The notes beneath the pieces were generated by a model, which was given only the letters and a program-made list of their open reading frames with translations, was not told the origin of the DNA and made no database searches. Below, in pieces: positions 1-64,000 of a DNA stretch of 64,000 nucleotides. The stretch is from Synechococcus sp. PCC 6312 (GTDB lineage: Bacteria; Cyanobacteriota; Cyanobacteriia; Thermosynechococcales; Thermosynechococcaceae). Position 1 is the first letter of the stretch, and every line of letters begins with the position of its first letter. Location of the stretch: assembly GCF_000316685.1 (NCBI RefSeq), contig NC_019680.1, positions 3,109,407 through 3,173,406 on the forward strand. Direction: 5' to 3'. Made by a program: the position numbers and the translations under genes.

Positions 1-204
1 ACCACGGTACTTGAGTCCAACCACAAGTTGTTGTTTGATTCCTTCCCCTTCGACTTTGAAGTCTTCTATAAAGCCTTCAGCCTTGAGGACTTGAGCAATG
101 TTACGGGTCATCCGAGTGGCGGGGATAGTTGTCGTTTGATGCCGGGCCAGGTTCGCGTTGCGGATCCGGGTAAGCATATCGCTGATGGTGTCGTTTACTG
201 CCAT
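1..204 (-). CDS. rpsH: 30S ribosomal protein uS8 (N-terminal part, cut by window edge)
   Basis: The first 68 codons of uS8, which binds the central domain of 16S rRNA. The ATG is at 204-202 and translation begins [17 protein letters not shown], the typical uS8 start; the frame stays open to base 1. It is the last member of the ribosomal operon seen here, 36 nt after rplE. The C-terminal half lies outside the window. Confidence 0.95.
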
Positions 205-240
205 AGGTACTCCTAAAAGATTCTGACCTCCTGGGGGTGA

Positions 241-786
241 TTAATTCTCACGAAAGGGCATACCCAACGCCTTAAGTAAGGCTCTCCCTTCCTCATCAGT
301 TTTAGCGGTAGTGATGATCGAGATGTCCATCCCGCGAATCTGATCGATATCGTCATAATTAACTTCTGGGAAGATGAGTTGCTCCCGCAGTCCGAGAGTA
401 AAGTTACCGCGGCCGTCAAAGCTTTTGGGATTGATGCCTCGAAAGTCACGAATTCGAGGTAAAGCCAAGTTTATCAGCCGATCTAAAAAGGCGTACATCC
501 GATCAGCACGCAGTGTAACCATCACGCCAACCGGCATACCTTGACGAATCTTAAAGCCAGCAATTGCTTTTTTAGCCCGAGTTACAACCGGCTTTTGCCC
601 CGTAATTCTGGCAACTTCGGCTAGGGTTGCTTCTAGGGATTTGGCGTTTTGAGCGGCTTCCCCCAGGCCCCGGTTGACCGTTACTTTGACCACTTTGGGA
701 ACTTGATGAACATTGCTGTACTTAAATTGCTGCTGAAGTTGGGGGACAGCAGTTTCTTGATATAGGGTTTTCATGCGTGAACTCAT
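241..786 (-). CDS. rplE: 50S ribosomal protein uL5
   Basis: uL5 (181 aa, normal length) binds 5S rRNA and helps place it in the central protuberance. The segments [19 protein letters not shown] near the N-terminus and [20 protein letters not shown] near the C-terminus are characteristic. It follows rplX after a 58-nt gap, the largest gap within the operon seen here. The first ATG ([10 protein letters not shown]) is taken; MKTLYQ four codons later is an alternative. Confidence 0.97.
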
Positions 787-844
787 AGCTGGCTCTCCTT
801 ATAGGCTCTGGGCTGGGTCAGAGACTTAGATTTCAATCAAAAGA

Positions 845-1189
845 CTAATCAATAATTTCCCCGGTTTTCTTTAGCATCCGTACCTTCTTGCCAGCTTCGG
901 TATAGGTATAACAAATCCGACTGGCCACGTTCTGCTTGTTGGAGTAGAGCATGACGTTAGAACTGTGGATGGGAAATTCTTTGTTGACAATCTGTCCTGC
1001 TTCACCTTCTTGTTGGGGTTTGACATGCTTGGTTTTAATGTTTACACCCTTGACAACGACTTGGCTTTTCTTAGGGAAAACTGCTAGCACTTCTCCGACC
1101 TTAGCCTTGTCGTCACCGGCAATGACTTGAACGGTATCCCCTTTTTTGACATGCATCCGATAACGGATCGGTGGTTTTGTCGTAGCCAT
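845..1189 (-). CDS. rplX: 50S ribosomal protein uL24
   Basis: uL24 (114 aa) is an early 50S assembly initiator near the exit tunnel. A KOW motif is visible at about residues 14-37 ([14 protein letters not shown]...GEV). The ATG directly follows the rplN stop with no intervening base, so translational coupling is likely. Confidence 0.97.
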
Positions 1190-1558
1190 TTAGAGTACCT
1201 CCGGAGCCAGAGAAACGATTTTAGTAAAGTTTTTATCCCGCAGTTCCCGAGCAACTGGGCCAAACACCCGAGTTCCCCGGGGGTTGCCTTCTGCATTGAT
1301 TAAGACAGCAGCATTATCATCAAAACGAATACTCATGCCACTGTCACGACGAATAGTTTTGCGGGTTCGGACAATGACGGCTCGGACGACATCAGATTTT
1401 TTGACGGCCATGTTAGGTGTGGCATCTTTAACCGTTGCGATAATTACATCCCCGACGCTGCCATAGCGACGGTTACCACCACCAAGAACACGGATACAGA
1501 GGAGTTTTTTCGCCCCGCTGTTGTCCGCCACGTTGAGATAGGTTTCCTGTTGAATCAT
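1190..1558 (-). CDS. rplN: 50S ribosomal protein uL14
   Basis: uL14 (122 aa), a core 50S protein at the subunit interface. It begins [18 protein letters not shown], the nearly invariant uL14 start, and carries the usual [12 protein letters not shown] segment. It abuts rplX and lies 9 nt after rpsQ. Confidence 0.98.
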
Positions 1559-1567
1559 GACTGTCTC

Positions 1568-1819
1568 CTAAGCCGATATTGTCGCTGTCAGGATCTCGAT
1601 CACCGTCCACCGCTTAGTACGGCTTAAGGGACGAGTTTCTTGAATACGGACTCGATCACCCACTTTGCAGCGGTTTTCTTCGTCGTGGGCTTTATAGCGG
1701 TTGGTTTTGACCACGATTTTGCCGTACTTGGGGTGAGAGGAGCGATTTTCCACCGCTACCACAACAGTTTTTTCCATTTTGTCGCTGACAACAACGCCAA
1801 CCCGTTCTTTAACTGCCAT
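1568..1819 (-). CDS. rpsQ: 30S ribosomal protein uS17
   Basis: uS17 (83 aa), a primary 16S rRNA-binding protein. The OB-fold start [18 protein letters not shown] and the segment [18 protein letters not shown] are diagnostic. It starts 2 nt after the rpmC stop. Confidence 0.98.
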
Positions 1820-1821
1820 GA

Positions 1822-2049
1822 TTAACCTTCTCCTGTGCTGGAATGAGTGATACCCAGTTGCCGCTGACGTTCGAGGGTCATGAGTTGGGCCAGAGTATGA
1901 CGCAAGTGTTTATACTGGTGGGGCTTGACTTCCCGACGGGTGGCCTGGGCAAACCGCAGATCAAAGAGTTGCTTTTTTATTTCTGCAATTTTTTCATCTA
2001 GGGATTGGTCACTTAAATCCACAAATTCTGACATTTTAGTTAGTGCCAT
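1822..2049 (-). CDS. rpmC: 50S ribosomal protein uL29
   Basis: uL29 (75 aa) sits near the polypeptide exit tunnel. It is a two-helix protein with the typical [20 protein letters not shown] segment. Genes on both sides are 2-3 nt away, so expression is tightly coupled. Confidence 0.96.
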
Positions 2050-2052
2050 CTC

Positions 2053-2472
2053 TTAAGCCTCCACCTCTGGGCGAACAATAAAGCGGGTTTTAATCGGCAT
2101 TTTGAAGGCTGCTAGGCGCATAGCTTCTCGAGCCGTTGCTTCCGGAACCCCATCAATTTCGTACATGATCCGGCCGGGTTTAACCACCGCTACCCAGAAC
2201 TCAGGAGAGCCTTTACCGGAACCCATCCGAGTTTCTGCAGCTCTCATTGTGACTGGCTTATCGGGGAAAACGCGAATCCAAATTTTGCCCCCCCGGCGGA
2301 TGTAGCGCGTCATAGCGCGCCGTCCAGCTTCGATTTGGCGAGAGGTAATCCAGGCCGGCTCGAGGGCTTGCAAGGCAAATTTACCGAAGCTGATATCACT
2401 GCCCCGAGTTGCCAGGCCTGCCATCCGACCCCGTTGTTGCTTGCGAAATTTAGTACGCTTAGGACTTAACAT
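2053..2472 (-). CDS. rplP: 50S ribosomal protein uL16
   Basis: uL16 (139 aa), late-assembling protein near the A-site tRNA. It begins [17 protein letters not shown] and contains [14 protein letters not shown] and [15 protein letters not shown], all standard. It follows rpsC after 39 nt. Confidence 0.98.
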
Positions 2473-2511
2473 GATTCCAATCCTTGACGGTTAAATATTC
2501 TGGAGGAGACC

Positions 2512-3246
2512 TTAAGATTCATTACGGGAAGAACGATCTTCAAAGTTACGTCGTTGCCGTGGGGGACGTTGACGGGGTTGTTCCCGTCCGAAATCGGGGT
2601 CGGGCTGCTGGCCAGGGAGGACTTCACCTTTGAATATCCAAACTTTTACCCCGAGGATTCCGTAAATCGTCTTGGCCGTCCGATAGGCGTAGTCAATATC
2701 GGCCCGTAGGGTGTGCAAAGGAACGCGCCCCTCCCGAGTCCATTCCGTCCGAGCAATTTCTGCCCCGTTCAGGCGACCCGCAACTTGGATTTTGATCCCC
2801 TCCACACCTGCACGCTGGGCCCGTTGAATCGCTTGCCGAACCGCCCGCCGAAACGCCACACGCCGTTCCAACTGCTGGGTAATATACTCAGCTAGTAAGC
2901 CCGCTTCGGCATCAACCCGAGTGACCTCTACCACATTGACCTTGACGCTGCGGCCTGGGGGTAAGAGTTTTTTTAGGCTCAAACGCAGATTTTCAATTCC
3001 AGCCCCACCCTTACCAACAACTACACCAGGCCGGGCGGTACGGACCTGCAACTCTACTTGATCTGCTTTGCGTTCGATTCGCACATCGGCAATACTCGCA
3101 CCCGCTAAGGTTTTTTCAATGTACTGGCGAATACGGTGATCCTCTTGGAGAAGTTCGGGATAGCGACTCGCATCCGCATACCAACGAGAGCGGTGATCCT
3201 GAGTAATGCCGAGGCGAAAGCCAATAGGGTTGATTTTTTGTCCCAC
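2512..3246 (-). CDS. rpsC: 30S ribosomal protein uS3
   Basis: uS3 (244 aa) lines the mRNA entry channel. The start [14 protein letters not shown] is standard. A type-2 KH domain carries the GKGG loop at residues 78-81. The C-terminus ends in a low-complexity Arg/Pro/Gln tail of about 30 residues, typical of cyanobacterial uS3. It follows rplV after 31 nt. Confidence 0.98.
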
Positions 3247-3277
3247 GATTTATTACCTACTCAATACCTAAGATGAA

Positions 3278-3646
3278 TTACTCTTCAGACTTTGCTTCGG
3301 CCACAGAAATGGTGATGTGGCAAGTTGGTTTACGGATTTGATAAGCCCGCCCCTGCGCCCGTGGCCTGAACCGTTTCAAGCTAGGACCTTGATCGGCGAA
3401 AGCTTCGTAAACAATCAAGTCAGCCGGATTGATCCCCTGATTATGCTCAGAGTTGGCCGCCGCCGAGCGTAAAACCTTAGTGATCGGATCACAGGCCCGG
3501 TACGGCATAAACCGCAAGATAATCAGGGCTTCCCGATAGGAGCGACCCCGCAATTGGTCTAAGACCCGCCGGACTTTATGGGGAGACATCCGCACATACC
3601 GGGCTGTCGCCTTGCTGCCAATTCTAGTGATGGTTGGTGTTGCCAT
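3278..3646 (-). CDS. rplV: 50S ribosomal protein uL22
   Basis: uL22 (122 aa); its beta-hairpin lines the exit tunnel. Diagnostic segments are [18 protein letters not shown] and, near the C-terminus, [15 protein letters not shown] in the tunnel loop. It lies 44 nt after rpsS. Confidence 0.98.
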
Positions 3647-3690
3647 AGTAGTTATCTCTGGGACTCAATTCCTTGCAAATCTGGAGGGCA

Positions 3691-3969
3691 TTAGTAACGG
3701 GCTTTTTTATCGCCTTTGACATGGCTGCGGAAGGTGCGGGTTGGGGCAAATTCACCCAATTTATGACCGACCATTTGCTCGGTGACAAAAACGGGAACAT
3801 GTTGACGGCCGTTATGAACCGCAATTGTGTGACCAATCATCTCCGGCAAAATCGTGGAGGCCCGTGACCAGGTTTTAATCACTTGCTTATCATTGCGAGC
3901 ATTGAGAGCCTCGACTTTCCGCAAGAGATGGTCGGCAACAAATGGCCCTTTTTTGAGTGAACGTCCCAT
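3691..3969 (-). CDS. rpsS: 30S ribosomal protein uS19
   Basis: uS19 (92 aa) in the 30S head contacts uS13. [16 protein letters not shown] and the [20 protein letters not shown] segment are characteristic. It lies 45 nt after rplB. Confidence 0.98.
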
Positions 3970-4014
3970 AATCTTTACTCCCTAAGCATTTCCCTGTGTC
4001 ATCGTTACCATCCG

Positions 4015-4878
4015 TTAGGATTGCCGCCCACCGCGACCCCGTTTCGAGGACTTCCGCCGCCGCCGGACAATTAAAGCATTGCTGAGTTTTTTCTTTTTGC
4101 GGGTCTTATAACCGAGAGTGGGTTTACCCCAAGGAGTGACGGGGCCACTGCGACCAATGGGGGCACGCCCTTCACCACCACCATGGGGGTGATCCACCGG
4201 ATTCATTACTGAACCGCGAACCTTGGGACGACGGCCTTTCCAACGATTCCGGCCCGCTTTCCCCATGCTGAGGTTGCTGTGATCGACATTCCCAACCTGA
4301 CCAATGGTGGCAAAGCATTCTTTCCGGAATAGGCGCACTTCCCCTGAGGGCAACTTCAGCGTCACCATATCCCCTTCCTTCGCAACCACTTGGGCCATGG
4401 CCCCGGCCGCCCGTACCATCTGCGCCCCCCGGCCTGGGGTGATTTCCACGTTATGGACAGAAGTTCCCAAAGGAATTTTGCCTAAGGGCATGGCGTTACC
4501 AATCTCGATGGGGGCTTCAGCACTGGCAATAATTTTGGTGCCAGGGGTCAAGTTGCGAGGATGGAGGATGTAACGTTTTTCTCCATCTTCATAGTTAATT
4601 AAGGCAATCCGGGCATTCCGGTTGGGGTCATATTCCACTGTCGCCACCTTGCCGGGGACGTCCACTTTATTCCGGCGAAAGTCCACATCCCGATAGCGAC
4701 GTTTGTGGCCACCACCCCGCCGCCGGCTGGTAATAACCCCCCGGTTATTGCGCCCTTTTTTGCGATGTTTGCTACCCGTTAGAGACTTCTCCGGCGAGTC
4801 TGTCGTAATTTCAGCAAAATCAGAGACAGACTTTTGGCGAGTACTGGGAGTATAGGGTCGGTAAGCTCGAATGCCCAT
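4015..4878 (-). CDS. rplB: 50S ribosomal protein uL2
   Basis: uL2 (287 aa), needed for subunit association and the peptidyl transferase centre. It begins [15 protein letters not shown]. The conserved loop [19 protein letters not shown] carries the functionally important His, and the tail is basic (KSSKRGRGG). It lies 14 nt after rplW. Confidence 0.98.
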
Positions 4879-4892
4879 GAATTGTTACGCTC

Positions 4893-5201
4893 CTAAACGT
4901 CGGGGAAGAGGGTAATGGTGTCGCCAGCGGCTAAGGTAACAATGGCGCGCTTGTACTGAGGCCGAAAGCCAGCAAATTTACCCACACGCCGTGCTTTCTT
5001 GGGAGGGTTATAGGTATTAACCGCTGTTACCTTGACTGAAAAAAGCTCTTCAATGGCATCTTTGATTTGAATTTTGTTGGCCCGTGGATCTACATCAAAG
5101 GTGTATTGATTGTTTTCGAGGGCAATGGTGGCCTTTTCCGTGACAATTGGGCGGCGAACCAGATCTGCTAATGAGCGAGGGTTGTTAATTCTACTCACCA
5201 T
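4893..5201 (-). CDS. rplW: 50S ribosomal protein uL23
   Basis: uL23 (102 aa) forms the exit-tunnel docking site for trigger factor and SRP. The ATG at 5201-5199 gives [18 protein letters not shown], which matches the family length. The open frame extends 30 codons further upstream, but that stretch lies inside rplD and has no family similarity. The start overlaps the end of rplD by 11 nt (ATGGTGAGTAG), implying coupled translation. Confidence 0.95.
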
Positions 5202-5823
5202 AAACCTCCTGAATTTTGGCGATGGCTTCACTGGTGGCCACAATACTGTCGGCATGGAGCAGATCAAAAACATTAAGTTGATCCGCAGCAATCAGTTTCA
5301 AACGGGGGACATTGCGGGCAGAAAGATAAATGTTTTCCTGCCGCTCCGCAGTAATGAGGAGAACCTTGCTCCCGGTCTCAACACCCCATCGTGTAAGGGC
5401 ATTGATCAGTTCTTTGGTCTTGGGGCGAGGCAGTTGTTCGGCAAAATCTTGGACGACAATTAAAGCCTCACTGCGACTCATTAAGGCCGTGCGTAGGGCC
5501 AACCGCCGCTCTTTCCGATTCATTTTTTGGGAGTAGTCCCGCGGTTTTGGACCAAAAATGACACCACCCCCGCGCCAGAGGGGAGAACGATTTGAGCCTG
5601 CCCTGGCCCGACCTGTCCCTTTTTGCTTCCAGGGCTTGCGACCACCCCCACTAACCTCGGCCCTGGTTTTGGTCGAGACAGTTCCTTGGCGGGCATTGGC
5701 TAGCTGCCGTACGACTGCTCGATGGAGAATGTGGCTTGCGGTGGTTTCTTTGGCTACGGCTAGTTCCAGTTCTGCCGCTCCCGCTGAAGTACCTTGCCAG
5801 TCTTTAACAACACATGAAACCAT
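5191..5823 (-). CDS. rplD: 50S ribosomal protein uL4
   Basis: uL4 (210 aa) with a long loop reaching the exit tunnel; in enterobacteria it also autoregulates the S10 operon, which is not shown here. The loop segment [20 protein letters not shown] is diagnostic. It starts 12 nt after rplC and overlaps rplW by 11 nt. Confidence 0.97.
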
Positions 5824-5835
5824 TATTCTGCCTGC

Positions 5836-6474
5836 CTATTTCTGTCCAACGATAGTAGCGGGAAGGATGTTAACTAAAGCTCCAGGTTTGCCAGGTAAGG
5901 CCCCTTTGATTAACAAGAGATTACGTTCAGCATCAACTCGAACAATTTGGAGTTTGCGAACGGTAACTCGGCAGTTCCCCAGTTGCCCTGCCATCCGCTT
6001 GCCGGGATAGACGCGACCGGGGGTTGTACCGGCCCCAGTTGAACCCGGAAGGCGGTGGTTTTTAGAACCATGTGCCATTGGCCCCCGTTTGAAGTTGTGA
6101 CGTTTTTGATAACCCGCAAAACCACGTCCGATGCTTGTACCAACCACATCCACCAATTTTCCAGCTTCAAAAATATCCACGGTGATGGGTTGCCCCAGTT
6201 GATAAGAGCTAACATCCTCGAGACGATACTCTTGGAGATGGCGGAGGGGATTCGACTCACTTTTGGACAAATGCCCCATTTCTGGTTTACTGAGGGCTTT
6301 TTCCTTGGTTTCGCCATAGCCCAATTGAATCGCGGTGTAACCATCGGTGGCTTTAGTTTTAATTTGGGTAACAGGGCAGGGGCCAGCTTGGACAACCGTG
6401 ATTGGCACGGCTTTGCCGCTGTCATCAAATATTTGGGTCATCCCCAGTTTTGTCCCTAAAATGCCAATGGCCAC
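5836..6474 (-). CDS. rplC: 50S ribosomal protein uL3 (first gene of the operon)
   Basis: uL3 (212 aa), an early 50S assembly protein. It begins [20 protein letters not shown] and has the typical [20 protein letters not shown] segment. A purine-rich AGGTAAGGA stretch precedes the ATG. rpsJ is absent upstream, as is usual in cyanobacteria where it sits with the str genes. The operon promoter must lie in the gene-free stretch at 6475-7000. Confidence 0.98.
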
Positions 6475-7009
6475 TGTCCTTACCTCGTTCTATCAGCTAC
6501 CGTTTACCCGACTCATGACCACAGGTGCAATTTTTAGACAGGAATAGGCATTTCCAAGGAATTTGAACCTGGAAGCGTCTAAGGAGTCTGTTTTGCGGAG
6601 CCAACTTGGTAGGGTGGCGGTTAACCAGGCCCTAGAGACCAAAGTTATGTGATCAAGCTATTTCCAAACACGGGAGGCGAAAACCATCAAAATAGTAGAG
6701 ACTAACCGTGCTTGAAGAGAGGGGCAGCCTAGACTTGAACCATAAAATTAAGACTAAGTTATGACTCAGTATCTAATTTCGGCCGCAATCATTAACTATA
6801 AATGATCCAGGCCTGGATTGTCTAGATATTTCAGATCAATTTTTCCCAGGATTGGGTGACTGAGTCTGAACCTCCCCAAAATGTCCGCACTACTGGGTTC
6901 TGTCTGGAGGACAAGGGGCAGTAGTTTTCAGTCTGGGAAAATGGATTCTCTAAAGAAATATAAGCCTATCCCCAGGGCAAGGTTACTTTTTCTCTTGGCC
7001 AGACCAGGG
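6475..7009. other. Gene-free stretch upstream of the ribosomal operon
   Basis: I see no convincing coding frame here. The rplC-proximal part (6475-6850) should contain the operon's promoter and leader on the minus strand; I could not pick a -35/-10 pair with adequate spacing. One copy of the CCAGGCCTGG palindrome lies at 6807-6816. The right end runs into the helicase relic. The frame open from 6881 has no recognisable content before about 7010. Confidence 0.5.
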
Positions 7010-7257
7010 GATAACCAGGATGATGACGAATTACGACGGAAAAAACTATTTGAAGCGGCCCGCTTCACCTTGCGTTCACCATTATCCCAGGGAACCTTGG
7101 TGGCCGATGAAGTTGCCTTAGAAAAACAATCGAGGTGGGCCTGGTCTTGTGTCAAGATTGGGCGAAACGGCGGCGAAACTGACTGGTGATTTGCCCGGAC
7201 TCTCTGCGGAAACGATGGGAAATTGAACTAAGGGACAAATTTAGTCGGAGACATCCT
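7010..7257 (+). pseudogene. Fragment of SNF2-type DEAD/DEAH helicase (decayed)
   Basis: A short, broken remnant of the N-terminal ATPase region of a large SNF2-like helicase. From 7010 one frame reads DNQDDDELRRKKLFEAARFT, continues through SPLSQGTLVADEV and then ALEK. A frame change near 7126 leads into TIEVGLVLCQDWAKRRRN, a TGA at 7180-7182, then LVICPDSLRKRWEIELRDKF. Together these follow the family's order: a helix before motif I, VADEVGLGKTIE (motif I/Walker A), then the motif Ia region P.SL..QW..EL..KF. The Walker A lysine survives but its glycines are lost. The remaining ~700 or more residues are absent. Similar helicases occur in defence loci, including DISARM-like ones; the exact family is not decidable. 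Confidence 0.7.
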
Positions 7258-7330
7258 AAAATCGTATTTTTTATAAGTTGTTTGGTTCCTTCTAAAATCA
7301 CATCTCGCAAGAGAGTAAGTCCAATCTCTT

Positions 7331-8536
7331 TTACTTCCCAGGCCTGGCAAAGAGTTTTTTCTGCCGTGGTAACCGTGACAATAAATTAGCTGGGACTTGA
7401 AACGTATTCCCAACCACTGAATCAGGATTACTAGCAATCCAACCCGTCAGTTCAATACTTTCGTACTCCCCAGCATCAAAGACTAGCAGCACATCCATCG
7501 GTTTATGACTTGGATTACGGAGCGCATGGCCATAGCCTTTGGGAATGTAACCCACATCTCCGGTTTTGAGCGTGCTGATACTGGCTTTACCCTCAGAGGC
7601 AAAAACAGTCAGTTCCATTTCTCCATCTAGAATGTATTGCCATTCATCGGCGTTAGGATGCCAGTGGGGTTGGCGAATAGCTCCCGGTTCTAAATGAATA
7701 ATTCCCCCAGCCATATTGAAACTAGCTGGAAACTCCTTATTACTGGCCAGCAAAATTGTATTTTGATCTTCAACTGCAAAGAAGGGTTGGGCCGCTAAGT
7801 CGTGAACGTGAGTGACTTCCAAACGGGGGATGTTGGGATTGCGGGGTTGGGTAGTCGCAAGGGGGCCTGGGGCTGGCGGACGACGAGAGATATAGACTTG
7901 TTTATTCGGTAAGCCTTGAACTTGGGTCGCCGTTAAACCGAGCGCGTCTTGTACCCAGGAAATGGGCATATGGGAGACCCAATCCGTAATGCTGAACGTA
8001 GCCCCTTCTGAAAATGTGCCGTCATTAAAGACCAGAATGAATTTGGCAGTCCCAGGCCCCAGGCCCTCAATGCTATGCCCCCACCCTCGCGGAAAGTACC
8101 ATAACCCTCCTTGATCTACATCCGCAATTTGGACATTACCATCGGGACTCGTCAAGGTAATCCGAGTCCGGCCAGAGATAACATAGGCCCATTCGGCCGC
8201 ATTAGCATGCCAGTGAAGTTCCCGAATTGCGCCTGGTTCCAGAGTCATGTAAACCCCCGCCATGCCCTTGCTCACCGGAAAGTTATAGGTCCCGACCTGC
8301 TTGGTGGTACCGCCGTCATAGAGGGTGAGGGGGGTTTGATGAAATGGGTAACTGAAGGCGGGTAAATCTTTGCCCCAGACCACCCCTGAGAGGGAGTGCC
8401 ATTGACTCGATTGAGAGAGGGCCGGCAAGAGCCAACAAGAGCTTCCAATAAGAAGTAAGACTAGGCAGATTAAGAACAGGCGAAATTTACTGAAAAGTTG
8501 GGAATATGGCTTAAATAACCGGGATAGGGATGCCAT
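7331..8536 (-). CDS. Oxalate-decarboxylase-like bicupin, membrane-anchored or exported
   Basis: A 401-aa two-cupin protein. Residues about 18-41 are a strongly hydrophobic segment (signal peptide or anchor), so it acts outside the cytoplasm. Cupin 1 has Mn ligands H108, H110, E115 and H154 (HWHANAAEW, GWGHS). Cupin 2 has H291, H293, E298 and H337 (HWHPNADEW, GYGHA). In Bacillus OxdC the catalytic lid is SENST; here the equivalent after DGTF is SEGAT (176-180), which keeps the glutamate. Full metal sites plus the lid Glu favour oxalate decarboxylase activity (oxalate to formate and CO2), but the altered lid leaves oxalate oxidase or another activity possible. No neighbour clarifies the role. 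Confidence 0.85.
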   Translation of the reverse strand: MASLSRLFKPYSQLFSKFRLFLICLVLLLIGSSCWLLPALSQSSQWHSLSGVVWGKDLPAFSYPFHQTPLTLYDGGTTKQVGTYNFPVSKGMAGVYMTLEPGAIRELHWHANAAEWAYVISGRTRITLTSPDGNVQIADVDQGGLWYFPRGWGHSIEGLGPGTAKFILVFNDGTFSEGATFSITDWVSHMPISWVQDALGLTATQVQGLPNKQVYISRRPPAPGPLATTQPRNPNIPRLEVTHVHDLAAQPFFAVEDQNTILLASNKEFPASFNMAGGIIHLEPGAIRQPHWHPNADEWQYILDGEMELTVFASEGKASISTLKTGDVGYIPKGYGHALRNPSHKPMDVLLVFDAGEYESIELTGWIASNPDSVVGNTFQVPANLLSRLPRQKKLFARPGK

Positions 8537-8817
8537 GGATGTTCGGGAAGCTCATTATTTTATAACGGCTTTTAATCCTAGCATTAACCTTTGAGACCCA
8601 TGCAAGTTGTAATACTTCTTTTTATTCTTATCTTCAACTCAAAAGACCTTAAACCACTTGTTAAAAGAAGCAACAAATTCTAGTCCTTGCTTATTCATAA
8701 AATTATTTGAGGGGACAACTCCAGGCCAGTGCAATCATTGACGCAGCAAGCTATATCCCCGAGTTGTCAAAATTGTCCCGGCGCATTCGGATATGCCATA
8801 TAATCAAATGCCTATAA

Positions 8818-9122
8818 ATGCAAGGTGTCGCGGCTAGCCCGATTACGGCACTTAACCAAGTTGCTGAATACTATAAGGTCTTATCTGAACTCAGTCGCCT
8901 AGTACTCTGTATATTGAAATCTGGGCCAATGAATGTTAGTGAAATTATGACCGCCCCAGGCCGGGATTATTCAGCGTCAAACCTCAAGGGGTAAATGTCT
9001 ATTATTCGGTGGTAGATCCGCTGATCTTTGATCTCTGTGCATTAGTCTGCTAACACCTCACCCATGGCGTGGCAGAGCAATCTGAGCGGTTAGAAGCATT
9101 AGACTTACTTCGACAAAGTTAA
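8818..9122 (+). pseudogene. ArsR/SmtB-family regulator, frameshifted with internal deletion
   Basis: From the ATG at 8818 the frame reads MQGVAASPITALNQVAEYYK, VLSELSRLVLCILKSGPMNV and SEIM, the N-terminal helices of an ArsR-type repressor, and stops at 8992-8994. The expected recognition-helix region (Q.NVSKHL type) is missing. After the gap GIIQRQ appears, then in a shifted frame PQGVNVYYSVVDPLIFDLCA and LVC. A further shift gives LTHGVAEQSERLEALDLLRQ before the TAA at 9120-9122. At least two frameshifts and a deletion of the DNA-reading helix make it non-functional. Confidence 0.75.
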
Positions 9123-9242
9123 AGAGTTGGGGTTTGGTGTCAAGCTCAAAATGATTGAGTCGGTAGAAGTTAATACAACTTGGTTTGAGAGAATTTAATC
9201 CAATAGGGCCTAACTTGTTCATACCCAAGCGTTGAATCCGAA

Positions 9243-9914
9243 TTATTTAGGCAAACGTTGACCATTGCGCCAAGTGGCGATAACCCGTGAACCATCGGGC
9301 AAGGATAAGACCCCCGGCCCCTCGAACTTGCCATTACTAAAGTCCCCGCGATAGCTCACACCACCCGGATAGCTAATCACCCCTTTGCCATTAAATTCAC
9401 CAGCGGCAAAGTTACCCTCATAGCGGGTGCCATCGGGAAGGGTTAAAATTCCAGGGCCACTGTAAACCCCTTTGCTAAACATCCCTTCGTAGCGGCTGCC
9501 ATCGCTGTTGGTTAAAACTCCTTTTCCGTTATAAGCCCCATCGGCAAATTCCCCTTCATAGCGGGTGCCATCGGCCTGGGTTAGGATACCGTTGCCTTGA
9601 TATTTCCCATCCTTGAAATTGCCTTCGTAACGCGTTCCATTGGACATACTCAAGACACCCTGGCCATTAAAACGACCGTTAAAGACCTCTCCTTTGTAGG
9701 TTGTGCCATCCGGCAACGTCAGGGTCGCTTCTCCAGAAACCCGTTGATCGATACCTGGCAATGTAGTTTGACTCCAGGCCTGGGGAACCACGACTGTCCA
9801 AAGCCCAAATCCTAAACCTAGTCCTAACAGGGCTGGGGATAACGTCAGGCGTAAAGGGAAAGACAATGGCACAGAGGTAGGCATAGGATAATCACCAGCT
9901 TGATCTTGGGTCAA
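9243..9914 (-). CDS. Exported MORN-repeat protein
   Basis: A 223-aa protein of unknown function. An N-terminal hydrophobic segment (about residues 22-48, ending QAWSQ) looks like a signal peptide. The rest is six regular 23-residue MORN units of the form TRYEGNFKDGKYQGNGILTQ + ADG, followed by a partial seventh (SRVIATWRNGQ). MORN repeats form extended beta-hairpin sheets used for protein or lipid contact. MPTSVPL (ATG at 9884) is an alternative start giving a more ordinary signal-peptide length. The gene stands alone. Confidence 0.85.
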   Translation of the reverse strand: MTQDQAGDYPMPTSVPLSFPLRLTLSPALLGLGLGFGLWTVVVPQAWSQTTLPGIDQRVSGEATLTLPDGTTYKGEVFNGRFNGQGVLSMSNGTRYEGNFKDGKYQGNGILTQADGTRYEGEFADGAYNGKGVLTNSDGSRYEGMFSKGVYSGPGILTLPDGTRYEGNFAAGEFNGKGVISYPGGVSYRGDFSNGKFEGPGVLSLPDGSRVIATWRNGQRLPK

Positions 9915-10121
9915 CAGCAGTAAAATTTAGAACCAAATGCTCTACGCCAAAACCCTAAGACCCATGCAAAACTGTGACAGTTGCCCATCCGGCCGCCGGA
10001 CAATTTGGAGACTGTACCTAGAGCAGAGGCCTGGAGCCAACTCTCCGAGAAGCCAGTGCGGGAAAGCCCCTAGGCTATGTGTAAAATAAGGGCAATCTCA
10101 AATTCTTCCCTACATTTCTCT

Positions 10122-10511
10122 ATGCGTGCTTATCCTTTACCCTACTTGGGTTATTTGACTGCTTTGGGCCTGAGTTTAGGAATCACCGCCCCAGGCCTGG
10201 CCCAACCCGGATTTTCTGAAAGCAGTTTGACCCCAATGGTGACACAACTGAGTGATTCCCTCGCTAATAGAATATCCACTAGCTCCTGTCAAGACTTAGC
10301 CACCCTGATTCAGCAAATTGGCAGTACGCCCCAAACTCCCCCCGACCCCAGTTCACTTCTCGGGCAAGTGATGATTTCTGTCAAAAACAGCCCTAACCTC
10401 CAAGGTATTTTAGTCAGTAAACTCGGTACGCCCTTAATTAACCGACTTCTAGAGTGCAATATGATTTCTGTAGATTTGCTAAATCAGGCCATGAGTCCGG
10501 CCGGCCGCTAA
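10122..10511 (+). CDS. Hypothetical exported protein
   Basis: 129 aa from the ATG at 10122 (MRAYPLPYLGYLTALG). The open frame begins 15 codons earlier, but this start places a signal peptide at the N-terminus with a likely cleavage after APGLA. The mature part (~105 residues) has two cysteines and amphipathic helices. I do not recognise the family. It converges on the ATP-grasp gene, with a 3-nt gap between stops. Confidence 0.6.
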   Translation: MRAYPLPYLGYLTALGLSLGITAPGLAQPGFSESSLTPMVTQLSDSLANRISTSSCQDLATLIQQIGSTPQTPPDPSSLLGQVMISVKNSPNLQGILVSKLGTPLINRLLECNMISVDLLNQAMSPAGR

Positions 10512-10514
10512 ACA

Positions 10515-11954
10515 TTACTCACATAGAACCCAAGTATCTTTACTCCCACCCCCTTGGGATGAATTGACGACTAAGGAACCTTTCCGCATCGCTACCCGCG
10601 TCAATCCCCCTGGATGCACATAAATTTCTTCTCCATAGAGAATGTAGGGACGTAAATCCACATGGCAACCGGTGAGTTCTCCACCAATCATGGTCGGAAC
10701 ACGGGATAGGGCCAAGGTCGGCTGAGCAATGTAATTCCGGGGGTTAGCCGTAATCCGTGCCGCAAATTCCTCCCGTTGGGCCTGGGTGGATTGGGTGCCA
10801 ATGAGCATTCCATAGCCACCGGATTCATTCGCAGCTTTGACGACTAATTGAGCTAAATTTTCCAAAACATACTTGAGGTCTTGGGGTTGCCAACATAGGT
10901 AGGTGGGGACATTATCCAAGAGAATTTCTTCATCCAGATAGTACTTAATCATTTGTGGGACATAGGCATAGATCACCTTGTCATCGGCCACACCAGTTCC
11001 CAAGGCATTAGCCAACGCTACCCGTCCCCGCCGATAGACCTCCGTAATGCCTTTCACTCCCAGCATGGAATCGGGTCGAAATGTGGCCGGATCAATAAAG
11101 TCATCATCAATCCGCCGATAGATCACATCTACCCGTTTGAGTCCCTTCGTTGTCCGCATTTGCACATATCCATCCGCCACGACTAAGTCTCTCCCTTCCA
11201 CAAGGGTGACACCCATCTGTTGGGCCAAGAAAGAGTGTTCAAAATAGGCAGAGTTATAAATTCCTGGGGTTAAAACCACCACCGTTGGATCTGGGAGGTT
11301 GGCTGGGGCTAAGTTGAGGAGAGTTTCTAATAAATGGCCGGGATATTCATCCACGGGTTGGATGGCCATTTGCTTAAAGACGAGGGGAAAGGTGCTTTTC
11401 ATCACCCGCCGGTTTTCAAGGACGTAGGAAATCCCTGAGGGACACCGAAGATTATCCTCTAGGACATACCATTTTCCTGCCCGATCGCGGACTAGGTCGG
11501 TTCCCGTCACATGACACCAAATACCTTGGGGGGGCAGGAGTCCCATGCAGGGAGACAGAAATCCCTTAGCGGATTCAATCAACTCCCGTGGAATGATCCC
11601 GTCTTTGATAATCTTCTGTTCGCTATAAACATCGGTTAAAAAGCAATTTAAGGCATAGATCCGTTGCTTTAGCCCACGCTCTAAGTTAGCCCAATCCGTG
11701 GCAGAAACAACGCGGGGAATAATATCAAAGGGCATGGCCCGCTCAACCCCCTGATCATCCCCATAGACATTGAACGTGGCACCAAGATTGAGCATGGCCG
11801 TTTGGGCGGTTTGTTGGCGGCGAGTCATTTCCCCAGGGGGCAGAGATTCAACCCGTTCAATCAGGGGCTGAACTAAAGGACGGGCCTGGCCTGGGGCAAT
11901 GAACCACTCGTCATAGAATTCTCCGGGATCATAATCTTGGAACCGCACTACCAT
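10515..11954 (-). CDS. Circularly permuted type-2 ATP-grasp protein
   Basis: A ~479-aa protein of the circularly permuted ATP-grasp family (formerly DUF404/DUF407), related to glutathionylspermidine-synthase-like ligases; the substrates are unknown. Family hallmarks are YDPGEFYDEWF at the start, LEDNLRCPSGISYVLENR, TPGIYNSAYFEHSFLA and the late glycine loop GGYGMLIG. The ATG at 11954 is preferred because homologues begin close to the YDPG motif and an AAAGGT lies upstream; ATG at 11984 adds ten residues. In many bacteria this gene is followed by an alpha-E (DUF403) gene and a transglutaminase; neither is here. Confidence 0.88.
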   Translation of the reverse strand: MVVRFQDYDPGEFYDEWFIAPGQARPLVQPLIERVESLPPGEMTRRQQTAQTAMLNLGATFNVYGDDQGVERAMPFDIIPRVVSATDWANLERGLKQRIYALNCFLTDVYSEQKIIKDGIIPRELIESAKGFLSPCMGLLPPQGIWCHVTGTDLVRDRAGKWYVLEDNLRCPSGISYVLENRRVMKSTFPLVFKQMAIQPVDEYPGHLLETLLNLAPANLPDPTVVVLTPGIYNSAYFEHSFLAQQMGVTLVEGRDLVVADGYVQMRTTKGLKRVDVIYRRIDDDFIDPATFRPDSMLGVKGITEVYRRGRVALANALGTGVADDKVIYAYVPQMIKYYLDEEILLDNVPTYLCWQPQDLKYVLENLAQLVVKAANESGGYGMLIGTQSTQAQREEFAARITANPRNYIAQPTLALSRVPTMIGGELTGCHVDLRPYILYGEEIYVHPGGLTRVAMRKGSLVVNSSQGGGSKDTWVLCE

Positions 11955-12017
11955 GTCTGTACCTTTGCCACTTGTTCCCATCATATTCCGTCAGTTGGCT
12001 CGGCCAGGGAGGCAGGG

Positions 12018-12707
12018 TTAGTTGGTAATGGGTTGTGGGGCCTGGGGTTTTGGGAGAGTAGGGGTGTTTGGGCTGACGGGGGCATCTGTTTGGGAAACCA
12101 CAGGGGTTGCAGGGGGGGCTGGGTTAGCTTGGATTGCTGCCGGAGTAAAGGCCGCTTGTATGGAATCCGAGGTGAAATATACGTGGCCAAGGGTGCGCTC
12201 TTCAAAGGTACGGCGAGTGATCCGCCAATTGGGTTCTAAATTAATTTTCAGGAAAGCTCCCGGAACCAGGCCATTGGTACGGCCGATCACCATTTTGGCT
12301 TCTACCCCACCCCGATTCCTGACTCCCACCAGATACAGTTCATTCTCCTGCTGCTCTACGCTCAACCGATATTCCATCCCTAAATCTTGTTGTTCAACCC
12401 GGATGGAGTAGCCATTACTATCCATGCTGCGACCGCAAATTCCGGTGAAGTCAAAGGTGGCTAAGAGGGGATCAATGACAGTAGGTTGGACACCATTTTC
12501 AGCCCAACATGGCCGCTTATTACTGACCTGCTCAACGACCAGGAGTTTGTATCCGCCCCGAGCAATGGGCATAGCCACCACAGCATATTTCGTCTGATCC
12601 ACATCCTTTTGCCCAAACTGACTTCCCCAGGCCGGGCCTGAGCCAATACCCAAGCTGATGCAGGTAAGCGTGAGTAATCCTAGGCTGTGCAACCGTTGTT
12701 TAAGCAT
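12018..12707 (-). CDS. DUF3747 exported protein
   Basis: A 229-aa protein matching the cyanobacterial DUF3747 pattern: a signal peptide (residues 1-28, cleavage near GPAWGS), then FGQKDVDQTKYAVVAMPIA, LLVVEQVSNKRPCWAENG and FDFTGICGRSMDSNGYSIR. The last ~35 residues are Pro/Thr/Ala-rich and probably unstructured. It likely acts in the periplasm or at the surface; the function is unknown. It lies upstream of the ATP-grasp gene on the same strand, separated by about 60 nt, and may share its transcript. Confidence 0.8.
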   Translation of the reverse strand: MLKQRLHSLGLLTLTCISLGIGSGPAWGSQFGQKDVDQTKYAVVAMPIARGGYKLLVVEQVSNKRPCWAENGVQPTVIDPLLATFDFTGICGRSMDSNGYSIRVEQQDLGMEYRLSVEQQENELYLVGVRNRGGVEAKMVIGRTNGLVPGAFLKINLEPNWRITRRTFEERTLGHVYFTSDSIQAAFTPAAIQANPAPPATPVVSQTDAPVSPNTPTLPKPQAPQPITN

Positions 12708-13012
12708 GGCTGATTCTCCTCAAATCACAAAAATTAATCTCTAACCGTTAAGCCCACTGTCAGCTTCGTTACTCACTAGGCAAAAGCACTCATAGGAGCC
12801 AGGATTGTGAACTGATGTTCTATTTTACGCAAAGACTGACCGCAGATATGTCGATTTGGGCCTGGCAATGGTTCCCTGTGATCAGGATTACAACCCTGCC
12901 TTTGATCAGATCACCGCTTGGAAGTTGGGGGGTTGCGATACTAAACTCAGTCGCCAAGATGGATGTTAAACACCCCTTGACTAAAGGTATTTAATTTGAG
13001 GAATTACCCCCC
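12708..13012. other. Intergenic stretch with two overlapping short open frames
   Basis: Between two divergent genes, so promoters for both are expected. A plus frame of 59 codons opens at 12815 (MFYFTQRLTADMSIW...) and ends at 12994. Another frame through the same bases reads RYVDLGLAMVPCDQDYNPAF and stops near 12970. Neither has a recognised family nor a good ribosome-binding site. They may be a relic, but I cannot support a gene. Confidence 0.35.
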
Positions 13013-13294
13013 GTGTTAACCTTGCCCGCCAATTTTTCCCTATCCCACTTAGTCAGACGCATCCTCGCCACTCGCCTCGTGACCCCTGCCCAGGAGTATC
13101 AGTTGAACCAGGCTCTTTGGGACAGTGAACTCACCCCAGCGGATCGGCAAATTTTAGAAAAACTCCTCCAAGGCCTGGTGAATGGGCAAATTGTTGTCCT
13201 GCGGGAACTGGGGCATCGGCAAACCTTGGCAGAAAACAGCTTTTTATCGGCCCGTAAAGACCAGAGCCATGAAAAGGTAGTTGCCCTAACCTGA
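13013..13294 (+). CDS. Small hypothetical protein
   Basis: 93 aa starting at a GTG. The sequence (FSLSHLVRRILATRLVTPAQ, then LTPADRQILEKLLQGLVNGQ) is soluble, helical and resembles short conserved cyanobacterial proteins of unknown function. The start is uncertain because no clear Shine-Dalgarno is present. Confidence 0.6.
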   Translation: MLTLPANFSLSHLVRRILATRLVTPAQEYQLNQALWDSELTPADRQILEKLLQGLVNGQIVVLRELGHRQTLAENSFLSARKDQSHEKVVALT

Positions 13295-13553
13295 TCCGAC
13301 CTGAGCAATCTGGGACTCTAGAGTGAAAAAGGCTCTTCTGACGCATAAAATCTTAAAATTTCTGCTGGCAAGACGCGTTTTAACTTGCTCCTCTCCAATT
13401 CCCAATCTTGATGATGCTATCTAACCGATCTTTCAGTCTTAATTGAGTCAGACTACAGCTAGTCGTAACCTGCATAGGACGTTTTAGCCCAATTACTGGA
13501 ACTTCATACCGGTCTAGAACGACCTTTGTAATTTGATTCTTTTCAATGGCAAC

Positions 13554-14093
13554 TTAGGTTGTGAGATAAAACCCTAAATCTGTCCCTTGGTTATTGTGAA
13601 CTTGGGCTAGTTTTTCGTACTTTTGGGCATGGGTAATTAACTCGGCCTGGTCGGTTTCTGAAACGGCTCGGACTACTTTTCCGGGAACACCAACCACTAG
13701 AGAACCGGCTGGAATATTCTGAGTCACCACTGCCCCGGCTCCAATAATGCTGCCTGCACCTATCCTCACGCCATTCAGGACTATAGCCCCAATCCCAATC
13801 AAGCAGCCCCGCTCAATATAGGCTCCATGAACAACAGCGCGATGCCCAACGGTCACATAATCTTCTAATATCGTGGGCTGGCCGGGATCACCGTGGAGAA
13901 CGGCCCCATCTTGGACATTAGTGTGAGCACCAATTTTAATCCTTTCAACATCAGCACGCAGAACAGCCCCGTACCAGATACTACTGCCTGTATCCAATTC
14001 AATCTGGCCAATGACAGTCGCAGTGTCGGCAACAAAGGCAGTCTGAGAAAGATCGGGTTGGGGCCAAAATGTTGAATAGTGGGGCATTACCAA
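13554..14093 (-). CDS. Gamma-carbonic-anhydrase-like left-handed beta-helix protein
   Basis: A 179-aa hexapeptide-repeat protein of the gamma-CA/PaaY family. The metal-binding histidines are present: H67 (GAVLHGD), H84 (VTVGHRA) and H89 (VVHG), with the family R47/D49 (LRAD) and Q61/D62 pairs. The beta-helix spans residues ~12-150, followed by a C-terminal helix. It could hydrate CO2 or be a catalytically silent relative. It is smaller than carboxysomal CcmM and lacks RuBisCO-like modules. MPHYSTFW (third codon) is an alternative start. Confidence 0.85.
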   Translation of the reverse strand: MVMPHYSTFWPQPDLSQTAFVADTATVIGQIELDTGSSIWYGAVLRADVERIKIGAHTNVQDGAVLHGDPGQPTILEDYVTVGHRAVVHGAYIERGCLIGIGAIVLNGVRIGAGSIIGAGAVVTQNIPAGSLVVGVPGKVVRAVSETDQAELITHAQKYEKLAQVHNNQGTDLGFYLTT

Positions 14094-14171
14094 TCTCTAG
14101 GAATTGCTGAGTCTCCCTTTTCAGCCTAACGTTTGATCTGACATTCTGGGTGGGGGCTGGATGGGAAGTAC

Positions 14172-16529
14172 TTAAGACACCACTTTCATTTCGCGAATCA
14201 ACCAGGTATTGCCTTGGCGAATAAAGACATACCGCACCTGATAGTCATCTTCATAGGATTCTTTGGTTTGCAGTTGGTCGCCTTGATAGAGTTTGGCTGC
14301 CTCTCGAATCCGGGCCATCACTTCAAAACGATCAACCCCTAGGGGACGGAGGCTATCAATTTCAATGGAGCCAAGTTCAAATTGCCAATGGGACTGTTCA
14401 AATTGGCTGGTTTGGGCCGTACTTTTCCAGCGAGAGAGGGCCGGCTCAGCCAGTATTTCTTCTAAGTAGGAAATTTTATATTCTTGACCGAGGGCACTTG
14501 CTTTTGCTTTTTGCCAATCCGCGATCCGGGCCTGGGCCATTTCCGTAGTCAGAATTTCATTACTTGGGCTAGGAATTGAAGCATTGATCGGGGCTGGCCT
14601 GGTGGTTGGAGCAGTAGGAGATGTGGTTACTTCACTCATAGGAGAGTCAAGGGCGACCGGATTTGGGCTGGGACTCATACTGGCGGGAGGACTCAGGGGA
14701 GTTGGGGGTGTTTCACGGGTCAAAATGGGGGGGCTACTCCTGTCTAACCACAGGCCCCGGACAGCAAACCCAATTCCAACGACACCCAGGCCCAGCAGCA
14801 GACAAACTGAGGCGAAGCGGCCAGGCTGGGCAATTCGTAAGCCATGACGAAGACGGCGAGGACTGGCCTGGGCGGGCTGGGGGAGAATTTGAACAGCCTT
14901 GTGATTGGGGGAGGGGCGATCTTCCGGCCCTAGGGGTGGCCCATCTGAGGGACTGGCAAAGTCAGGCTGGTTGAGATGATGGGTAGGGCGGGGAGATGTC
15001 AGACTGCTAGGCAGGTTAGCTATGGGTTCATAGGGGAGAGTCGGGGCACTGAGGGAGGGAAAGGAGGAAGTTGGGGTTGAAAGTGGTGAGGGACTCAGTG
15101 TGGTTTCAGAGTCTGTCGAGAATGTGGGTAAACTCGGCCAAGCATAGTCGGGTTTGAGCGGAGGAGAGGTCACAGTTGGGGGTGTGAGGGGATCAACTGC
15201 TGGAGATGGTGCAGGCAAGGGTGGAACACTAAAGATGGGATCGGTGCTAGGGGGGCTAAGGGCTGTAGTCACCGTTGCTGGCTGTGGACGGGTGGCCGTT
15301 TCTGCGGCTAAGGCATCTGCATAGGCTTGAATTTGATCATCTGCGAAATAGGCCTCCAGGCCCACAGGTTGCCCGACCAAATCCCGAAAGGCTGGATAAA
15401 CCTCCTCCGTTAACCATTGATCCGTGTAGTGATACAGACCTGGGAGGAGATCGGGAGAACTAAGGGAATAGTCCTTGATAAAGCTCAGGGCATCAACATC
15501 TTGGGTCAAACTGAGGGTTTGCAAAGCTTCATGGGTTTGCCCCAGTAACAAGGCCGCACTGGCAATTTCTAAATAGACATCTTGATGGGGAAGTAGCCGC
15601 TTCAGCATGGACTTGGCCCGGCGAATTAAGGCAGGTTGATGTTGGCTAACCCCACGGGCAATCAGGGCATAACTGGCTAAATAGGTGCCTACGGCGGAGG
15701 GACGGCGTGCTTCTGCCTCAAATAATTCCTGTTGTTCAGCGGTGCTTAAATAGGCCCGTAACTGCTGAATGAATTTGAGGAAGTCATCAATACCCAGGCC
15801 GGAGTGATCATTGCGATTGCCATCAATTCCCTCCCGCTCCAACAACATATCCTTGAGAAGCATTAACCCCCGCTGCCGCTCATTGCTCTCTATGTCTGGG
15901 TGGGCAACCAATTCTAAGACTCGGTAGGGACGCAACCGATAAAGCTCGGTTTTCAGTTGGGTTTGCACATCTGTAAATTGGTTTTCCGAAACTAGGATAT
16001 TCAGCCCACCCTGAAGATAGTAGGCGGCTGGCTCATAATGTCCCTGTTGCCATTGTTCTCGGCCCAGTTCTAGGTAAGACAGAGCTACCGTTAGCAAAAT
16101 ATCTGACTCTGCTAGGGCTGATCCCATATAGGGTCGGCGTAAGTCAAATCTGCCCCCGCCAACATGGGGTTCTCCCAGTTCCACAACCTGACTATAGGCT
16201 CCTAGTTCATAAAGCAGCAGTAAGGCGCCCGCAAATTGACTATCTTCGATCTGAATCCCTGGAGGTGGTTCTTCGGGCTGAGGCTGGGACTTGAGGCTTT
16301 GGGCATAGCTGATCACTGCTTGATCGTAATGGCTCCGACTAATGGGATTACGAAGAGTTTGATAGGCCTGGGTAATGATTTCTTCTCTAGTACTCAGGGT
16401 CGTTGTGGAAAAGTGATGATGGGGCTGTTGCTGTTGCCGATCGTGATGGGCCTGTTCTAGTTGATCCGGTGTGGCCTGGATCGGGAGTCCGAGAATTTGA
16501 TAGCAGTCAAGGGATATGTACATAGCCAC
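14172..16529 (-). CDS. ftn2: Cell-division protein Ftn2/ARC6 (ZipN)
   Basis: A 785-aa cyanobacterial divisome protein that tethers FtsZ to the membrane. An N-terminal J-like domain (residues ~5-66, DCYQILGLPIQATPDQLEQA) lacks the HPD triad needed to stimulate Hsp70, as in the family. A helical repeat region follows (~90-390), then a long Pro/Ser/Thr-rich linker (~400-565). One membrane segment (~573-595, FASVCLLLGLGVVGIGFAV) is followed by a C-terminal IMS-type domain (~655-785) reading LAEPALSRWK...YQVRYVFIRQG. The N-terminus is cytoplasmic and the C-terminus periplasmic by analogy. Confidence 0.9.
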   Translation of the reverse strand: MAMYISLDCYQILGLPIQATPDQLEQAHHDRQQQQPHHHFSTTTLSTREEIITQAYQTLRNPISRSHYDQAVISYAQSLKSQPQPEEPPPGIQIEDSQFAGALLLLYELGAYSQVVELGEPHVGGGRFDLRRPYMGSALAESDILLTVALSYLELGREQWQQGHYEPAAYYLQGGLNILVSENQFTDVQTQLKTELYRLRPYRVLELVAHPDIESNERQRGLMLLKDMLLEREGIDGNRNDHSGLGIDDFLKFIQQLRAYLSTAEQQELFEAEARRPSAVGTYLASYALIARGVSQHQPALIRRAKSMLKRLLPHQDVYLEIASAALLLGQTHEALQTLSLTQDVDALSFIKDYSLSSPDLLPGLYHYTDQWLTEEVYPAFRDLVGQPVGLEAYFADDQIQAYADALAAETATRPQPATVTTALSPPSTDPIFSVPPLPAPSPAVDPLTPPTVTSPPLKPDYAWPSLPTFSTDSETTLSPSPLSTPTSSFPSLSAPTLPYEPIANLPSSLTSPRPTHHLNQPDFASPSDGPPLGPEDRPSPNHKAVQILPQPAQASPRRLRHGLRIAQPGRFASVCLLLGLGVVGIGFAVRGLWLDRSSPPILTRETPPTPLSPPASMSPSPNPVALDSPMSEVTTSPTAPTTRPAPINASIPSPSNEILTTEMAQARIADWQKAKASALGQEYKISYLEEILAEPALSRWKSTAQTSQFEQSHWQFELGSIEIDSLRPLGVDRFEVMARIREAAKLYQGDQLQTKESYEDDYQVRYVFIRQGNTWLIREMKVVS

Positions 16530-16876
16530 GGCTAGATCTGCCCTGATCCTAAATTGAGCAATAGTACCAAAATCTTAATAATGATGCGTAGTACAGATTA
16601 ACATTTCTTTTGGATTATGGCCCCTCAATCCTATCAGATAGATGGATGGAACTTGGGTCGGCTACCGCAATGATTGAGCCTATATCTCCATACTCGGCCC
16701 AGTCGTTATTTACACCAGGTCAATCCGCCTCATCAAAATCCGAGAAACTCCGCCAGCCAGATGTTTTTAACCCGCCCCTAGCCAACCCTTAATGGGTAAT
16801 CCCATGGGCTGTATGCTTTGAATAGAACTCAATACATTAAGTTTGGCCGCTTTCTGATCTGCTAGTTAGCTATCGT
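16530..16876. other. Intergenic, no gene seen
   Basis: Between ftn2 and pdxH. Short frames are open but have no family pattern or ribosome-binding site. It presumably holds the ftn2 promoter. I saw no RNA gene or strong hairpin. Confidence 0.4.
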
Positions 16877-17536
16877 TCAAGGACAGAGTCTGAGGATATC
16901 CCAAGTGGTCGTCTCTGCCCGCCGTTGATAGCACAGCCGATCGTGGAGCCGATTGGGCCGTCCTTGCCAAAACTCGATTAAGGTTGGGCTGAGGCAATAA
17001 CCACCCCAATGATCGGGGCGGGGAATTGGCGGCTGGGGATACTGAGCTTGAATCTGTTGTAGGGCGGCTTCAAGGCTAGCATAACTTTGAATTGGTGCAC
17101 TTTGCTCAGAAGCCCAGGCCCCCCACTGACTCCCAAGCGGGCGACTTTGGAAATAGTGATCGGATTCCTGAGGCGCAATTTGGCTCACAACTCCCTCAAT
17201 GCGGACTTGTCGTTCTAATTCTGCCCACCAAAAAACCAACGCAGCGTGAGGATTACCGGCAAGTTCTTGGCCTTTGCGACTGAGATAATTCGTGAAAAAT
17301 ACAAAGCCTTGCTGATCAACATGCTTAAGCAAAACCATCCGGGCAGCGGGGGTATGTCCGGCGGTGACGGTTGCTAAGGTCATGGCATTGGGTTCAGGTA
17401 ACTCAGCTTGAACGGCTTCCTCAAACCAGGCCTGGAATTGGTGAATTGGATCCGCGAGGGCTTCAGATTCGAGTAATCGCCGCAATCGGTAGTCCTGCCG
17501 TAAATCTGCAATCTTGATGGCCATAGGAAACGCCAC
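16877..17536 (-). CDS. pdxH: Pyridoxamine 5'-phosphate oxidase
   Basis: The FMN-dependent enzyme that oxidises pyridoxine or pyridoxamine phosphate to PLP. Its 219 aa match the family length. Characteristic segments are [40 protein letters not shown], and FYFQSRP-like [20 protein letters not shown], ending with the C-terminal signature [12 protein letters not shown] and [16 protein letters not shown] at codon 5 is an alternative start. Cytoplasmic; the gene stands alone. Confidence 0.96.
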
Positions 17537-17801
17537 AATCTACCCTACTCTACATACCTCTAATTATGACTTTTTAATTGAAGTGTTTTCTAGGTAGCAA
17601 ATTTAAGAGTAGGGATGCCATACACTCAGTTCAGGTTAAAGCTCTAGTTGGGATAATAGACAAAACAGATAAGACATAATAAATTCACAAAGATTCTTGC
17701 TCTTAAAGACGATATGAAAATCTTTTCGCAAATATGAACCCTAGTGCTATAGTCCTAGGCAAGACTTGATTCAGTCCCACTAATTGCCCCTTGCACCCCC
17801 T

Positions 17802-18884
17802 ATGCCCAGGCCTGGTAAAAAATACTTTCAACTGAGTTCTCTCCAACGGATCATGATTGGGGTCAGTTTTTTCTTTCTGACAATGATCGTGGCTATTCTC
17901 GGCTATCTCAGTTTTGGTTGGACACTCCTTGATGCAGTTTATATGTATGTGATCACCATTTTTGGGGTGGGTTATGGAGAAGTAAGGCCGCTCACCGCAA
18001 ACTATCAACGGGTATTTAACATCTTTGTGATTGTCGCCGGGACATCTTCAGCGGTTTATACCATTGGTGGCGTTGTGCAGATGTTTACGGAGGGAGAAAT
18101 TAATCGGGCCCTGGACATTCACCGAACTTCTCGGGAAATCAGTAACCTACAACAGCATGTCATTATCTGTGGGTTTGGGCGGTTAGGGCAGGTCATAGCC
18201 AAACAACTCAAGGAACTTCAACAGCCCTTTGTGATTCTAGATACGGATGTCGAGCGGATTAACTTAGCAGATGGTTTGGGCTATCTCGCCAGCTTAGGCA
18301 GTGCGGCCGAGGAAGACTCCCTCAAAATTGTCGGTATTGAACGGGCCAAAGCCCTGGCAACAGTTTTGCCCAACGATACGATGAATGTGTTTATTACCCT
18401 GACAGCCCGCAATATTAACCAGGCCATTCAAATCATTGCTCGGGCCGAATATCCGAGTACTGAAGCGAAGCTGCGCCTAGCCGGAGCTGATCATGTCCTC
18501 CTGCCCACTGCCATTGGTGCGGCCCAGATGGCCAACCTAATTTTGCGGCCCAAGGGCTTAAATTTTGTCGAACAAACCCATGACCGGGGGGGCATTAACC
18601 AACTCCTTAGACAAATTGATATTCAACTGGAAGAATTATTGATTACCTCGGACTGTCCCCATACTGGGCGGGCCATTAATGATCTGGAAGTCAGGGGGGT
18701 GGGGAGTTTTATTATTGTGGCGGTGCGCCGACCCGATGGACGACTCTTGACCAAACTTAGTCATAATCCGGTTTTAATTTTGGGCGATACGCTGATTGTT
18801 CTGGGGCATAACGGTGATACCCCCCAATATGTGCGGGAAGTTTCCATCAAGAGCAAACTCCACTATCGAGGCGTGCATAGTTAA
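17802..18884 (+). CDS. Two-TM potassium channel with RCK domain
   Basis: A ~360-aa channel subunit. TM1 is at residues ~17-37, the pore helix and filter TIFGVGYGE at 52-60, TM2 at ~71-92, a Rossmann TrkA-N/RCK domain from ~118 (GFGRLG at 124-129) and a TrkA-C domain at the end. The filter has the K+-selective GVGYG core with Glu in place of the usual Asp after it. The TTG at 17784 would add six residues; the ATG at 17802 is preferred. The next gene begins 2 nt after the stop and encodes a second RCK protein, so the two probably form one regulated channel. Confidence 0.88.
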   Translation: MPRPGKKYFQLSSLQRIMIGVSFFFLTMIVAILGYLSFGWTLLDAVYMYVITIFGVGYGEVRPLTANYQRVFNIFVIVAGTSSAVYTIGGVVQMFTEGEINRALDIHRTSREISNLQQHVIICGFGRLGQVIAKQLKELQQPFVILDTDVERINLADGLGYLASLGSAAEEDSLKIVGIERAKALATVLPNDTMNVFITLTARNINQAIQIIARAEYPSTEAKLRLAGADHVLLPTAIGAAQMANLILRPKGLNFVEQTHDRGGINQLLRQIDIQLEELLITSDCPHTGRAINDLEVRGVGSFIIVAVRRPDGRLLTKLSHNPVLILGDTLIVLGHNGDTPQYVREVSIKSKLHYRGVHS

Positions 18885-18886
18885 CA

Positions 18887-19657
18887 ATGGAGACCTTGCC
18901 TGCCGATCTTGCGGAACTGAACAATCATGTGATCCTCTGTGGCTTTGGCTATCTTGGCCGCAGTTTAGCCGAGCAGTTGGCCCAGGCCCAGATCCCCTTT
19001 GTGGTGATTGATGCCAGTGTCGCGAACTTAGAAATTGCCGCAGAAATGGGGTTTCTCACCTATGTGGGCGATGATGTGATGGATGAAACTGAACTATTGG
19101 CAGTGGGCATCAATCGGGCCAGTACCTTAGCGACGGTTTTACCCAATGATGCCAGTAATGTCTTTATTACCCTTACAGCCCGTGGCTTAAATCCCCAGTT
19201 GCAAATTTTAGCGCGGGGAGACTTACCAGAAACTGAGGCCAAACTCCGACTAGCTGGTGCAGATCATGTGATTTTACCGGCCACCATTAGTGCCCACCGG
19301 ATGGTACAACTGATTACCCGCCCAACAATTTTAAACTTTTTAGAAGCACGGGCTGAACGCAGTCATTTGATTGAATTATTAACTCAATTAGAAGTGGAAA
19401 TTGAAGAATTTACCTTACCACCTGATTCCCCCCTAGTTGGCCTCGCCTTAGAAGATTTGGAAGCTAAGGCCAAGGGAATGATGTTAGTGATTGCCCTTCG
19501 CCATCGTAATGATGAGATGCAAACCCACCTCAAACCTGATGATCGCTTGGGGCCAGAAGATACATTAATTACAGTTGGCCGGAAGGAGGAAATTCGACTG
19601 TTCCTCCAACAAAATGCCTATCGCTATCAAATGCGCTACCGGGGACGAAAAATTTGA
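18887..19657 (+). CDS. Soluble TrkA-type RCK protein paired with the channel
   Basis: 256 aa: a TrkA-N Rossmann domain (GFGYLG at 19-24, acidic ligand region VVIDAS) and a TrkA-C domain (~170-240). It has no membrane segment. It is clearly paralogous to the RCK half of the upstream channel; for example LATVLPNDASNVFITLTARG matches LATVLPNDTMNVFITLTARN there. Starting 2 nt after the channel stop, it probably completes the gating ring or regulates it through NAD(H) or nucleotide binding. This is an inference from context. Confidence 0.88.
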   Translation: METLPADLAELNNHVILCGFGYLGRSLAEQLAQAQIPFVVIDASVANLEIAAEMGFLTYVGDDVMDETELLAVGINRASTLATVLPNDASNVFITLTARGLNPQLQILARGDLPETEAKLRLAGADHVILPATISAHRMVQLITRPTILNFLEARAERSHLIELLTQLEVEIEEFTLPPDSPLVGLALEDLEAKAKGMMLVIALRHRNDEMQTHLKPDDRLGPEDTLITVGRKEEIRLFLQQNAYRYQMRYRGRKI

Positions 19658-19696
19658 TAAAATTGGATGATCAGTCATGGGTCAGGGGGTAGTCAA

Positions 19697-19945
19697 TCAA
19701 CCCGGCCAATGGGAGTAATCAAAATCTTGGGACTTAACGGGCTGATTCCCCAGGGATGGTGACTGGGCTTGATTCATCGGGGCATGGATGGTCAGGAGGG
19801 CGCAGAGGAAGCCAAAGCCAATGCCTGTGATTAAGCTCCAAGCATGGGACGCATCTAAAACACAAAGCAATCGCCGCTGACCACTGTAAATCTGGATAGA
19901 CCAACCTAAATCAAGATTTGCCGGTTGCTGATTGACTTTGTGCAT
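19697..19945 (-). CDS. Small single-pass membrane protein, hypothetical
   Basis: 82 aa from the ATG at 19945 (MHKVNQQPANLDLGW), with one hydrophobic segment (~42-60, SLITGIGFGFLCALLTI) and a polar tail. The frame is open to 20044, but that start would overlap the upstream gene. The family is not recognised and no ribosome-binding site supports the start. It lies downstream of the Mo-nitrogenase-C-like gene on the same strand. Confidence 0.45.
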   Translation of the reverse strand: MHKVNQQPANLDLGWSIQIYSGQRRLLCVLDASHAWSLITGIGFGFLCALLTIHAPMNQAQSPSLGNQPVKSQDFDYSHWPG

Positions 19946-20003
19946 AGAAGGCGTGCCTGGACAGAGGGGAGAAGGGCAATTCCAAAACCGTTGTGGGTTG
20001 AGC

Positions 20004-20354
20004 TTAACAGTAGCGATGAATATCTTGATCACACACATCTGCAAGATAGCATAGGGCCCGCAACCTTAAGCTAATGACTTCTTCATAGAAAGGATTGAGT
20101 TTACACAGGGGAGGAATATGAATCCAGAGTCGTCCAAATAGATGAATATCCCGTGCAAATGGACATTGGGCCGGAATCAATTGGCACAATAAATGGGCCT
20201 GGCCGGGATGCTGAATCGTGATGGTATTCAACCATTGGCGAATAGGTTGTAACGGATTGAGAGTCGTTAGGGATGTCTGTACCGATTGGCCGGTCCGAAT
20301 CAATAGGAAATAGATCAGGGTGAAGATCGTTGGCATAGGAAAGCCTCGCATCAT
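20004..20354 (-). CDS. Mo-dependent nitrogenase C-terminal-domain protein (stand-alone)
   Basis: A ~110-116-aa protein that resembles the cyanobacterial Mo-nitro_C family, named from the C-terminus of some nitrogenase-associated proteins. The core runs LQPIRQWLNTITI, HLLCQLIPAQCPFARDI, LFGRLWIHIPPLCKLNPFYE and LRLRALCYLADVCDQDI. Six conserved cysteines suggest a metal- or disulfide-stabilised fold. The function is unknown; the free-standing form occurs in non-diazotrophs as well. The start may be ATG at 20354 or 20336 (MPTIFTLIYFLL). Confidence 0.75.
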   Translation of the reverse strand: MMRGFPMPTIFTLIYFLLIRTGQSVQTSLTTLNPLQPIRQWLNTITIQHPGQAHLLCQLIPAQCPFARDIHLFGRLWIHIPPLCKLNPFYEEVISLRLRALCYLADVCDQDIHRYC

Positions 20355-20594
20355 TCAGGGGGATATATTTAGGTTAACGATAAGCTCAGGCAATTCAAAG
20401 AGATCAAAGATATAAATAATGTTTATGTGATATAAGTCCGACTTAACTCGCTTGTTGGGGGGCTTTGTAGTTCAGTTCGATTGAATCGGTTTAGGAACAG
20501 TGCAGAAAAATTAAGCATTTTAAACGGCCAGGCCTGGTGAGTCCCATATTCAGGGGATTGTGTCATGATTGTCGTGATCGTAGAAATCTCCGCT

Positions 20595-21491
20595 ATGCCT
20601 GCTATGAATCGCCCGATTGGGTTTGCCTTTGCCCTCTGTCTGGGTTGCTGGGGAGTCTCCTTAGCTCCATCTTTGGCTCAAACCCAGGCCGCCCCGCCCC
20701 CCAGTACCAGTCAAACTTCTCCCGCAGGGATTCTCCGGGCTGCTGCTGACTATTTGAAAACCAAGCCTGCCTTTACCTTTACCAATCAAATTACCTACGA
20801 TAATGTTCTTTCTGGGGGGGATAAGGTTACCTATCACGCCACCCAGACGGTCTCTGTCCAACGCAATAACCGACTCCGGGCTAGTTATGATGGGGATTTC
20901 CAAAGGACGGAGATTTTCTACAACGGCACCATGTTCACCTGGTTGGATGTGGATCAAAAGATGTATTACCAGGCCCCGGCTCCCAATAATTTGGATGATC
21001 TCGTCGCCAGCCTGACAACCCGCAGCAGTAGCCCGATACCGATGGCAGCCTTTGTCACTTCCGATGCTTTTTCGGCCTACGATCCCCAGAATTTTACCAG
21101 TCGCTATTTGGGGTTGAGTACGGTCAATGGCCAACCCTGCCATAACATCTTAGTCACTGGGCCAGAGTCAAACTGGCAAATTTGGGTTAGCACCAGTGAT
21201 CAACCCCTCGTCCAAAAAGTTGCGATTACCTACAAAACCTTACCGGGCGCACCCCAATATACGGCTGAATTTACCCGTTGGCAGTTTCCCCCCAGTCAGC
21301 CCGCCCAGTTATTCCAGTTTACCCCTCCTGCCAATGCCGTGGCGATTCAAGCTGAGTCGGCTGTCCTGAGAACTCCCTTACCCCAAGGCTTAAGCTTACC
21401 CGATGGTTTGACCCCGCCCCCGCCCAGCAATGATACCGGGGGGACTAATCTGAACCTGCCAGGTGGACTCACACCGCCGAAACTGCCCTAA
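20595..21491 (+). CDS. DUF2092 exported protein
   Basis: ~298 aa starting MPAMNRPIGFAFAL (the frame is open 10 codons further). The signal peptide probably ends near SLAQ. The central region, with the segments TQTVSVQRNNRLRASYDGDF, FYNGTMFTWLDVDQKMYYQA and GQPCHNILVTGPESNWQIWV, fits DUF2092, a periplasmic LolA-like beta fold possibly carrying lipids. The tail is Pro/Gly-rich. It is followed 12 nt later by an RDD membrane protein, so the two are likely co-transcribed. Confidence 0.78.
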   Translation: MPAMNRPIGFAFALCLGCWGVSLAPSLAQTQAAPPPSTSQTSPAGILRAAADYLKTKPAFTFTNQITYDNVLSGGDKVTYHATQTVSVQRNNRLRASYDGDFQRTEIFYNGTMFTWLDVDQKMYYQAPAPNNLDDLVASLTTRSSSPIPMAAFVTSDAFSAYDPQNFTSRYLGLSTVNGQPCHNILVTGPESNWQIWVSTSDQPLVQKVAITYKTLPGAPQYTAEFTRWQFPPSQPAQLFQFTPPANAVAIQAESAVLRTPLPQGLSLPDGLTPPPPSNDTGGTNLNLPGGLTPPKLP

Positions 21492-21503
21492 TTTGTTTGG
21501 GTC

Positions 21504-23255
21504 ATGATGCGTCCTCAATCTCGTCCAGCCCGCTCCCTTGCCAGTGGGACTATCATCACCATTGCCTTGCAAATCTACCGCCAGGCCGGGAATCGCTATT
21601 TTCTCATTAGTTTGATTGCCCATGCTTGGTTTTTCCTGATTGGCCTTGGCCTGGTGGTGGGGGGACTCCTGTTGGGCGTTGTCGGAGCCGTGTTGATTGG
21701 GAGTACTCAGGGTAACTTCGGCCCAGTCTTGGGGCTATTGATTTTGCTGTTGGGATTGGGGTTGCCTTTGTTTGGCTTTGGCCTCGCTCGCTTTACTGCC
21801 AGTGGAGGTCTTTTGTCGCGGTTGATGTTCAATGTCCTCCGGGACTCCACCGAAGATGAAGCAGAGGTGCGGCGATCTATTTATCCCCGGCTCTGGTCTT
21901 ATCTCTGGACGGTCTTGGGGACAGGCTTGATTCTCTTGTTCATTTACCTGGCCTGGGGGGCGTTTGGTTATTTGCTCTACTTAGGCTTCTGGCCCCTGAT
22001 CAACAGCCTCGATTGGGGCAATATGAGCGAGGCCTGGCGGACGGCCTTAATCCTGATCATTCTTTTACTAGTGTTGGGGGTTATTCTAGTCGCCATGGTG
22101 ACGGTCTCCTATGTGGCGGCTCGGTTGTCCTTAGTGGATGCCATTTTAGCCATTGAACCGGAACTCACCACAATACAGGCCATTCAGCGCAGTTGGCGAT
22201 TAACCCAGGGCCAGGCCTGGCATACCCTGACTGTGTTTTTTATTGCCTCCATTTTGGTCATCCCCGCCAACTTGGCCGCCAGTCTTATCAATGCGGTCAT
22301 AGTCATCCCCGTTGCTGGCTTCTTTGCGGCGGTGTTATTACTGCCCATTTGGCAAGGGATTAAAGCTGTCATGTATTACGACTTGCGCGTCCGAAATGAA
22401 GGCCTGAGTTTTCGCCTCCAGGAAACAATCCCCTCCCCAATGCGCTTTATGCGGCGAGTGATTTTACAAACCCCCGAAAGTATTGAGTTGGATTTTGCCC
22501 TAGCCGGAATTGGCAGTCGGGCCCTGGCCTGGGTGGTGGATCAGGTTATTCTCTATGTGGGGTTATCTATCTTAGCCATTGTTGTCGGCTATCTCTATTT
22601 CTATGGGATTTATCCGTTTTTACTGGAGCAATTTCCCAACGGTGATCAGTCCTATAACCTCTGGGCCTTGGGACTTTATTTACTAATTAATTACTTTATT
22701 TACAACGGCTATTACATTTATTTTGAATCGGCCTGGCAGGGACAAACCCCCGGAAAACGTTTAGCAGAGATTCGGGTTGTTCAGGATAATGGCAAACCCA
22801 TTAGCCTGCGAGAAGCGGCCCTGCGAAGTTTTTTACAAACTATAGATATTCCTTTCTTCGGAATTGGCGTGTTTTTGGTGGCTCTGACCCCTGCAGAAAA
22901 GCGCTTGGGGGATATGGTGGCCGGCACCCTCGTGATTCAGGATGAACAGGCCACTCGGAATGCTCCCACTGGACAAACAGTTTCACTCGTTGCAAGGGAA
23001 TTGGCCCCGCTCATCCAGAATTTACCAGGCCTGGGGGAACTCCAACCGGATCACTATCTGCTCGTTCGTAACTTTTTGCTGAACCGCCAACAGCTTAAGC
23101 CAGCCGGCCGCTTTGAAACGAGTCAACGCTTACACCGCAGTCTCCAAGAACTTCTTTTTGTTCAGGAAGATATACCTTTTGAACTGGCTCAGGCTAATGC
23201 CGAAGAGTTTATTGAGGCGGTTTATCTGGCTTACCGACAGCAGCAAAACAGCTAG
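21504..23255 (+). CDS. Large membrane protein with C-terminal RDD domain
   Basis: 583 aa. The N-terminal half has about six hydrophobic segments (30-70, 72-105, 135-170, 178-205, 240-290) in a bundle of unknown function. From ~322 an RDD domain follows: ELDFALAGIGSRALAWVVDQ, then QGQTPGKRLAEIRVVQDNGK, then PAEKRLGDMVAGTLVI. The last ~100 residues are soluble and helical. RDD proteins are implicated in small-solute or ion transport, but the substrate is unknown. It sits 12 nt after the DUF2092 gene. Confidence 0.85.
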   Translation: MMRPQSRPARSLASGTIITIALQIYRQAGNRYFLISLIAHAWFFLIGLGLVVGGLLLGVVGAVLIGSTQGNFGPVLGLLILLLGLGLPLFGFGLARFTASGGLLSRLMFNVLRDSTEDEAEVRRSIYPRLWSYLWTVLGTGLILLFIYLAWGAFGYLLYLGFWPLINSLDWGNMSEAWRTALILIILLLVLGVILVAMVTVSYVAARLSLVDAILAIEPELTTIQAIQRSWRLTQGQAWHTLTVFFIASILVIPANLAASLINAVIVIPVAGFFAAVLLLPIWQGIKAVMYYDLRVRNEGLSFRLQETIPSPMRFMRRVILQTPESIELDFALAGIGSRALAWVVDQVILYVGLSILAIVVGYLYFYGIYPFLLEQFPNGDQSYNLWALGLYLLINYFIYNGYYIYFESAWQGQTPGKRLAEIRVVQDNGKPISLREAALRSFLQTIDIPFFGIGVFLVALTPAEKRLGDMVAGTLVIQDEQATRNAPTGQTVSLVARELAPLIQNLPGLGELQPDHYLLVRNFLLNRQQLKPAGRFETSQRLHRSLQELLFVQEDIPFELAQANAEEFIEAVYLAYRQQQNS

Positions 23256-23671
23256 GGTCGGGACTTAACCTTAATCTCGGCCCCATCCTCAGTATTCCCT
23301 GGAGATTGAATTAACGGTGCTTAGAAAACCGCTTCAGGATGACTTGATCATCTATAGCAATTGCAGCTGATTTTAGAACTCTATGAAGCCGTAAATCCCG
23401 TACCGTCAAGGTTTTGTACTTCAGAAATTATTTAGGATTGCTGTATTGGTCGGAAAGCTGTATCTAATAGGATTAAAGGCCGTATGGAGTGAATATCAAA
23501 TCTCTATCTATCCATCTCTGAGGGGTTAGAGCTAAACACTTCGATCAAAACCATTCAGGTGATCGACAACTCAGTACCTTGTCAACTTGGCTTGATTGCC
23601 CCCCCCATACTCATTCGAGTCTCGCATCTCTGGGGAATATAATGGGCTTGTCTTGATTCGTGGTTATCCCC
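23256..23671. other. Intergenic stretch carrying a possible MITE
   Basis: No gene seen. It contains the imperfect inverted repeat described at 23353-23445 and presumably the promoter of the peptide-binding lipoprotein gene. Confidence 0.4.
23353..23445. mobile_element. Possible 93-bp MITE (IS630/Tc1-like ends)
   Basis: TATAGCAAT at 23353-23361 and ATTGCTGTA at 23437-23445 form terminal inverted repeats matching at 8 of 9 positions, each ending in TA, the duplicated target of IS630-type elements. No coding capacity lies between. The right end (TACAGCAATCCTAAAT on the other strand) resembles ends I associate with cyanobacterial IS630 relics. Only one copy was noticed in this window. Confidence 0.35.
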
Positions 23672-25393
23672 ATGCGTGTGTGGGCTGTGATTCTGAGTTT
23701 TTGGGTAGGTCTGGGATTGACAGGATGTAACCTAGATGGACTCAGGAACCAAACAGCACAAGTTCCCCAACTCATTGCCAGTATCACGGTTGACCCTAAG
23801 ACGTTTAACTATCCCCTGAATGAGGAGTCCCCCAACGTTTTTGGGTTTATCTATGAAGGGTTGATTACTGAAAATGGTGTTACTGGTGAACTGGAGCCCG
23901 CCTTGGCAGAATCTTGGGAATTAACTCCCGATAATCTAAGCATTATTTACACCCTCCGCCCAAACCTGAAATGGTCAGATGGCACCCCCTTAAGCACTGC
24001 GGACGTTGTTTTTACCTATAACGAAATTTATCTTAATCCGAAAATTCCCAGTAGTACGATAGATATTCTTCGGGTTGGTCAAAATAAACAATTACCAACA
24101 GTCCAGGCCTTGGATGCGCGGCGGGTCAAGTTTAGTTTGCCGGAACCTTTTGCTCCCTTTTTTCGGACATCTGGCCTGCCAATCTTGCCGGAGCACAGTT
24201 TGGCCGAGGGAGTGAGAACCCTGGATCGGGCCGGCCATCCCAAATTTTTGTCCATGTGGGGAACGCAAACCGATCCCAAACTAATTATTACTAATGGCCC
24301 GTTTACGATTGAGAGCTACACCACCAATCAACGGATCATTTTCCGGCGTAATCCCTACTATTGGCATCAACCCCAACCCTATCTAGAGCGGTTCGTTTGG
24401 CAAATTGTGGATTCTACGGATACGGCACTCATTCAATTTCGCTCGCGGGGCCTGGATGTCTTAGAGGTCGCTCCCATGAATTTTTCGCTCCTTAAACGGG
24501 AAGAGACGAGCGGTAATTTTCGCATCTATAACGGCGGCCCAGCTTCCGGGGTGACATTTTTATCATTCAATCAAAATAAAGGCCGCCGTAACGGTCAACC
24601 CCTTGTGGATCCGATTAAGTCCGCCTGGTTTAACTCAATTCCCTTCCGCCAGGCCGTGGCCTATGCCATTGACCGCCAAACCATGATCAATAACCTCTAT
24701 CGGGGCCTGGGCGCGACTCAAAATTCTCCCCTATCTGTCCAAAGTCCCTACTATCTCTCTCCCAAAGCGGGCCTGAAGGTCTATGATTTCGACCCAGACC
24801 AATCTAGAAAACTTTTGGCAGAAGCGGGTTTTAGTTGGAATCGTCAAAACCAATTACTAGATCCCAAGGGACACCGCGTCCAGTTTACGCTGCTTTCAAC
24901 CACGGGCAGTCCGGTGCGTGAGGCGATCAGTGCTCAAATTAAACAAAATCTGGCTGCGATTGGTATCCAGGCCGACCTCACTTTTATCAGCTTTAGCACC
25001 TTGGTTGAAAAACTATCCAACAGTTACGATTGGGACGCTTACATTGGCGGATTTACGGGGGGGGTAGAACCCAATAATGGCTTTAGCATCTGGTCTCCCA
25101 GTGGGCGATTGCACGTTTTTAATCAGGCAGATGCGGCTTTAAGGGGGCGAGAAGTCCAGGCCTGGGAGCAACGGATTGGAGACTTATACATTCAAGGGGC
25201 GCAGGAACTGAATGAAGACCGCCGTAAAGAAATTTACTTTGAAACTCAACAAATTACCCAGGCCAATGTCCCGTTTATCTATCTCGTTAATCCCCTCACA
25301 CTGGCCGCTTTTCGCAATACGATTGAAGGTGCTGAACCCACTGGGCTGGGGGGGACGCTTTGGAATATTGCCGAATTAAAACAGGTCAACTGA
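23672..25393 (+). CDS. ABC-transporter peptide/solute-binding lipoprotein (SBP family 5)
   Basis: ~573 aa. The ATG at 23672 gives MRVWAVILSFWVGLGLTGC, with lipobox LTGC and lipidated Cys19; the GTG at 23660 would add four residues. The mature protein follows the DppA/OppA pattern: PALAESWELTPDNLSIIYTL, LRPNLKWSDGTPLSTADVVF, and FRQAVAYAIDRQTMINNLYR. It binds oligopeptides or a related solute in the periplasm. No permease or ATPase gene lies next to it, so its partners are elsewhere. Confidence 0.92.
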   Translation: MRVWAVILSFWVGLGLTGCNLDGLRNQTAQVPQLIASITVDPKTFNYPLNEESPNVFGFIYEGLITENGVTGELEPALAESWELTPDNLSIIYTLRPNLKWSDGTPLSTADVVFTYNEIYLNPKIPSSTIDILRVGQNKQLPTVQALDARRVKFSLPEPFAPFFRTSGLPILPEHSLAEGVRTLDRAGHPKFLSMWGTQTDPKLIITNGPFTIESYTTNQRIIFRRNPYYWHQPQPYLERFVWQIVDSTDTALIQFRSRGLDVLEVAPMNFSLLKREETSGNFRIYNGGPASGVTFLSFNQNKGRRNGQPLVDPIKSAWFNSIPFRQAVAYAIDRQTMINNLYRGLGATQNSPLSVQSPYYLSPKAGLKVYDFDPDQSRKLLAEAGFSWNRQNQLLDPKGHRVQFTLLSTTGSPVREAISAQIKQNLAAIGIQADLTFISFSTLVEKLSNSYDWDAYIGGFTGGVEPNNGFSIWSPSGRLHVFNQADAALRGREVQAWEQRIGDLYIQGAQELNEDRRKEIYFETQQITQANVPFIYLVNPLTLAAFRNTIEGAEPTGLGGTLWNIAELKQVN

Positions 25394-25437
25394 AGGGATC
25401 AGGTCGGGTCGCAATCGGCGGATTATGACAGCCCCAC

Positions 25438-25935
25438 TTACATCCCAATCACATATTTACGCCACTCTTGATGGGTGCCACTCCGTAAATGCTTAGTCAC
25501 TTCAAAATAAAGGCTACTAAAGGGACGGCGTGGAGTTTGGTTAAGAGGCATATTGGCTTCCCGAGGAGTCCGGCTACCTTTGCGCACATTACAGCGAACA
25601 CAGGCCGTGACAATGTTTTCCCAGGTGTCTCCCCCCCCGCGAGAGCGCGGAATAATGTGATCCAAGGTCAACTCATCGCCGCTATAGCCACAATATTGGC
25701 AGGCATGACCATCTCGGTGAAGGATGTTACGCCTCGTTAGGGGAATTTCCTTGTAGGGCATCGTGACGTAATGACGCAGCCGAATGACGGTCGGGAGGGG
25801 GAAATCGTTATAGATCAACTTGCCATTATGCTCTACCTGTTCTGCTTTGCCCTTGATCAAAAGCACAATCGCCCGCTGCCAGCTCGTAATATTGAGCGGC
25901 TCATAGGATGCATTTAGAACCAGAACTTTCCCCAT
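25438..25935 (-). CDS. HNH endonuclease family protein
   Basis: 165 aa from MGKVLVLNASYEPLNITSWQ (ATG at 25935; nine extra codons are open upstream). Zinc-knuckle cysteines C79/C82 (CQYC) and C112/C115 (CVRC) frame the HNH core: D92-H93 (LTLDHIIPRSRGG) and N107 (WENIV). This HNH family is widespread in cyanobacteria as a stand-alone gene; the natural substrate is unknown. No intron, intein or phage context is present. Confidence 0.88.
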   Translation of the reverse strand: MGKVLVLNASYEPLNITSWQRAIVLLIKGKAEQVEHNGKLIYNDFPLPTVIRLRHYVTMPYKEIPLTRRNILHRDGHACQYCGYSGDELTLDHIIPRSRGGGDTWENIVTACVRCNVRKGSRTPREANMPLNQTPRRPFSSLYFEVTKHLRSGTHQEWRKYVIGM

Positions 25936-26109
25936 ATGGCTGTAGAGCAGGGATTCCCACAAATGCTAACATAGCAAGCCAGGAAATCTAGTAATTAGGC
26001 TGCATGGGACAACCTAGTGTACCGTAATCCTAGCAATGTCTAATCTAACTCAAGAATGATGTTGAGTCTGGCATTGGCTTGCAAGCGGTGTGGGTGAGGA
26101 TGTTGGGAG

Positions 26110-27261
26110 ATGTTGAGCCAAGAACGATTATCTGTTGCCCAAGAATGCCAACGGGCCTGGGTTGAGGTTGATTTAACGGCCCTTGCCCATAATGCCCGCC
26201 GAATTAAGCGGTTATTGCAAGCCCCAACTGAGTTAATGGCGGTTGTTAAAGCCGATGCCTATGGTCATGGTGCGAGTTTAGTCACCCCCACCTTATTAGA
26301 CAATGGGGTGGATTGGTTAGGAGTGGCCACTGTGCCCGAGGGAATTGAATTACGCAAACAGGGTATTCAAGTCCCTATTTTGGTTCTTGGAGCGGTTAAT
26401 ACCCCAGCCCTAGTTCGAGCTATTGCCCAATGGCAATTACAGCCCACTTTGTCCTCTCCTAAGCAAGCTCTGATCTTTTCCCGACATTTGGATGATGCCC
26501 CCCATCCCTTGCCAGTCCATTTAATGTTGGATACTGGGATGGCCCGTTTGGGTTGCCCCTGGGAGCAGGGCCTGGAGTTTATTCAATTTGTCCGGGGTTT
26601 ACCGAATCTCCAAGTTGCCAGTATTTACTCCCACTTTGCCGGTGCCGATGCCCTAGACCCCACGTTGATGCAAGTTCAGCATCACCAATTTCAGAGCGTC
26701 ATTCACCAGGCCCAGGTTAATGGTATTCCTATTCCCCGCCTCCACTTGGCCAACTCCGCCGCCACCTTGCGGGATCAGACCGTTCATTACGATTTAGTCC
26801 GAGTTGGCCTGGCCTTGTATGGACTTTATCCAGCCCCGCATCTGGCCCATCAGCTTAAACTACGACCCGTCTTACAAGTCCGGGCCCGCATTACCTTGAT
26901 TAAATCTCTAGCCGCCGGAGCCGGAGTCAGTTACGGCCATCAATTTATTGCTCCCCAGCCCATGCGGATCGCAGTCGTAGCCATTGGTTATGCCGATGGA
27001 GTCCCACGCCGCCTGTCGAATCAAATGACCGTGATTGTTCGTGGACAACGAGTGCAGCAGATTGGGGCGATTACGATGGATCAGTTAATGATCGATATTT
27101 CCAACTTGCCGGATGTTCAAGAGGGAGAAGTTGTGACTCTGTTAGGTGAGGATGGTCACGAAGAAATTACTGTGGATAGCTGGGCTGATACCCTGGGGAC
27201 AATTTCCTGGGAAATTCTTTGCGGGTTTAAACATCGTCTACCGCGTATCCCGGTTGATTAG
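26110..27261 (+). CDS. alr: Alanine racemase
   Basis: PLP enzyme converting L- to D-alanine for peptidoglycan. It has 383 aa, the normal length. PLP-binding K47 lies in AVVKADAYGHG and the catalytic Tyr275 in GAGVSYGHQF. The C-terminal beta domain carries IAVVAIGYADGVPRRLSNQ and GAITMDQLMIDIS. A GGGA lies just upstream of the ATG. Cytoplasmic; an isolated gene. Confidence 0.97.
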   Translation: MLSQERLSVAQECQRAWVEVDLTALAHNARRIKRLLQAPTELMAVVKADAYGHGASLVTPTLLDNGVDWLGVATVPEGIELRKQGIQVPILVLGAVNTPALVRAIAQWQLQPTLSSPKQALIFSRHLDDAPHPLPVHLMLDTGMARLGCPWEQGLEFIQFVRGLPNLQVASIYSHFAGADALDPTLMQVQHHQFQSVIHQAQVNGIPIPRLHLANSAATLRDQTVHYDLVRVGLALYGLYPAPHLAHQLKLRPVLQVRARITLIKSLAAGAGVSYGHQFIAPQPMRIAVVAIGYADGVPRRLSNQMTVIVRGQRVQQIGAITMDQLMIDISNLPDVQEGEVVTLLGEDGHEEITVDSWADTLGTISWEILCGFKHRLPRIPVD

Positions 27262-27308
27262 TCCAAAAAGGAATAGACCGAAGCAGAGCAACGAGCGTTG
27301 TTGAGCAA

Positions 27309-27536
27309 TTATCCACCAAAGCCATTCAGGATTTTGCTGAGGGTATCAAGAAAGCGACTACCCCAAAGCTGATACATCATCATTATTGAAAAAACGACCA
27401 TGCCTGCAACGATGAAATGTGAGACATTCAGTTGACTCAAATCACTTAAGGAGATAGGGATAGAGACAATGAAAATGCCAATGACCATTCCGATCAGCGT
27501 CCGTTGGGCTAAATCCACAGAGTTAGGCTTCTTCAT
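27309..27536 (-). CDS. Small two-TM membrane protein
   Basis: 75 aa from the ATG at 27536 ([20 protein letters not shown]). Two hydrophobic segments (~13-30 and ~40-58) are followed by a short amphipathic end. The frame is open upstream only within msrA. The start overlaps the last 14 nt of msrA, so the two are probably translationally coupled. The family is unknown; co-expression with msrA could mean a link to oxidative damage, but that is a guess. Confidence 0.65.
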
Positions 27537-28167
27537 AACACACCCCCGTTCCGCCCAAGCCGCAGTAGCCATTAGGATTTTTGGCCAGGTATTGTTGATG
27601 ATAGGCTTCGGCAAAGTAAAAAGTAGGGGCAGCCAAAATTTCGGTGGTAATTTTGCCTTTGCGAGTGGCATCTAAAGCACGTTGATACTGTTGCAAAGAC
27701 TGTTCCGCAACCTGGCGTTGGGATTCATTGAAGATATAAATTCCTGAGCGATACTGGGTGCCAACATCATTTCCTTGGCGCATTCCTTGGGTCGGGTTGT
27801 GACTTTCCCAAAACACTTTCAGAAGAGTTTGGTAAGAGACTTGGCCTGGATCATAGACCACTTGCACGACTTCATTATGGCCCGTCATCCCCGTACAGAC
27901 TTCTTGATAGGTGGGATTAGGGGTGACCCCAGCTGCATAGCCGACCGCTGTAACATAAACTCCCGGAATTTGCCAGAATTTGCGCTCTGCGCCCCAAAAG
28001 CATCCCAGGCCAAACAGAGCAATCTCCATCTCTGGGGGATAAGGGGGAGCCAGGGGGTTGCCGTTGACATAATGAGTTGCGGGAATCGGGATGGGCTGAC
28101 TCCGGCCGGGAAAGGCTTCCTCTAGAGTGGGGAGAGTTAATTTCTTACCAAGACCAAACAATGCCAT
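27523..28167 (-). CDS. msrA: Peptide methionine sulfoxide reductase A
   Basis: Reduces methionine-S-sulfoxide in proteins, using thioredoxin. Catalytic Cys56 is in [12 protein letters not shown] and the resolving cysteines are in the tail [16 protein letters not shown]. The motif [20 protein letters not shown] and [19 protein letters not shown] are standard. The ATG at 28167 is chosen because GAGGTGG lies at proper spacing before it; a GTG two codons upstream would overlap that site. An N-terminal extension of ~45 residues precedes the catalytic domain. Confidence 0.95.
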
Positions 28168-28322
28168 AACCACCTCTAGCTAATTGAAAAGTTTTGAGAT
28201 TTCCGGGGGACTGTATAGCTTAATTTATTGTAACAGTTGCTTCCAAGCCTGGGGTATAAAGCATGCACGGACAAGAAAAGCATCCTAGCCCGATCAACGT
28301 TCTCCCGATACCGCCTGAGCAA

Positions 28323-29714
28323 TCACCCACGTTTAATTCGGCCTTTGAGCTTAAACCAAGCTTCTCGCAACTGCCAAAATTTACTAGTTTTCATGGCAAG
28401 AATTTCCCTTTCAGCGATATCTCGGAAAATTTCAACGTGCTTGACAGTGGCCTGGGCATTGACAAGTTCCCAATGCATTTTATCTCTTTCCAAACGTAAA
28501 TTAGAAATTTGGTCGAGTAGGTCTTGATAATTTTTAGAGTCAAAGGCCTGCTTTGCGTAAAAAAAGAGAGTTGGCATCAGAGCTTCAATATCGGGATGAT
28601 CACTCAAGTTTTCAAAGGTTGTATCGCATGGCCGGTGTAGTTCCAAGGATTGCCAAAGCCATTCGGAAAAGCCGTCAACACTAAAACAAGACGTAATGTT
28701 AGCAGCATTTTGTCGCATGATTCTCTGTATATGAGGTTGACAAATATAGTGAACCGTCTCGATAAACTTACTGTCTTCATACTCACAGACAACACCGACA
28801 TTAAAACGAGTCACAAAACGAGCCGCTGCACCGCGCTGATTACCTAAGACAATGATTGGCGTATGGGATGTTGCAATGATAAATGGAATTCGACTAGGCA
28901 AGCTAAATTGAGAAATTTCGGGTCGATCATCCTGTTGGTCAATAGTTCCCGAAGGAATAACTGCATAGGGGTATTGGCGCATATTCTGAACTAAATCTTG
29001 CTCAGTTGGCAAGAATCCAAATAGTTTAATTGCTGACTCATCTAAATTGTTGCTTTGAGATGCGTAAGAAAAGGCTTCTAAACTCGCTTGGCCGTACCAA
29101 TGAATTTGTTGTTTTGAAGTTTCTAAAGTTGAGTACAGGAGTTGAAACGCCTTCTGACTCCAAATATTACCAATCAAAATACCAACTTTATTTTGAGCTT
29201 GACTTGTATTCAGCATCTCAATTGAGCCACCAAATAGTTTCGACTCGACAAGTGGAGGCACAAATGTCAAGGGAACCTGGTATTTTGCATGATACATATC
29301 TCGCATTTCCTGAGAGATTGCTAGTCTTAGCTCGGATTTGATTAACAGATCATGCATTAATGTATCTGAAATACCTGTTGCTAAAATATTTTGATCATCC
29401 ATAACATAGGTACAAAGAGGAGCTGCGAAGACACGCTTTAGCTCCAGGGCAGTTAGTACATCATCAGAATTATAGGGAATGCACAAAATGCGCCTAACCT
29501 GAACACCCTCAAAGTAACTCAGTAAATTGTTTTGATTGCTTTTATAGCAGAAGTTTAATTTGCCGAAATCTTGCTCCCCCTTGTAGCCATTGCTAGAGCG
29601 AATGGAGATAATCTGAGAGTCATCCTGAAAAATTCTCTTTAAGAAAATTCCAGTACCATGCCTATTATTGACTTCAGAACCAGTAATAATAACGTCTGCT
29701 ATTTGTAAAGCCAT
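28323..29714 (-). CDS. Putative glycosyltransferase with coiled-coil C-terminus
   Basis: 463 aa. It looks like a GT-B-type glycosyltransferase: the N-terminal part has LCTYVMDDQNI, a linker APP-like VPPLVESKLF, and a second Rossmann half reading GILIGNIWSQKAFQLLYSTL, PYAVIPSGTIDQQDDRPEI and LSLPSRIPFIIATSHTPIIV. No exact GT family is assigned. The last ~70 residues are a coiled coil ending in KTSKFWQLREAWFKLKGRIK, a tail shared with the next gene upstream. The DNA is AT-richer than the flanks. It is the last gene of the export cluster, 69 nt after the previous stop. Confidence 0.7.
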   Translation of the reverse strand: MALQIADVIITGSEVNNRHGTGIFLKRIFQDDSQIISIRSSNGYKGEQDFGKLNFCYKSNQNNLLSYFEGVQVRRILCIPYNSDDVLTALELKRVFAAPLCTYVMDDQNILATGISDTLMHDLLIKSELRLAISQEMRDMYHAKYQVPLTFVPPLVESKLFGGSIEMLNTSQAQNKVGILIGNIWSQKAFQLLYSTLETSKQQIHWYGQASLEAFSYASQSNNLDESAIKLFGFLPTEQDLVQNMRQYPYAVIPSGTIDQQDDRPEISQFSLPSRIPFIIATSHTPIIVLGNQRGAAARFVTRFNVGVVCEYEDSKFIETVHYICQPHIQRIMRQNAANITSCFSVDGFSEWLWQSLELHRPCDTTFENLSDHPDIEALMPTLFFYAKQAFDSKNYQDLLDQISNLRLERDKMHWELVNAQATVKHVEIFRDIAEREILAMKTSKFWQLREAWFKLKGRIKRG

Positions 29715-29783
29715 AAAGTGAATTCCATGATTAAATTTACAAAAAAATATAAAGTCTATCTTCTAGCAGTTTCTCCTAATTCC

Positions 29784-32306
29784 TTAATTGATCTTAAAAA
29801 TCTCTTTAAGTTTAAACCAAGCTATCCTAGCCTTCCAAAATTTACTTGTTTCCATCTCAGCGATGAGAATTTTCAGATGCTCTAGTTCTAGATTGGTCTG
29901 ATTTAAGTCGGATTCTAGTTTTATCATTGCTGCTTGAGTTGCGCTTAGATCAGCCTGGCAAATGTTATGCGCTGTTTGTAGATGAGAGAGTGCAATCTGT
30001 GCCTGTTCCAGATTGTTTTGAGTAGATTTAAGGTTTAACTCTGTTTTTATCTCTATTTCCATTAATTTTGTATGTAGAGACTGGACTGAGAATTGATTGA
30101 AAGCCGCTTGAAAATTATTTCCTAGAGTCTGTTCAAATCTTGGGATATGCAGGGATAATGAGCTTTTCTTATTTTTACTCTCACATATATTATTTTTAGA
30201 ACTATTGTTATTTAACAATTCTTGATACACCTTTAGATATTGTTTTGCTTGTAAAGATGCTGTAAATTTATCTTCAATTGTTTTTCGAGCATTCAGTCCC
30301 ATTGTTACAATAGAATTAGTATTAAAGAAAAATGTGTTAATAAAGTCTATAATCGTTTCAGCAAATTCCCTGGTGTTGCCAAGGGTCACTAGATATCCAT
30401 TGGTTGTGTGCTCAACCATATCAGGGATACCACCGACCTCATAGGCCAACACAGGTGTACCACAGCCCATGGCCTCTAGAACTGTATTAGGCAAGTTGTC
30501 CTCTAGGGAAGAAAGAAGTAATAGATCACTTGCACTATACACTTGGCTTATAGTATTTTCATCTTCTTCATATTTTAAAAAAGTTATTTCCAAGCCGGGT
30601 ACTTGCCAATCAGATTCACCAGCTCCTAGGCAAACTAACTTTATTTCTTGTTGATTGTATTTAGTCCAAAATAAATCATCATCTAAACAATATTTTAGAG
30701 CCTGGATGAGATGAGCAAAGCCCTTACGAATTTCATCTCGATTGTGCGCAACAAAGAGAAGGGTACAGACTTCTGGACGAATACCTAGTTTTTGCTTAGC
30801 AATAGATTTTTTCTCTGGTTTAAAAATATCTATGGAAATAGAATAAGGTATTTGCTTAATAGTTTGATGCCTGAAGACCTGACTAGCAGTTGCACATTGA
30901 TATAGCCATTGACTGGGGGTAATAATCGTGAGATTTTTTGAATTCAGGAGTTCAATCTTGTCTTGAAGAGTTAAAGTTGCCAATTCAGACCATTCGGAAC
31001 TCAGTTGAGGACAATTGCTGCAGGTTTCCTCATAGCCCCGACATCCAGCACTATAGTGGCATCCACCAGTAAACGCTGACATATCATGCAACGTCCAAAT
31101 GATTGGCTTGTTGAGTTGAAGTAATTGATTAATAGATGTTAGAGATAAGAAACCATAGGAAACCCAATGCAGGTTAATCACATCAGCATCTTGAATCTCT
31201 GGCAGTTGACTCAGATCTAGGCCTGGGTAGGGAAGGGAAAACAATGTGTTTGAAATTGAAGTGCGGTGTGTATTAATCCCGTGTGTTTGAATTGCTAGTA
31301 AGCTTTGAGTATAGCAATCTAAGTCCGAGGGCTGATTAATCTGCAAGACAGTTGGATCATCAGACAGCTTTTCCTTCACAATCATTAAAGAACGATGTCC
31401 TGAACCAAGTAGGGCCTGGTGTAAACGATAACCAGCCTTGGCTGCACCACCTTGAATGTCGAAAGTACTCAGGTGAATAATCTTCGGAGAATTTTCCTGC
31501 GCGTTAAATATAATTTGCTCCCATCCATTTTGCCGTGGCTTAATAGCTTCCATAAATAAAGAGTCCGGCTTTTTTACTTCACCATTTATTTCAATGTCTA
31601 GGTGATATTCCTTGAAATTTTGAAAATATGAATCATTTGCGGATTTTTGACAGACGGACTCAAACTGAGCCTGCCTAAGTAATCGCCCTAATGAGTATTG
31701 ATCATACATCCAAAGATGCGGTTCGCCCCCTAACCGAAATTGACCTACATCCAAAGGAGAGCTAGGATCATTTAATTCAACGACAGGTTTCCCCTTTTTG
31801 ATCTGGTTAATTAATTCTTGGCCTTCCCTCCCAATTCGGCTTAAAACAAATTGTTCTCCTTCAGGGCTTAAATTAGTGAGGTAGGAAATCATGTCTCCTC
31901 CAGAATAATGACGAACCGCTTGATCCAATAGCTCTAGCATGACCCAATCATATTCAGCCGCAATAATTTCTGATTCTGCCCCATGAGCAGCAGCAACTGT
32001 ATTGAGGCCTAATTCCAAACAGTTTAAGTATTGACGAGTAATTTGTTCGAGGTCTGGAACAACAATTCGAATAACGCCACCAGGCCGGAGAACACGATAG
32101 CATTCCTTGATAAAATTGTCGGCCAAAGCCTTCGGAAAATGCTCTAAAACATGGGAATGATAAACTAAGTCAAAGCTTTGATCAGCAAAGGGAATTCCTT
32201 GTTTCAAATCATGGGCAATTACTCCCGTCCCAGTGACTGTAAAATCAACATTTACCCAGTCTGGATGAAAGTTATAGCCACATCCCAAGTTAAGACAGTT
32301 CACCAT
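29784..32306 (-). CDS. Methyltransferase-glycosyltransferase fusion
   Basis: 840 aa. Residues 1-~230 form a class I SAM methyltransferase (CLNLGCGYNFHPDWVNVD; FDLVYHSHVLEHFPKALADN; YRVLRPGGVIRIVVPDLEQI). Residues ~274-700 form a GT4-type glycosyltransferase: IIHLSTFDIQGGAAKAGYRL, WTLHDMSAFTGGCHY, and DNLPNTVLEAMGCGTPVLAY in the donor site. A cysteine cluster at C416, C422, C429 and C432 may bind metal. A coiled coil (~735-815) ends in METSKFWKARIAWFKLKE. It probably modifies and extends the exported glycan. The gene is AT-rich and starts 2 nt after the previous stop. Confidence 0.85.
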   Translation of the reverse strand: MVNCLNLGCGYNFHPDWVNVDFTVTGTGVIAHDLKQGIPFADQSFDLVYHSHVLEHFPKALADNFIKECYRVLRPGGVIRIVVPDLEQITRQYLNCLELGLNTVAAAHGAESEIIAAEYDWVMLELLDQAVRHYSGGDMISYLTNLSPEGEQFVLSRIGREGQELINQIKKGKPVVELNDPSSPLDVGQFRLGGEPHLWMYDQYSLGRLLRQAQFESVCQKSANDSYFQNFKEYHLDIEINGEVKKPDSLFMEAIKPRQNGWEQIIFNAQENSPKIIHLSTFDIQGGAAKAGYRLHQALLGSGHRSLMIVKEKLSDDPTVLQINQPSDLDCYTQSLLAIQTHGINTHRTSISNTLFSLPYPGLDLSQLPEIQDADVINLHWVSYGFLSLTSINQLLQLNKPIIWTLHDMSAFTGGCHYSAGCRGYEETCSNCPQLSSEWSELATLTLQDKIELLNSKNLTIITPSQWLYQCATASQVFRHQTIKQIPYSISIDIFKPEKKSIAKQKLGIRPEVCTLLFVAHNRDEIRKGFAHLIQALKYCLDDDLFWTKYNQQEIKLVCLGAGESDWQVPGLEITFLKYEEDENTISQVYSASDLLLLSSLEDNLPNTVLEAMGCGTPVLAYEVGGIPDMVEHTTNGYLVTLGNTREFAETIIDFINTFFFNTNSIVTMGLNARKTIEDKFTASLQAKQYLKVYQELLNNNSSKNNICESKNKKSSLSLHIPRFEQTLGNNFQAAFNQFSVQSLHTKLMEIEIKTELNLKSTQNNLEQAQIALSHLQTAHNICQADLSATQAAMIKLESDLNQTNLELEHLKILIAEMETSKFWKARIAWFKLKEIFKIN

Positions 32307-32308
32307 GA

Positions 32309-33253
32309 TTAATTTCTCATTTCAATTGATGAAGGATCATCAGCCTGGGGAGTGGCTAATTTACGATATTTGACATAAAAACTTTGTCCTTTTAATCGAT
32401 GTCTTAAACCAACCTTGAGGATTTTAGCTGCTATTGATTGAGTCCAAGAGTTAAGCCACCACTTGCCAATATGATTTGAAGCCTGATAGTAATTAGTGTA
32501 ACTTTCTAAATATCCTTCTACATGATATGCTGCTAGTGGTTCAAACTCAACTCGTTCTAGTCTGAGCGGAAATAGATGTTCTAAGGCCTGACAACTGGTT
32601 AGTGACCAGCGCGACATATGATGAGGAGGCATATCTAAAAGATTATATTGATACTGGAGAAAGCTTTCACGATTCGGTAATCCCAACAGAAGAGTGCCAT
32701 CGGGATGCAAAAGCGACAAACACTCTGTCAAGAATTTTTTGGCATTAGCAATATGTTCTAACACTTGAAAACTACAAATGCAATCAAACATTTCTCCTTG
32801 CTCTAACAACTCTGCAAGTGTAGCCGAACTGATCGGGAGTCCTTGGGCCTGGGCTGATTGAATTGCATCAGGATTAAGTTCAATGCCTTGAATATTAAAT
32901 CTTTGATCCTGAGCGGCCTGGATAAAACGACCAAAGCCACTACCCACCTCTAAGATTCGTTGCTGTCGTTGGATATCTTGGAATGCCAACTGATACTCCC
33001 ATTTGTCACTCATGTAATACCAGGTAAAACCCATTAACTGAGCATAAAGCTTTCCTGATCCTTCAATGTCAAAAGGATAGAAGAACTGTAGCTTTGTTTC
33101 TAAGCATTCATATAAATAAATATTTTGATAACTTTTAAACTCAAGAGAGATATCAATTTGAAAGGTGTCTTGCCAGGCCTGGATGAGTTCTTCGACCTGA
33201 AATGTTTGGAGTCGCCTAACTTGATCAGAACCCGTTAAAGGACTATAAATCAT
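32309..33253 (-). CDS. SAM-dependent methyltransferase
   Basis: 314 aa with a class I methyltransferase core at ~95-215: RILEVGSGFGRFIQAAQDQ (motif I), IQGIELNPDAIQSAQAQGLP, then FDCICSFQVLEHIANAKKFL and HPDGTLLLGLPNRESFL. It resembles UbiG/type-11-12 enzymes of polysaccharide loci. The N-terminal ~90 residues may be a separate recognition region. Its ATG overlaps the upstream stop by one base (TAATG), so translation is coupled. The likely substrate is a sugar or lipid-linked glycan. Confidence 0.85.
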   Translation of the reverse strand: MIYSPLTGSDQVRRLQTFQVEELIQAWQDTFQIDISLEFKSYQNIYLYECLETKLQFFYPFDIEGSGKLYAQLMGFTWYYMSDKWEYQLAFQDIQRQQRILEVGSGFGRFIQAAQDQRFNIQGIELNPDAIQSAQAQGLPISSATLAELLEQGEMFDCICSFQVLEHIANAKKFLTECLSLLHPDGTLLLGLPNRESFLQYQYNLLDMPPHHMSRWSLTSCQALEHLFPLRLERVEFEPLAAYHVEGYLESYTNYYQASNHIGKWWLNSWTQSIAAKILKVGLRHRLKGQSFYVKYRKLATPQADDPSSIEMRN

Positions 33254-33912
33254 TAGCCATGCCGTGTATGAGTTTTACCTTTAATCCAATAGGCTTGGGT
33301 TGTACCCACACGCTCTAAAATCGGTTTTTCATGATGTCTAAAGCAAAAATCATAAAACGCTTCCCGACAGCCTTCCCAGTAGCCAAAATCATCTAAAACA
33401 ACACATCCCCCCACGGGAATCCGGGGATAGAATGTTTCTAAAACTAATGTTACTGAATCATACCAATCAGCATCGCAATGAAGGAGAGAAACCTGTTCAG
33501 GAAGCGCATCTTGAAAGGTCTCCTCAAACCAACCCGGCCGAATGATATATTGGTCTTTGGAAATATTTAAGGCTTTCATGACAGCGTTGACATCATCAAT
33601 TTGGCCAACACAAGCCCCAACCCATTCAGCCGCCTCACTTCCGTCTCTTTCTGTGGTTTCTGGCATTCCTTGGAAGCTATCAAATAACCAAATTTTAGTA
33701 TTTTCACTGAGGGATCGAGCCAAGATTGCGGCACTACCCCCCTTATACACTCCACATTCAACAAAATCCCCAGAAATTGCCTGAGTTTTCAATGTTTCTG
33801 CTAAATGATAAAGAGAGCCTAATCGTTGAGCATCTGAGAGGGTGTAAGGTTTTACAAGTCGCATTAACTCCTCCCAGGACTGTTGTTTCTGGTTAGGTAG
33901 AGATACACCCAT
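33253..33912 (-). CDS. TylF/MycF-type O-methyltransferase
   Basis: 219 aa. Family marks are GDFVECGVYKGGSAAILARS (motif I), WLFDSFQGMPETTERDGSEA, LLHCDADWYDSVTLVLETFY and GGCVVLDDFGYWEGCREAF. TylF/MycF enzymes are metal- and SAM-dependent sugar O-methyltransferases; the acidic pairs (DAD, DD) supply the Mg2+ site. In this locus it probably methylates a glycan residue, perhaps as a chain-end mark. It sits between wzt and the next methyltransferase with coupled ends. Confidence 0.87.
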   Translation of the reverse strand: MGVSLPNQKQQSWEELMRLVKPYTLSDAQRLGSLYHLAETLKTQAISGDFVECGVYKGGSAAILARSLSENTKIWLFDSFQGMPETTERDGSEAAEWVGACVGQIDDVNAVMKALNISKDQYIIRPGWFEETFQDALPEQVSLLHCDADWYDSVTLVLETFYPRIPVGGCVVLDDFGYWEGCREAFYDFCFRHHEKPILERVGTTQAYWIKGKTHTRHG

Positions 33913-33932
33913 CCGTAAATTAACTCCTCATC

Positions 33933-35288
33933 TTAGGGTTTGACCAATGGCTCAGGATAAGCGGCCTCCAGCACATTGACAGTAAACTTAACGTCAAAAT
34001 GGACAGGGCCATGGATAACACGCTTAGAGTAAAGATTAACATTAAAGAAATAGCCATATTCTAGATGGTCGTAGATAATCACCCGTTGCAAATCATACCG
34101 TTGATTGTCTTGATACCCAATTACCCCTAAGGTCATGTAGTAAGCCCCTGCCCGGAGAGGAAAACAGAGGTTCACTTTAGCCTGAATCACTTGGCCAGCG
34201 TTGAGAACTGGGTAGTTTTGAGGTTGTAGATCTAAAATTGAAAATACCTCATTACCTTTCAAGTCTTTAACAATTAATCCTATGTCATAAACAGCAACAT
34301 CTCGATGAGCTTTTAAGGTATATTCCGCAGTCACTAACTCATCGTGATCAATATCCTGCCGAAAGCGGCCGCGAGCATCCAGAAGCTGAAAGTCAATGAT
34401 TTGGATATCACCGTTACCAATTCGTTCACTTTCTGTAATTTGGTTAATTGGAATTGCTGAAGATTGAGTCACATCACCTTCAAACCCAGATGAACTTTGA
34501 TTATCCAACTCAACCGCTGATGTCATCGAGGTGGCGGCTAAAAACCCTTGATCTTCCCAAACCTCCTGCCGATAGGCCTGGGTAACATCTTTGGGCTTGC
34601 CCTCCATCGCAATTTGCCCATGTTTAAGCCAAAGGCAACGATCACACAGGCCGGTCATGGTACTGGTGTCATGGGAAACAAATAAGACCGTAATTCCCCG
34701 ATCCATCATGTTTCGCATCCGTTTAAAGCACTTGGCCTGGAAGTGAATATCCCCAACGGCTAAAGCTTCATCAACAATGAGAATATCGGGTTCTACGCTC
34801 GTTGCAACGGCAAAGGCCAACCGCACCATCATCCCACTCGAATAGGTTTTGACTGGCTGATCAATAAAGTCTCCAATGTCAGCAAATGCCGTAATCTCTG
34901 CAAATTTTTCCTCAATTTCAACTGGTTTTAAGCCGAGAACTTGTCCATTAAAATAAACATTTTCTCTACCAGTAAACTCAATATTAAACCCACTGCCTAA
35001 CTCCAACAGAGCCGCAATCCGTCCTTGAACCTTCAGTGTGCCGCTGCTTGGAGCTAGTGTACCGGCAATAATTTGGAGAAGGGTACTCTTACCTGAGCCA
35101 TTTCTGCCAATAATTCCCAGTGTTTCACCCCGTTGAACCGTTAGACTGATATCCCTTAGGGCCCAAAATTCCTGAGCTTTACTGGCCTGTTTCCAGAAGA
35201 TTTCCTTTAAGCGATCCCCTGGATGATCATAGCGGCGATAACATTTGGAAACCCTTTCTAAGGAAATTAGGCTATCTCTGGACATCAC
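33933..35288 (-). CDS. wzt: Polysaccharide ABC exporter ATPase, Wzt type with C-terminal glycan-binding domain
   Basis: 451 aa. The ABC domain has Walker A GRNGSGKST (61-69), signature YSSGM (149-153), Walker B ILIVDEALAVGD (169-180) and switch His206. After a linker, residues ~280-440 form a beta-sandwich like Wzt-C (IQIIDFQLLDARGRFRQDID ... YMTLGVIGYQDNQRYDLQRV). In Wzt systems that domain binds a terminal modification on the glycan before export, which fits the methyltransferase genes beside it. It starts 6 nt after the permease stop. Confidence 0.93.
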   Translation of the reverse strand: MMSRDSLISLERVSKCYRRYDHPGDRLKEIFWKQASKAQEFWALRDISLTVQRGETLGIIGRNGSGKSTLLQIIAGTLAPSSGTLKVQGRIAALLELGSGFNIEFTGRENVYFNGQVLGLKPVEIEEKFAEITAFADIGDFIDQPVKTYSSGMMVRLAFAVATSVEPDILIVDEALAVGDIHFQAKCFKRMRNMMDRGITVLFVSHDTSTMTGLCDRCLWLKHGQIAMEGKPKDVTQAYRQEVWEDQGFLAATSMTSAVELDNQSSSGFEGDVTQSSAIPINQITESERIGNGDIQIIDFQLLDARGRFRQDIDHDELVTAEYTLKAHRDVAVYDIGLIVKDLKGNEVFSILDLQPQNYPVLNAGQVIQAKVNLCFPLRAGAYYMTLGVIGYQDNQRYDLQRVIIYDHLEYGYFFNVNLYSKRVIHGPVHFDVKFTVNVLEAAYPEPLVKP

Positions 35289-35294
35289 TCACCC

Positions 35295-36107
35295 CTAAAG
35301 GACATCGGCAAATGCAGGACGTAACCGCCGATACACCCATAAACCCGTGGAAAAAACAACGACTGAAATGATTGTCGCCAGGCCAAGGTCACGCCAATGA
35401 TCAACATTTCCCCCTAGTACCATATCTCGATAGCTCTCAGCAATAGCGGCCAAAGGGTTAAGTCGAAAGACCCAGGGTCGGATTGAAGCTGGAATGACTG
35501 CGGCTGGATAAACTAGGGGGGTCAGGTAAAACCAAGCATTGAGAATAACGCTTAAGCTTTGGGGGATGTCGCGAATAAACACCGTTAATCCAGCACACCA
35601 GTAACCCAGGCCGGCAGTAAACAACAACTGTGGGAGCCAGACTAGGGGTAATAAAATTAATGTCCAGGCAACATTGTGTAATGCAAAACCAGTCAAAATA
35701 ATTAAGACAATTAACCCCAAACTACTTTCTATAAAGGCAGCCAAAATCGGGACTAGTGGCAATAGGGTTAAGGGAAATAATACTTTTTTAACTAGGTTTG
35801 GCTGGTTAATTACAGATGTACTGGCCTGGGAAACACCTGTTACAAAAGCTGTCCAGGGAATTAAACCGGCAAAAAGCCAGAGACCAAAGATAAAATTGTT
35901 TTCCGGCAAATTTGCTAAAGTCAGCTTAACCTTCAGAACTATCCCAAAAACATAGGTATAGATTAACAGTTGGGATAATTGCTTCAGCAGTGACCAAAGA
36001 TTGCCTAAGACAGAACCTTTATAGTAGCTTTCCAGTTCTCGTTTAACTAAGGCATGTAGCAGACTGAGATGGGCAGGTAGGGTTTTAGCGAAACTGGGAT
36101 AAAACAT
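35295..36107 (-). CDS. wzm: Polysaccharide ABC exporter permease, Wzm type
   Basis: 270 aa of the ABC-2 permease family with six hydrophobic segments. The N-terminal amphipathic LVKRELESYYKGSVLGNLWS and the C-terminal segment RLNPLAAIAESYRDMVLGG are family signatures. With Wzt it exports a lipid-linked polysaccharide across the inner membrane. It is the first gene of the cluster, 119 nt from the divergent era gene; the cluster promoter should lie in that gap. Confidence 0.93.
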   Translation of the reverse strand: MFYPSFAKTLPAHLSLLHALVKRELESYYKGSVLGNLWSLLKQLSQLLIYTYVFGIVLKVKLTLANLPENNFIFGLWLFAGLIPWTAFVTGVSQASTSVINQPNLVKKVLFPLTLLPLVPILAAFIESSLGLIVLIILTGFALHNVAWTLILLPLVWLPQLLFTAGLGYWCAGLTVFIRDIPQSLSVILNAWFYLTPLVYPAAVIPASIRPWVFRLNPLAAIAESYRDMVLGGNVDHWRDLGLATIISVVVFSTGLWVYRRLRPAFADVL

Positions 36108-36226
36108 TATGTGATCATACTATGCCAAGTCTCTCGTTGAATCTTAGGATAGGGATTGTCGTAACTAACTCCAATTAGGTCGTCTATCGTGATCGTGATC
36201 GTCAACAGTCAAGGGCTGATATCCCT

Positions 36227-37141
36227 GTGTTAATCCCCCAGGCCCCGCCTGACTACCGATCCGGGTTTATCGCCATTATCGGCCGGCCCAATGTCGGGAA
36301 ATCCACTCTCATGAACCAACTCATTGGTCAAAAAGTTGCTATCACCTCACCTGTGGCCCAAACAACTCGGAATCGGCTCCGAGGAATTTTAACCACTGAG
36401 GCCGCCCAGTTGATTTTTGTCGATACCCCAGGGATTCACAAACCCCACCATTCCCTTGGGCAAGTCCTCGTCAGTAATGCCAAACTCGCCATCAACGCGG
36501 TGGATGTGATTTTATTTGTTGTGGATGGTTCTGTGAAGGCTGGTAATGGGGATCGCTATATTGCTGAGTTGCTCAAAACGGCGACAATCCCGGTGATTTT
36601 AGGCCAAAACAAAACCGACCTACTGACGGATCCCGGCCCCGTTGCTGCCACCTATCACGAACTAGCAGAAACCTATGGTTGGCAATCCTCCGCATTTTCA
36701 GCCTTGACAGAGACTGGCTTACCGGAATTACAGCAGCAGTTGGTTGCTCTCTTACCCCCAGGCCCCTACTACTATCCCCCCGATCTAGTCACCGATCAAC
36801 CCGAGCGATTCATTATGGGCGAACTGATTCGGGAGCAAATCCTGACCCAAACCCGTGATGAAGTTCCCCATTCCGTCGCTGTGACCATTGAGCAAGTCGT
36901 AGAGGAAACCAAGATCACTAAAGTCCTGGCCAGTATCTATGTTGAACGTCCCTCTCAAAAAGCGATCATCATTGGCAAAGGCGGACTGATGTTGAAGACC
37001 ATTGGCACAGAGGCCCGGATACAGATGCAAAAACTCATTTTAGGGCCAGTCTATTTAGAACTATTTGTCAAAGTCCGCACTCGCTGGCGACAATCGAAAA
37101 TTCATTTAGCAGAACTGGGGTATCGGGTTGAATCAGACTAA
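36227..37141 (+). CDS. era: GTPase Era
   Basis: 304 aa; it binds the 16S rRNA 3' end and acts in 30S maturation. G1 is GRPNVGKST (19-27), the switch region is TTRNRLRGIL, G3 is VDTPGIHKPHHSLG and G4 is GQNKTDL. The C-terminal KH domain carries AIIIGKGGLMLKTIGTEARI. Translation starts at a GTG (36227) just before MLIPQAPPDYRSGF. Three tandem GATCGT-like units lie a few bases upstream. Cytoplasmic, membrane-associated. Confidence 0.96.
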   Translation: MLIPQAPPDYRSGFIAIIGRPNVGKSTLMNQLIGQKVAITSPVAQTTRNRLRGILTTEAAQLIFVDTPGIHKPHHSLGQVLVSNAKLAINAVDVILFVVDGSVKAGNGDRYIAELLKTATIPVILGQNKTDLLTDPGPVAATYHELAETYGWQSSAFSALTETGLPELQQQLVALLPPGPYYYPPDLVTDQPERFIMGELIREQILTQTRDEVPHSVAVTIEQVVEETKITKVLASIYVERPSQKAIIIGKGGLMLKTIGTEARIQMQKLILGPVYLELFVKVRTRWRQSKIHLAELGYRVESD

Positions 37142-37170
37142 TCAGGCTCAAAAAACCTCAAAAGTTAACC

Positions 37171-38307
37171 CTAAACGCCACTATTTTCCGGACTAGGACT
37201 AGGAGTGGGCGGCTGTGGCGTTTCTGTGGGTGTAGGAGTTGCCTCTGGGCTTGGCTGGATGTTTTGCGGGGTTGGCGAAGATTCAGGACTGAGGATTGGG
37301 GATGGTGTTGGAGTTGATCCAGTTGGAGATGCGGTAGGTGTGGGGGAGTTCTCCGGGGTTGGCGAGGTTTCCGGGCGGGGCGGTTGTCCACAAACGGCTG
37401 GGTTATAGACAAAATCCAGGGTGTAAAGCATGGCCTGGTATTGGTTCCCGCCCGAAAATGTCTGGGCCGCCACAGTCCGCACCGCCACTTGATCCAGCAA
37501 GGCATGGCCACTGGAGCGAATTAACTGGGGGTTTTGACTGAACCCAGAGGCTGCGGAGGTACTGGCCAACCGACCTTCTGGCGTGACCAGAACAGCCACG
37601 GCCACTCGACCTTGTAACTGATCCCCACAGGCCCCGGCAGGATAGGGCGGCTCTAGCTTGGCAGTAAAGTTTAGGCCAATCACAGCCCCATTAATGCTGC
37701 TACGGGCCTGGGAAATCCACCGAGACAAACCGGAGAGGGCCTGCTGATCATCTGTGGGCGAGGTGACGGCGTTTGGAGTTTCGTTAGGACTGGGGGCGAC
37801 TAAATCAGGGGCAACGGCCACATCACTGGGGCCATCAGGGAGGGTACGAATGGTTGGGGGCAAGGAGGGAGATTGGCTGAGTCGGGGCGGTGTCACCAGA
37901 GGCGGAAAGGGGGCATAGATGGGGGGTGGGAGTTGACTAAAATTGGGTAAGGGAGTCAAGGCCGGTAACGGCGGCAGTGGGGGCAATGTATCAAAGCTTA
38001 CAGGTGGTAGAGCAAACTCTTCCCCCAGGCCCGCAATGGTTTGGCTCAGGCTGGGTAATTCATCGGGGACTAAGGGCGTGAGGGAGGGGAGCAGGGCTGT
38101 TTGCTCTGGAGAGAGCGTGACAATATCTACGGTTTCAGCAATTTCTGAAGTTGGTTCAGGGGGTGCAGGAATCAAAACCGTTAAAAACAGCAGACCATGA
38201 AACCCCAAGGAAGCGATTAATCCCAGCCGATGGGGAGCCTGTAAGGGGCCGGGTAACATCTGTACCAAACGGCCCCAATCGTAGGATGGCAACGAAAACC
38301 TCAACAC
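37171..38307 (-). CDS. TonB-like protein with Pro/Ser/Thr-rich C-terminal tail
   Basis: 378 aa. One membrane anchor (~28-46, LGLIASLGFHGLLFLTVLI) is followed by a proline-rich periplasmic spacer (~48-200). A TonB-C-like domain (~220-305) reads AKLEPPYPAGACGDQLQGRV, VLVTPEGRLASTSAASGFSQ, ending LDFVYNPAVCGQ. Unusually, about 70 residues of PTPSPSPE-type low complexity follow it. The GTG start directly abuts the stop of mnx, so the genes are coupled. It could energise outer-membrane transport or span the wall structurally. No ExbB/ExbD genes are nearby. Confidence 0.7.
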   Translation of the reverse strand: MLRFSLPSYDWGRLVQMLPGPLQAPHRLGLIASLGFHGLLFLTVLIPAPPEPTSEIAETVDIVTLSPEQTALLPSLTPLVPDELPSLSQTIAGLGEEFALPPVSFDTLPPLPPLPALTPLPNFSQLPPPIYAPFPPLVTPPRLSQSPSLPPTIRTLPDGPSDVAVAPDLVAPSPNETPNAVTSPTDDQQALSGLSRWISQARSSINGAVIGLNFTAKLEPPYPAGACGDQLQGRVAVAVLVTPEGRLASTSAASGFSQNPQLIRSSGHALLDQVAVRTVAAQTFSGGNQYQAMLYTLDFVYNPAVCGQPPRPETSPTPENSPTPTASPTGSTPTPSPILSPESSPTPQNIQPSPEATPTPTETPQPPTPSPSPENSGV

Positions 38308-38931
38308 CTAAATACCCTCAACCCACATCACCATAGCAAAGATAAGAAATAGGATGCCCCCCAAGAGGGTAATGTTCCGCTCTGAAATGCGTCCGGCCAG
38401 TAAACCGCCACCCACGACCGCAATCAAGCTGGAAATCCCATGCCCGGTAATGGCCCCTAGGGTAACGCCCCAGGGATTTTGGGCCGCCGCCAAGGTTAGG
38501 GTGGCAATTTGGGTTCGGTCGCCCCATTCCGCCAAGAATGTCAGGGTGAAGGCCTCCATCAGAATTACCCAGGCAGAATTGGTCTGAAGTGCATTCATTT
38601 CTTTTTCCGCCTTTTCAACCACTTCCGCCGCTTCCGCTGTTTCTGTCGCCGCTCCTTGGGCAGGCATCTTCCCGGCCTGGTAGATCAAGCGCACACCAAA
38701 AAACAAAAATAACGCAATCGCCCCATAACGGGTATAGATGGGGGGTAACAAGGCTAAAACCCGTCCCATCAAGACGGAAAGGATTGTCATCAGGGATAAA
38801 GCTGACCAGGCCCCGAGAAACACCCAGCGTTTGGGATGGCGGGTCGCTAAAATAACCCCAATAAAAAAGGTCTTATCACCAATTTCGGAAACCGTAATCA
38901 GCAAAAGTCCCGCAGTGAAAGCCGTTAGCAT
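38308..38931 (-). CDS. mnx: UPF0016/GDT1-family manganese exporter (Mnx-like)
   Basis: 207 aa with six or seven TM segments and the two family signatures EIGDKT (~16-21, in LLLITVSEIGDKTFFIGVIL) and EWGDRT (~135-140, in TLTFLAEWGDRTQIATLTLA), split by a central polar loop rich in Glu and Ala. The Synechocystis relative Mnx (sll0615) moves Mn2+ from cytoplasm to thylakoid lumen. Function here is inferred from that. The symbol is by homology. Confidence 0.85.
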   Translation of the reverse strand: MLTAFTAGLLLITVSEIGDKTFFIGVILATRHPKRWVFLGAWSALSLMTILSVLMGRVLALLPPIYTRYGAIALFLFFGVRLIYQAGKMPAQGAATETAEAAEVVEKAEKEMNALQTNSAWVILMEAFTLTFLAEWGDRTQIATLTLAAAQNPWGVTLGAITGHGISSLIAVVGGGLLAGRISERNITLLGGILFLIFAMVMWVEGI

Positions 38932-38957
38932 GGGGTTCTAGAAAAATGTTTTAGACA

Positions 38958-40832
38958 TTAAAGCTCAGTCATTCTCGATTTTTTCATAGAAATGTTCCTG
39001 ACCACTAAGTCTTTGATCTGCGGGACAAGGATCTGCCAATCATTAATCTGGCTTTGGCGCAGGAGTTGGACAGTCGGATACCAAGGAGAATCTGGACGTT
39101 TTAATTGCCAGCGCCAATCGGGGACAAAGGGCAGCAAAATCGCAGTGGGAATCCCCAAAGAGCCGGACAAGTGGGCAACGGCTGTATCTACGGTAATAAC
39201 TAAATCTAGATGGGTCAGCCAGGCCGCTGTATCCGCAAAATCCGCCAGATGGGGACGACAATCAAAGATTCCGGCTTGGGCGAGTTGGGTCGCGTGTTCC
39301 GGTGAAATCTCTTTTTGCAAGCTGAACAGAGTGACATCTGAAATTGAGGCTAGAGGCAGCAGCAATTCTAGGGGACAGGAACGTTTCTTGGCTGTTTGAC
39401 TGTAGGCACTACTCTTCCAGACCAGGCCAACCCGGAGAGTCTGAGCCGCGTCTGGGGGATAACCCGTAACCTGACTGACCGCTAAACCAGAAGTTGCCAA
39501 GCAAGAAAGGGGCGGGGGAATGGTTTCTAATCCCAACAGAAACGGCAGGCTTAATAGGGGCGCGTGACAGTCAAATTTTGGCAGGGGCTGCCCCTGGGGA
39601 ATCCGGGTAACGTGAGTACTTAAGGGCTGCAAAAGGCGATAGAGGGGTAAGGGAGTTTCAAAGAGAATGGGGCCACCCAAGTTTTTCAGCAAGGGCAAGT
39701 AGCGACTAAATTGAATCACATCCCCCAGGCCCTGTTCAGCATAAATCAGTAAGGTGCGTCCTTCTAGGGGTTGCCCATCCCAGGCCGGTTCTGCAAAGGC
39801 GCGCCCCGTGGCCGGCTGTTGGGCCGCGCGCCATTCGTATTCTGCCCAGCCCCGTTTGTAATCCCCTTTCAGCAGTAAGGTCATGGCCCGGTTCAAGCGA
39901 ATATCCGCATCGTGGGGACTGAGTTGACAGGCCTGGTCAAAGGCTTGCAGGGCGGGTTCTAAATGTCCCTGTTCTAGGAGGGTGGTTCCCAGGCCATTGT
40001 GGGCCATTGCTAAGTTGCGGTCATATTTTAAGCAGGTTTGATAGGCCCCCATCGCCAACTCATAGCGACCTTGTCCGAGGTAAATATGGGCTAATTCTAA
40101 ACGGGCCGCCACCAAATCCGGTTCAAGCTCTAAGACCTGTTGATAGATCTGGGCGGCGTGATCCATCTGTTGCTGTTGCTGGAAAATCCGCCCGCGATTA
40201 AAGGCTGCTTTGACATGGTGGGGATCAACGGTCAAGGCCTGGTCAAAGTGATACAGAGCTTCTTGATAGCGATTCATTTCCAAGTACAAACTGCCCAGGT
40301 TGTTATGGGCATCACTATCTTGGGGATTAAATTGCAGGGCTTGCTCATAACAGGCCAGGGCTTCCGTCAATAACCCTTTGGCCTGAAAGGCAGTTCCCAT
40401 GTTAAAGATAGCCGTGGCTGCATCGGGTTGAGCCGTTAAGGCCGCTCGATAACTGGCAATGGCCTGGTCTAACTGGGCCAAATCTAAATGGGCATTTCCC
40501 AAATTGATCTGGGCCTCGGCCCAATCGGGTTTAATTTCGACTGCCTTGGTGTAATGGGGAATCGCCGCTACGGTCAGACCCAACTGATGGAGGAGTAATC
40601 CCAACGAGTATTGGGCCGGGGCATACCAGGGATCTAAATCCACCGCTTTTTGAAACTGACGACGGGCATTTAACCAATCTTCAGCTTTGCTGGCAATTAA
40701 CCCCAACAAATAATAGGCTTCGGCCTGGGGGCGTTCTTTGAGTGCTTTTTGGGCAATTTGTTCAGCGTCCTGCCAGCGTTGAGCCTGGAAATAACGCCAT
40801 GCCTTTTGTAGTTCGGTACGTTTGGGCCACAT
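38958..40832 (-). CDS. TPR protein fused to a glycosyltransferase-9-like domain
   Basis: 624 aa. About nine to ten tetratricopeptide repeats occupy residues ~5-340 (for example AEAQINLGNAHLDLAQLDQA and SDAHNNLGSLYLEMNRYQEA). After a WAEYEWR junction, a C-terminal domain (~360-600) resembles ADP-heptose:LPS heptosyltransferases: LIYAEQGLGDVIQFSRYLPL, RVGLVWKSSAYSQTAKKRSC and DLVITVDTAVAHLSGSLGIP. Such proteins are common in cyanobacteria, with unproved roles in protein or surface glycosylation. Confidence 0.85.
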   Translation of the reverse strand: MWPKRTELQKAWRYFQAQRWQDAEQIAQKALKERPQAEAYYLLGLIASKAEDWLNARRQFQKAVDLDPWYAPAQYSLGLLLHQLGLTVAAIPHYTKAVEIKPDWAEAQINLGNAHLDLAQLDQAIASYRAALTAQPDAATAIFNMGTAFQAKGLLTEALACYEQALQFNPQDSDAHNNLGSLYLEMNRYQEALYHFDQALTVDPHHVKAAFNRGRIFQQQQQMDHAAQIYQQVLELEPDLVAARLELAHIYLGQGRYELAMGAYQTCLKYDRNLAMAHNGLGTTLLEQGHLEPALQAFDQACQLSPHDADIRLNRAMTLLLKGDYKRGWAEYEWRAAQQPATGRAFAEPAWDGQPLEGRTLLIYAEQGLGDVIQFSRYLPLLKNLGGPILFETPLPLYRLLQPLSTHVTRIPQGQPLPKFDCHAPLLSLPFLLGLETIPPPLSCLATSGLAVSQVTGYPPDAAQTLRVGLVWKSSAYSQTAKKRSCPLELLLPLASISDVTLFSLQKEISPEHATQLAQAGIFDCRPHLADFADTAAWLTHLDLVITVDTAVAHLSGSLGIPTAILLPFVPDWRWQLKRPDSPWYPTVQLLRQSQINDWQILVPQIKDLVVRNISMKKSRMTEL

Positions 40833-40844
40833 GGACGTTAAGAC

Positions 40845-41087
40845 TTAATGGAGCATTTCAACGTAATCAACACCTAATAAACAAGCCTGACCCAGAGGAT
40901 CACTAATGTGCTTGGCCCGGTCAATAACCATGGCCAGAATCTTCCCAGTATCATATATCGCGGTTGTGTCCGCTTCTGGCACATCAATAACAATTGCTCT
41001 CCCTCGGAAATCAAGAGCATCATCAATGAGGGAGCTTCGTTGCCGCTCGGATAATTTGTCCCGCCAAGACCGCTGCCCCAAAGCCAT
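40845..41087 (-). CDS. Small hypothetical protein overlapping larB
   Basis: 80 aa if started at the ATG at 41087 (MALGQRSWRDKLSERQRSSL). It overlaps the last 65 nt of larB in another frame. The part beyond larB (DDALDFRGRAIVIDVPEADT, then IYDTGKILAMVIDRAKHISD) is well formed, so the downstream codons look genuinely coding, but there is no internal ATG, GTG or TTG before GTG at VPEAD. The family is unknown. Alternatives are an extended GTG start at 41120, or a remnant of a larger gene. Confidence 0.5.
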   Translation of the reverse strand: MALGQRSWRDKLSERQRSSLIDDALDFRGRAIVIDVPEADTTAIYDTGKILAMVIDRAKHISDPLGQACLLGVDYVEMLH

Positions 41088-41802
41088 TGTCAATATTGAC
41101 AACCCCAATCCCTGGCGCACAGGAGTTTAACATCGTCAATAACGGGGCCAACCCGCCAAAACTGGCCCCATAGCCAATACTGGTTGGTACCGCAATCACT
41201 GGCACATCCACCAATCCAGCTACAACACTGGCTAAGGCCCCCTCCATCCCCGCCACCACAATCAACACCTGGGCCTGGTTTAACTGCTCCCGAATACTCA
41301 AGAGGCGGTGAATTCCGGCCACCCCTACATCCCAAAACCGCTGAATGGCAAACCCATGTAAACCAGCAGTGATGGCGGCTTCCTCGGCTACAGATAAATC
41401 TGCGGTTCCGGCAGCTAACAGGCCAATAGTTCCCGGAAATCTAGGCATAGCTACATCTGTGGTACTACAAATCCGAGCTGCCGGAAAATAATAAAGATCG
41501 CGTAAGGTCGTATTGAGTTCCGCAAAAACCTCAGCCGTAATTCGCGTCGCCATGACACAGGGATGATGGGCGCGCATGGCCTGGAAAATCTCAATCAGTT
41601 GGGCAGTTGTTTTACCCGGCCCCCAAATCACTTCGGGAAAGCCTGTACGGATGGCCCGATGATGATCCAGCTTGGCAAAATTTCCCACTGGTTCGTAGGC
41701 TAAATATTTCAGCTTATCCCAGGCCTGGTCTGGAGACACCCATCCTTGGGCTACAGCCGTGAGTAACTCGCGCAATGTATCTGGATTACCCATCGCCATC
41801 AA
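41023..41802 (-). CDS. larB: LarB, nickel-pincer cofactor synthase (carboxylase/hydrolase)
   Basis: 259 aa. LarB carboxylates and cleaves nicotinic acid adenine dinucleotide to pyridinium-3,5-biscarboxylic acid mononucleotide, the first step to the Ni-pincer cofactor. The C-terminal AIR-carboxylase-like domain shows STTDVAMPRFPGTIGLLAAG, GLHGFAIQRFWDVGVAGIHR, VVAGMEGALASVVAGLVDVP and VPTSIGYGASFGGLAPLLTM with NSCAPGIGVVNIDNGFGAA. No larC, larE or larA lies nearby, so the product's use in this organism is unclear. Confidence 0.93.
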   Translation of the reverse strand: MMAMGNPDTLRELLTAVAQGWVSPDQAWDKLKYLAYEPVGNFAKLDHHRAIRTGFPEVIWGPGKTTAQLIEIFQAMRAHHPCVMATRITAEVFAELNTTLRDLYYFPAARICSTTDVAMPRFPGTIGLLAAGTADLSVAEEAAITAGLHGFAIQRFWDVGVAGIHRLLSIREQLNQAQVLIVVAGMEGALASVVAGLVDVPVIAVPTSIGYGASFGGLAPLLTMLNSCAPGIGVVNIDNGFGAAVLAGQIIRAATKLPH

Positions 41803-41814
41803 TTACTAGGACCA

Positions 41815-41982
41815 TTAGGCGGGATCATCAGGTTTACTGGTGGGGCCTGGTTGAATTTCTGATTTAAAGCCTAATAACGACTTTGCTAAGGCTCGCCCCA
41901 GTTCAGGAAGCTTCTGCGGCCCAAAGATAATAATCGCCACCACCACCGCAATCGCCACCTCGGGCCAACCCAAATTAAACAT
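41815..41982 (-). CDS. tatA: Sec-independent translocase TatA/E-type subunit
   Basis: 55 aa (ATG at 41982-41980, TAA at 41817-41815). An N-terminal hydrophobic helix (~6-20) precedes the hinge motif FGPQKLPELGRALAKSL, the TatA/E signature, and then a short polar tail. TatA multimers form the translocation site for folded proteins. At 55 residues it is shorter than many TatA, closer to TatE or cyanobacterial short forms. It lies just upstream of larB on the same strand. Confidence 0.9.
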   Translation of the reverse strand: MFNLGWPEVAIAVVVAIIIFGPQKLPELGRALAKSLLGFKSEIQPGPTSKPDDPA

Positions 41983-42028
41983 AGTGCTTCTGTATCCTCT
42001 TGTTTTGCTTAGTCTAGCGGTTTCGGGT

Positions 42029-42610
42029 TTAACCGTAGTAATCAGGTTCGTTGCCCGGAATCCATTTAATATTGCAACCCAGGCTGGGAATTTGGTGGGG
42101 ATCGGGGGGCTTATCCGCTAAGACCAGATCAATCGCAGCCCGTAAGTCTTTCCCAGTCACTGGCAGATCATTGCGCGGCCGGCTCTCGTCTAGTTGCCCC
42201 CGATAGACTAATTTCCGGTCAGAATCAAACAAAAAGAAATCGGGAGTACAGGCCGCGGTGTAGGCCTGGGCAACTTTTTGGGTTTCGTCATAGCAGAGGG
42301 GGAAAACAAAGCCCAAGGTCTCAGCCATTTCTTTAAGAGACTCAGGACTATCATCGGGATAGGCCGCCGCATCATTGGCGCTGATAGCCACAATTCCGAG
42401 GCCCTGGCCCTTGTAATCCAGGCCAATGTTGGCCAATTCCCTTTCAACGTGCTTGACGTAGGGGCAATGGCGGCAAATGAACATGACTAAGAGAGCTTTT
42501 TCATCAGCAAAGCTGCTCAGGCTGATGATGTTTCCAGTCACGACATCTGGCAAGGCAAAATCCGGGGCTGGGGTACTGAGTTCCAGCATGGTTGATTCTG
42601 TCCGGGCCAT
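42029..42610 (-). CDS. Thioredoxin-fold redoxin (AhpC/TSA type)
   Basis: 193 aa. The thioredoxin fold carries the CxxC motif C46-R-H-C49 in LVMFICRHCPYVKHV, then GLGIVAISANDAAAYPDDSP, LCYDETQKVAQAYTAACTPD and LVYRGQLDESRPRNDLPVTG. This family is common in cyanobacteria and is annotated as thiol peroxidase-like or thioredoxin-like; the true substrate is unknown. A strong AGGAGG precedes the ATG, which fixes the start at MARTES. Cytoplasmic. Confidence 0.88.
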   Translation of the reverse strand: MARTESTMLELSTPAPDFALPDVVTGNIISLSSFADEKALLVMFICRHCPYVKHVERELANIGLDYKGQGLGIVAISANDAAAYPDDSPESLKEMAETLGFVFPLCYDETQKVAQAYTAACTPDFFLFDSDRKLVYRGQLDESRPRNDLPVTGKDLRAAIDLVLADKPPDPHQIPSLGCNIKWIPGNEPDYYG

Positions 42611-42643
42611 AATGTCCTCCTGAAGCGATGGAATGTCTCTATT

Positions 42644-43699
42644 CTAGGGAACGCTGGCCACGCGATGCACGATCACTGGTTTTTGCCCAATAATCGGGGA
42701 GCGCACCAGCATCCGTCCTGATGTATCGGTAATGAGCACCTGAGAAAATTCCAGTTGATGGCTCCGCTGCCAGAGGTCTTGGGCCAGGCCATCCTGGGCT
42801 TGGGACGTTAGCGCATACCAGGCCGGGTTCAAGGTAAATCTAGCTGCCCCTGTGTTTTGATCCAAGGCTAAATCCTCTACCAGGCCAGGTTGATACTGGT
42901 TAGTAATTCCCAAGAATTGGTTGCGGGCATCAGCTAAGGCCGCTTCCTCAGGGCTAAGCATGGGAACTACCGGAATATCCTCAATCTCCGCTGGCGACTT
43001 AGATGCTCCTAGTTCTGCTTCTATCGGGGGTAGACTCTCGGCTGGTACAGCTACATCACCCAGTGCAGTGGGCAGGACTGACTCTGCTGGAATTTCAGAG
43101 ATTTGATCGTCACGAGTCTCAGGTGCAGCAACAGGACGCAAGTTAACCTCTTGAGTGTCTGTAGAATCCATGCTTTCTGAAGTGGGGGCCAACTCCGGCG
43201 GTGACGAGGGCGATGGGACTGGAAGGTAAGGGGTAGGAGCAGGGCGGGGTTTAACCAAAACCGTAGTTTGGGACGGCGGCGGCGATAGGGTTGGACTGGG
43301 ACGAGTTTTAGAGGCTGGTGATGTAGCGGGGGCTTGACTCGGGCCCGACCAGAGAAAGATTAACAGGACACCCATAAAGATTATGGTTAAACCCATTTCC
43401 GTCAGTTTTGCCTGCCAGGCCGGGGGGAGTTTGCCCCGTAACCAACTCATCAGTTGCCACCACTTTGCCCCGAGGGTTTGGAACCAGGGTTGAGCCTTGA
43501 GGAGATAGGAGGATTCAGGGCTAGGGGCCGGTAATTGGAGTTGACCGGAGCGGGTTTCCAAACGACTGAGGAGGATGGCACCACCTTTCATCACACTCTG
43601 GAGAATAACAATACTTTCCTGCACCAAAATCGGTTGGGCCGTTGTCCAGACTCGGCTAATCCAGGCAGTTTTAGGGGGGACAGGGGGAGAATTACTCAT
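42644..43699 (-). CDS. Single-pass membrane protein, hypothetical
   Basis: 351 aa from MSNSPPVPPKTAW (ATG at 43699; ten further codons are open). An N-terminal ~95-residue helical region precedes a membrane segment (~101-118, LTIIFMGVLLIFLWSG). A long Pro/Ser/Glu-rich linker (~120-245) leads to a conserved C-terminal domain of ~95 residues (EEAALADARNQFLGITNQYQ ... VLITDTSGRMLVRSPIIGQ). It resembles cyanobacterial proteins of unknown function. The C-terminal domain is probably periplasmic. Confidence 0.7.
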   Translation of the reverse strand: MSNSPPVPPKTAWISRVWTTAQPILVQESIVILQSVMKGGAILLSRLETRSGQLQLPAPSPESSYLLKAQPWFQTLGAKWWQLMSWLRGKLPPAWQAKLTEMGLTIIFMGVLLIFLWSGPSQAPATSPASKTRPSPTLSPPPSQTTVLVKPRPAPTPYLPVPSPSSPPELAPTSESMDSTDTQEVNLRPVAAPETRDDQISEIPAESVLPTALGDVAVPAESLPPIEAELGASKSPAEIEDIPVVPMLSPEEAALADARNQFLGITNQYQPGLVEDLALDQNTGAARFTLNPAWYALTSQAQDGLAQDLWQRSHQLEFSQVLITDTSGRMLVRSPIIGQKPVIVHRVASVP

Positions 43700-44245
43700 A
43701 GGCTCAGACTCAGGGTAAACAGTCAGCACTGCTAAAGATCAATGTATAGCAAATAAAATAACTTTCTCTGAACAAGTGCTAACTTCTGTGGAAATATATT
43801 ATCTAAATTCAGCCTAGTTCCTGAATTCAAACAGTAACATCAACTCGATTTAAAACAAGCGGCTGTCACACTCATCTTTAAATCATCCATTCCATTCACA
43901 ACATTCCATCGAGTGTTAATGTCATCAGCCCGATGCCAGAGTTTGTGTGAGTTGTCAGTAAAGTTAAAAACATTGTTTAGGATGACTCCAAATCTTAAAT
44001 ATATTCATTTTGCTTAGGAATGAAATACAGAAATGCTTGAAACCACTCCCCGTTGTACTTTTGTTGGTGGAGCCTCCCGGAGGGATAGTGTCTCACTTTT
44101 GGCAGAAATGACAATAATTCCCCAAATAGAGATGAATTAAGTATCTATCTCTCTAAAGTTCATGTAACGAATGAAAATATTTTGATGAGTTTTTAATTCG
44201 GTTGATTTGAACAACATTTAAGCTTCCACCTAACGGAGAAAACCC
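43700..44245. other. AT-rich intergenic region, regulatory
   Basis: 546 bp between divergent genes. I see no gene. A short GC hairpin, GCCTCCCGGAGGG near 44070, stands out in otherwise AT-rich sequence. The last 60 bases lead into a good ribosome-binding site (AACGGAGAA) for the next gene. An unannotated small RNA is possible but not supported by a recognised family. Confidence 0.4.
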
Positions 44246-44875
44246 ATGAGTCCTAAAGCTAGCAATCTCCCCCTTCATGAATCCACCGCTGATTCCTATG
44301 ATGCTCATTTAATTCCGGCAGAAACTGCGGCTCGCAAGGCTCGGGGAGGTGACATCTATAAACATATTCCTGAGAACCCTGAACGCCCGGATAGCATTAA
44401 TACGACCGGTGGTTATACCGTTGATAATGAAGGGCTAATCAACAACTATGCCTCGGAACCAGAAATGTATGCCGAAACACCCGGTGATCTCCCAGCAAGC
44501 TGCAATAGTTCAACCATGACTAATACCTACACTATTGTGGATGTTTTTCCGTCACTCGTAGATGCTGAACAGATGAGTTCACAGATGAGATTGGCTGGTT
44601 TAACTGCCGAAAAAATTGCCATTATTAGTCGGAACTACCAATTCCCTGATGCGGGTATAGGTGTCCTAAATTGGCCACATATTTATGAATCTGGCGGGTT
44701 AGCTATTGCCTTAGTTGAATTGGGCATTACCACCAGCCAAGCGACCCAGTATGAGGATGATGTCAAAGAGGGAAAGTTTGTGGTTCTAGTTGTTGGAAGT
44801 GAGGCGGAGATTATTCAGGCCCATGACCTGTTACACAACATCGGTCACCCAATTAATCAGGTTGTTACGCTCTAA
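44246..44875 (+). CDS. Stress-protein-like protein (GS17M/YflT-like fold), hypothetical
   Basis: 209 aa with AACGGAGAA just upstream. Residues 1-~90 are polar, probably disordered (DAHLIPAETAARKARGGDIY). The C-terminal ~115 residues (YTIVDVFPSLVDAEQMSSQM; ALVELGITTSQATQYEDDVK; GKFVVLVVGSEAEIIQAHDL) follow the pattern of heat-induced stress proteins of the YflT/GS17M group: beta strand, helix, a GI..E.A..YE..VK.G helix and a closing strand. The usual glycine zipper between is missing. The function is unknown. Confidence 0.65.
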   Translation: MSPKASNLPLHESTADSYDAHLIPAETAARKARGGDIYKHIPENPERPDSINTTGGYTVDNEGLINNYASEPEMYAETPGDLPASCNSSTMTNTYTIVDVFPSLVDAEQMSSQMRLAGLTAEKIAIISRNYQFPDAGIGVLNWPHIYESGGLAIALVELGITTSQATQYEDDVKEGKFVVLVVGSEAEIIQAHDLLHNIGHPINQVVTL

Positions 44876-44987
44876 AAGGGAATAGAATGGTAGTCTCATG
44901 TTAGTGCTGATATCTAGAGGGTATCAACTTTTATAGCTGTGGAACTCTGTATCAGATCAGGAATAACGTATTTATTGGAGGAGTATC

Positions 44988-45119
44988 ATGTCAAAAAAAA
45001 CAAAGGGAAATAAAGAAACCAAGAAGCCTAAAGCACCAACAGATGGCCCTAAAAAGCCCAAAAAAGACCCCAAACGATACGATGGCCCAGGTTTGTCCAG
45101 TCAATTTATTGCCCATTGA
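44988..45119 (+). CDS. Small Lys/Pro-rich basic protein (43 aa)
   Basis: ATG at 44988, TGA at 45117-45119, with a strong Shine-Dalgarno TTGGAGGAG seven bases before the ATG. The product begins MSKKTKGNKETKKPKAPTDG and ends RYDGPGLSSQFIAH; over a third of residues are lysine. It should be highly basic and unstructured, perhaps binding RNA, DNA or acidic proteins. I know no family. It follows the stress-like gene by 112 nt and may share its transcript. Confidence 0.7.
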   Translation: MSKKTKGNKETKKPKAPTDGPKKPKKDPKRYDGPGLSSQFIAH

Positions 45120-45300
45120 TTTCAATAAATAAATGCTATTTAAGTCAGATTATTGTGTCTCCGTTCCTATGCTGGCCTAGCTATAATTTGGAGTACGAGA
45201 CACAACTTAGAAATTAGATTAACTTTGTCATTCACTCATCATTGAGTAATGATCATCCTTCCTTGTTGATCAACAGCAATAGCTCTGTGGGAGGGAATGC

Positions 45301-46857
45301 ATGAACGCTCTGTTACTCTATCCGCAATTTCCCCAGTCCTTCTGGTCATACGACCGATTTATGAAATTGGCGGGCTTGAAGGCTGTGATTCCACCCTTGG
45401 GAATTATTACCGTTGCCGCGCTCTTACCTGAAGACTGGGAGATTCGATTTTTTGATCGGAATGTTGGCTGTGAATCGGAGGCTGACTGGGCCTGGTGTGA
45501 TTTAGTCATTCTTTCGGCCATGTTGGTGCAAAAGCCCGATTTCCAGGCCTTGATTCGTAAGGCAGTGCAGTTGGGAAAACCCGTTGCCGTGGGTGGCCCT
45601 TACCCCACCTCTGTCCCTCAAGATGCGTTAGAGGCTGGAGCTAATTTCCTCGTTTTAGATGAAGGGGAAATGACCATACCTCAGTTTCTGGCAGCCTTGG
45701 ATCGGGGAGAGACGCGGGGGGTGTTTCGTTCTCTGGAAAAACCGGATGTTAGCCAAAGTCCCCAGCCCCGTTTTGATCTGCTGCAACGAGATGCCTATTT
45801 AATGATGGCAATCCAGTTTTCCCGCGGTTGCCCCTTTAACTGTGAATTTTGCGATATTATCTCCCTCTATGGCCGTAAACCGCGCACCAAAGAACCGGAA
45901 CAGGCTCTGGCGGAATTGCAATCTCTGTATGACTTGGGTTGGCGGGGCTCGTTATTTGTGGTGGATGATAATTTTATTGGCAATCAACGAAATGTCAAAC
46001 AATTTCTCCGCACCTTGATTCCGTGGATGAAGTCACACCACTATCCCTTTGCCTTTATTACTGAAGCATCGGTTAATCTGGCCGAAGATGATGAACTACT
46101 CCAACTGATGCGGGAAGCCGGATTCTATGCGGTTTTTCTCGGCATTGAAACCCCAGATCAAGACAGTTTACAGGTCGCGCGTAAAGTCCAAAATACCCGT
46201 AACCCTCTGATTGCAGCTTGCCAAAAAATTAACGAGGCAGGTTTGTTGATTTATGCCGGATTTATTTTGGGGTTTGATGGGGAACGCAGCGGGGCCGGTG
46301 AGAGAATTCAGGCCTTTGTTGCCCAAACCAATATTCCCCAGCCAATGTTAGGGATTCTCCAGGCCTTACCCAACACAGCCCTCTGGGATCGCCTCAAACA
46401 AGAGCATCGCTTAGTCGAAAGCAATAGCCCTCTGACCGGGGATCAAAATACTCTGATGAACTTTATCCCGACTCGCCCCGTAGCGGATATTGCTCGGGAA
46501 TATGTTTCTGGTTTTTGGGCGATGTACGAACCCAGGCATTACCTCAGACGCTGTTTATACCAGTGCCTCCAGATTCATTCCCCCCAAAATCGGAAACAGG
46601 TGATGCAATTTTCCCTGAGTCAAGGCCTGCGACTGATCCTGCAACTTATTTGGCATCAAGGGCTACGCCGGTCGGAAATTCGGGGGCAGTTTTGGGTGCA
46701 ACTTTGGATTATTATCTCCCAAAAGCCAGAAGTATTGCATCTCTATCTTGGCCTCTGTGCCGCTGGGGAACATTTTTGGGACTATCGAGAATTAGCCCGC
46801 CAACGCCTAACCCAACAGTTGGGCTATGACCCAATCGCAGTAAATTTTTCTGCGTAA
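45301..46857 (+). CDS. B12-binding radical SAM protein (DUF4070 family)
   Basis: 518 aa. An N-terminal cobalamin-binding-like domain (~1-140: AVGGPYPTSVPQDALEAG, FLVLDEGEMTIPQFLAAL) precedes a radical SAM core with 4Fe-4S cysteines C177, C181 and C184 (SRGCPFNCEFCDI). VVDDNFIGNQRNVKQFLRTL and IYAGFILGFDGERSGAGERI are family marks. A C-terminal ~160-residue DUF4070 region follows. Hopanoid C-2 methylase HpnP belongs to the same superfamily, but I cannot assign that reaction. GGGAGGGAA precedes the ATG. Confidence 0.85.
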   Translation: MNALLLYPQFPQSFWSYDRFMKLAGLKAVIPPLGIITVAALLPEDWEIRFFDRNVGCESEADWAWCDLVILSAMLVQKPDFQALIRKAVQLGKPVAVGGPYPTSVPQDALEAGANFLVLDEGEMTIPQFLAALDRGETRGVFRSLEKPDVSQSPQPRFDLLQRDAYLMMAIQFSRGCPFNCEFCDIISLYGRKPRTKEPEQALAELQSLYDLGWRGSLFVVDDNFIGNQRNVKQFLRTLIPWMKSHHYPFAFITEASVNLAEDDELLQLMREAGFYAVFLGIETPDQDSLQVARKVQNTRNPLIAACQKINEAGLLIYAGFILGFDGERSGAGERIQAFVAQTNIPQPMLGILQALPNTALWDRLKQEHRLVESNSPLTGDQNTLMNFIPTRPVADIAREYVSGFWAMYEPRHYLRRCLYQCLQIHSPQNRKQVMQFSLSQGLRLILQLIWHQGLRRSEIRGQFWVQLWIIISQKPEVLHLYLGLCAAGEHFWDYRELARQRLTQQLGYDPIAVNFSA

Positions 46858-47262
46858 CTTAACATTTCAAGATAAATTAGCCCTGCGTGGCAGATATTTG
46901 ATATTACAGATTAAAATCACTCTCCTCTTCTCCTGACGGCTGCAATGAAGAGCGACTTGTCGGCAGCCCAATTGGTTAAGGAGTTTGGATTCAACAATTT
47001 CTGGAATCTTAATCAGTGATCAGATCGCAACATGATGTCATGGGTGACAGATCCTGAGTAGATGGGGGCAGGCTTTAAAAATTGCACCAATCATCTCTGT
47101 TGACTTAGACATTCACAAAAATTTTCCCAACGCCACATCAATTAGGCCTGGGGCTAAGCCCGATCAGGATTGAAAATTGATAGGGTGGAATTAAAGTCGC
47201 GCCAAGGTGGTCATGGGGCAAACCAAGGGGCCATCTGTTGGAAAAAAGGTTTGATTTTACTG
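46858..47262. other. Intergenic, no gene seen
   Basis: About 400 bp. A 24-codon plus frame at about 46945 (MKSDLSAAQLVKEFGFNNFW) looks like a fragment at best. The RDD frame is open from 47170, but its conserved part starts near 47263. No hairpin with a T-run was evident after the radical SAM gene. Confidence 0.4.
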
Positions 47263-47799
47263 ATGAGTGAACTTGCCCGCCAATATCCAGATTATTTTCC
47301 CGCCCGGCCCTGGAAGCGGGTGATTGCCACCGGGATTGATGGGGCGATGGTCTGGGTCTTAAGTGCGGTTGCGGCGGTTCCAGGCCAGGCGATTCAATGG
47401 GGGCAAATCTTGGTCTTTCTCCTAGCCTGGTGGGTCTTACGGGTAGCTGTGGTTTCCCGCAATAAGGGCCAGAGCTTGGGGCATTGGTTGATGGATCTGC
47501 GGGTCATTGATCAACGGGGACGCACGCCTCTGCTGCAACGCTTGACCCAACGGGAGGGAATCTTAGGCGGGCTGGTTTTATTAGCCTTGGTGGCACTGGA
47601 CAGTGGCCTGGGGTTTGCCATCCTGTTGTTGGTCGCGCCGGTGATTGTGGACTGTAGCTGGGCCTGGATTAATCCCCGTCATAATACTCTCCACGACTTA
47701 ATTTCACAGACAGAGATCGTGGTCGCCTATCGGGGGTTTTCCCTTGATCGTAAACTCATTCGCCTGAGTCAACAGATTCGCGCACAACGCAGTAAATAA
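47263..47799 (+). CDS. RDD-family membrane protein
   Basis: 178 aa from MSELARQYPDYFPARPWKRV (ATG at 47263). The frame is open 31 codons upstream, but those residues are charged and unlike the family. Core features are RVIATGIDGAMVWVLSAVAA (with Asp), the SRNKGQSLGHWLMDLRVID motif after TM2, and NPRHNTLHDLISQTEIVVAY. There are three to four TM segments. It is separate from the larger RDD protein at 21504. The function is unknown; a possible ion or solute transporter. Confidence 0.82.
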   Translation: MSELARQYPDYFPARPWKRVIATGIDGAMVWVLSAVAAVPGQAIQWGQILVFLLAWWVLRVAVVSRNKGQSLGHWLMDLRVIDQRGRTPLLQRLTQREGILGGLVLLALVALDSGLGFAILLLVAPVIVDCSWAWINPRHNTLHDLISQTEIVVAYRGFSLDRKLIRLSQQIRAQRSK

Positions 47800-48393
47800 G
47801 CCCAGCCCTATTTTTAATCGCTCAGTGACCCTTTCCCGCCAATGGGTTGCATCTAGGAAATGCTAGAGCCGCCCCGGATTCCCCTCGGGTTGCTGGGGTC
47901 TCTGGCGGATATGTTGCAGACATCGAGAATTCTAATTTTAGATTTAACTGATAATCCCAGAGATATTACCCAGACCGATAACCTATGGAGTAGGTAAATT
48001 GAGAGTTGTGATAAATTGTAACAATCGAATATTAATAAAGACTGACTCACCTGACTTATATAGCGGTGGGATGTAATGCTAAATTCAAGTCATATCGAAT
48101 CTGTCTTAACTGCCTTGAGTGATGGCAAAACCATGAAAAATAAGGCTTTAGGGGATATCATGAATTTTTTCTTAGTTTCTGTAGCCAAACTGAAACAATT
48201 TGTAAAAACTCGTAAACGAGACTGAAACAAGAGCAGTTGGTGATTTTTCTAAGAGCTATACTAAGACATACGAAAGATCGCTACCATTACGGCAGTTATT
48301 TTGGAATTATGTGTTTTTTCCTTGGATTTCATGGTAGTGGTAGATTGTAGTTCCATCTGTTTTTGTCCTTAACACCTACTTGGAATACAGATC
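47800..48393. other. Long leader region upstream of the PadR gene
   Basis: 594 bp. It holds one small plus frame (48076-48225, entered separately); otherwise I see no gene. The part after 48225 is AT-rich and should carry the promoter of the PadR-family gene. A 65-codon minus frame at 47853-48050 has no family pattern. Confidence 0.4.
48076..48225 (+). CDS. Possible 49-aa small protein
   Basis: MLNSSHIESVLTALSDGKTM ... FFLVSVAKLKQFVKTRKRD, ending TGA. It is helical and basic at the C-terminus. No clear ribosome-binding site lies before the ATG, and the family is unknown. It could be an upstream small ORF in the leader of the PadR gene or chance. Confidence 0.3.
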   Translation: MLNSSHIESVLTALSDGKTMKNKALGDIMNFFLVSVAKLKQFVKTRKRD

Positions 48394-48771
48394 ATGAAAC
48401 TGGATGACATTTATCAGTTTTTTAAGCAACCGCCGCCGGTGTATTTGAGCAAGGAAGTCGCGGTCTGTTATGTGCTTTACACCTTGGTGGAAAAAGGTGA
48501 CTCCTACGGCACAGCCCTGATTCAATCCATCGAAACTGACTATCCCCTCTATCGTCTATCTGACACGGTGCTATACAGTGCCTTAAAGTTTCTGGAGGAT
48601 GACGGGATTATCAGCGGCTACTGGAAAAAAGTTGAAGGGCGGGGGCGGCCGCGGCGGATGTATCATGTGGTTCCAGAAAAAGACGAGTTAGCCAAAGATC
48701 TAGCCAAACTCTGGTTGACCTATCTCCAAGATGAAAGCACTTTTGAAAAGTCCTCAAAAAGCCGCAAGTAA
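48394..48771 (+). CDS. PadR-family regulator (Pex-like)
   Basis: 125 aa. A winged-helix PadR domain covers nearly the whole protein: AVCYVLYTLVEKGDSYGTAL, LIQSIETDYPLYRLSDTVLY, SALKFLEDDGIISGYWKKVE, then GRGRPRRMYHVVPEK (the wing). Pex, the cyanobacterial circadian period extender, is a PadR protein of similar size and pattern, so this may be its orthologue, but PadR paralogues exist. Its long upstream region suggests regulated expression. Confidence 0.8.
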   Translation: MKLDDIYQFFKQPPPVYLSKEVAVCYVLYTLVEKGDSYGTALIQSIETDYPLYRLSDTVLYSALKFLEDDGIISGYWKKVEGRGRPRRMYHVVPEKDELAKDLAKLWLTYLQDESTFEKSSKSRK

Positions 48772-48783
48772 TGCTTGGATGTC

Positions 48784-49566
48784 TCAGTGATTAACAGAGT
48801 GGTCTGGGCTGAGGGATTGTAACTTGGCCTGGACTGCTTGGATATCTTGCCACATCAACCATTTGGGCCCGCCCACCTCTCGGCTGGGGTTTCGCAACAG
48901 ATAGGCAGGGTGAAGAATCGGCATACAGAGACGGCCCTCCCATTCAATCCAGGTGCCGCGAATCTTGGTAATCCCGCGAGTATCCCCGGTCACTCCCTTA
49001 ACCGCAGTGGCTCCAGTCAGCAAAATAATTTTGGGATCCACGAGGCGAATTTGCTCTAAAAGGTAGGGGCGGCAAGCGTTGGACTCGGCCAGGGTGGGAA
49101 CCCGATTTCCCGGCGGACGACATTTGACGATATTGCAGATATACACATCTTTGTCGCTGTCTAGATTCACGGATGCGAGGATTTTTTCTAAGAGTTGTCC
49201 CGCCCGGCCGACAAAGGGGAGTCCGGTTTCATCTTCCGTTTGCCCAGGCCCCTCGCCAATGATCATTAAATCTGCCTCTGGGTTACCCCGACTAATGACC
49301 ACATGGGTACGGGTTTGGCTGAGCTCGCATCGCTGACAGGCCTGGCAATGTTCCGTTAGTTCTGTCAAAGTCGGATAGGTGCCAGGGGGAATGGGGACGG
49401 TTGCGGATGTGGGAATCTGGGCGTAGTCCGCTGGGGACAGGTGTGATTCCTTGGGGCTAGGGGGGGGGATCGGCGCAATTGGTCTTTGAGCGGCAATTTC
49501 TGGGGAAGGGGCAACCAGATCAAAGAGGCTCGTTTGTAGAGGTTCAGGTTCACTCATCCAATTCAT
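48784..49566 (-). CDS. Type-4 uracil-DNA glycosylase (4Fe-4S)
   Basis: 260 aa. It removes uracil from DNA. Cysteines C77, C80, C149 and C165 have the 4Fe-4S spacing of the thermophilic family-4 enzymes; C74 is extra. [20 protein letters not shown] (active-site loop) and the late [13 protein letters not shown] (with His) are standard. The first ~65 residues are a Pro-rich extension absent from the minimal enzymes. It is last in a minus-strand gene run, 6 nt after the CysQ-like gene. Confidence 0.92.
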
Positions 49567-49572
49567 ACTCCC

Positions 49573-50424
49573 TTAGACAGATTCAATGGCTAGTTGGAGG
49601 CGTTCCCGGAAACAATTAATATAGTTGGGCCATCCCACCAGAATGGTTTGATCATGGGTGAGAGTCTCATGTTCCAGGCTATCGGCACTAAATCGCAAGG
49701 GTTCTCCCGTCAAGTCACAGCAAATCAGTCCAGCGGCTTGGGCCAACGCCAGGGGCGCGGTTGTATCCCAGAGTTTGACTCGCTTATTGAGATAGAGGTA
49801 TAAACCCACTTGTCCGGTAATGACCTGTAAGACCTTGAGACCAAAGCTGCCGAGGAAATGAAATTGGGTTTCGGGAATGGCGTGTTGAATGGCTGCCCCA
49901 TAGGCCTGGAAATCTTTGTAACCAATCATCAACGGGGCCTGGTCGGGGGTGGGGTGGGGTGGGGGACTAGGTTTTAAGGGAAAAGCAGGATCGTTGCCGT
50001 TACTTTGCCACAGGCCCCAGCTTGGCCCGCCATAAAAGAGTTGATCGGCAGCCGGATCATAAACCCAACCTGCCCGGGGCGCGCCCTCTTGCCAGAGACC
50101 AACCATAACCGCATAGTTTTTTTGGATCCGGATTAAATCATCGGTGCCATCGAGGGGATCAATTAACCAGAGCCGTTCATAGTTTTGATGAAATTGGATT
50201 CGAGAGTCGGGATTTTCTTCAGTAATGATCCCATCGGCTGGAAACCAGGCCTGGAATTGTTGACTGAGTTGCTCATCCAGTTGGCAATCAATACTCGTGG
50301 CAAAATCATTCTTGCCTTTTTCAATAATTTCAAAGGGTTGAGTGGCGAGGGTTTGGGCCAGTTGTCCCGCATCCCGGAGGGCCTGGTTAATGTGGGTGAG
50401 TTGTGCCAAGGATACGGGAGTCAT
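49573..50424 (-). CDS. Inositol-monophosphatase/CysQ-family phosphatase
   Basis: 283 aa of the Li+-sensitive, Mg2+-dependent phosphatase family. Metal-site motifs are EE at 69-70 (IITEENPDS) and D89-P-L-D92-G-T-D95 (WLIDPLDGTDDLI), with WDTTAPLALAQAAG near the C-terminus. It probably hydrolyses 3'-phosphoadenosine 5'-phosphate (CysQ role) or a sugar/inositol phosphate. Its ATG overlaps the GIY-YIG gene stop by 4 nt (ATGA). Confidence 0.88.
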   Translation of the reverse strand: MTPVSLAQLTHINQALRDAGQLAQTLATQPFEIIEKGKNDFATSIDCQLDEQLSQQFQAWFPADGIITEENPDSRIQFHQNYERLWLIDPLDGTDDLIRIQKNYAVMVGLWQEGAPRAGWVYDPAADQLFYGGPSWGLWQSNGNDPAFPLKPSPPPHPTPDQAPLMIGYKDFQAYGAAIQHAIPETQFHFLGSFGLKVLQVITGQVGLYLYLNKRVKLWDTTAPLALAQAAGLICCDLTGEPLRFSADSLEHETLTHDQTILVGWPNYINCFRERLQLAIESV

Positions 50425-50960
50425 TTCAAGTCCAGGAGGCCGTTCTCTTTGAGTTTAGGGTTAAATCTAAGGGGTTCAGTGACATGGCGAGCTTCTAGGA
50501 CTTGGAAAATTTCCTGTTCGGCTTGGCGGGCTAAGTCCTTAAGATATTTAATTTGCCCAACCTCATCCAGGCCAGCCCATTCCTGCTGCATCGCTGGGGA
50601 CATCCGGGTTTTAACATCAATGGCATTTTCCCAGGCCCCCTGTTGTGTGTCATTACCGGGGGGGATAGTCCCCAACTCATTGAGCCACTGCTGCCGGATT
50701 GCGTCTAGCTGGGTGCGGTTGGGCCGGTCAATGGCATAGAACTTAAAACCATAGCAGGCCTGGGGTTGGCGGACTAAATGTTGCCGCAGACTGAGATAAA
50801 TATCCCGAGAAAAGCCAATATACTGCACTTGGTCTGATTGATCAAAGATGGCATAGACCCCAATTTGTCCTGTGGGAGAGGTATCCACCAGTCCCGTCAC
50901 CGTTAAATAGGGAATTAACCGCAAATCTGCCAAGGGAGGAACTGTCACAGCCAGAGTCAT
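50421..50960 (-). CDS. GIY-YIG domain protein
   Basis: 179 aa from MTLAVTVPPLADLRLIPYLT (ATG at 50960; a longer frame to 51038 lies inside the kinase gene). The GIY-YIG motif appears as G34-V-Y and Y47-I-G with R52 in GFSRDIYLSLRQHL, a conserved cyanobacterial variant. The C-terminal half is helical (EWAGLDEVGQIKYLKDLARQ). Nuclease activity is plausible but unproved. It lies between the histidine kinase (20 nt upstream) and the CysQ-like gene (4-nt overlap). Confidence 0.82.
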   Translation of the reverse strand: MTLAVTVPPLADLRLIPYLTVTGLVDTSPTGQIGVYAIFDQSDQVQYIGFSRDIYLSLRQHLVRQPQACYGFKFYAIDRPNRTQLDAIRQQWLNELGTIPPGNDTQQGAWENAIDVKTRMSPAMQQEWAGLDEVGQIKYLKDLARQAEQEIFQVLEARHVTEPLRFNPKLKENGLLDLK

Positions 50961-50980
50961 AGTTGCCTGAAATACTTTCC

Positions 50981-52309
50981 CTAGTATGCCTGATGCTCTT
51001 GGTTTAGCGGTAAATATAACGTTAAAATGTCGCCCCAACGGTGATCATGACGGACGGTGAGTTTGCCGCCAAGGGCGTGAAAGAGGGTTTTTGTCACCGA
51101 CAGGTTCAGGCTTAAATGTCCGGTTTCCGGTTGCCACATCAGCATTTTTCCGACTGCGGCCAGGGTTTGACTGCGATGTTTTTCACTGGATTTCAGTTGG
51201 ACTTTGAGTTGAGAACCAGCCAAACTAAAGCGCATTTCCAGGGTACTTCGGGGCGGCAAGGTCTGGCTAAAATGCTCCACCAGGCCCGTCAGAACTTGAT
51301 CGAGGAGATTGGGATCACTGGTAACGGCGGGGAGCTTGGCCGGATATTGCATGTCTAAGGCGAGGTGGCGGCGTTGGGCTTGCTTTTGCCAGCGAGGAAT
51401 ATTATCCTGAAGAATTTCTTCCACCGAGACAGAACTTAACCCGGTCAGTGGGGAGGGGGCTGGATCGGCCATCAGTTCTGCGGCATGAAAGAGCAAACTA
51501 AAGCGATTCACTTGGTCGTGACATTCTTGGGCAATGGCCTGGAGACGGTGATGAACATCGGCGGGTAGGTCGGCCCGTTTGAGGAGGAGTTGAATCAGGG
51601 TTTGGATCGTAGTCAGGGGAGTGCGGACTTCATGGGTGAGAGCCTGGAGCAATTCAATATCCAGAAACTGCTCTTCTTCCGTCTCCAGGCCTGGGGATAG
51701 CTCCGGAGCGGGACTCGATAGATTTAATTCCCCAAAAGTCCGGGGTTGGGGCGCTATCAGTTCCCGCAGGAGGGCCTGGCTGAAGTCTGTCACCAAGTGA
51801 TAATCCGGGGGCTGGGGTGGGTGGGCTAGTAACCAATCCGCCATGACAGACAGGCAGTGGGGCGCGGTCATCTTGAGGCGGAGTTCTAACTGTTGCCAGG
51901 CCTGGAGAATATCAGCCGGATCAAAAGAAAATTTTAGCCCCAACTCTCCATCGAAGCTTAAAACTAAGTTCCAGGCCGGGCTGAGGAGGAGGCAAAAGGG
52001 GTGGGTCGCTAAGGGATCTGCTGGACTAATGGGAATCAGGGTAATGGGTTCTGGGGAGGTGGTGGCGAAAGTGGGCGGTAAACAGGCCTGGTGGTTGGCT
52101 AAGGGAGCAAAAATCCAGGGGGTGAGTTGGGGGTGGGCAAAAATCGGGGCCGGCCCAGCCAAGAGAAATCCCGCTTCAACCGGCCAAGAGAGGATCGAGA
52201 GTTCTTCTAAAGCTTGGATCGCGGCTGACCATTGCCAACTCAAATCCTCACCCACCCTAACAACTGGCTTGGCATCTGGATCAAGAGGGGGGGACAGGAA
52301 CCAATTCAT
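50981..52309 (-). CDS. Histidine-kinase-like protein with degenerate ATP-binding domain
   Basis: 442 aa from MNWFLSPPLDPDAKPVV (ATG at 52309; the frame is open to 52387). The N-terminal ~200 residues contain no TM segment and look like a soluble sensor. The phosphoacceptor box LLQALTHEVRTPLTTIQTLI is intact (His226). In the ATP-binding half the N-box (expected NLL.NA.K) reads QVLTGLVEHFSQ with no Asn, and no DxGxG (G1) motif is visible. It may bind ATP poorly or act as a scaffold. It is first in a run with the GIY-YIG, CysQ and UDG genes; there is no adjacent response regulator. Confidence 0.8.
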   Translation of the reverse strand: MNWFLSPPLDPDAKPVVRVGEDLSWQWSAAIQALEELSILSWPVEAGFLLAGPAPIFAHPQLTPWIFAPLANHQACLPPTFATTSPEPITLIPISPADPLATHPFCLLLSPAWNLVLSFDGELGLKFSFDPADILQAWQQLELRLKMTAPHCLSVMADWLLAHPPQPPDYHLVTDFSQALLRELIAPQPRTFGELNLSSPAPELSPGLETEEEQFLDIELLQALTHEVRTPLTTIQTLIQLLLKRADLPADVHHRLQAIAQECHDQVNRFSLLFHAAELMADPAPSPLTGLSSVSVEEILQDNIPRWQKQAQRRHLALDMQYPAKLPAVTSDPNLLDQVLTGLVEHFSQTLPPRSTLEMRFSLAGSQLKVQLKSSEKHRSQTLAAVGKMLMWQPETGHLSLNLSVTKTLFHALGGKLTVRHDHRWGDILTLYLPLNQEHQAY

Positions 52310-52479
52310 CACAACAATGGCCTGGGCTTCTGTCTTTGACCTTAAGGGACAAAAAAGGATCTCGCTAGGGTTATAACCGAACTCCAAGCCGGGCGGTAAA
52401 GATGCAAACCTCTATTCCATCAAGTATTGCCTGGCCGCCAATGATCAGGTCCAGGTTCACCCATTCCAGGCCAGATTTG

Positions 52480-52518
52480 TTTCATAGTTCTTTCATAATC
52501 ATCGGATTACAGTACACT
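52480..52518 (+). promoter_or_regulatory. Direct repeat and putative promoter upstream of mntC
   Basis: TTTCATA occurs at 52480-52486 and again at 52491-52497, an 11-bp period typical of OmpR-family response-regulator sites. A TACACT at 52513-52518 could be the -10 element, placing the repeats at or just upstream of -35. In Synechocystis, mntCAB is repressed by Mn2+ through ManS-ManR; whether this is a ManR site is an inference. Confidence 0.4.
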
Positions 52519-52541
52519 AAGGAAAGTGAAAAGATTATGAA

Positions 52542-53558
52542 ATGCAACGTTCGTTCCTGACCACTGCCCCAATGTACGGATCAAAGCTAGGTCAGGTTTT
52601 GGGTCTGGGCCTGGTGGCATTGCTTTGGAGTCCCCTGTTAGCCGGTTGTCAAGCCCTATTACCGGAGCAATCACCAACCGCTGGGACATCTGCTTCTCCC
52701 GGTCTGGCTGACAGCAAAAAAGTTATTTTGACCACTTTTACGGTCTTAGCCGATATGGCCCAAAACGTTGCAGGAGATAAAGCGGTTGTTGAATCCCTCA
52801 CAAAACCGGGGACACAGATTCACACCTATGAACCTACTCCGAGCGACATGATTCGGGCTCAACAGGCAGATTTAATTCTGGACAATGGCCTGGGCCTGGA
52901 ACGTTGGGCCCAAAAGTTTTACGGCAATCTCCAGGGTGTCCCCCACATTACGATTAGTCAGGGTGTAGAAATCATTCCTCTGACTGAAGGTGTCTATGCC
53001 AATCAACCCAATCCCCATGCCTGGATGTCGCCCCAAAATGCCTTGATCTATGTCGAGAACATTCGCCAGGCCCTCGTGGATCTTGACCCCAATCATGCCC
53101 CCACCTACAACCAAAACGCCGCCACCTACAGTCAGAAAATCAAGGCTTTGGATAAAAAACTCTGGGTAGCCCTGGCCCAACTGGCCCCCAATCAACGCAC
53201 CTTAGTCACCTGTGAAGGCGCATTTTCCTACCTGACGCGAGATTATGGGTTACAGGAGCTTTATCTCTGGCCAGTTAACTCCGATCAAGACGGTACACCC
53301 CAACAAATTCGCCAAGTCGTGGATGCGGTGCGAGCCAACAAGATCCCCGTTGTGTTTTGTGAAAGTACGGTCAACGACAAAGCCCAGCACCAAGTTGCCC
53401 AGGAAACCAACAGCAAATTTGGGGGTGTTTTTTATGTAGATTCCCTCACGGACAGCAATGGGCCAGCCCCAACCTATTTGGACTTACTGACCACCAACCT
53501 GAAAACCATTCAAAAAGGCTTTCAAGTTTCCCCTCAACCACCAGGAGCTAAACCATGA
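52542..53558 (+). CDS. mntC: Manganese ABC transporter, substrate-binding lipoprotein MntC
   Basis: 338 aa. A lipobox LLAGC places the lipidated Cys at 36. Cluster A-I metal ligands are H94 (IHTYEPTPSD), H159 (PNPHAWMSP), E225 (TCEGAFSYL) and D300 (YVDSLTDSNG), the MntC His-His-Glu-Asp set. C224 and C273 match the disulfide pair of Synechocystis MntC that rigidifies the metal site. It captures Mn2+ for photosystem II assembly. First gene of mntCAB; an alternative start is MYGSKLGQ ten codons in. Confidence 0.93.
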   Translation: MQRSFLTTAPMYGSKLGQVLGLGLVALLWSPLLAGCQALLPEQSPTAGTSASPGLADSKKVILTTFTVLADMAQNVAGDKAVVESLTKPGTQIHTYEPTPSDMIRAQQADLILDNGLGLERWAQKFYGNLQGVPHITISQGVEIIPLTEGVYANQPNPHAWMSPQNALIYVENIRQALVDLDPNHAPTYNQNAATYSQKIKALDKKLWVALAQLAPNQRTLVTCEGAFSYLTRDYGLQELYLWPVNSDQDGTPQQIRQVVDAVRANKIPVVFCESTVNDKAQHQVAQETNSKFGGVFYVDSLTDSNGPAPTYLDLLTTNLKTIQKGFQVSPQPPGAKP

Positions 53559-54295
53559 ATCGCGCCAGCATTGATGTTGAAAATGTCACGGTTAAATATC
53601 ACGGTAAAGTTGCGCTCCACCAGGCCAGTGTTAAACTCGCTCCCGGTTCCATTAGTGGCTTAGTCGGGATGAATGGCAGTGGAAAATCTACCTTATTCAA
53701 GGCCATTATGGGATTTATCAAGCCCCAGTCCGGTCGGGTTTTAATTAACGGCTTGCCCGTGCGCCAGGCCCAAAAGCGCCATCAGATTGCCTATGTTCCC
53801 CAGGCTGAAGAAGTGGATTGGCAGTTCCCGGTCAATGTTGCCGATGTGGTGATGATGGGGCGACATGGCTATTTGAATTGGTTGCGGATCCCCACAGATC
53901 AGGATCGGGCGGTGGTCGCGGCCAGTTTAGAGCGGGTGCAGATGGGAGAATTTCGCGAGCGACAAATTGGCGAACTTTCGGGCGGACAGAAGAAACGGAC
54001 ATTTTTAGCCAGGGCCTTAGCTCAGAACAGTGGGATTTTACTTCTAGATGAACCCTTTGCGGGGGTGGATGTTCGGACTGAAAAAGCGATGATTGATTTG
54101 CTGTTAGAGTTGCGGCAACAGGGCTATACGATTTTGATTTCCACCCACGACTTAAGCTCCATTGCCACCTTTTGTGATCAAGTTGTTTTGGTGAATAAAA
54201 CGATTTTGGCCTATGGTGACACGGCTGATGTTTTTACCGAAGAGAATTTAACCCGTACCTTTGGGGGGGTCTTGCCTCATCAAATTAAAAAATAA
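53555..54295 (+). CDS. mntA: Manganese ABC transporter, ATPase MntA
   Basis: 246 aa. Walker A GMNGSGKST (38-46), signature LSGGQKKR, Walker B ILLLDEPFAGVD and switch His in LISTHDLSS are all present. Its ATG overlaps the mntC stop by 4 nt (ATGA), so translation is coupled. It is cytoplasmic and powers MntB. Confidence 0.93.
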   Translation: MNRASIDVENVTVKYHGKVALHQASVKLAPGSISGLVGMNGSGKSTLFKAIMGFIKPQSGRVLINGLPVRQAQKRHQIAYVPQAEEVDWQFPVNVADVVMMGRHGYLNWLRIPTDQDRAVVAASLERVQMGEFRERQIGELSGGQKKRTFLARALAQNSGILLLDEPFAGVDVRTEKAMIDLLLELRQQGYTILISTHDLSSIATFCDQVVLVNKTILAYGDTADVFTEENLTRTFGGVLPHQIKK

Positions 54296-54364
54296 CGCCG
54301 TTTCTGTTGAGTTGGATTGGCGCATCAGCATGAATAGTAGGTTTACCTCAGTGACCGGTAATCT

Positions 54365-55216
54365 ATGACTCTGATTTGGGATTGGTTTATTGCCCCGCTG
54401 CAATACGAGTTTATGGTTAAGGCGGTGGTGGTCAGTGCCTTAGTTGGCCTGGTCTGTGCCGTGTTGTCCTGTTATATGACCTTAAAGGGTTGGGCCTTAA
54501 TGGGAGATGCGGTGTCCCATGCCGTCATGCCCGGTGTAGTCGTGGCCTATTTATTAAATATTCCCTTTGCCATTGGTGCGTTTATCTTTGGTTTAATGGC
54601 TGTTTTATCCATTGGTTTTATTAAAGCTCATACCCGCGTCAAGGAAGATACGGTCATTGGTTTAGTCTTTACGGGATTCTTTGCCCTTGGCCTGGTCTTG
54701 GTTTCTAAAAGTCCCAGTAATATTGATTTACAACATATTCTTTTTGGCAATGTGTTGGGGATATCTCAAGCTGACATTATCCAAACGGCTGTTGTGAGTG
54801 CAATCACCTTAATGGTCATTCTCTGTCTCCGAAAAGACCTACTTCTCTTTTGCTTTGATCCGATTCATGCTCAATCCATTGGTCTGAATATTACGGCTCT
54901 TTACTACACATTTTTAATCCTACTCTCTCTCACGATTGTCGCTGCTCTGCAAACTGTAGGGATTATCCTAGTCGTTGCCATGTTAGTCACCCCTGGAGCC
55001 ATTGGCTATCTCCTCTCGGATCGCTTTGATCAGATGGTGTGGATTGCAGCCGGATCGGGGGTTTTATCCAGTGTGGCCGGAACCTATATTAGTTATCATC
55101 TAGATGCATCAACCGGGGGATGTATTGTTGTCTTTCAAACCCTTTTATTTGTCCTGACCATGGTACTGGCTCCTAAATATGGGCTGATCGTGCAAAGATT
55201 CAAGTCTAGTAACTAA
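54365..55216 (+). CDS. mntB: Manganese ABC transporter, permease MntB
   Basis: 283 aa of the ABC-3 (ZnuB/MntB) family with about eight TM segments. The ATPase-contact region SCYMTLKGWALMGDAVSHAV and the substrate-path segments FTGFFALGLVLVSKSPSNID and VVAMLVTPGAIGYLLSDRFD are characteristic. It starts 69 nt after mntA, completing the mntC-mntA-mntB order known from Synechocystis. Confidence 0.93.
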   Translation: MTLIWDWFIAPLQYEFMVKAVVVSALVGLVCAVLSCYMTLKGWALMGDAVSHAVMPGVVVAYLLNIPFAIGAFIFGLMAVLSIGFIKAHTRVKEDTVIGLVFTGFFALGLVLVSKSPSNIDLQHILFGNVLGISQADIIQTAVVSAITLMVILCLRKDLLLFCFDPIHAQSIGLNITALYYTFLILLSLTIVAALQTVGIILVVAMLVTPGAIGYLLSDRFDQMVWIAAGSGVLSSVAGTYISYHLDASTGGCIVVFQTLLFVLTMVLAPKYGLIVQRFKSSN

Positions 55217-55482
55217 TTGGCAAAAAATAACTCTTCCGTAAAATGTCTGTTGTGATTGGAATCCACTGAGTTAATTCGTTGCTCCAATCCTGTCAAGTTC
55301 TCAAACTCTAAGCTAACCCTAGGGATTTTATCTAGCTATTTGAAGGACAAGGCCTGAAGTTGGTTGGACATGAGTGGAGGGCGTTCACCAATATGTTTGA
55401 GGTCAGTTCGCCGGGGCCTGCTGAAGCAGAGTATGGGTCTAGAATCATGCTTCCTGCAAAAACTGCCACAGGGTCAGGTTCC

Positions 55483-56001
55483 TTAAAGACGGGCTTCCAA
55501 AGACTTGAGGTATTCCGTATTGACTCCAGATTCCCGAACGAGGGCAATTTTTCCGGTGCGGGCAATTTCCCGGATGCCAAACTTATTGACCATCTGGACA
55601 ATCGCCACCATCTTGCCGGGGTCTCCTGCAACCTCAATCGTGACGGAATCATCGGACACATCCACCACCTTGGCCCGGAAAATTTGTACCAACTCCAAAA
55701 CTTCAGAGCGGTTAGCCGGCGTGGCGTTCAGCTTCAGGAGCATTAATTCTCGCTCAACACAGGGGGTGGTGGTAATGTCTTGCACCTTGAGGACGTTGAT
55801 TAACTTGTAGAGTTGCTTGGTGATTTGCTCAATGACGGTATCGTCCCCAGGCACGACCATCGTGATTCGGGAGATTCCCAGTTGTTCGGCCGGGCCAACC
55901 GCCAGACTTTCAATGTTAAAACCCCGCCGGGCAAACAACCCCGCAATCCGGGTTAACACACCTGCTTCATCTTCAACCAAAACAGAAAGAGTATGTTTCA
56001 T
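55483..56001 (-). CDS. ilvH: Acetolactate synthase small (regulatory) subunit
   Basis: 172 aa. The N-terminal ACT domain ([30 protein letters not shown] is the family start) binds valine for feedback control of branched-chain amino-acid synthesis; the C-terminal domain includes [26 protein letters not shown]-like bases (ACCTCCT on the plus strand) precede the ATG. The large subunit ilvB is not nearby, as is usual in cyanobacteria. Confidence 0.96.
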
Positions 56002-56105
56002 AGGAGGTTATCAACGAACAATGAGGGGGAATGGGGGCGTAAAACAGCAAAACAACGGACGAGGGCGATCTTCTATTTTAGGCCAAGGCTTTCCCGCTCG
56101 AACTT

Positions 56106-56795
56106 TTAGCGCGGATAAAGATAACCAGCAGTTGTAATCGAGCCGGACTGCTTGGGGGCAAGATTCCCTAATTGTCCAGCCCAGGCCGCCAAAAGCTGAT
56201 TAGCCAGTGTCTCTAATTCCGGCGGCATTTTGACAATCCAGAGGGGAGGTAAACAACTCCAGCCATACCTAGCCCCGTACAAACTGCCCCAGAGTAAGCC
56301 CCGTAACTCTCTCGAGAGTGAAGCCCAGGCCGGTTGGGTTGGGATTGAATTCAGGCCGGCCCTTAACCCGTGATTCAGACTGGGTGAAATTGCTAGATGT
56401 CCATGCAGGGCCTGGCGTAAATCCCCCAGAAATATCTCACTCAGGTTGGGAAGGGGTGATGAACTTGGGGCATTGGGGTGTGACGGTCTTGGAGAGAGAA
56501 AACCAGCCTTAGCCCAGGTCTGGTCGGAACTACCGAGTCCCCACAGTAATAACTGATCCAGGGATAAATTTCCGGGAGTGATCTGCAAAAATTGTTGCGG
56601 CTTCCCCCAGGCCTGGAAATACTGAGCCATTAGGGTATCGGCGGCAGCGGGTAACGGGAGGTAGTACAAGTTTTCTGGCAAGGGTTGAGCCGTCTCGGTT
56701 TGCCATTGTCCCCAAGCAGCGGCCCCCAAACCAAATCCCAGCGCGCCCCGCAGTTGACTCAGGCGGGTTAGGGGTGGACAGGTGAAATAGAGCAT
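56106..56795 (-). CDS. Hypothetical protein, possibly degenerate ADP-ribosylglycohydrolase-like
   Basis: 229 aa. LSQLRGALGFGLGAAAWGQW near the start and ELRGLLWGSLYGARYGW near the end recall the RG..LG.A.GD...G helices of the ADP-ribosylglycohydrolase fold, but the metal-binding Asp/Thr motifs are not visible, so catalysis by that mechanism is unlikely. The middle is Pro/Ser-rich. It diverges from sphR with 50 bp between the starts, so their promoters overlap. Confidence 0.5.
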   Translation of the reverse strand: MLYFTCPPLTRLSQLRGALGFGLGAAAWGQWQTETAQPLPENLYYLPLPAAADTLMAQYFQAWGKPQQFLQITPGNLSLDQLLLWGLGSSDQTWAKAGFLSPRPSHPNAPSSSPLPNLSEIFLGDLRQALHGHLAISPSLNHGLRAGLNSIPTQPAWASLSRELRGLLWGSLYGARYGWSCLPPLWIVKMPPELETLANQLLAAWAGQLGNLAPKQSGSITTAGYLYPR

Positions 56796-56845
56796 GGTCT
56801 GGGAACCTCCGAAAGGAAAGTGATAAAATCCTTCCTAAATGCCTG

Positions 56846-57646
56846 ATGGGCCAGATTGTTATGCTAACGCTCACTGATGCGACCGATACTCTAGACTTAG
56901 GAAAACGCCGCCCAGCTACGATTTTTTTAGTTGAAGATGAAGACTTGATTCGGGACACCATTGCCTTGGCCTTACAGGATGAGGGTTATGCGGTGGTGAC
57001 AGCCAGCGATGGTCGCCAGGCCTTGGATCGGATCAATAGCCAACTTTTGGATAATAACCTGGCTGCTGAAGCGGTTCTGGGGGTGCGGGGCTTTGACTTG
57101 ATCATCCTGGACTTGATGTTACCCTTCGTCAATGGCCTGGATATTTGTCGGTTTTTGCGCCGAGAAGGCTGTAGTGTGCCTATCTTGATGCTCAGTGCCA
57201 AGGGGAGTGAAATTGATCGGGTTGTGGGCCTGGAGGTGGGGGCCGATGATTATCTAACCAAGCCCTTTGGGATGCGGGAGTTGATTGCTCGCTGTCGGGC
57301 CTTAATTCGGCGAGCCATCACCAGTCAAACCACCAATGAGGAGGATGGGCCGTCCTTCAAATATGGAGAATTAACTCTCTATCCCCAAGAATGCCGGGTG
57401 ATGTTAGGGACGAAAGAAATTAGCTTATCGCCCAAGGAATACCGGATTCTCGAATTATTTATGAGCTACCCGCGCCGAGTGTGGCCGCGCGAGCAACTCT
57501 TAGATCGGATTTGGGGCCCAGATTTTGTGGGTGATAGTAAGACCGTTGATGTTCATATTCGATGGTTGCGAGAAAAGATCGAACCGGATGCCTCCCATCC
57601 CACCTACATCATTACAGTGCGGGGCTTTGGCTATCGGTTTGGTTAG
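56846..57646 (+). CDS. sphR: OmpR-family response regulator, SphR/PhoB-like
   Basis: 266 aa. The receiver domain has acidic E30-D31, phosphoacceptor D89 (LIILDLMLP), S117 (LMLSAKG) and K139 (YLTKPFGM). The C-terminal winged helix reads LSPKEYRILELFMSYPRRVW and VDVHIRWLREKIEPDASHPT. The receiver segment SEIDRVVGLEVGADDYLTKP is SphR-like. SphR activates phosphate-starvation genes in cyanobacteria. MLTLTDATDT (ATG at 56861) is an alternative start. It precedes the matching kinase gene. Confidence 0.75.
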   Translation: MGQIVMLTLTDATDTLDLGKRRPATIFLVEDEDLIRDTIALALQDEGYAVVTASDGRQALDRINSQLLDNNLAAEAVLGVRGFDLIILDLMLPFVNGLDICRFLRREGCSVPILMLSAKGSEIDRVVGLEVGADDYLTKPFGMRELIARCRALIRRAITSQTTNEEDGPSFKYGELTLYPQECRVMLGTKEISLSPKEYRILELFMSYPRRVWPREQLLDRIWGPDFVGDSKTVDVHIRWLREKIEPDASHPTYIITVRGFGYRFG

Positions 57647-57687
57647 GAGTTGGGTTCGGTCACATCCAGGCCTGGGGGCAAACTACG

Positions 57688-59016
57688 GTGGTCATTTCAG
57701 CCGAGTTAGGATTTTTCTTGGGGCTAGGCCTAGGCCTGGTGTTCTATGGCATCGCCTCCGCTTGGCAACGGCAACAATGGCTGCGAGTGCTGAAGGAATT
57801 TAATGTTGTTCCGGTTCGTTCCCCCCTCCCGGTTCGCCTCCGCACCATTCTGAAAAATTATCAAGCCCAAATCGCTCACCTGGAAGCCAAAATCCTTTAC
57901 TGGCAAAACATTCTTGACCAGGCCCCAGTTTCCTACATTGAAGTGGATCAAGATTGTTTATGTCAGTGGTCAAATCAGTCTATGGCCAATTTGCTGGGTA
58001 CGGCCCCACAACCCGGACGGCTCTTGATTGAGGTTGTGCGTTCCTATGAGTTGGATTGCTTAGTAGATGATGTCCAAACAACCCAGGTTCCTGTCGTGCG
58101 GGAATGGCTCCACAGCGTCCTCAAACCCTCGGGGCAAACCCAACGCCTGCCCTTGCGCGGCCGCGGCATTCCCCTGTCCCATGGCCATGTGGGGGTGTTT
58201 TTAGAAAATCGTCAGGAAGTTAAGATTCTGCGGGATGAGCGAGATCGCTGGGCATCGGATGTGGCCCATGAACTGAAAACCCCCTTAACCTCCTTGCGCT
58301 TGGTGGCAGAAACCTTACAACAACGAGTGGATCCCAGCCTCCGCTCCTGGGTGGATCGCCTACTGGCAGAAACCGTGCGGCTGAGTTTATTGGTGCAGGA
58401 GCTATTGGAGTTAAACCGGCTGTCCCTGGCCCCCGTTGAGCAGTTGGAACGGCAATCCCTGGATTTGGTCGCCCTATTACGGCGGGCCTGGAGCAATTTA
58501 GAACCCCTCGCCAGCCCGCGTCAGATTACCTTAGATTACGTTGGCCCCAGTCAACTGATTTATTGGGGCAATGAGGCGCAACTCTTTCGGTTACTGATGA
58601 ATCTTTTAGACAATGGGATTAAATACAGTCCCCCGGCCCAGGCCATTCTGGCTCGTTTGAAATTAAGCCCCCCCACAGGGCAGCGACTGGCCGGTCTGAC
58701 CTTAGAAATTATTGATCATGGGCCGGGCTTTATCCCCCAAGATTTGCCCTACATTTTTGATCGGTTTTTTCGTTCGGATCCGGCCCGATCTCGCTCCACC
58801 CCGCCGCTCAGTGCATCAACGGGCCAAGATTCATCGGGGCTGATCTTACCCATTAGTAGTGGCAGTGGCCTGGGATTAGCCATTGCTCAGCAAATTGTGG
58901 ATTGCCACCAAGGGCAGATTTCGGCCAGCAACGATCCGCTGACTGGAGGCGCGGCGGTCGAGATTTGGCTACCCCAGGCCCTCACCCCAACCCCCCTACA
59001 CTTATCCAAACCCTAA
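57688..59016 (+). CDS. sphS: PAS-containing histidine kinase, SphS/PhoR-like
   Basis: About 443 aa from the GTG at 57688; an ATG at 57562 in the same frame would overlap sphR by 85 nt and add residues unlike the family. A single hydrophobic segment (ELGFFLGLGLGLVFYGIAS) is followed by a PAS domain (LDQAPVSYIEVDQDCLCQWS), H-box SDVAHELKTPLTSLRLVAET, N-box LLMNLLDNGIKYSP, G1 IDHGPGF and G2 GSGLGLAIAQQIV. All catalytic boxes are intact. With SphR it forms a phosphate-sensing pair by homology; cognate partnership is inferred from adjacency. Confidence 0.8.
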   Translation: MVISAELGFFLGLGLGLVFYGIASAWQRQQWLRVLKEFNVVPVRSPLPVRLRTILKNYQAQIAHLEAKILYWQNILDQAPVSYIEVDQDCLCQWSNQSMANLLGTAPQPGRLLIEVVRSYELDCLVDDVQTTQVPVVREWLHSVLKPSGQTQRLPLRGRGIPLSHGHVGVFLENRQEVKILRDERDRWASDVAHELKTPLTSLRLVAETLQQRVDPSLRSWVDRLLAETVRLSLLVQELLELNRLSLAPVEQLERQSLDLVALLRRAWSNLEPLASPRQITLDYVGPSQLIYWGNEAQLFRLLMNLLDNGIKYSPPAQAILARLKLSPPTGQRLAGLTLEIIDHGPGFIPQDLPYIFDRFFRSDPARSRSTPPLSASTGQDSSGLILPISSGSGLGLAIAQQIVDCHQGQISASNDPLTGGAAVEIWLPQALTPTPLHLSKP

Positions 59017-59040
59017 CCTTGAGACTGTTTTGTAATAGCT

Positions 59041-59826
59041 ATGGCTGAACGATTGCAAAAACTTCTCGCCCGGTGGGGGATTGCGTCACGGCGGCGGGCA
59101 GAGGATTTAATCCGGGCGGGCCGGGTCTCTATTAATGGACAAATAGCAACCCTGGGGGATCAGGTGGATCCAGAGCAAGATCGGGTTGAATATCAAGGGC
59201 GTTGTCTCAATCCCCAGACCCCGCCGGAATTGGTCTATCTCCTCTTACACAAACCGGCCGGAGTCGTCTCTACCTGTGCAGATCCCCAAGGGCGGCCAAC
59301 GGTGTTGGATATTTTGCCAGAACCTTGGCGATCCGTGCCGGGGCTGCATCCGGTCGGGCGGTTAGATTTTTCCACCACTGGAGCTTTTATTTTGACCAAT
59401 GATGGGGATTTGACCTTTAAGTTAACGCACCCCAGCCAGCATTTCCCGAAAACTTACCAGGCCTGGGTACGGGGCCATCCCACCCCAGAAACTCTGACCC
59501 AATGGCAAACAGGGGTCAACTTAGCCGGGCAGATGACTTTACCGGCCCAGGTCAAACTGTGTCTGACTAAAAACCAGCCCCAGGCCGAAGCCCTGCTTGA
59601 AATCGTGATTTGCGAAGGTAGAAACCGTCAAATTCGCCGGGTCGCCAAACAACTGGGGCATCCTGTCATCTCACTCCATCGCGCCGCCATTGGCCCGATT
59701 GAATTGGGAAATTCCCAAGCAGCTACCCATCTCCCCTTAGGTGCAGTTCGTATTCTTACCCCTGCCGAAGTCACTGCTTTGCAGAACCGATATAATCCTG
59801 AGGGAGGGCATCCAGTTGTTCAATAG
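59041..59826 (+). CDS. RsuA/RluB-family rRNA pseudouridine synthase
   Basis: 261 aa. An N-terminal S4 RNA-binding domain (MAERLQKLLARWGIASRRRA) precedes the catalytic domain with HPVGRLDFSTTGAFILTNDG, where the Asp is catalytic, followed by FPKTYQAWVRG and VICEGRNRQIRRVAKQLGHP. It isomerises a uridine in 23S (RluB/E/F-like) or 16S (RsuA-like) rRNA; the target is undecided, with RluB most likely. It starts 24 nt after the kinase gene. Confidence 0.92.
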   Translation: MAERLQKLLARWGIASRRRAEDLIRAGRVSINGQIATLGDQVDPEQDRVEYQGRCLNPQTPPELVYLLLHKPAGVVSTCADPQGRPTVLDILPEPWRSVPGLHPVGRLDFSTTGAFILTNDGDLTFKLTHPSQHFPKTYQAWVRGHPTPETLTQWQTGVNLAGQMTLPAQVKLCLTKNQPQAEALLEIVICEGRNRQIRRVAKQLGHPVISLHRAAIGPIELGNSQAATHLPLGAVRILTPAEVTALQNRYNPEGGHPVVQ

Positions 59827-60005
59827 GGATTGTGAATCAAGGTCTCACGCTTTAAATGGCAGATCGGCTCAGAGCAAGTTTAGATAGTAGTTGTGGGCCC
59901 AGCCACCCGTAGGGATATAGACACTATCTCTCAGATTTCGACTGGTTCAGACGAGTCCGTGTAACGCTATAGTTGCAGGCCGAATGGGATTTGAGTAGGG
60001 AGTTT

Positions 60006-60875
60006 ATGGGAACTATGACCTTTGCGCCGGAACAAGCGGAAAAACTAGCAGAAATTGGGAGGTATCTCCAGCAAGTCAGGCAGGAAAAATCCCTGAGTCT
60101 GGAAGCAGTGGCCGCTAAAACCATGATCCGCCAGTCAATCCTAGAGGCCATTGAAGCGGGACAATCCGAATACTTACCTGAACCCGTCTATACCCAAGGC
60201 TTTATTCGCCGCTTTGCCGAAACCCTGGGCCTGGACGGACAAGCCATTGCCCAACAATTTCCGGCCCATACCTTGAGTCCGATGGTCGAGCAGCCCCAGG
60301 CACATAAAAAACTTGCGTTGCCCAGCTTTCAATTTCGGCCGATTCACCTCTATCTCTTGTATGTAGTCTTAGTCGTTGGTGCAATTGCCGCTCTCTCCTA
60401 CTTTTTGAAGCCGGCCAGCCGACCCAATGGAGTGCAACCCCAGGCCAGTCCCACAGCCCCACCCCCAACTGTTGCTAATCGCCCCAGCCCCACTTTAGCC
60501 CCTGCCAGTCCCCAAAATTCACCCGCGAGTCCTAGCCCAGTTGTCGCCTCGCCTACGCCTACCCCAAGTCCCCAAGCTGAACCTATCAAAGTTGGCGTGA
60601 ACATTACCCAAGATGCCTGGTTAGAAGTTCTCGTGGATGGAGAAGTTGTCTATGAGGGGATATTAATCAGTGGTGACACTAAAACCTGGACAGCCAAAGA
60701 AAAAATTGTTCTCCGCACTGGAAATGCCGGAGCCGTCGTGGTTTCCTTTAACAACAATCCCGCCCAGGCCATGGGAGAGTTTGGAGCCATTGAAGAGAAA
60801 ATCTATGCCGCTTCAGACCCCAGTGGAGTCCCCGATGCCAGTTTAGCCAGTCCCTCTCCCCTCTCTAGCCCCTAG
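60006..60875 (+). CDS. RodZ-like membrane protein (HTH plus DUF4115)
   Basis: 289 aa from MGTMTFAPEQAEK (ATG at 60006, with AGGGAG before it; 11 more codons are open). A cytoplasmic helix-turn-helix domain (GRYLQQVRQEKSLSLEAVAA ... QGFIRRFAETLGLDG) is followed by one TM segment (~121-142, HLYLLYVVLVVGAIAALSYF). A Pro/Ser/Thr spacer leads to a DUF4115 domain (ITQDAWLEVLVDGEVVYEGI). RodZ links MreB to the wall machinery; the role here is by analogy. Confidence 0.82.
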   Translation: MGTMTFAPEQAEKLAEIGRYLQQVRQEKSLSLEAVAAKTMIRQSILEAIEAGQSEYLPEPVYTQGFIRRFAETLGLDGQAIAQQFPAHTLSPMVEQPQAHKKLALPSFQFRPIHLYLLYVVLVVGAIAALSYFLKPASRPNGVQPQASPTAPPPTVANRPSPTLAPASPQNSPASPSPVVASPTPTPSPQAEPIKVGVNITQDAWLEVLVDGEVVYEGILISGDTKTWTAKEKIVLRTGNAGAVVVSFNNNPAQAMGEFGAIEEKIYAASDPSGVPDASLASPSPLSSP

Positions 60876-60975
60876 ATCAGTCGAGTTGTTCCCCCCTGCG
60901 TTCTGCTACAAAGGAATGAGGCTTACAGACTATGACCTTAGGATCACTGCACCAGTTCTTTGGGAGAAACGGATT

Positions 60976-61482
60976 ATGTCCATGATTGCCTACCTGCAAC
61001 AAATTCCACCCCAGTTAGTTGGGGCGATCCAAGCGGAACCAGGCCTGCTTGAGGGACTCATTGAGGAGGCAACTGAAACTCCTGAAATCAAGGAATTGTC
61101 AGAAGCCGCGGCGGTGGCCTTAGACATTGATAAAGACTGGCATGGTTTGCATTATCTGTTAACAGGCCAGGCCTGGGAGAGTCCAGGGGTTTTAGGGCAG
61201 GTGATCTTAGGCGGTCAGGAAGTGGGGGAAGACTTAGGCTATGGGGCGGCCCGTCTGTTATTGCCCGAGCAAGTCAGGGGTGTGGCCGAGGCTTTGAGGG
61301 TGTTATCTCCAGATGAATTGATGGGGAAATTTGATCCGGCCGGTTTGAATGATGCAGATATTTATCCGGGGAATTGGGAAGAAGCGGATCGGCCAGGCCT
61401 GGGGGAGAGTTATGAAAATGTGGCCAGTTACTATCAAGATGCGGCCGCCCAAGGTCAGGGTATGCTGTTGTATTTACTCTGA
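60976..61482 (+). CDS. DUF1877 family protein
   Basis: 168 aa from MSMIAYLQQIPPQLVGAI (ATG at 60976; the frame is open 30 codons further). The YfbM-like pattern is clear: LDIDKDWHGLHYLLTG, then LGQVILGGQEVGEDLGYGAA, then the end segment ENVASYYQDAAAQGQGMLLY. The function is unknown. It converges on hppD with a 9-bp overlap of the coding ends. Confidence 0.85.
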   Translation: MSMIAYLQQIPPQLVGAIQAEPGLLEGLIEEATETPEIKELSEAAAVALDIDKDWHGLHYLLTGQAWESPGVLGQVILGGQEVGEDLGYGAARLLLPEQVRGVAEALRVLSPDELMGKFDPAGLNDADIYPGNWEEADRPGLGESYENVASYYQDAAAQGQGMLLYLL

Positions 61483-62532
61483 ACGTTGCTGTTGCTCAAT
61501 GGCTTCAAACAGGGCTTGAAAATTTCCGGCTCCAAAACCCCAGGCCTGGTGACGGCGTTCGATTAATTCCCAAAAGAAGGTTGGCCGATCAAAAACAGGC
61601 TGACTAAAAATTTGCAGTAAAAGCTGCTCGGCCGTCTCATCTTGTGGCTCAATTAAGACCTGGGCCTGGCGGAGTTGGTCTAAGTCCAGTTTGGCAAAGC
61701 ATTGGGGATGATTCTGGCTGGCCTGGTGATAGTAGGTATCGGGAATAGGCAAAAACTCCAGGCCCCGCTGATGCAGATCTTCTACAAGGCTAAGAATATC
61801 GCCTGTTCGCAAAGCAATGTGCTGGATACCACTCCCACCATAGTCATCTAGAAAGCGTTGAATCTGGGAGTTATCCGAGGTCGGGGCATTAATGGGCAAC
61901 TGTGCCGCACCCAAGGGATGTACCATCACTCGACTAATTAAGCCAGAATGGGGGGTTTGAATCGCAAACCGTTGTTCCGGCACAAAGCCCAAGACCTCTT
62001 GATACCAGGCCACGGCCTGCGCAAACTCACTGGCACTGACATTTAAAACCGCATGATCAACCCCTAATAATTGGGGCGCAGTCGGTACGTGTTGGGCTTC
62101 TGGTAACAGTCCAGGGTATTCAGGATGACCGGCCGCATCCCCCCAGCGTTGAATTAAACTATGGCGTAGGTCGCCCCAGCCCCGAACCACCCCCCAGGCC
62201 CAGCCACCGGATGCCGTTATTTTGGTTTTTAGAGGGCTGAGAATGGCAGACTCAGGGATAGTTTTTAATTGCGCCCCGACATCTGTGACCCGAAAGGCAA
62301 CATCCACAACCCCATCTGGATGATTCTGGAAGTGGCTCATGAGGAGGGGTTCAGCCTCCCTGGGGGAGTTGCAGGGGTAGGTTATGAGGATTGAGAACGC
62401 ATCCCGTCCCCAGAGTAGGGTTTCTTGCCCAGGCCTGGCCCAAGTTCCACAAACCTGAAGTCCGAGTTGTTGAGCAAAATGGTACGACTGCGCCCGACTC
62501 CTCAAATAAAAATGCACATGATCGAAATCCAT
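61474..62532 (-). CDS. hppD: 4-Hydroxyphenylpyruvate dioxygenase
   Basis: 352 aa. A non-haem Fe(II) dioxygenase converting 4-hydroxyphenylpyruvate to homogentisate for tocopherol synthesis in cyanobacteria. Fe ligands are H160 (LLGVDHAVLNV), H238 (GSGIQHIALRT) and E322 (FFWELIERRH). The C-terminal WGFGAGNFQALFEAIEQQQ is the family's closing helix. It begins MDFDHVHFYLRSRAQ. Its end overlaps the convergent DUF1877 gene by 9 bp. Confidence 0.94.
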   Translation of the reverse strand: MDFDHVHFYLRSRAQSYHFAQQLGLQVCGTWARPGQETLLWGRDAFSILITYPCNSPREAEPLLMSHFQNHPDGVVDVAFRVTDVGAQLKTIPESAILSPLKTKITASGGWAWGVVRGWGDLRHSLIQRWGDAAGHPEYPGLLPEAQHVPTAPQLLGVDHAVLNVSASEFAQAVAWYQEVLGFVPEQRFAIQTPHSGLISRVMVHPLGAAQLPINAPTSDNSQIQRFLDDYGGSGIQHIALRTGDILSLVEDLHQRGLEFLPIPDTYYHQASQNHPQCFAKLDLDQLRQAQVLIEPQDETAEQLLLQIFSQPVFDRPTFFWELIERRHQAWGFGAGNFQALFEAIEQQQRSE

Positions 62533-62627
62533 TGCGACCTAATTGGAGCCTCTGATAATTTCTCCCAGCCCTGTTTTAGGATAATGAACTTGCGTAGGCT
62601 TTAACCGATACAAGCTCCATGGGCAGG

Positions 62628-63812
62628 CTAAAGTTGCGCTTCCGAGGCGGTGGGCCGTAACAACACGACTGGGGTTTGTTCATCAGCATTTCCGGCTGGA
62701 TTGGAACGCAAGGCTGATTGTAAAAATTCCTCCGATGCCCCGCTAGTTTTGGCCAGTACCTTTACCCGCTGCAAATCATTGACATCCACAATCGCCGCGT
62801 CTAGTCCGGTTTCCGCTTTAATTTGCTCAACTACGGCCTGGGGATGAGCGGGGCCAAGGACAATAAATTGGTCGTAGGGAGGCAACGTTCCGGTCACATC
62901 ATCAATCAGGCGGGCCTGGTCTCCAGCTAACTGATAAAAACCGCCCGCATGGCCAAAGACCTTGGCAATGGAGCCACCTAAGAAGGCGAATAAGACTCTG
63001 GTTGGGCCCACCACTTCGACTAAAGCTTGCATTCCACAGGCCGAGGCCAAACTAGAGGTGGGCAAGAAAAACTGACAGACCCGCCGGGCCACCCAACCGG
63101 GTTTTAACTGGGCCGGATCAAACCAGCGACTTTGCATGATCGCCACCGGAGTTTCGCCAATGGTGACAATATCTCCGGCCTGGGCGTGGGGCATGACATA
63201 GCGTTTGACAATTTCAGTTGGGTTATCCAGAGGGGTGAGTAAATGGGTATGAATTGGTAAAACATCCCCTTGGGCTACGGGCCGCCAGTTCCGGGAAACC
63301 TCACTACTGGGAAAGGCTAAGGGAATCACATCATGGTGGGTGCGCTCTTCCCGACCGTGGGGGCCATAGACCACATAGTGAACTTTCACCCAGGCCGCTG
63401 TCAGAGCTGTGAGGTCAGGGCCCGTAATATCGAGGGTGAGTTGGGCTTGGGTTTGTTTTTTGGATTTGACAATATAGGCAAACCAGTAGCCATCGGGACG
63501 GGCTTCGGCATCGGGATGGTTGGGGGTAACGGTGATCACAGACCTGATGTCTTGGAGGCTGCCCCCGGACAAAAGCAGAACCGTGGCCTGGAGATCCGTC
63601 ACCATAACCTCAATGCCCGCCGAGGGGTTACTCAGGCCAATTTCCCCCGTGAGCTTGTAATAATGGGGTTCATAAATTTCTAACTGCCAAGTAGTCGGAA
63701 TAATTTCCAAGGGGTTAGCGGCCCGCGTCCGATACTTCCATTCCAGGCCGAGGGCAATCAAAATTGCAACTACCCCAATGACCAGTAAGGCAATCCCCAA
63801 TCCAGTCCACAT
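62628..63812 (-). CDS. Membrane-anchored F420-0:gamma-glutamyl-ligase-like protein
   Basis: 394 aa from MWTGLGIALLVIGVVAILIA (ATG at 63812, with GGGAG nine bases before it); an upstream ATG at 63884 would add 24 residues but has no ribosome-binding site. One TM segment (~2-22) is followed by an immunoglobulin-like region (~40-160). A CofE-like domain (~170-370) then reads LPIHTHLLTPLDNPTEIVKR, AQAGDIVTIGETPVAIMQSR and GGSIAKVFGHAGGFYQLAGD. Cyanobacteria carry this family widely; the substrate is unknown. The start is uncertain. Confidence 0.75.
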   Translation of the reverse strand: MWTGLGIALLVIGVVAILIALGLEWKYRTRAANPLEIIPTTWQLEIYEPHYYKLTGEIGLSNPSAGIEVMVTDLQATVLLLSGGSLQDIRSVITVTPNHPDAEARPDGYWFAYIVKSKKQTQAQLTLDITGPDLTALTAAWVKVHYVVYGPHGREERTHHDVIPLAFPSSEVSRNWRPVAQGDVLPIHTHLLTPLDNPTEIVKRYVMPHAQAGDIVTIGETPVAIMQSRWFDPAQLKPGWVARRVCQFFLPTSSLASACGMQALVEVVGPTRVLFAFLGGSIAKVFGHAGGFYQLAGDQARLIDDVTGTLPPYDQFIVLGPAHPQAVVEQIKAETGLDAAIVDVNDLQRVKVLAKTSGASEEFLQSALRSNPAGNADEQTPVVLLRPTASEAQL

Positions 63813-63938
63813 TCCTAAAAGCTCCCCAACAATTCCCAACTCACCTCTATCAAACCATCTAACGGCAATGGCCTCATCACTCATGCACAGGCGAGACAGG
63901 CAATAGAATAAAAATTAAGTCCAACCTAGGGGCCGCTG

Positions 63939-64000
63939 ATGACCGTTTCTACCCCAGCCGAAATTATTTATCCCGACAGTGATGGACAACCAATGGCTGA
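63939..64000 (+). CDS. Start of a Uma2-type (DUF820) nuclease-fold gene, cut by window edge
   Basis: The first 20 codons only: ATG at 63939 gives MTVSTPAEIIYPDSDGQPMA, which strongly resembles the opening of cyanobacterial Uma2-family (PD-(D/E)XK-like) proteins. The catalytic part lies beyond the window. Confidence 0.65.
   Translation, partial: MTVSTPAEIIYPDSDGQPMA

Follow-up and report, generated by a model that had tools for sequence, protein, structure and literature searches.

Two glycosyltransferases with unrelated bodies, encoded in the window (the whole 64,000-nucleotide stretch analysed), were found to share a coiled coil and a 23-residue C-terminal tail. On sequence comparisons, the tail is a detachable, exchangeable module that recurs on many classes of enzymes. 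With a probability of roughly 0.6, it and the coil would act as a modular stalk and docking helix, bringing glycan enzymes to one shared site close to the membrane, where Wzm/Wzt-dependent assembly takes place.

Two window proteins with a common ending

Protein 1 (463 aa; 28323..29714, minus strand) consists of a GT-B-type body (residues 1 to about 375), a coiled coil, and the tail. Protein 2 (840 aa; 29784..32306, minus strand) combines a methyltransferase and a GT4 domain (Pfam Methyltransf_11 at residues 30-79 and Glyco_trans_1_4 at 515-656) with a coil and tail. Searches of protein 1 returned no match in Pfam, and none among PDB sequences up to E 1. Its predicted structure (mean pLDDT 74; two Rossmann-like domains) resembles GlgM, MshA, and BshA in Foldseek, with E values of about 1e-10, the best hits being GlgM and MshA (E 8e-11, probability 1.00, TM about 0.5-0.6); on this model, protein 1 is a GT-B-type glycosyltransferase. 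The sequence-only reading had taken both proteins for glycosyltransferases, in agreement with the GT4 domain of protein 2 and the fold predicted for protein 1. Direct BLASTP between the two proteins gave a single significant alignment (residues 402-457 versus 791-834, E 7e-6) and no significant similarity between their bodies. By this comparison, only the coil and the 23-residue tail are shared and the bodies are unrelated, just as that reading had described: nearly identical endings after a coil, on proteins that otherwise differ.

The tail comprises residues 441-463 of protein 1 (MKTSKFWQLREAWFKLKGRIKRG; 28326..28394, minus strand; 48.0 bits with the tail profile) and residues 818-840 of protein 2 (METSKFWKARIAWFKLKEIFKIN; 29787..29855, minus strand; 40.5 bits). 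The preceding coils, at residues 396-440 (28395..28529, minus strand) and 732-817 (29856..30113, minus strand), respectively, have heptad registers that match the tail. AlphaFold2, run on single chains, predicted for protein 2 one long unbroken helix (to residue 819), a break at T820-S821, and a separate 16-residue helix at 822-837 (mean pLDDT 96.9). For protein 1, a helix at 396-442, a break at 443-445, and a second helix at 446-460 were predicted with low confidence. In 64 of the 73 non-redundant copies that could be resolved, the coil kept one register with respect to the tail; 22 copies were ties. A stringent heptad walk gave in-register coils with a median of 21 and a maximum of 49 residues. 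Because this walk halts at small breaks, the long coils of the two window proteins were taken from the predicted helices, and it is for these two, rather than for all members, that a long coil is predicted.

Two further enzymes in the same gene run, a methyltransferase (Methyltransf_23; 32309..33253, minus strand) and a TylF-type O-methyltransferase (33253..33912, minus strand), both assigned by Pfam, gave no match to the tail profile, indicating that the tail is not needed by every enzyme.

Conservation, distribution, and modularity of the tail

The tail follows the motif [ST]SKFWxxRxAWFKLK, or more broadly SKFWxxRxxWFxLK, with SKFW almost invariant. Among 89 non-redundant proteins, conservation was confined to the tail; coil residues -30 to -9 (numbered from the tryptophan, W0) were only 18% identical between unrelated bodies. 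In 78 non-bait tails, S-3, K-2, and W0 were each present in all 78, F-1 in 77, R3 and W6 in 71, and K or R at +10 in 78, counted with an anchor that required W0 and restricted -2 and -1, which none of the 160 copies failed. Lys-2 was never replaced by Arg, and Phe-1 was replaced only once (by Cys), a strictness softened by a detection profile that favours such tails. The near-invariant Lys, Phe, Trp, and Arg favour a specific partner over lipid alone; tail conservation thus suggests such a partner, with membrane binding as only a candidate role. No accepted match to Pfam or NCBIfam was found at the tail; below the cut-off, coil-plus-tail pieces gave one HARE-HTH and one NuoM-type match. The tail profile had no match among PDB sequences up to E 10, and among the papers searched neither the strings SKFWKLR and SWRLTAPLR nor a listed title on such a shared tail was found.

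Five proteins of this genome, encoded at three loci, carry six copies of the tail between them. When the protein 2 tail was searched against all six frames of the genome, it found that of protein 1 (E 3.1e-4) and three weaker matches (E 0.045 to 0.415); a profile that had itself been constructed from these tails brought the three to E values between 2e-16 and 4e-18. Across the class, the tail was detected in 165 of 388 genomes (E 0.001) and in 92 of 160 genera. Searches of 8931 ORFs (at least 40 aa) from 80 loci yielded 160 copies scoring at least 18 bits, on 152 proteins, compared with one copy (18.1 bits) for the reversed profile and none for ten column-shuffled profiles, which rules out chance similarity. 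A phage match (MN988468.1, E 0.8) lay inside an annotated DNA methyltransferase and was taken as chance. These carriers include GT2, GT4, and GT8 enzymes, so that the earlier impression of a tail recurring in other cyanobacterial glycosyltransferases is borne out. Two or more tail ORFs were present in 52 of the 80 loci, up to six in one locus (L138), where two are fragments; a 55-aa tail ORF there resembles the last part of a disrupted reading frame. Since over 100 residues separate 34 of the 160 copies from the protein end, a free C-terminus is not required. Such internal copies resemble gene fusions. The domain order methyltransferase-tail-GT2-GT2 was seen in five of the 152 proteins, of which two carry a further tail.

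Tail-bearing bodies comprise GT2, GT4, and GT8 glycosyltransferases, several methyltransferase types, sulfotransferases, and one radical-SAM protein (Pfam and NCBIfam families GT2, GT4, GT8, Methyltransf_11/23/24/21, Sulfotransfer_1/3, Radical_SAM, and others). Homologues of the protein 1 body that have neither coil nor tail occur in seven other genomes, and the tail was gained or lost at least 13, 7, and 7 times on the GT2, GT4, and methyltransferase trees, respectively. Recent paralogy is ruled out by the unrelated bodies and the tail-less homologues of protein 1. Confinement of the tail to recent paralogues with identical upstream domains, which the sequence-only reading had named as fatal to its own proposal, is contradicted by the many unrelated bodies and by the tail changes on the trees.

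Core tails from the same locus resembled one another as closely as those from different loci (0.619 versus 0.616; 201 of 500 permutations as high), and so did coils (0.182 versus 0.185; 297 of 500), which rules out a locus-specific pairing code for both elements. For the core tail, this equality favours a general partner over locus-specific ones and argues against recent copying. Over residues -8 to +18, similarity was 0.508 within and 0.493 between loci (32 of 500), the slight excess stemming from +11 to +18 (0.194 versus 0.168; 18 of 500). The test left out L107, L109, L113, and L128, each either an additional locus from the same genome or a near-duplicate, and kept other close relatives.

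Linkage to exporters and comparison with known systems

The tail-enzyme gene run is adjoined, on the same strand, by genes for Wzt and Wzm (33933-36107). Wzt (33933..35288, minus strand) contains an ABC ATPase (Pfam ABC_tran) and a C-terminal carbohydrate-binding domain (Wzt_C, PF14524, E 6e-23), and Wzm (35295..36107, minus strand) is the ABC-2 permease of a glycan exporter (Pfam ABC2_membrane). With Wzm and Wzt beside the enzymes and Wzt_C present, the locus fits an ABC-transporter-dependent polysaccharide locus. Among the best matches listed, 26 of 37 comparable genomes had a tail no more than 20 kb from Wzt_C; counted by tail, this held for 31 of 52, where about 0.5 would be expected for 5-Mb genomes. 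For a Wzx-type flippase (PF01943) at the same distance, the counts were one of 31 genomes and one of 62 tails. A Wzm and/or Wzt homologue was present in 43 of the 80 tail loci and was not found within the stretch examined in 37, including L006 (19.5 kb, two tail proteins). Wzt_C was not found in 35 of the 165 tail genomes at E 1e-5.

The C-terminus of E. coli WbdD may provide the closest functional analogy, and a tail that works in a similar manner is our best reading. WbdD of serotype O9a is described as a chain terminator of a Wzm/Wzt locus, with catalytic domains, an extended coiled coil, and a C-terminal membrane-associated helix that recruits the polymerase (PMC11231755, PMC3482155, PMC5082667). 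This region is reported to contain a membrane-associated amphipathic helix (PMC11231755), and the protein to form a trimer via its C-terminal helix (PMC3482155). The likeness lies in architecture, as far as these sources describe it: N-terminal catalytic domains, a coil, a terminal helix, and a Wzm/Wzt locus. An N-terminal methyltransferase domain is found in protein 2 only; an extended coil after the catalytic domains is predicted in protein 2 (732-819) and, with low confidence, in protein 1 (396-442); a separate terminal helix, the element that in WbdD is said to recruit the polymerase, is predicted in protein 2. Unlike O9a WbdD, proteins 1 and 2 have no kinase domain detectable by Pfam up to E 0.1, although the O8-type WbdD is likewise reported to have none (PMC3482155). 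The accounts of WbdD describe one coiled-coil terminator per system, whereas here 52 of the 80 loci have at least two tail ORFs, and the tail is spread over many enzyme classes.

K. pneumoniae O7 ORF6, described as a methyltransferase-kinase with a coiled coil and two GT2 modules, has reported cyanobacterial orthologues, and some orthologues end after the coil (PMC11231755). Its domain order resembles that of the methyltransferase-tail-GT2-GT2 proteins, and its description, in the portion available, does not name a shared tail. Alphaproteobacterial tails (SxSW[KR][LI]TxP[LV]R) likewise follow a coil and have S-3, W0, K/R+1, and L/I+2, but diverge after +2 (T-x-P-L-R versus R-x-x-W-F-K-L-K). 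Their carriers are a methyltransferase, an FkbM protein, a sulfotransferase, and a glycosyltransferase protein, each single match being weak (E 0.08 to 9). A typed PLR-type consensus gave no match in plasmids, and the PLR tail of locus L090 gave none in 96 genomes of the class at E 0.01.

Proposed role, alternatives, and meaning

The stalk-and-docking proposal is based on modularity, conservation, phase-locking, the predicted helix break, and the Wzm/Wzt linkage. The coil, presumably a spacer, would carry the catalytic domain or domains N-terminally and pass, at the conserved [ST]-S break, into a separate basic, aromatic helix (SKFWxxRxxWFxLK). This helix would dock at a single shared site on or close to the cytoplasmic face of the membrane, candidates being a conserved protein (such as the exporter or an initiating enzyme) or a lipid surface together with such a partner. 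In this way, the tail-bearing enzymes of a locus would be gathered at the growing lipid-linked glycan. The sequence-only reading had suggested an aromatic, basic, amphipathic tag for membranes or complex assembly. Complex assembly fits best, given the linkage of the tails to Wzm/Wzt exporters. The tail is aromatic (three conserved positions) and basic (mean net charge +5.4). As to amphipathicity, hydrophobic moments were barely above those of shuffled tails (Eisenberg, 0.28 versus 0.276; Fauchere-Pliska, 0.342 versus 0.275, with 31% of shuffles as high).

The same values weigh against a pure lipid anchor, in which the tail would be an interfacial amphipathic helix on acidic membrane lipids with no protein partner. 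Charge, aromatic residues, and the WbdD helix (PMC11231755) speak for it, but the strictness of Lys-2 and Phe-1, even as softened above, exceeds what lipid binding would demand, and we consider this explanation improbable. Somewhat less improbable, but still unlikely, is an oligomerisation cap that only folds or registers a parallel coiled coil, like a foldon clamp, and localises nothing. Such a cap would account for the locked register and for the heptad-like hydrophobic row in the tail (-1, 2, 6, 9, and 13, offset by one residue from the coil), and would recall the WbdD trimer (PMC3482155). However, W0, R3, a hydrophobic residue at +7, and K/R+10 are conserved yet fall outside that row, the single-chain model of protein 2 places a break between coil and tail, and a cap alone leaves the linkage to Wzt_C but not to Wzx unexplained. 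The disfavoured notion of a passenger, an old coiled-coil end spread between neighbouring genes by recombination or fusion and now functionless, would suit the tails on neighbouring genes and the fusion-like internal copies, but is very improbable given a tail strictly conserved over unrelated bodies in 92 genera, next to a coil of such low identity.

Docking of glycan enzymes at a common site thus remains the preferred reading. A much broader one is held only tentatively: that the phase-locked coil and tail form a universal plug-in scaffold code, absent from Pfam and NCBIfam, by which glycosyltransferases, methyltransferases, sulfotransferases, and others are bundled around Wzm/Wzt. With a cyanobacterial SKFW form and an Alphaproteobacterial sister form (S-x-S-W-[KR]-[LI]-T-x-P-L-R), this would possibly be a widespread way in which bacteria organise the synthesis of their surface sugars.

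To our knowledge, enzyme partnerships in cyanobacterial O-antigen and exopolysaccharide assembly are largely unknown. The findings suggest that the tail is a plug-in tag, so far uncatalogued, by which enzymes are brought together at the place of surface-sugar synthesis and export. The 23-residue signature would then flag, from sequence, the enzymes of one assembly line, mark the protein fragments to be examined for a common partner, and offer a portable means of directing selected glycan enzymes to the site of export. The stalk principle, described in WbdD for a single terminator, would also extend to entire enzyme sets.

The gene run and its two tailed glycosyltransferases

A six-gene run on the minus strand (36107 down to 28323) encodes a Wzm permease, a Wzt ATPase with a Wzt_C domain, a TylF-type methyltransferase, a second methyltransferase, protein 2 (840 aa, 29784-32306), and protein 1 (463 aa, 28323-29714). 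The gaps between the genes are at most 69 bases, and the run therefore presumably forms one operon. Protein 2 contains methyltransferase and GT4 domains. Both proteins are closed by a coiled coil followed by 23 nearly identical residues ([ST]SKFWxxRxAWFKLK; the SKFW tail), and the C-terminal end provides their sole BLASTP alignment (residues 402-457 versus 791-834, E 7e-6). Protein 1 matched nothing in Pfam, and a PDB sequence search up to E 1 found no relative. Its AlphaFold2 model (six sequences, mean pLDDT 74) matches GT-B glycosyltransferases, including GlgM, MshA, and BshA, at E about 1e-10. The sequence-only reading had described two unrelated-looking glycosyltransferases, which was borne out, since the predicted structure of protein 1 matches GT-B enzymes.

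A search of 194 genomes found homologues of the protein 1 body (residues 1 to about 375), at 36-46% identity, in seven genomes besides this one, and the tail is absent from all homologues in those seven. The tail-less homologues stop right after the body, or continue into a second body copy or a further domain, identified by Pfam as FkbM in both homologues scanned. Tandem duplicates of the body within one protein were observed at L072 (131-3175) and L149/L152, and a body followed by an FkbM methyltransferase domain at L150 and L144. Locus L132 encodes a homologue, 44% identical, with the tail. In trees built with FastTree, the minimum number of changes in the tail label is 13 among 107 GT2 domains, seven among 73 GT4 domains, and seven among 48 methyltransferases, compared with means of 30.8, 16.3, and 16.2 for shuffled labels. 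The observed changes are fewer than these, yet far above one, indicating that the tail is passed on over some stretches of descent, with repeated gains or losses.

Tail anatomy and the enzymes that carry it

The tail has no accepted match in Pfam or NCBIfam, and no description of it was found in the literature searched. Residues were counted in 78 non-bait tails, to avoid search-pattern bias, with the first Trp as position 0. S-3, K-2, W0, and K/R+10 are invariant (78/78), F-1 occurs in 77, R3 and W6 in 71 each, and M-6 in 63; the 18-bit profile detection still favours such tails, and the count anchor required W0 and restricted -2 and -1, although none of the 160 copies failed it. Upstream of the tail, hydrophobic peaks at -37/-34, -30/-27, -23/-20, -16/-13, and -9/-6 over the 160 copies define a heptad whose phase is fixed to the tail. 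Among 73 non-redundant copies that could be resolved, 64 show exactly that phase, against one in seven expected; another 22 were tied. Past the [ST]-S, the hydrophobic row shifts by one residue (-1, 2, 6, 9, 13), and helical-wheel reasoning suggests that W0, R3, F7, and K10 line up as another conserved ridge next to it. AlphaFold2 modeling of the C-terminal 110 residues of protein 2 (77 sequences, mean pLDDT 96.9) predicted a helix at 732-819, a break at T820-S821, and a helix at 822-837; the protein 1 model breaks at 443-445, with low confidence there. The mean net charge of the tail is +5.4, and its hydrophobic moment is ordinary.

In 80 loci, 152 tail proteins carry 160 copies (two in eight proteins), 11 of the proteins being cut off by the locus end. 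Most copies (119) stop no more than 20 residues short of the C-terminus, seven stop at 21-100, and 34 lie further inside. Clustering at 60% identity gave 92 clusters; in an alignment of 89 representatives (three fragments were left out), conservation is confined to the tail columns. Pfam matches in the representatives included GT2 (27), GT4 (24), Methyltransf_11 (23), Methyltransf_24 (8), FkbM (7), and Sulfotransfer_3 (6), among the 25 best-listed of 67 families. Ten in-house enzyme seed profiles assigned 118 of the 152 proteins; the source proteins of the seeds from L006 and L007 (two other tail loci of this genome) and of the FkbM seed were afterwards checked with Pfam. Of the 34 left unassigned, 24 were scanned: five matched no family, and 19 matched enzyme families (Methyltransf_24, FkbM, Methyltransf_9/11, GT8, sulfotransferases, WsaF, radical SAM); for two of the 19, the match fell short of the curated cut-off. 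Domain orders include GT2-tail, GT4-tail, MT-tail, FkbM-tail, and MT-tail-GT2-GT2. A radical SAM/SPASM protein with a terminal tail (L131:506-2224, minus strand) is an unexpected enzyme type for such a tag, and the same 55-aa tail-bearing ORF lies behind an apparently broken reading frame at L138:7673-7837 and in L053 (G155:C120).

Distribution and a probable PLR-type relative

The tail occurs six times in this genome, in five proteins encoded at three loci. Besides the window, L006 encodes a GT2 protein and an 820-aa GT4 protein (9365-11824, minus strand; families by Pfam) with two copies about 60 residues apart, and L007 a Methyltransf_11 tail protein adjoining an ABC-2 permease and an ABC ATPase that matches Wzt_C weakly. 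Across the Cyanobacteriia, a profile of 21 tails matched 165 of 388 genomes, and 92 of 160 genera, at E ≤0.001; outside the class, the five own-genome tails matched none of 38 genomes of a phylum-wide sample at E 0.001. Scanning 84,980 species genomes yielded 408 matches to the pattern and confirmed 267 relatives, of which the best 80 (77 loci; with L006, L007, and the window, the 80 loci analyzed) are all cyanobacterial by title. Among 72,556 plasmids, a Nostoc plasmid was the only match to the typed consensus tail.

Two ORFs outside the SKFW set (L090:6948-8117 and L096:8093-9196), whose cyanobacterial loci encode SKFW-tail proteins as well, terminate in S-[KR]-S-W-K-I-T-A-P-L-R. A plasmid search with one such PLR-type tail yielded 28 weak matches (E 0.08 to 9), of which 27 fall in genera taken to be Pseudomonadota and one in Paenibacillus; 16 were annotated as methyltransferase, glycosyltransferase, sulfotransferase, or rhamnan-synthesis proteins, five as hypothetical, and seven had no listed gene. 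Four of five non-cyanobacterial loci examined encode a PLR-type protein end; the fifth is without one. These four, alphaproteobacterial methyltransferase, FkbM, sulfotransferase, and glycosyltransferase proteins (L158:5122-6111, L159:5128-6096, L160:4609-6075, and L162:3823-6075), have a coil-like stretch followed by a terminal S-x-S-W-[KR]-[LI]-T-x-P-[LV]-R. This form is likely a sister tail, and a broader family spanning SKFW and PLR-type tails is likely.

Genomic setting and comparison with WbdD

A Wzm and/or Wzt homologue occurs in 43 of the 80 loci, and both in 35, although other ABC ATPases may be picked up by the Wzt seed as well. When the 150 best-listed tails were compared with the 150 best-listed Wzt_C places, 31 of 52 tails, in 26 of 37 shared genomes, lay within 20 kb of Wzt_C (about 0.5 expected by chance, assuming 5-Mb genomes); with the 150 best-listed places of the Wzx-type PF01943 in a 194-genome sample, this held for one of 62 tails, in one of 31 shared genomes, both figures being comparisons among best-listed places, not totals. 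Counted by genome, tail and Wzt_C co-occur: 130 genomes have both, 35 only the tail, 105 only Wzt_C, and 118 lack both, giving an odds ratio of 4.2 with no correction for kinship or genome size.

Taken together, the exchangeable, phase-locked stalk, the conserved break between helices, the terminal helix with its nearly invariant sequence, and the frequent Wzm/Wzt neighbourhood resemble WbdD, the chain terminator of the E. coli O9a antigen. In the published accounts, the trimeric coil of WbdD keeps the terminator off the membrane, and its C-terminal region mediates membrane binding and recruitment of the polymerase WbdA (PMC3482155, PMC5082667, PMC11231755). No kinase domain was found by Pfam in protein 1 or protein 2, and neither is therefore classed as WbdD.

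Core tail similarity is equal within and between loci, which favours a general partner over locus-specific pairs; candidates for this putative partner are a lipid, the exporter, or another protein. The simplest account, by analogy, is that this tail, uncatalogued in Pfam and NCBIfam, is one docking helix, which would serve many enzymes of cyanobacterial ABC-transporter-dependent glycan pathways.
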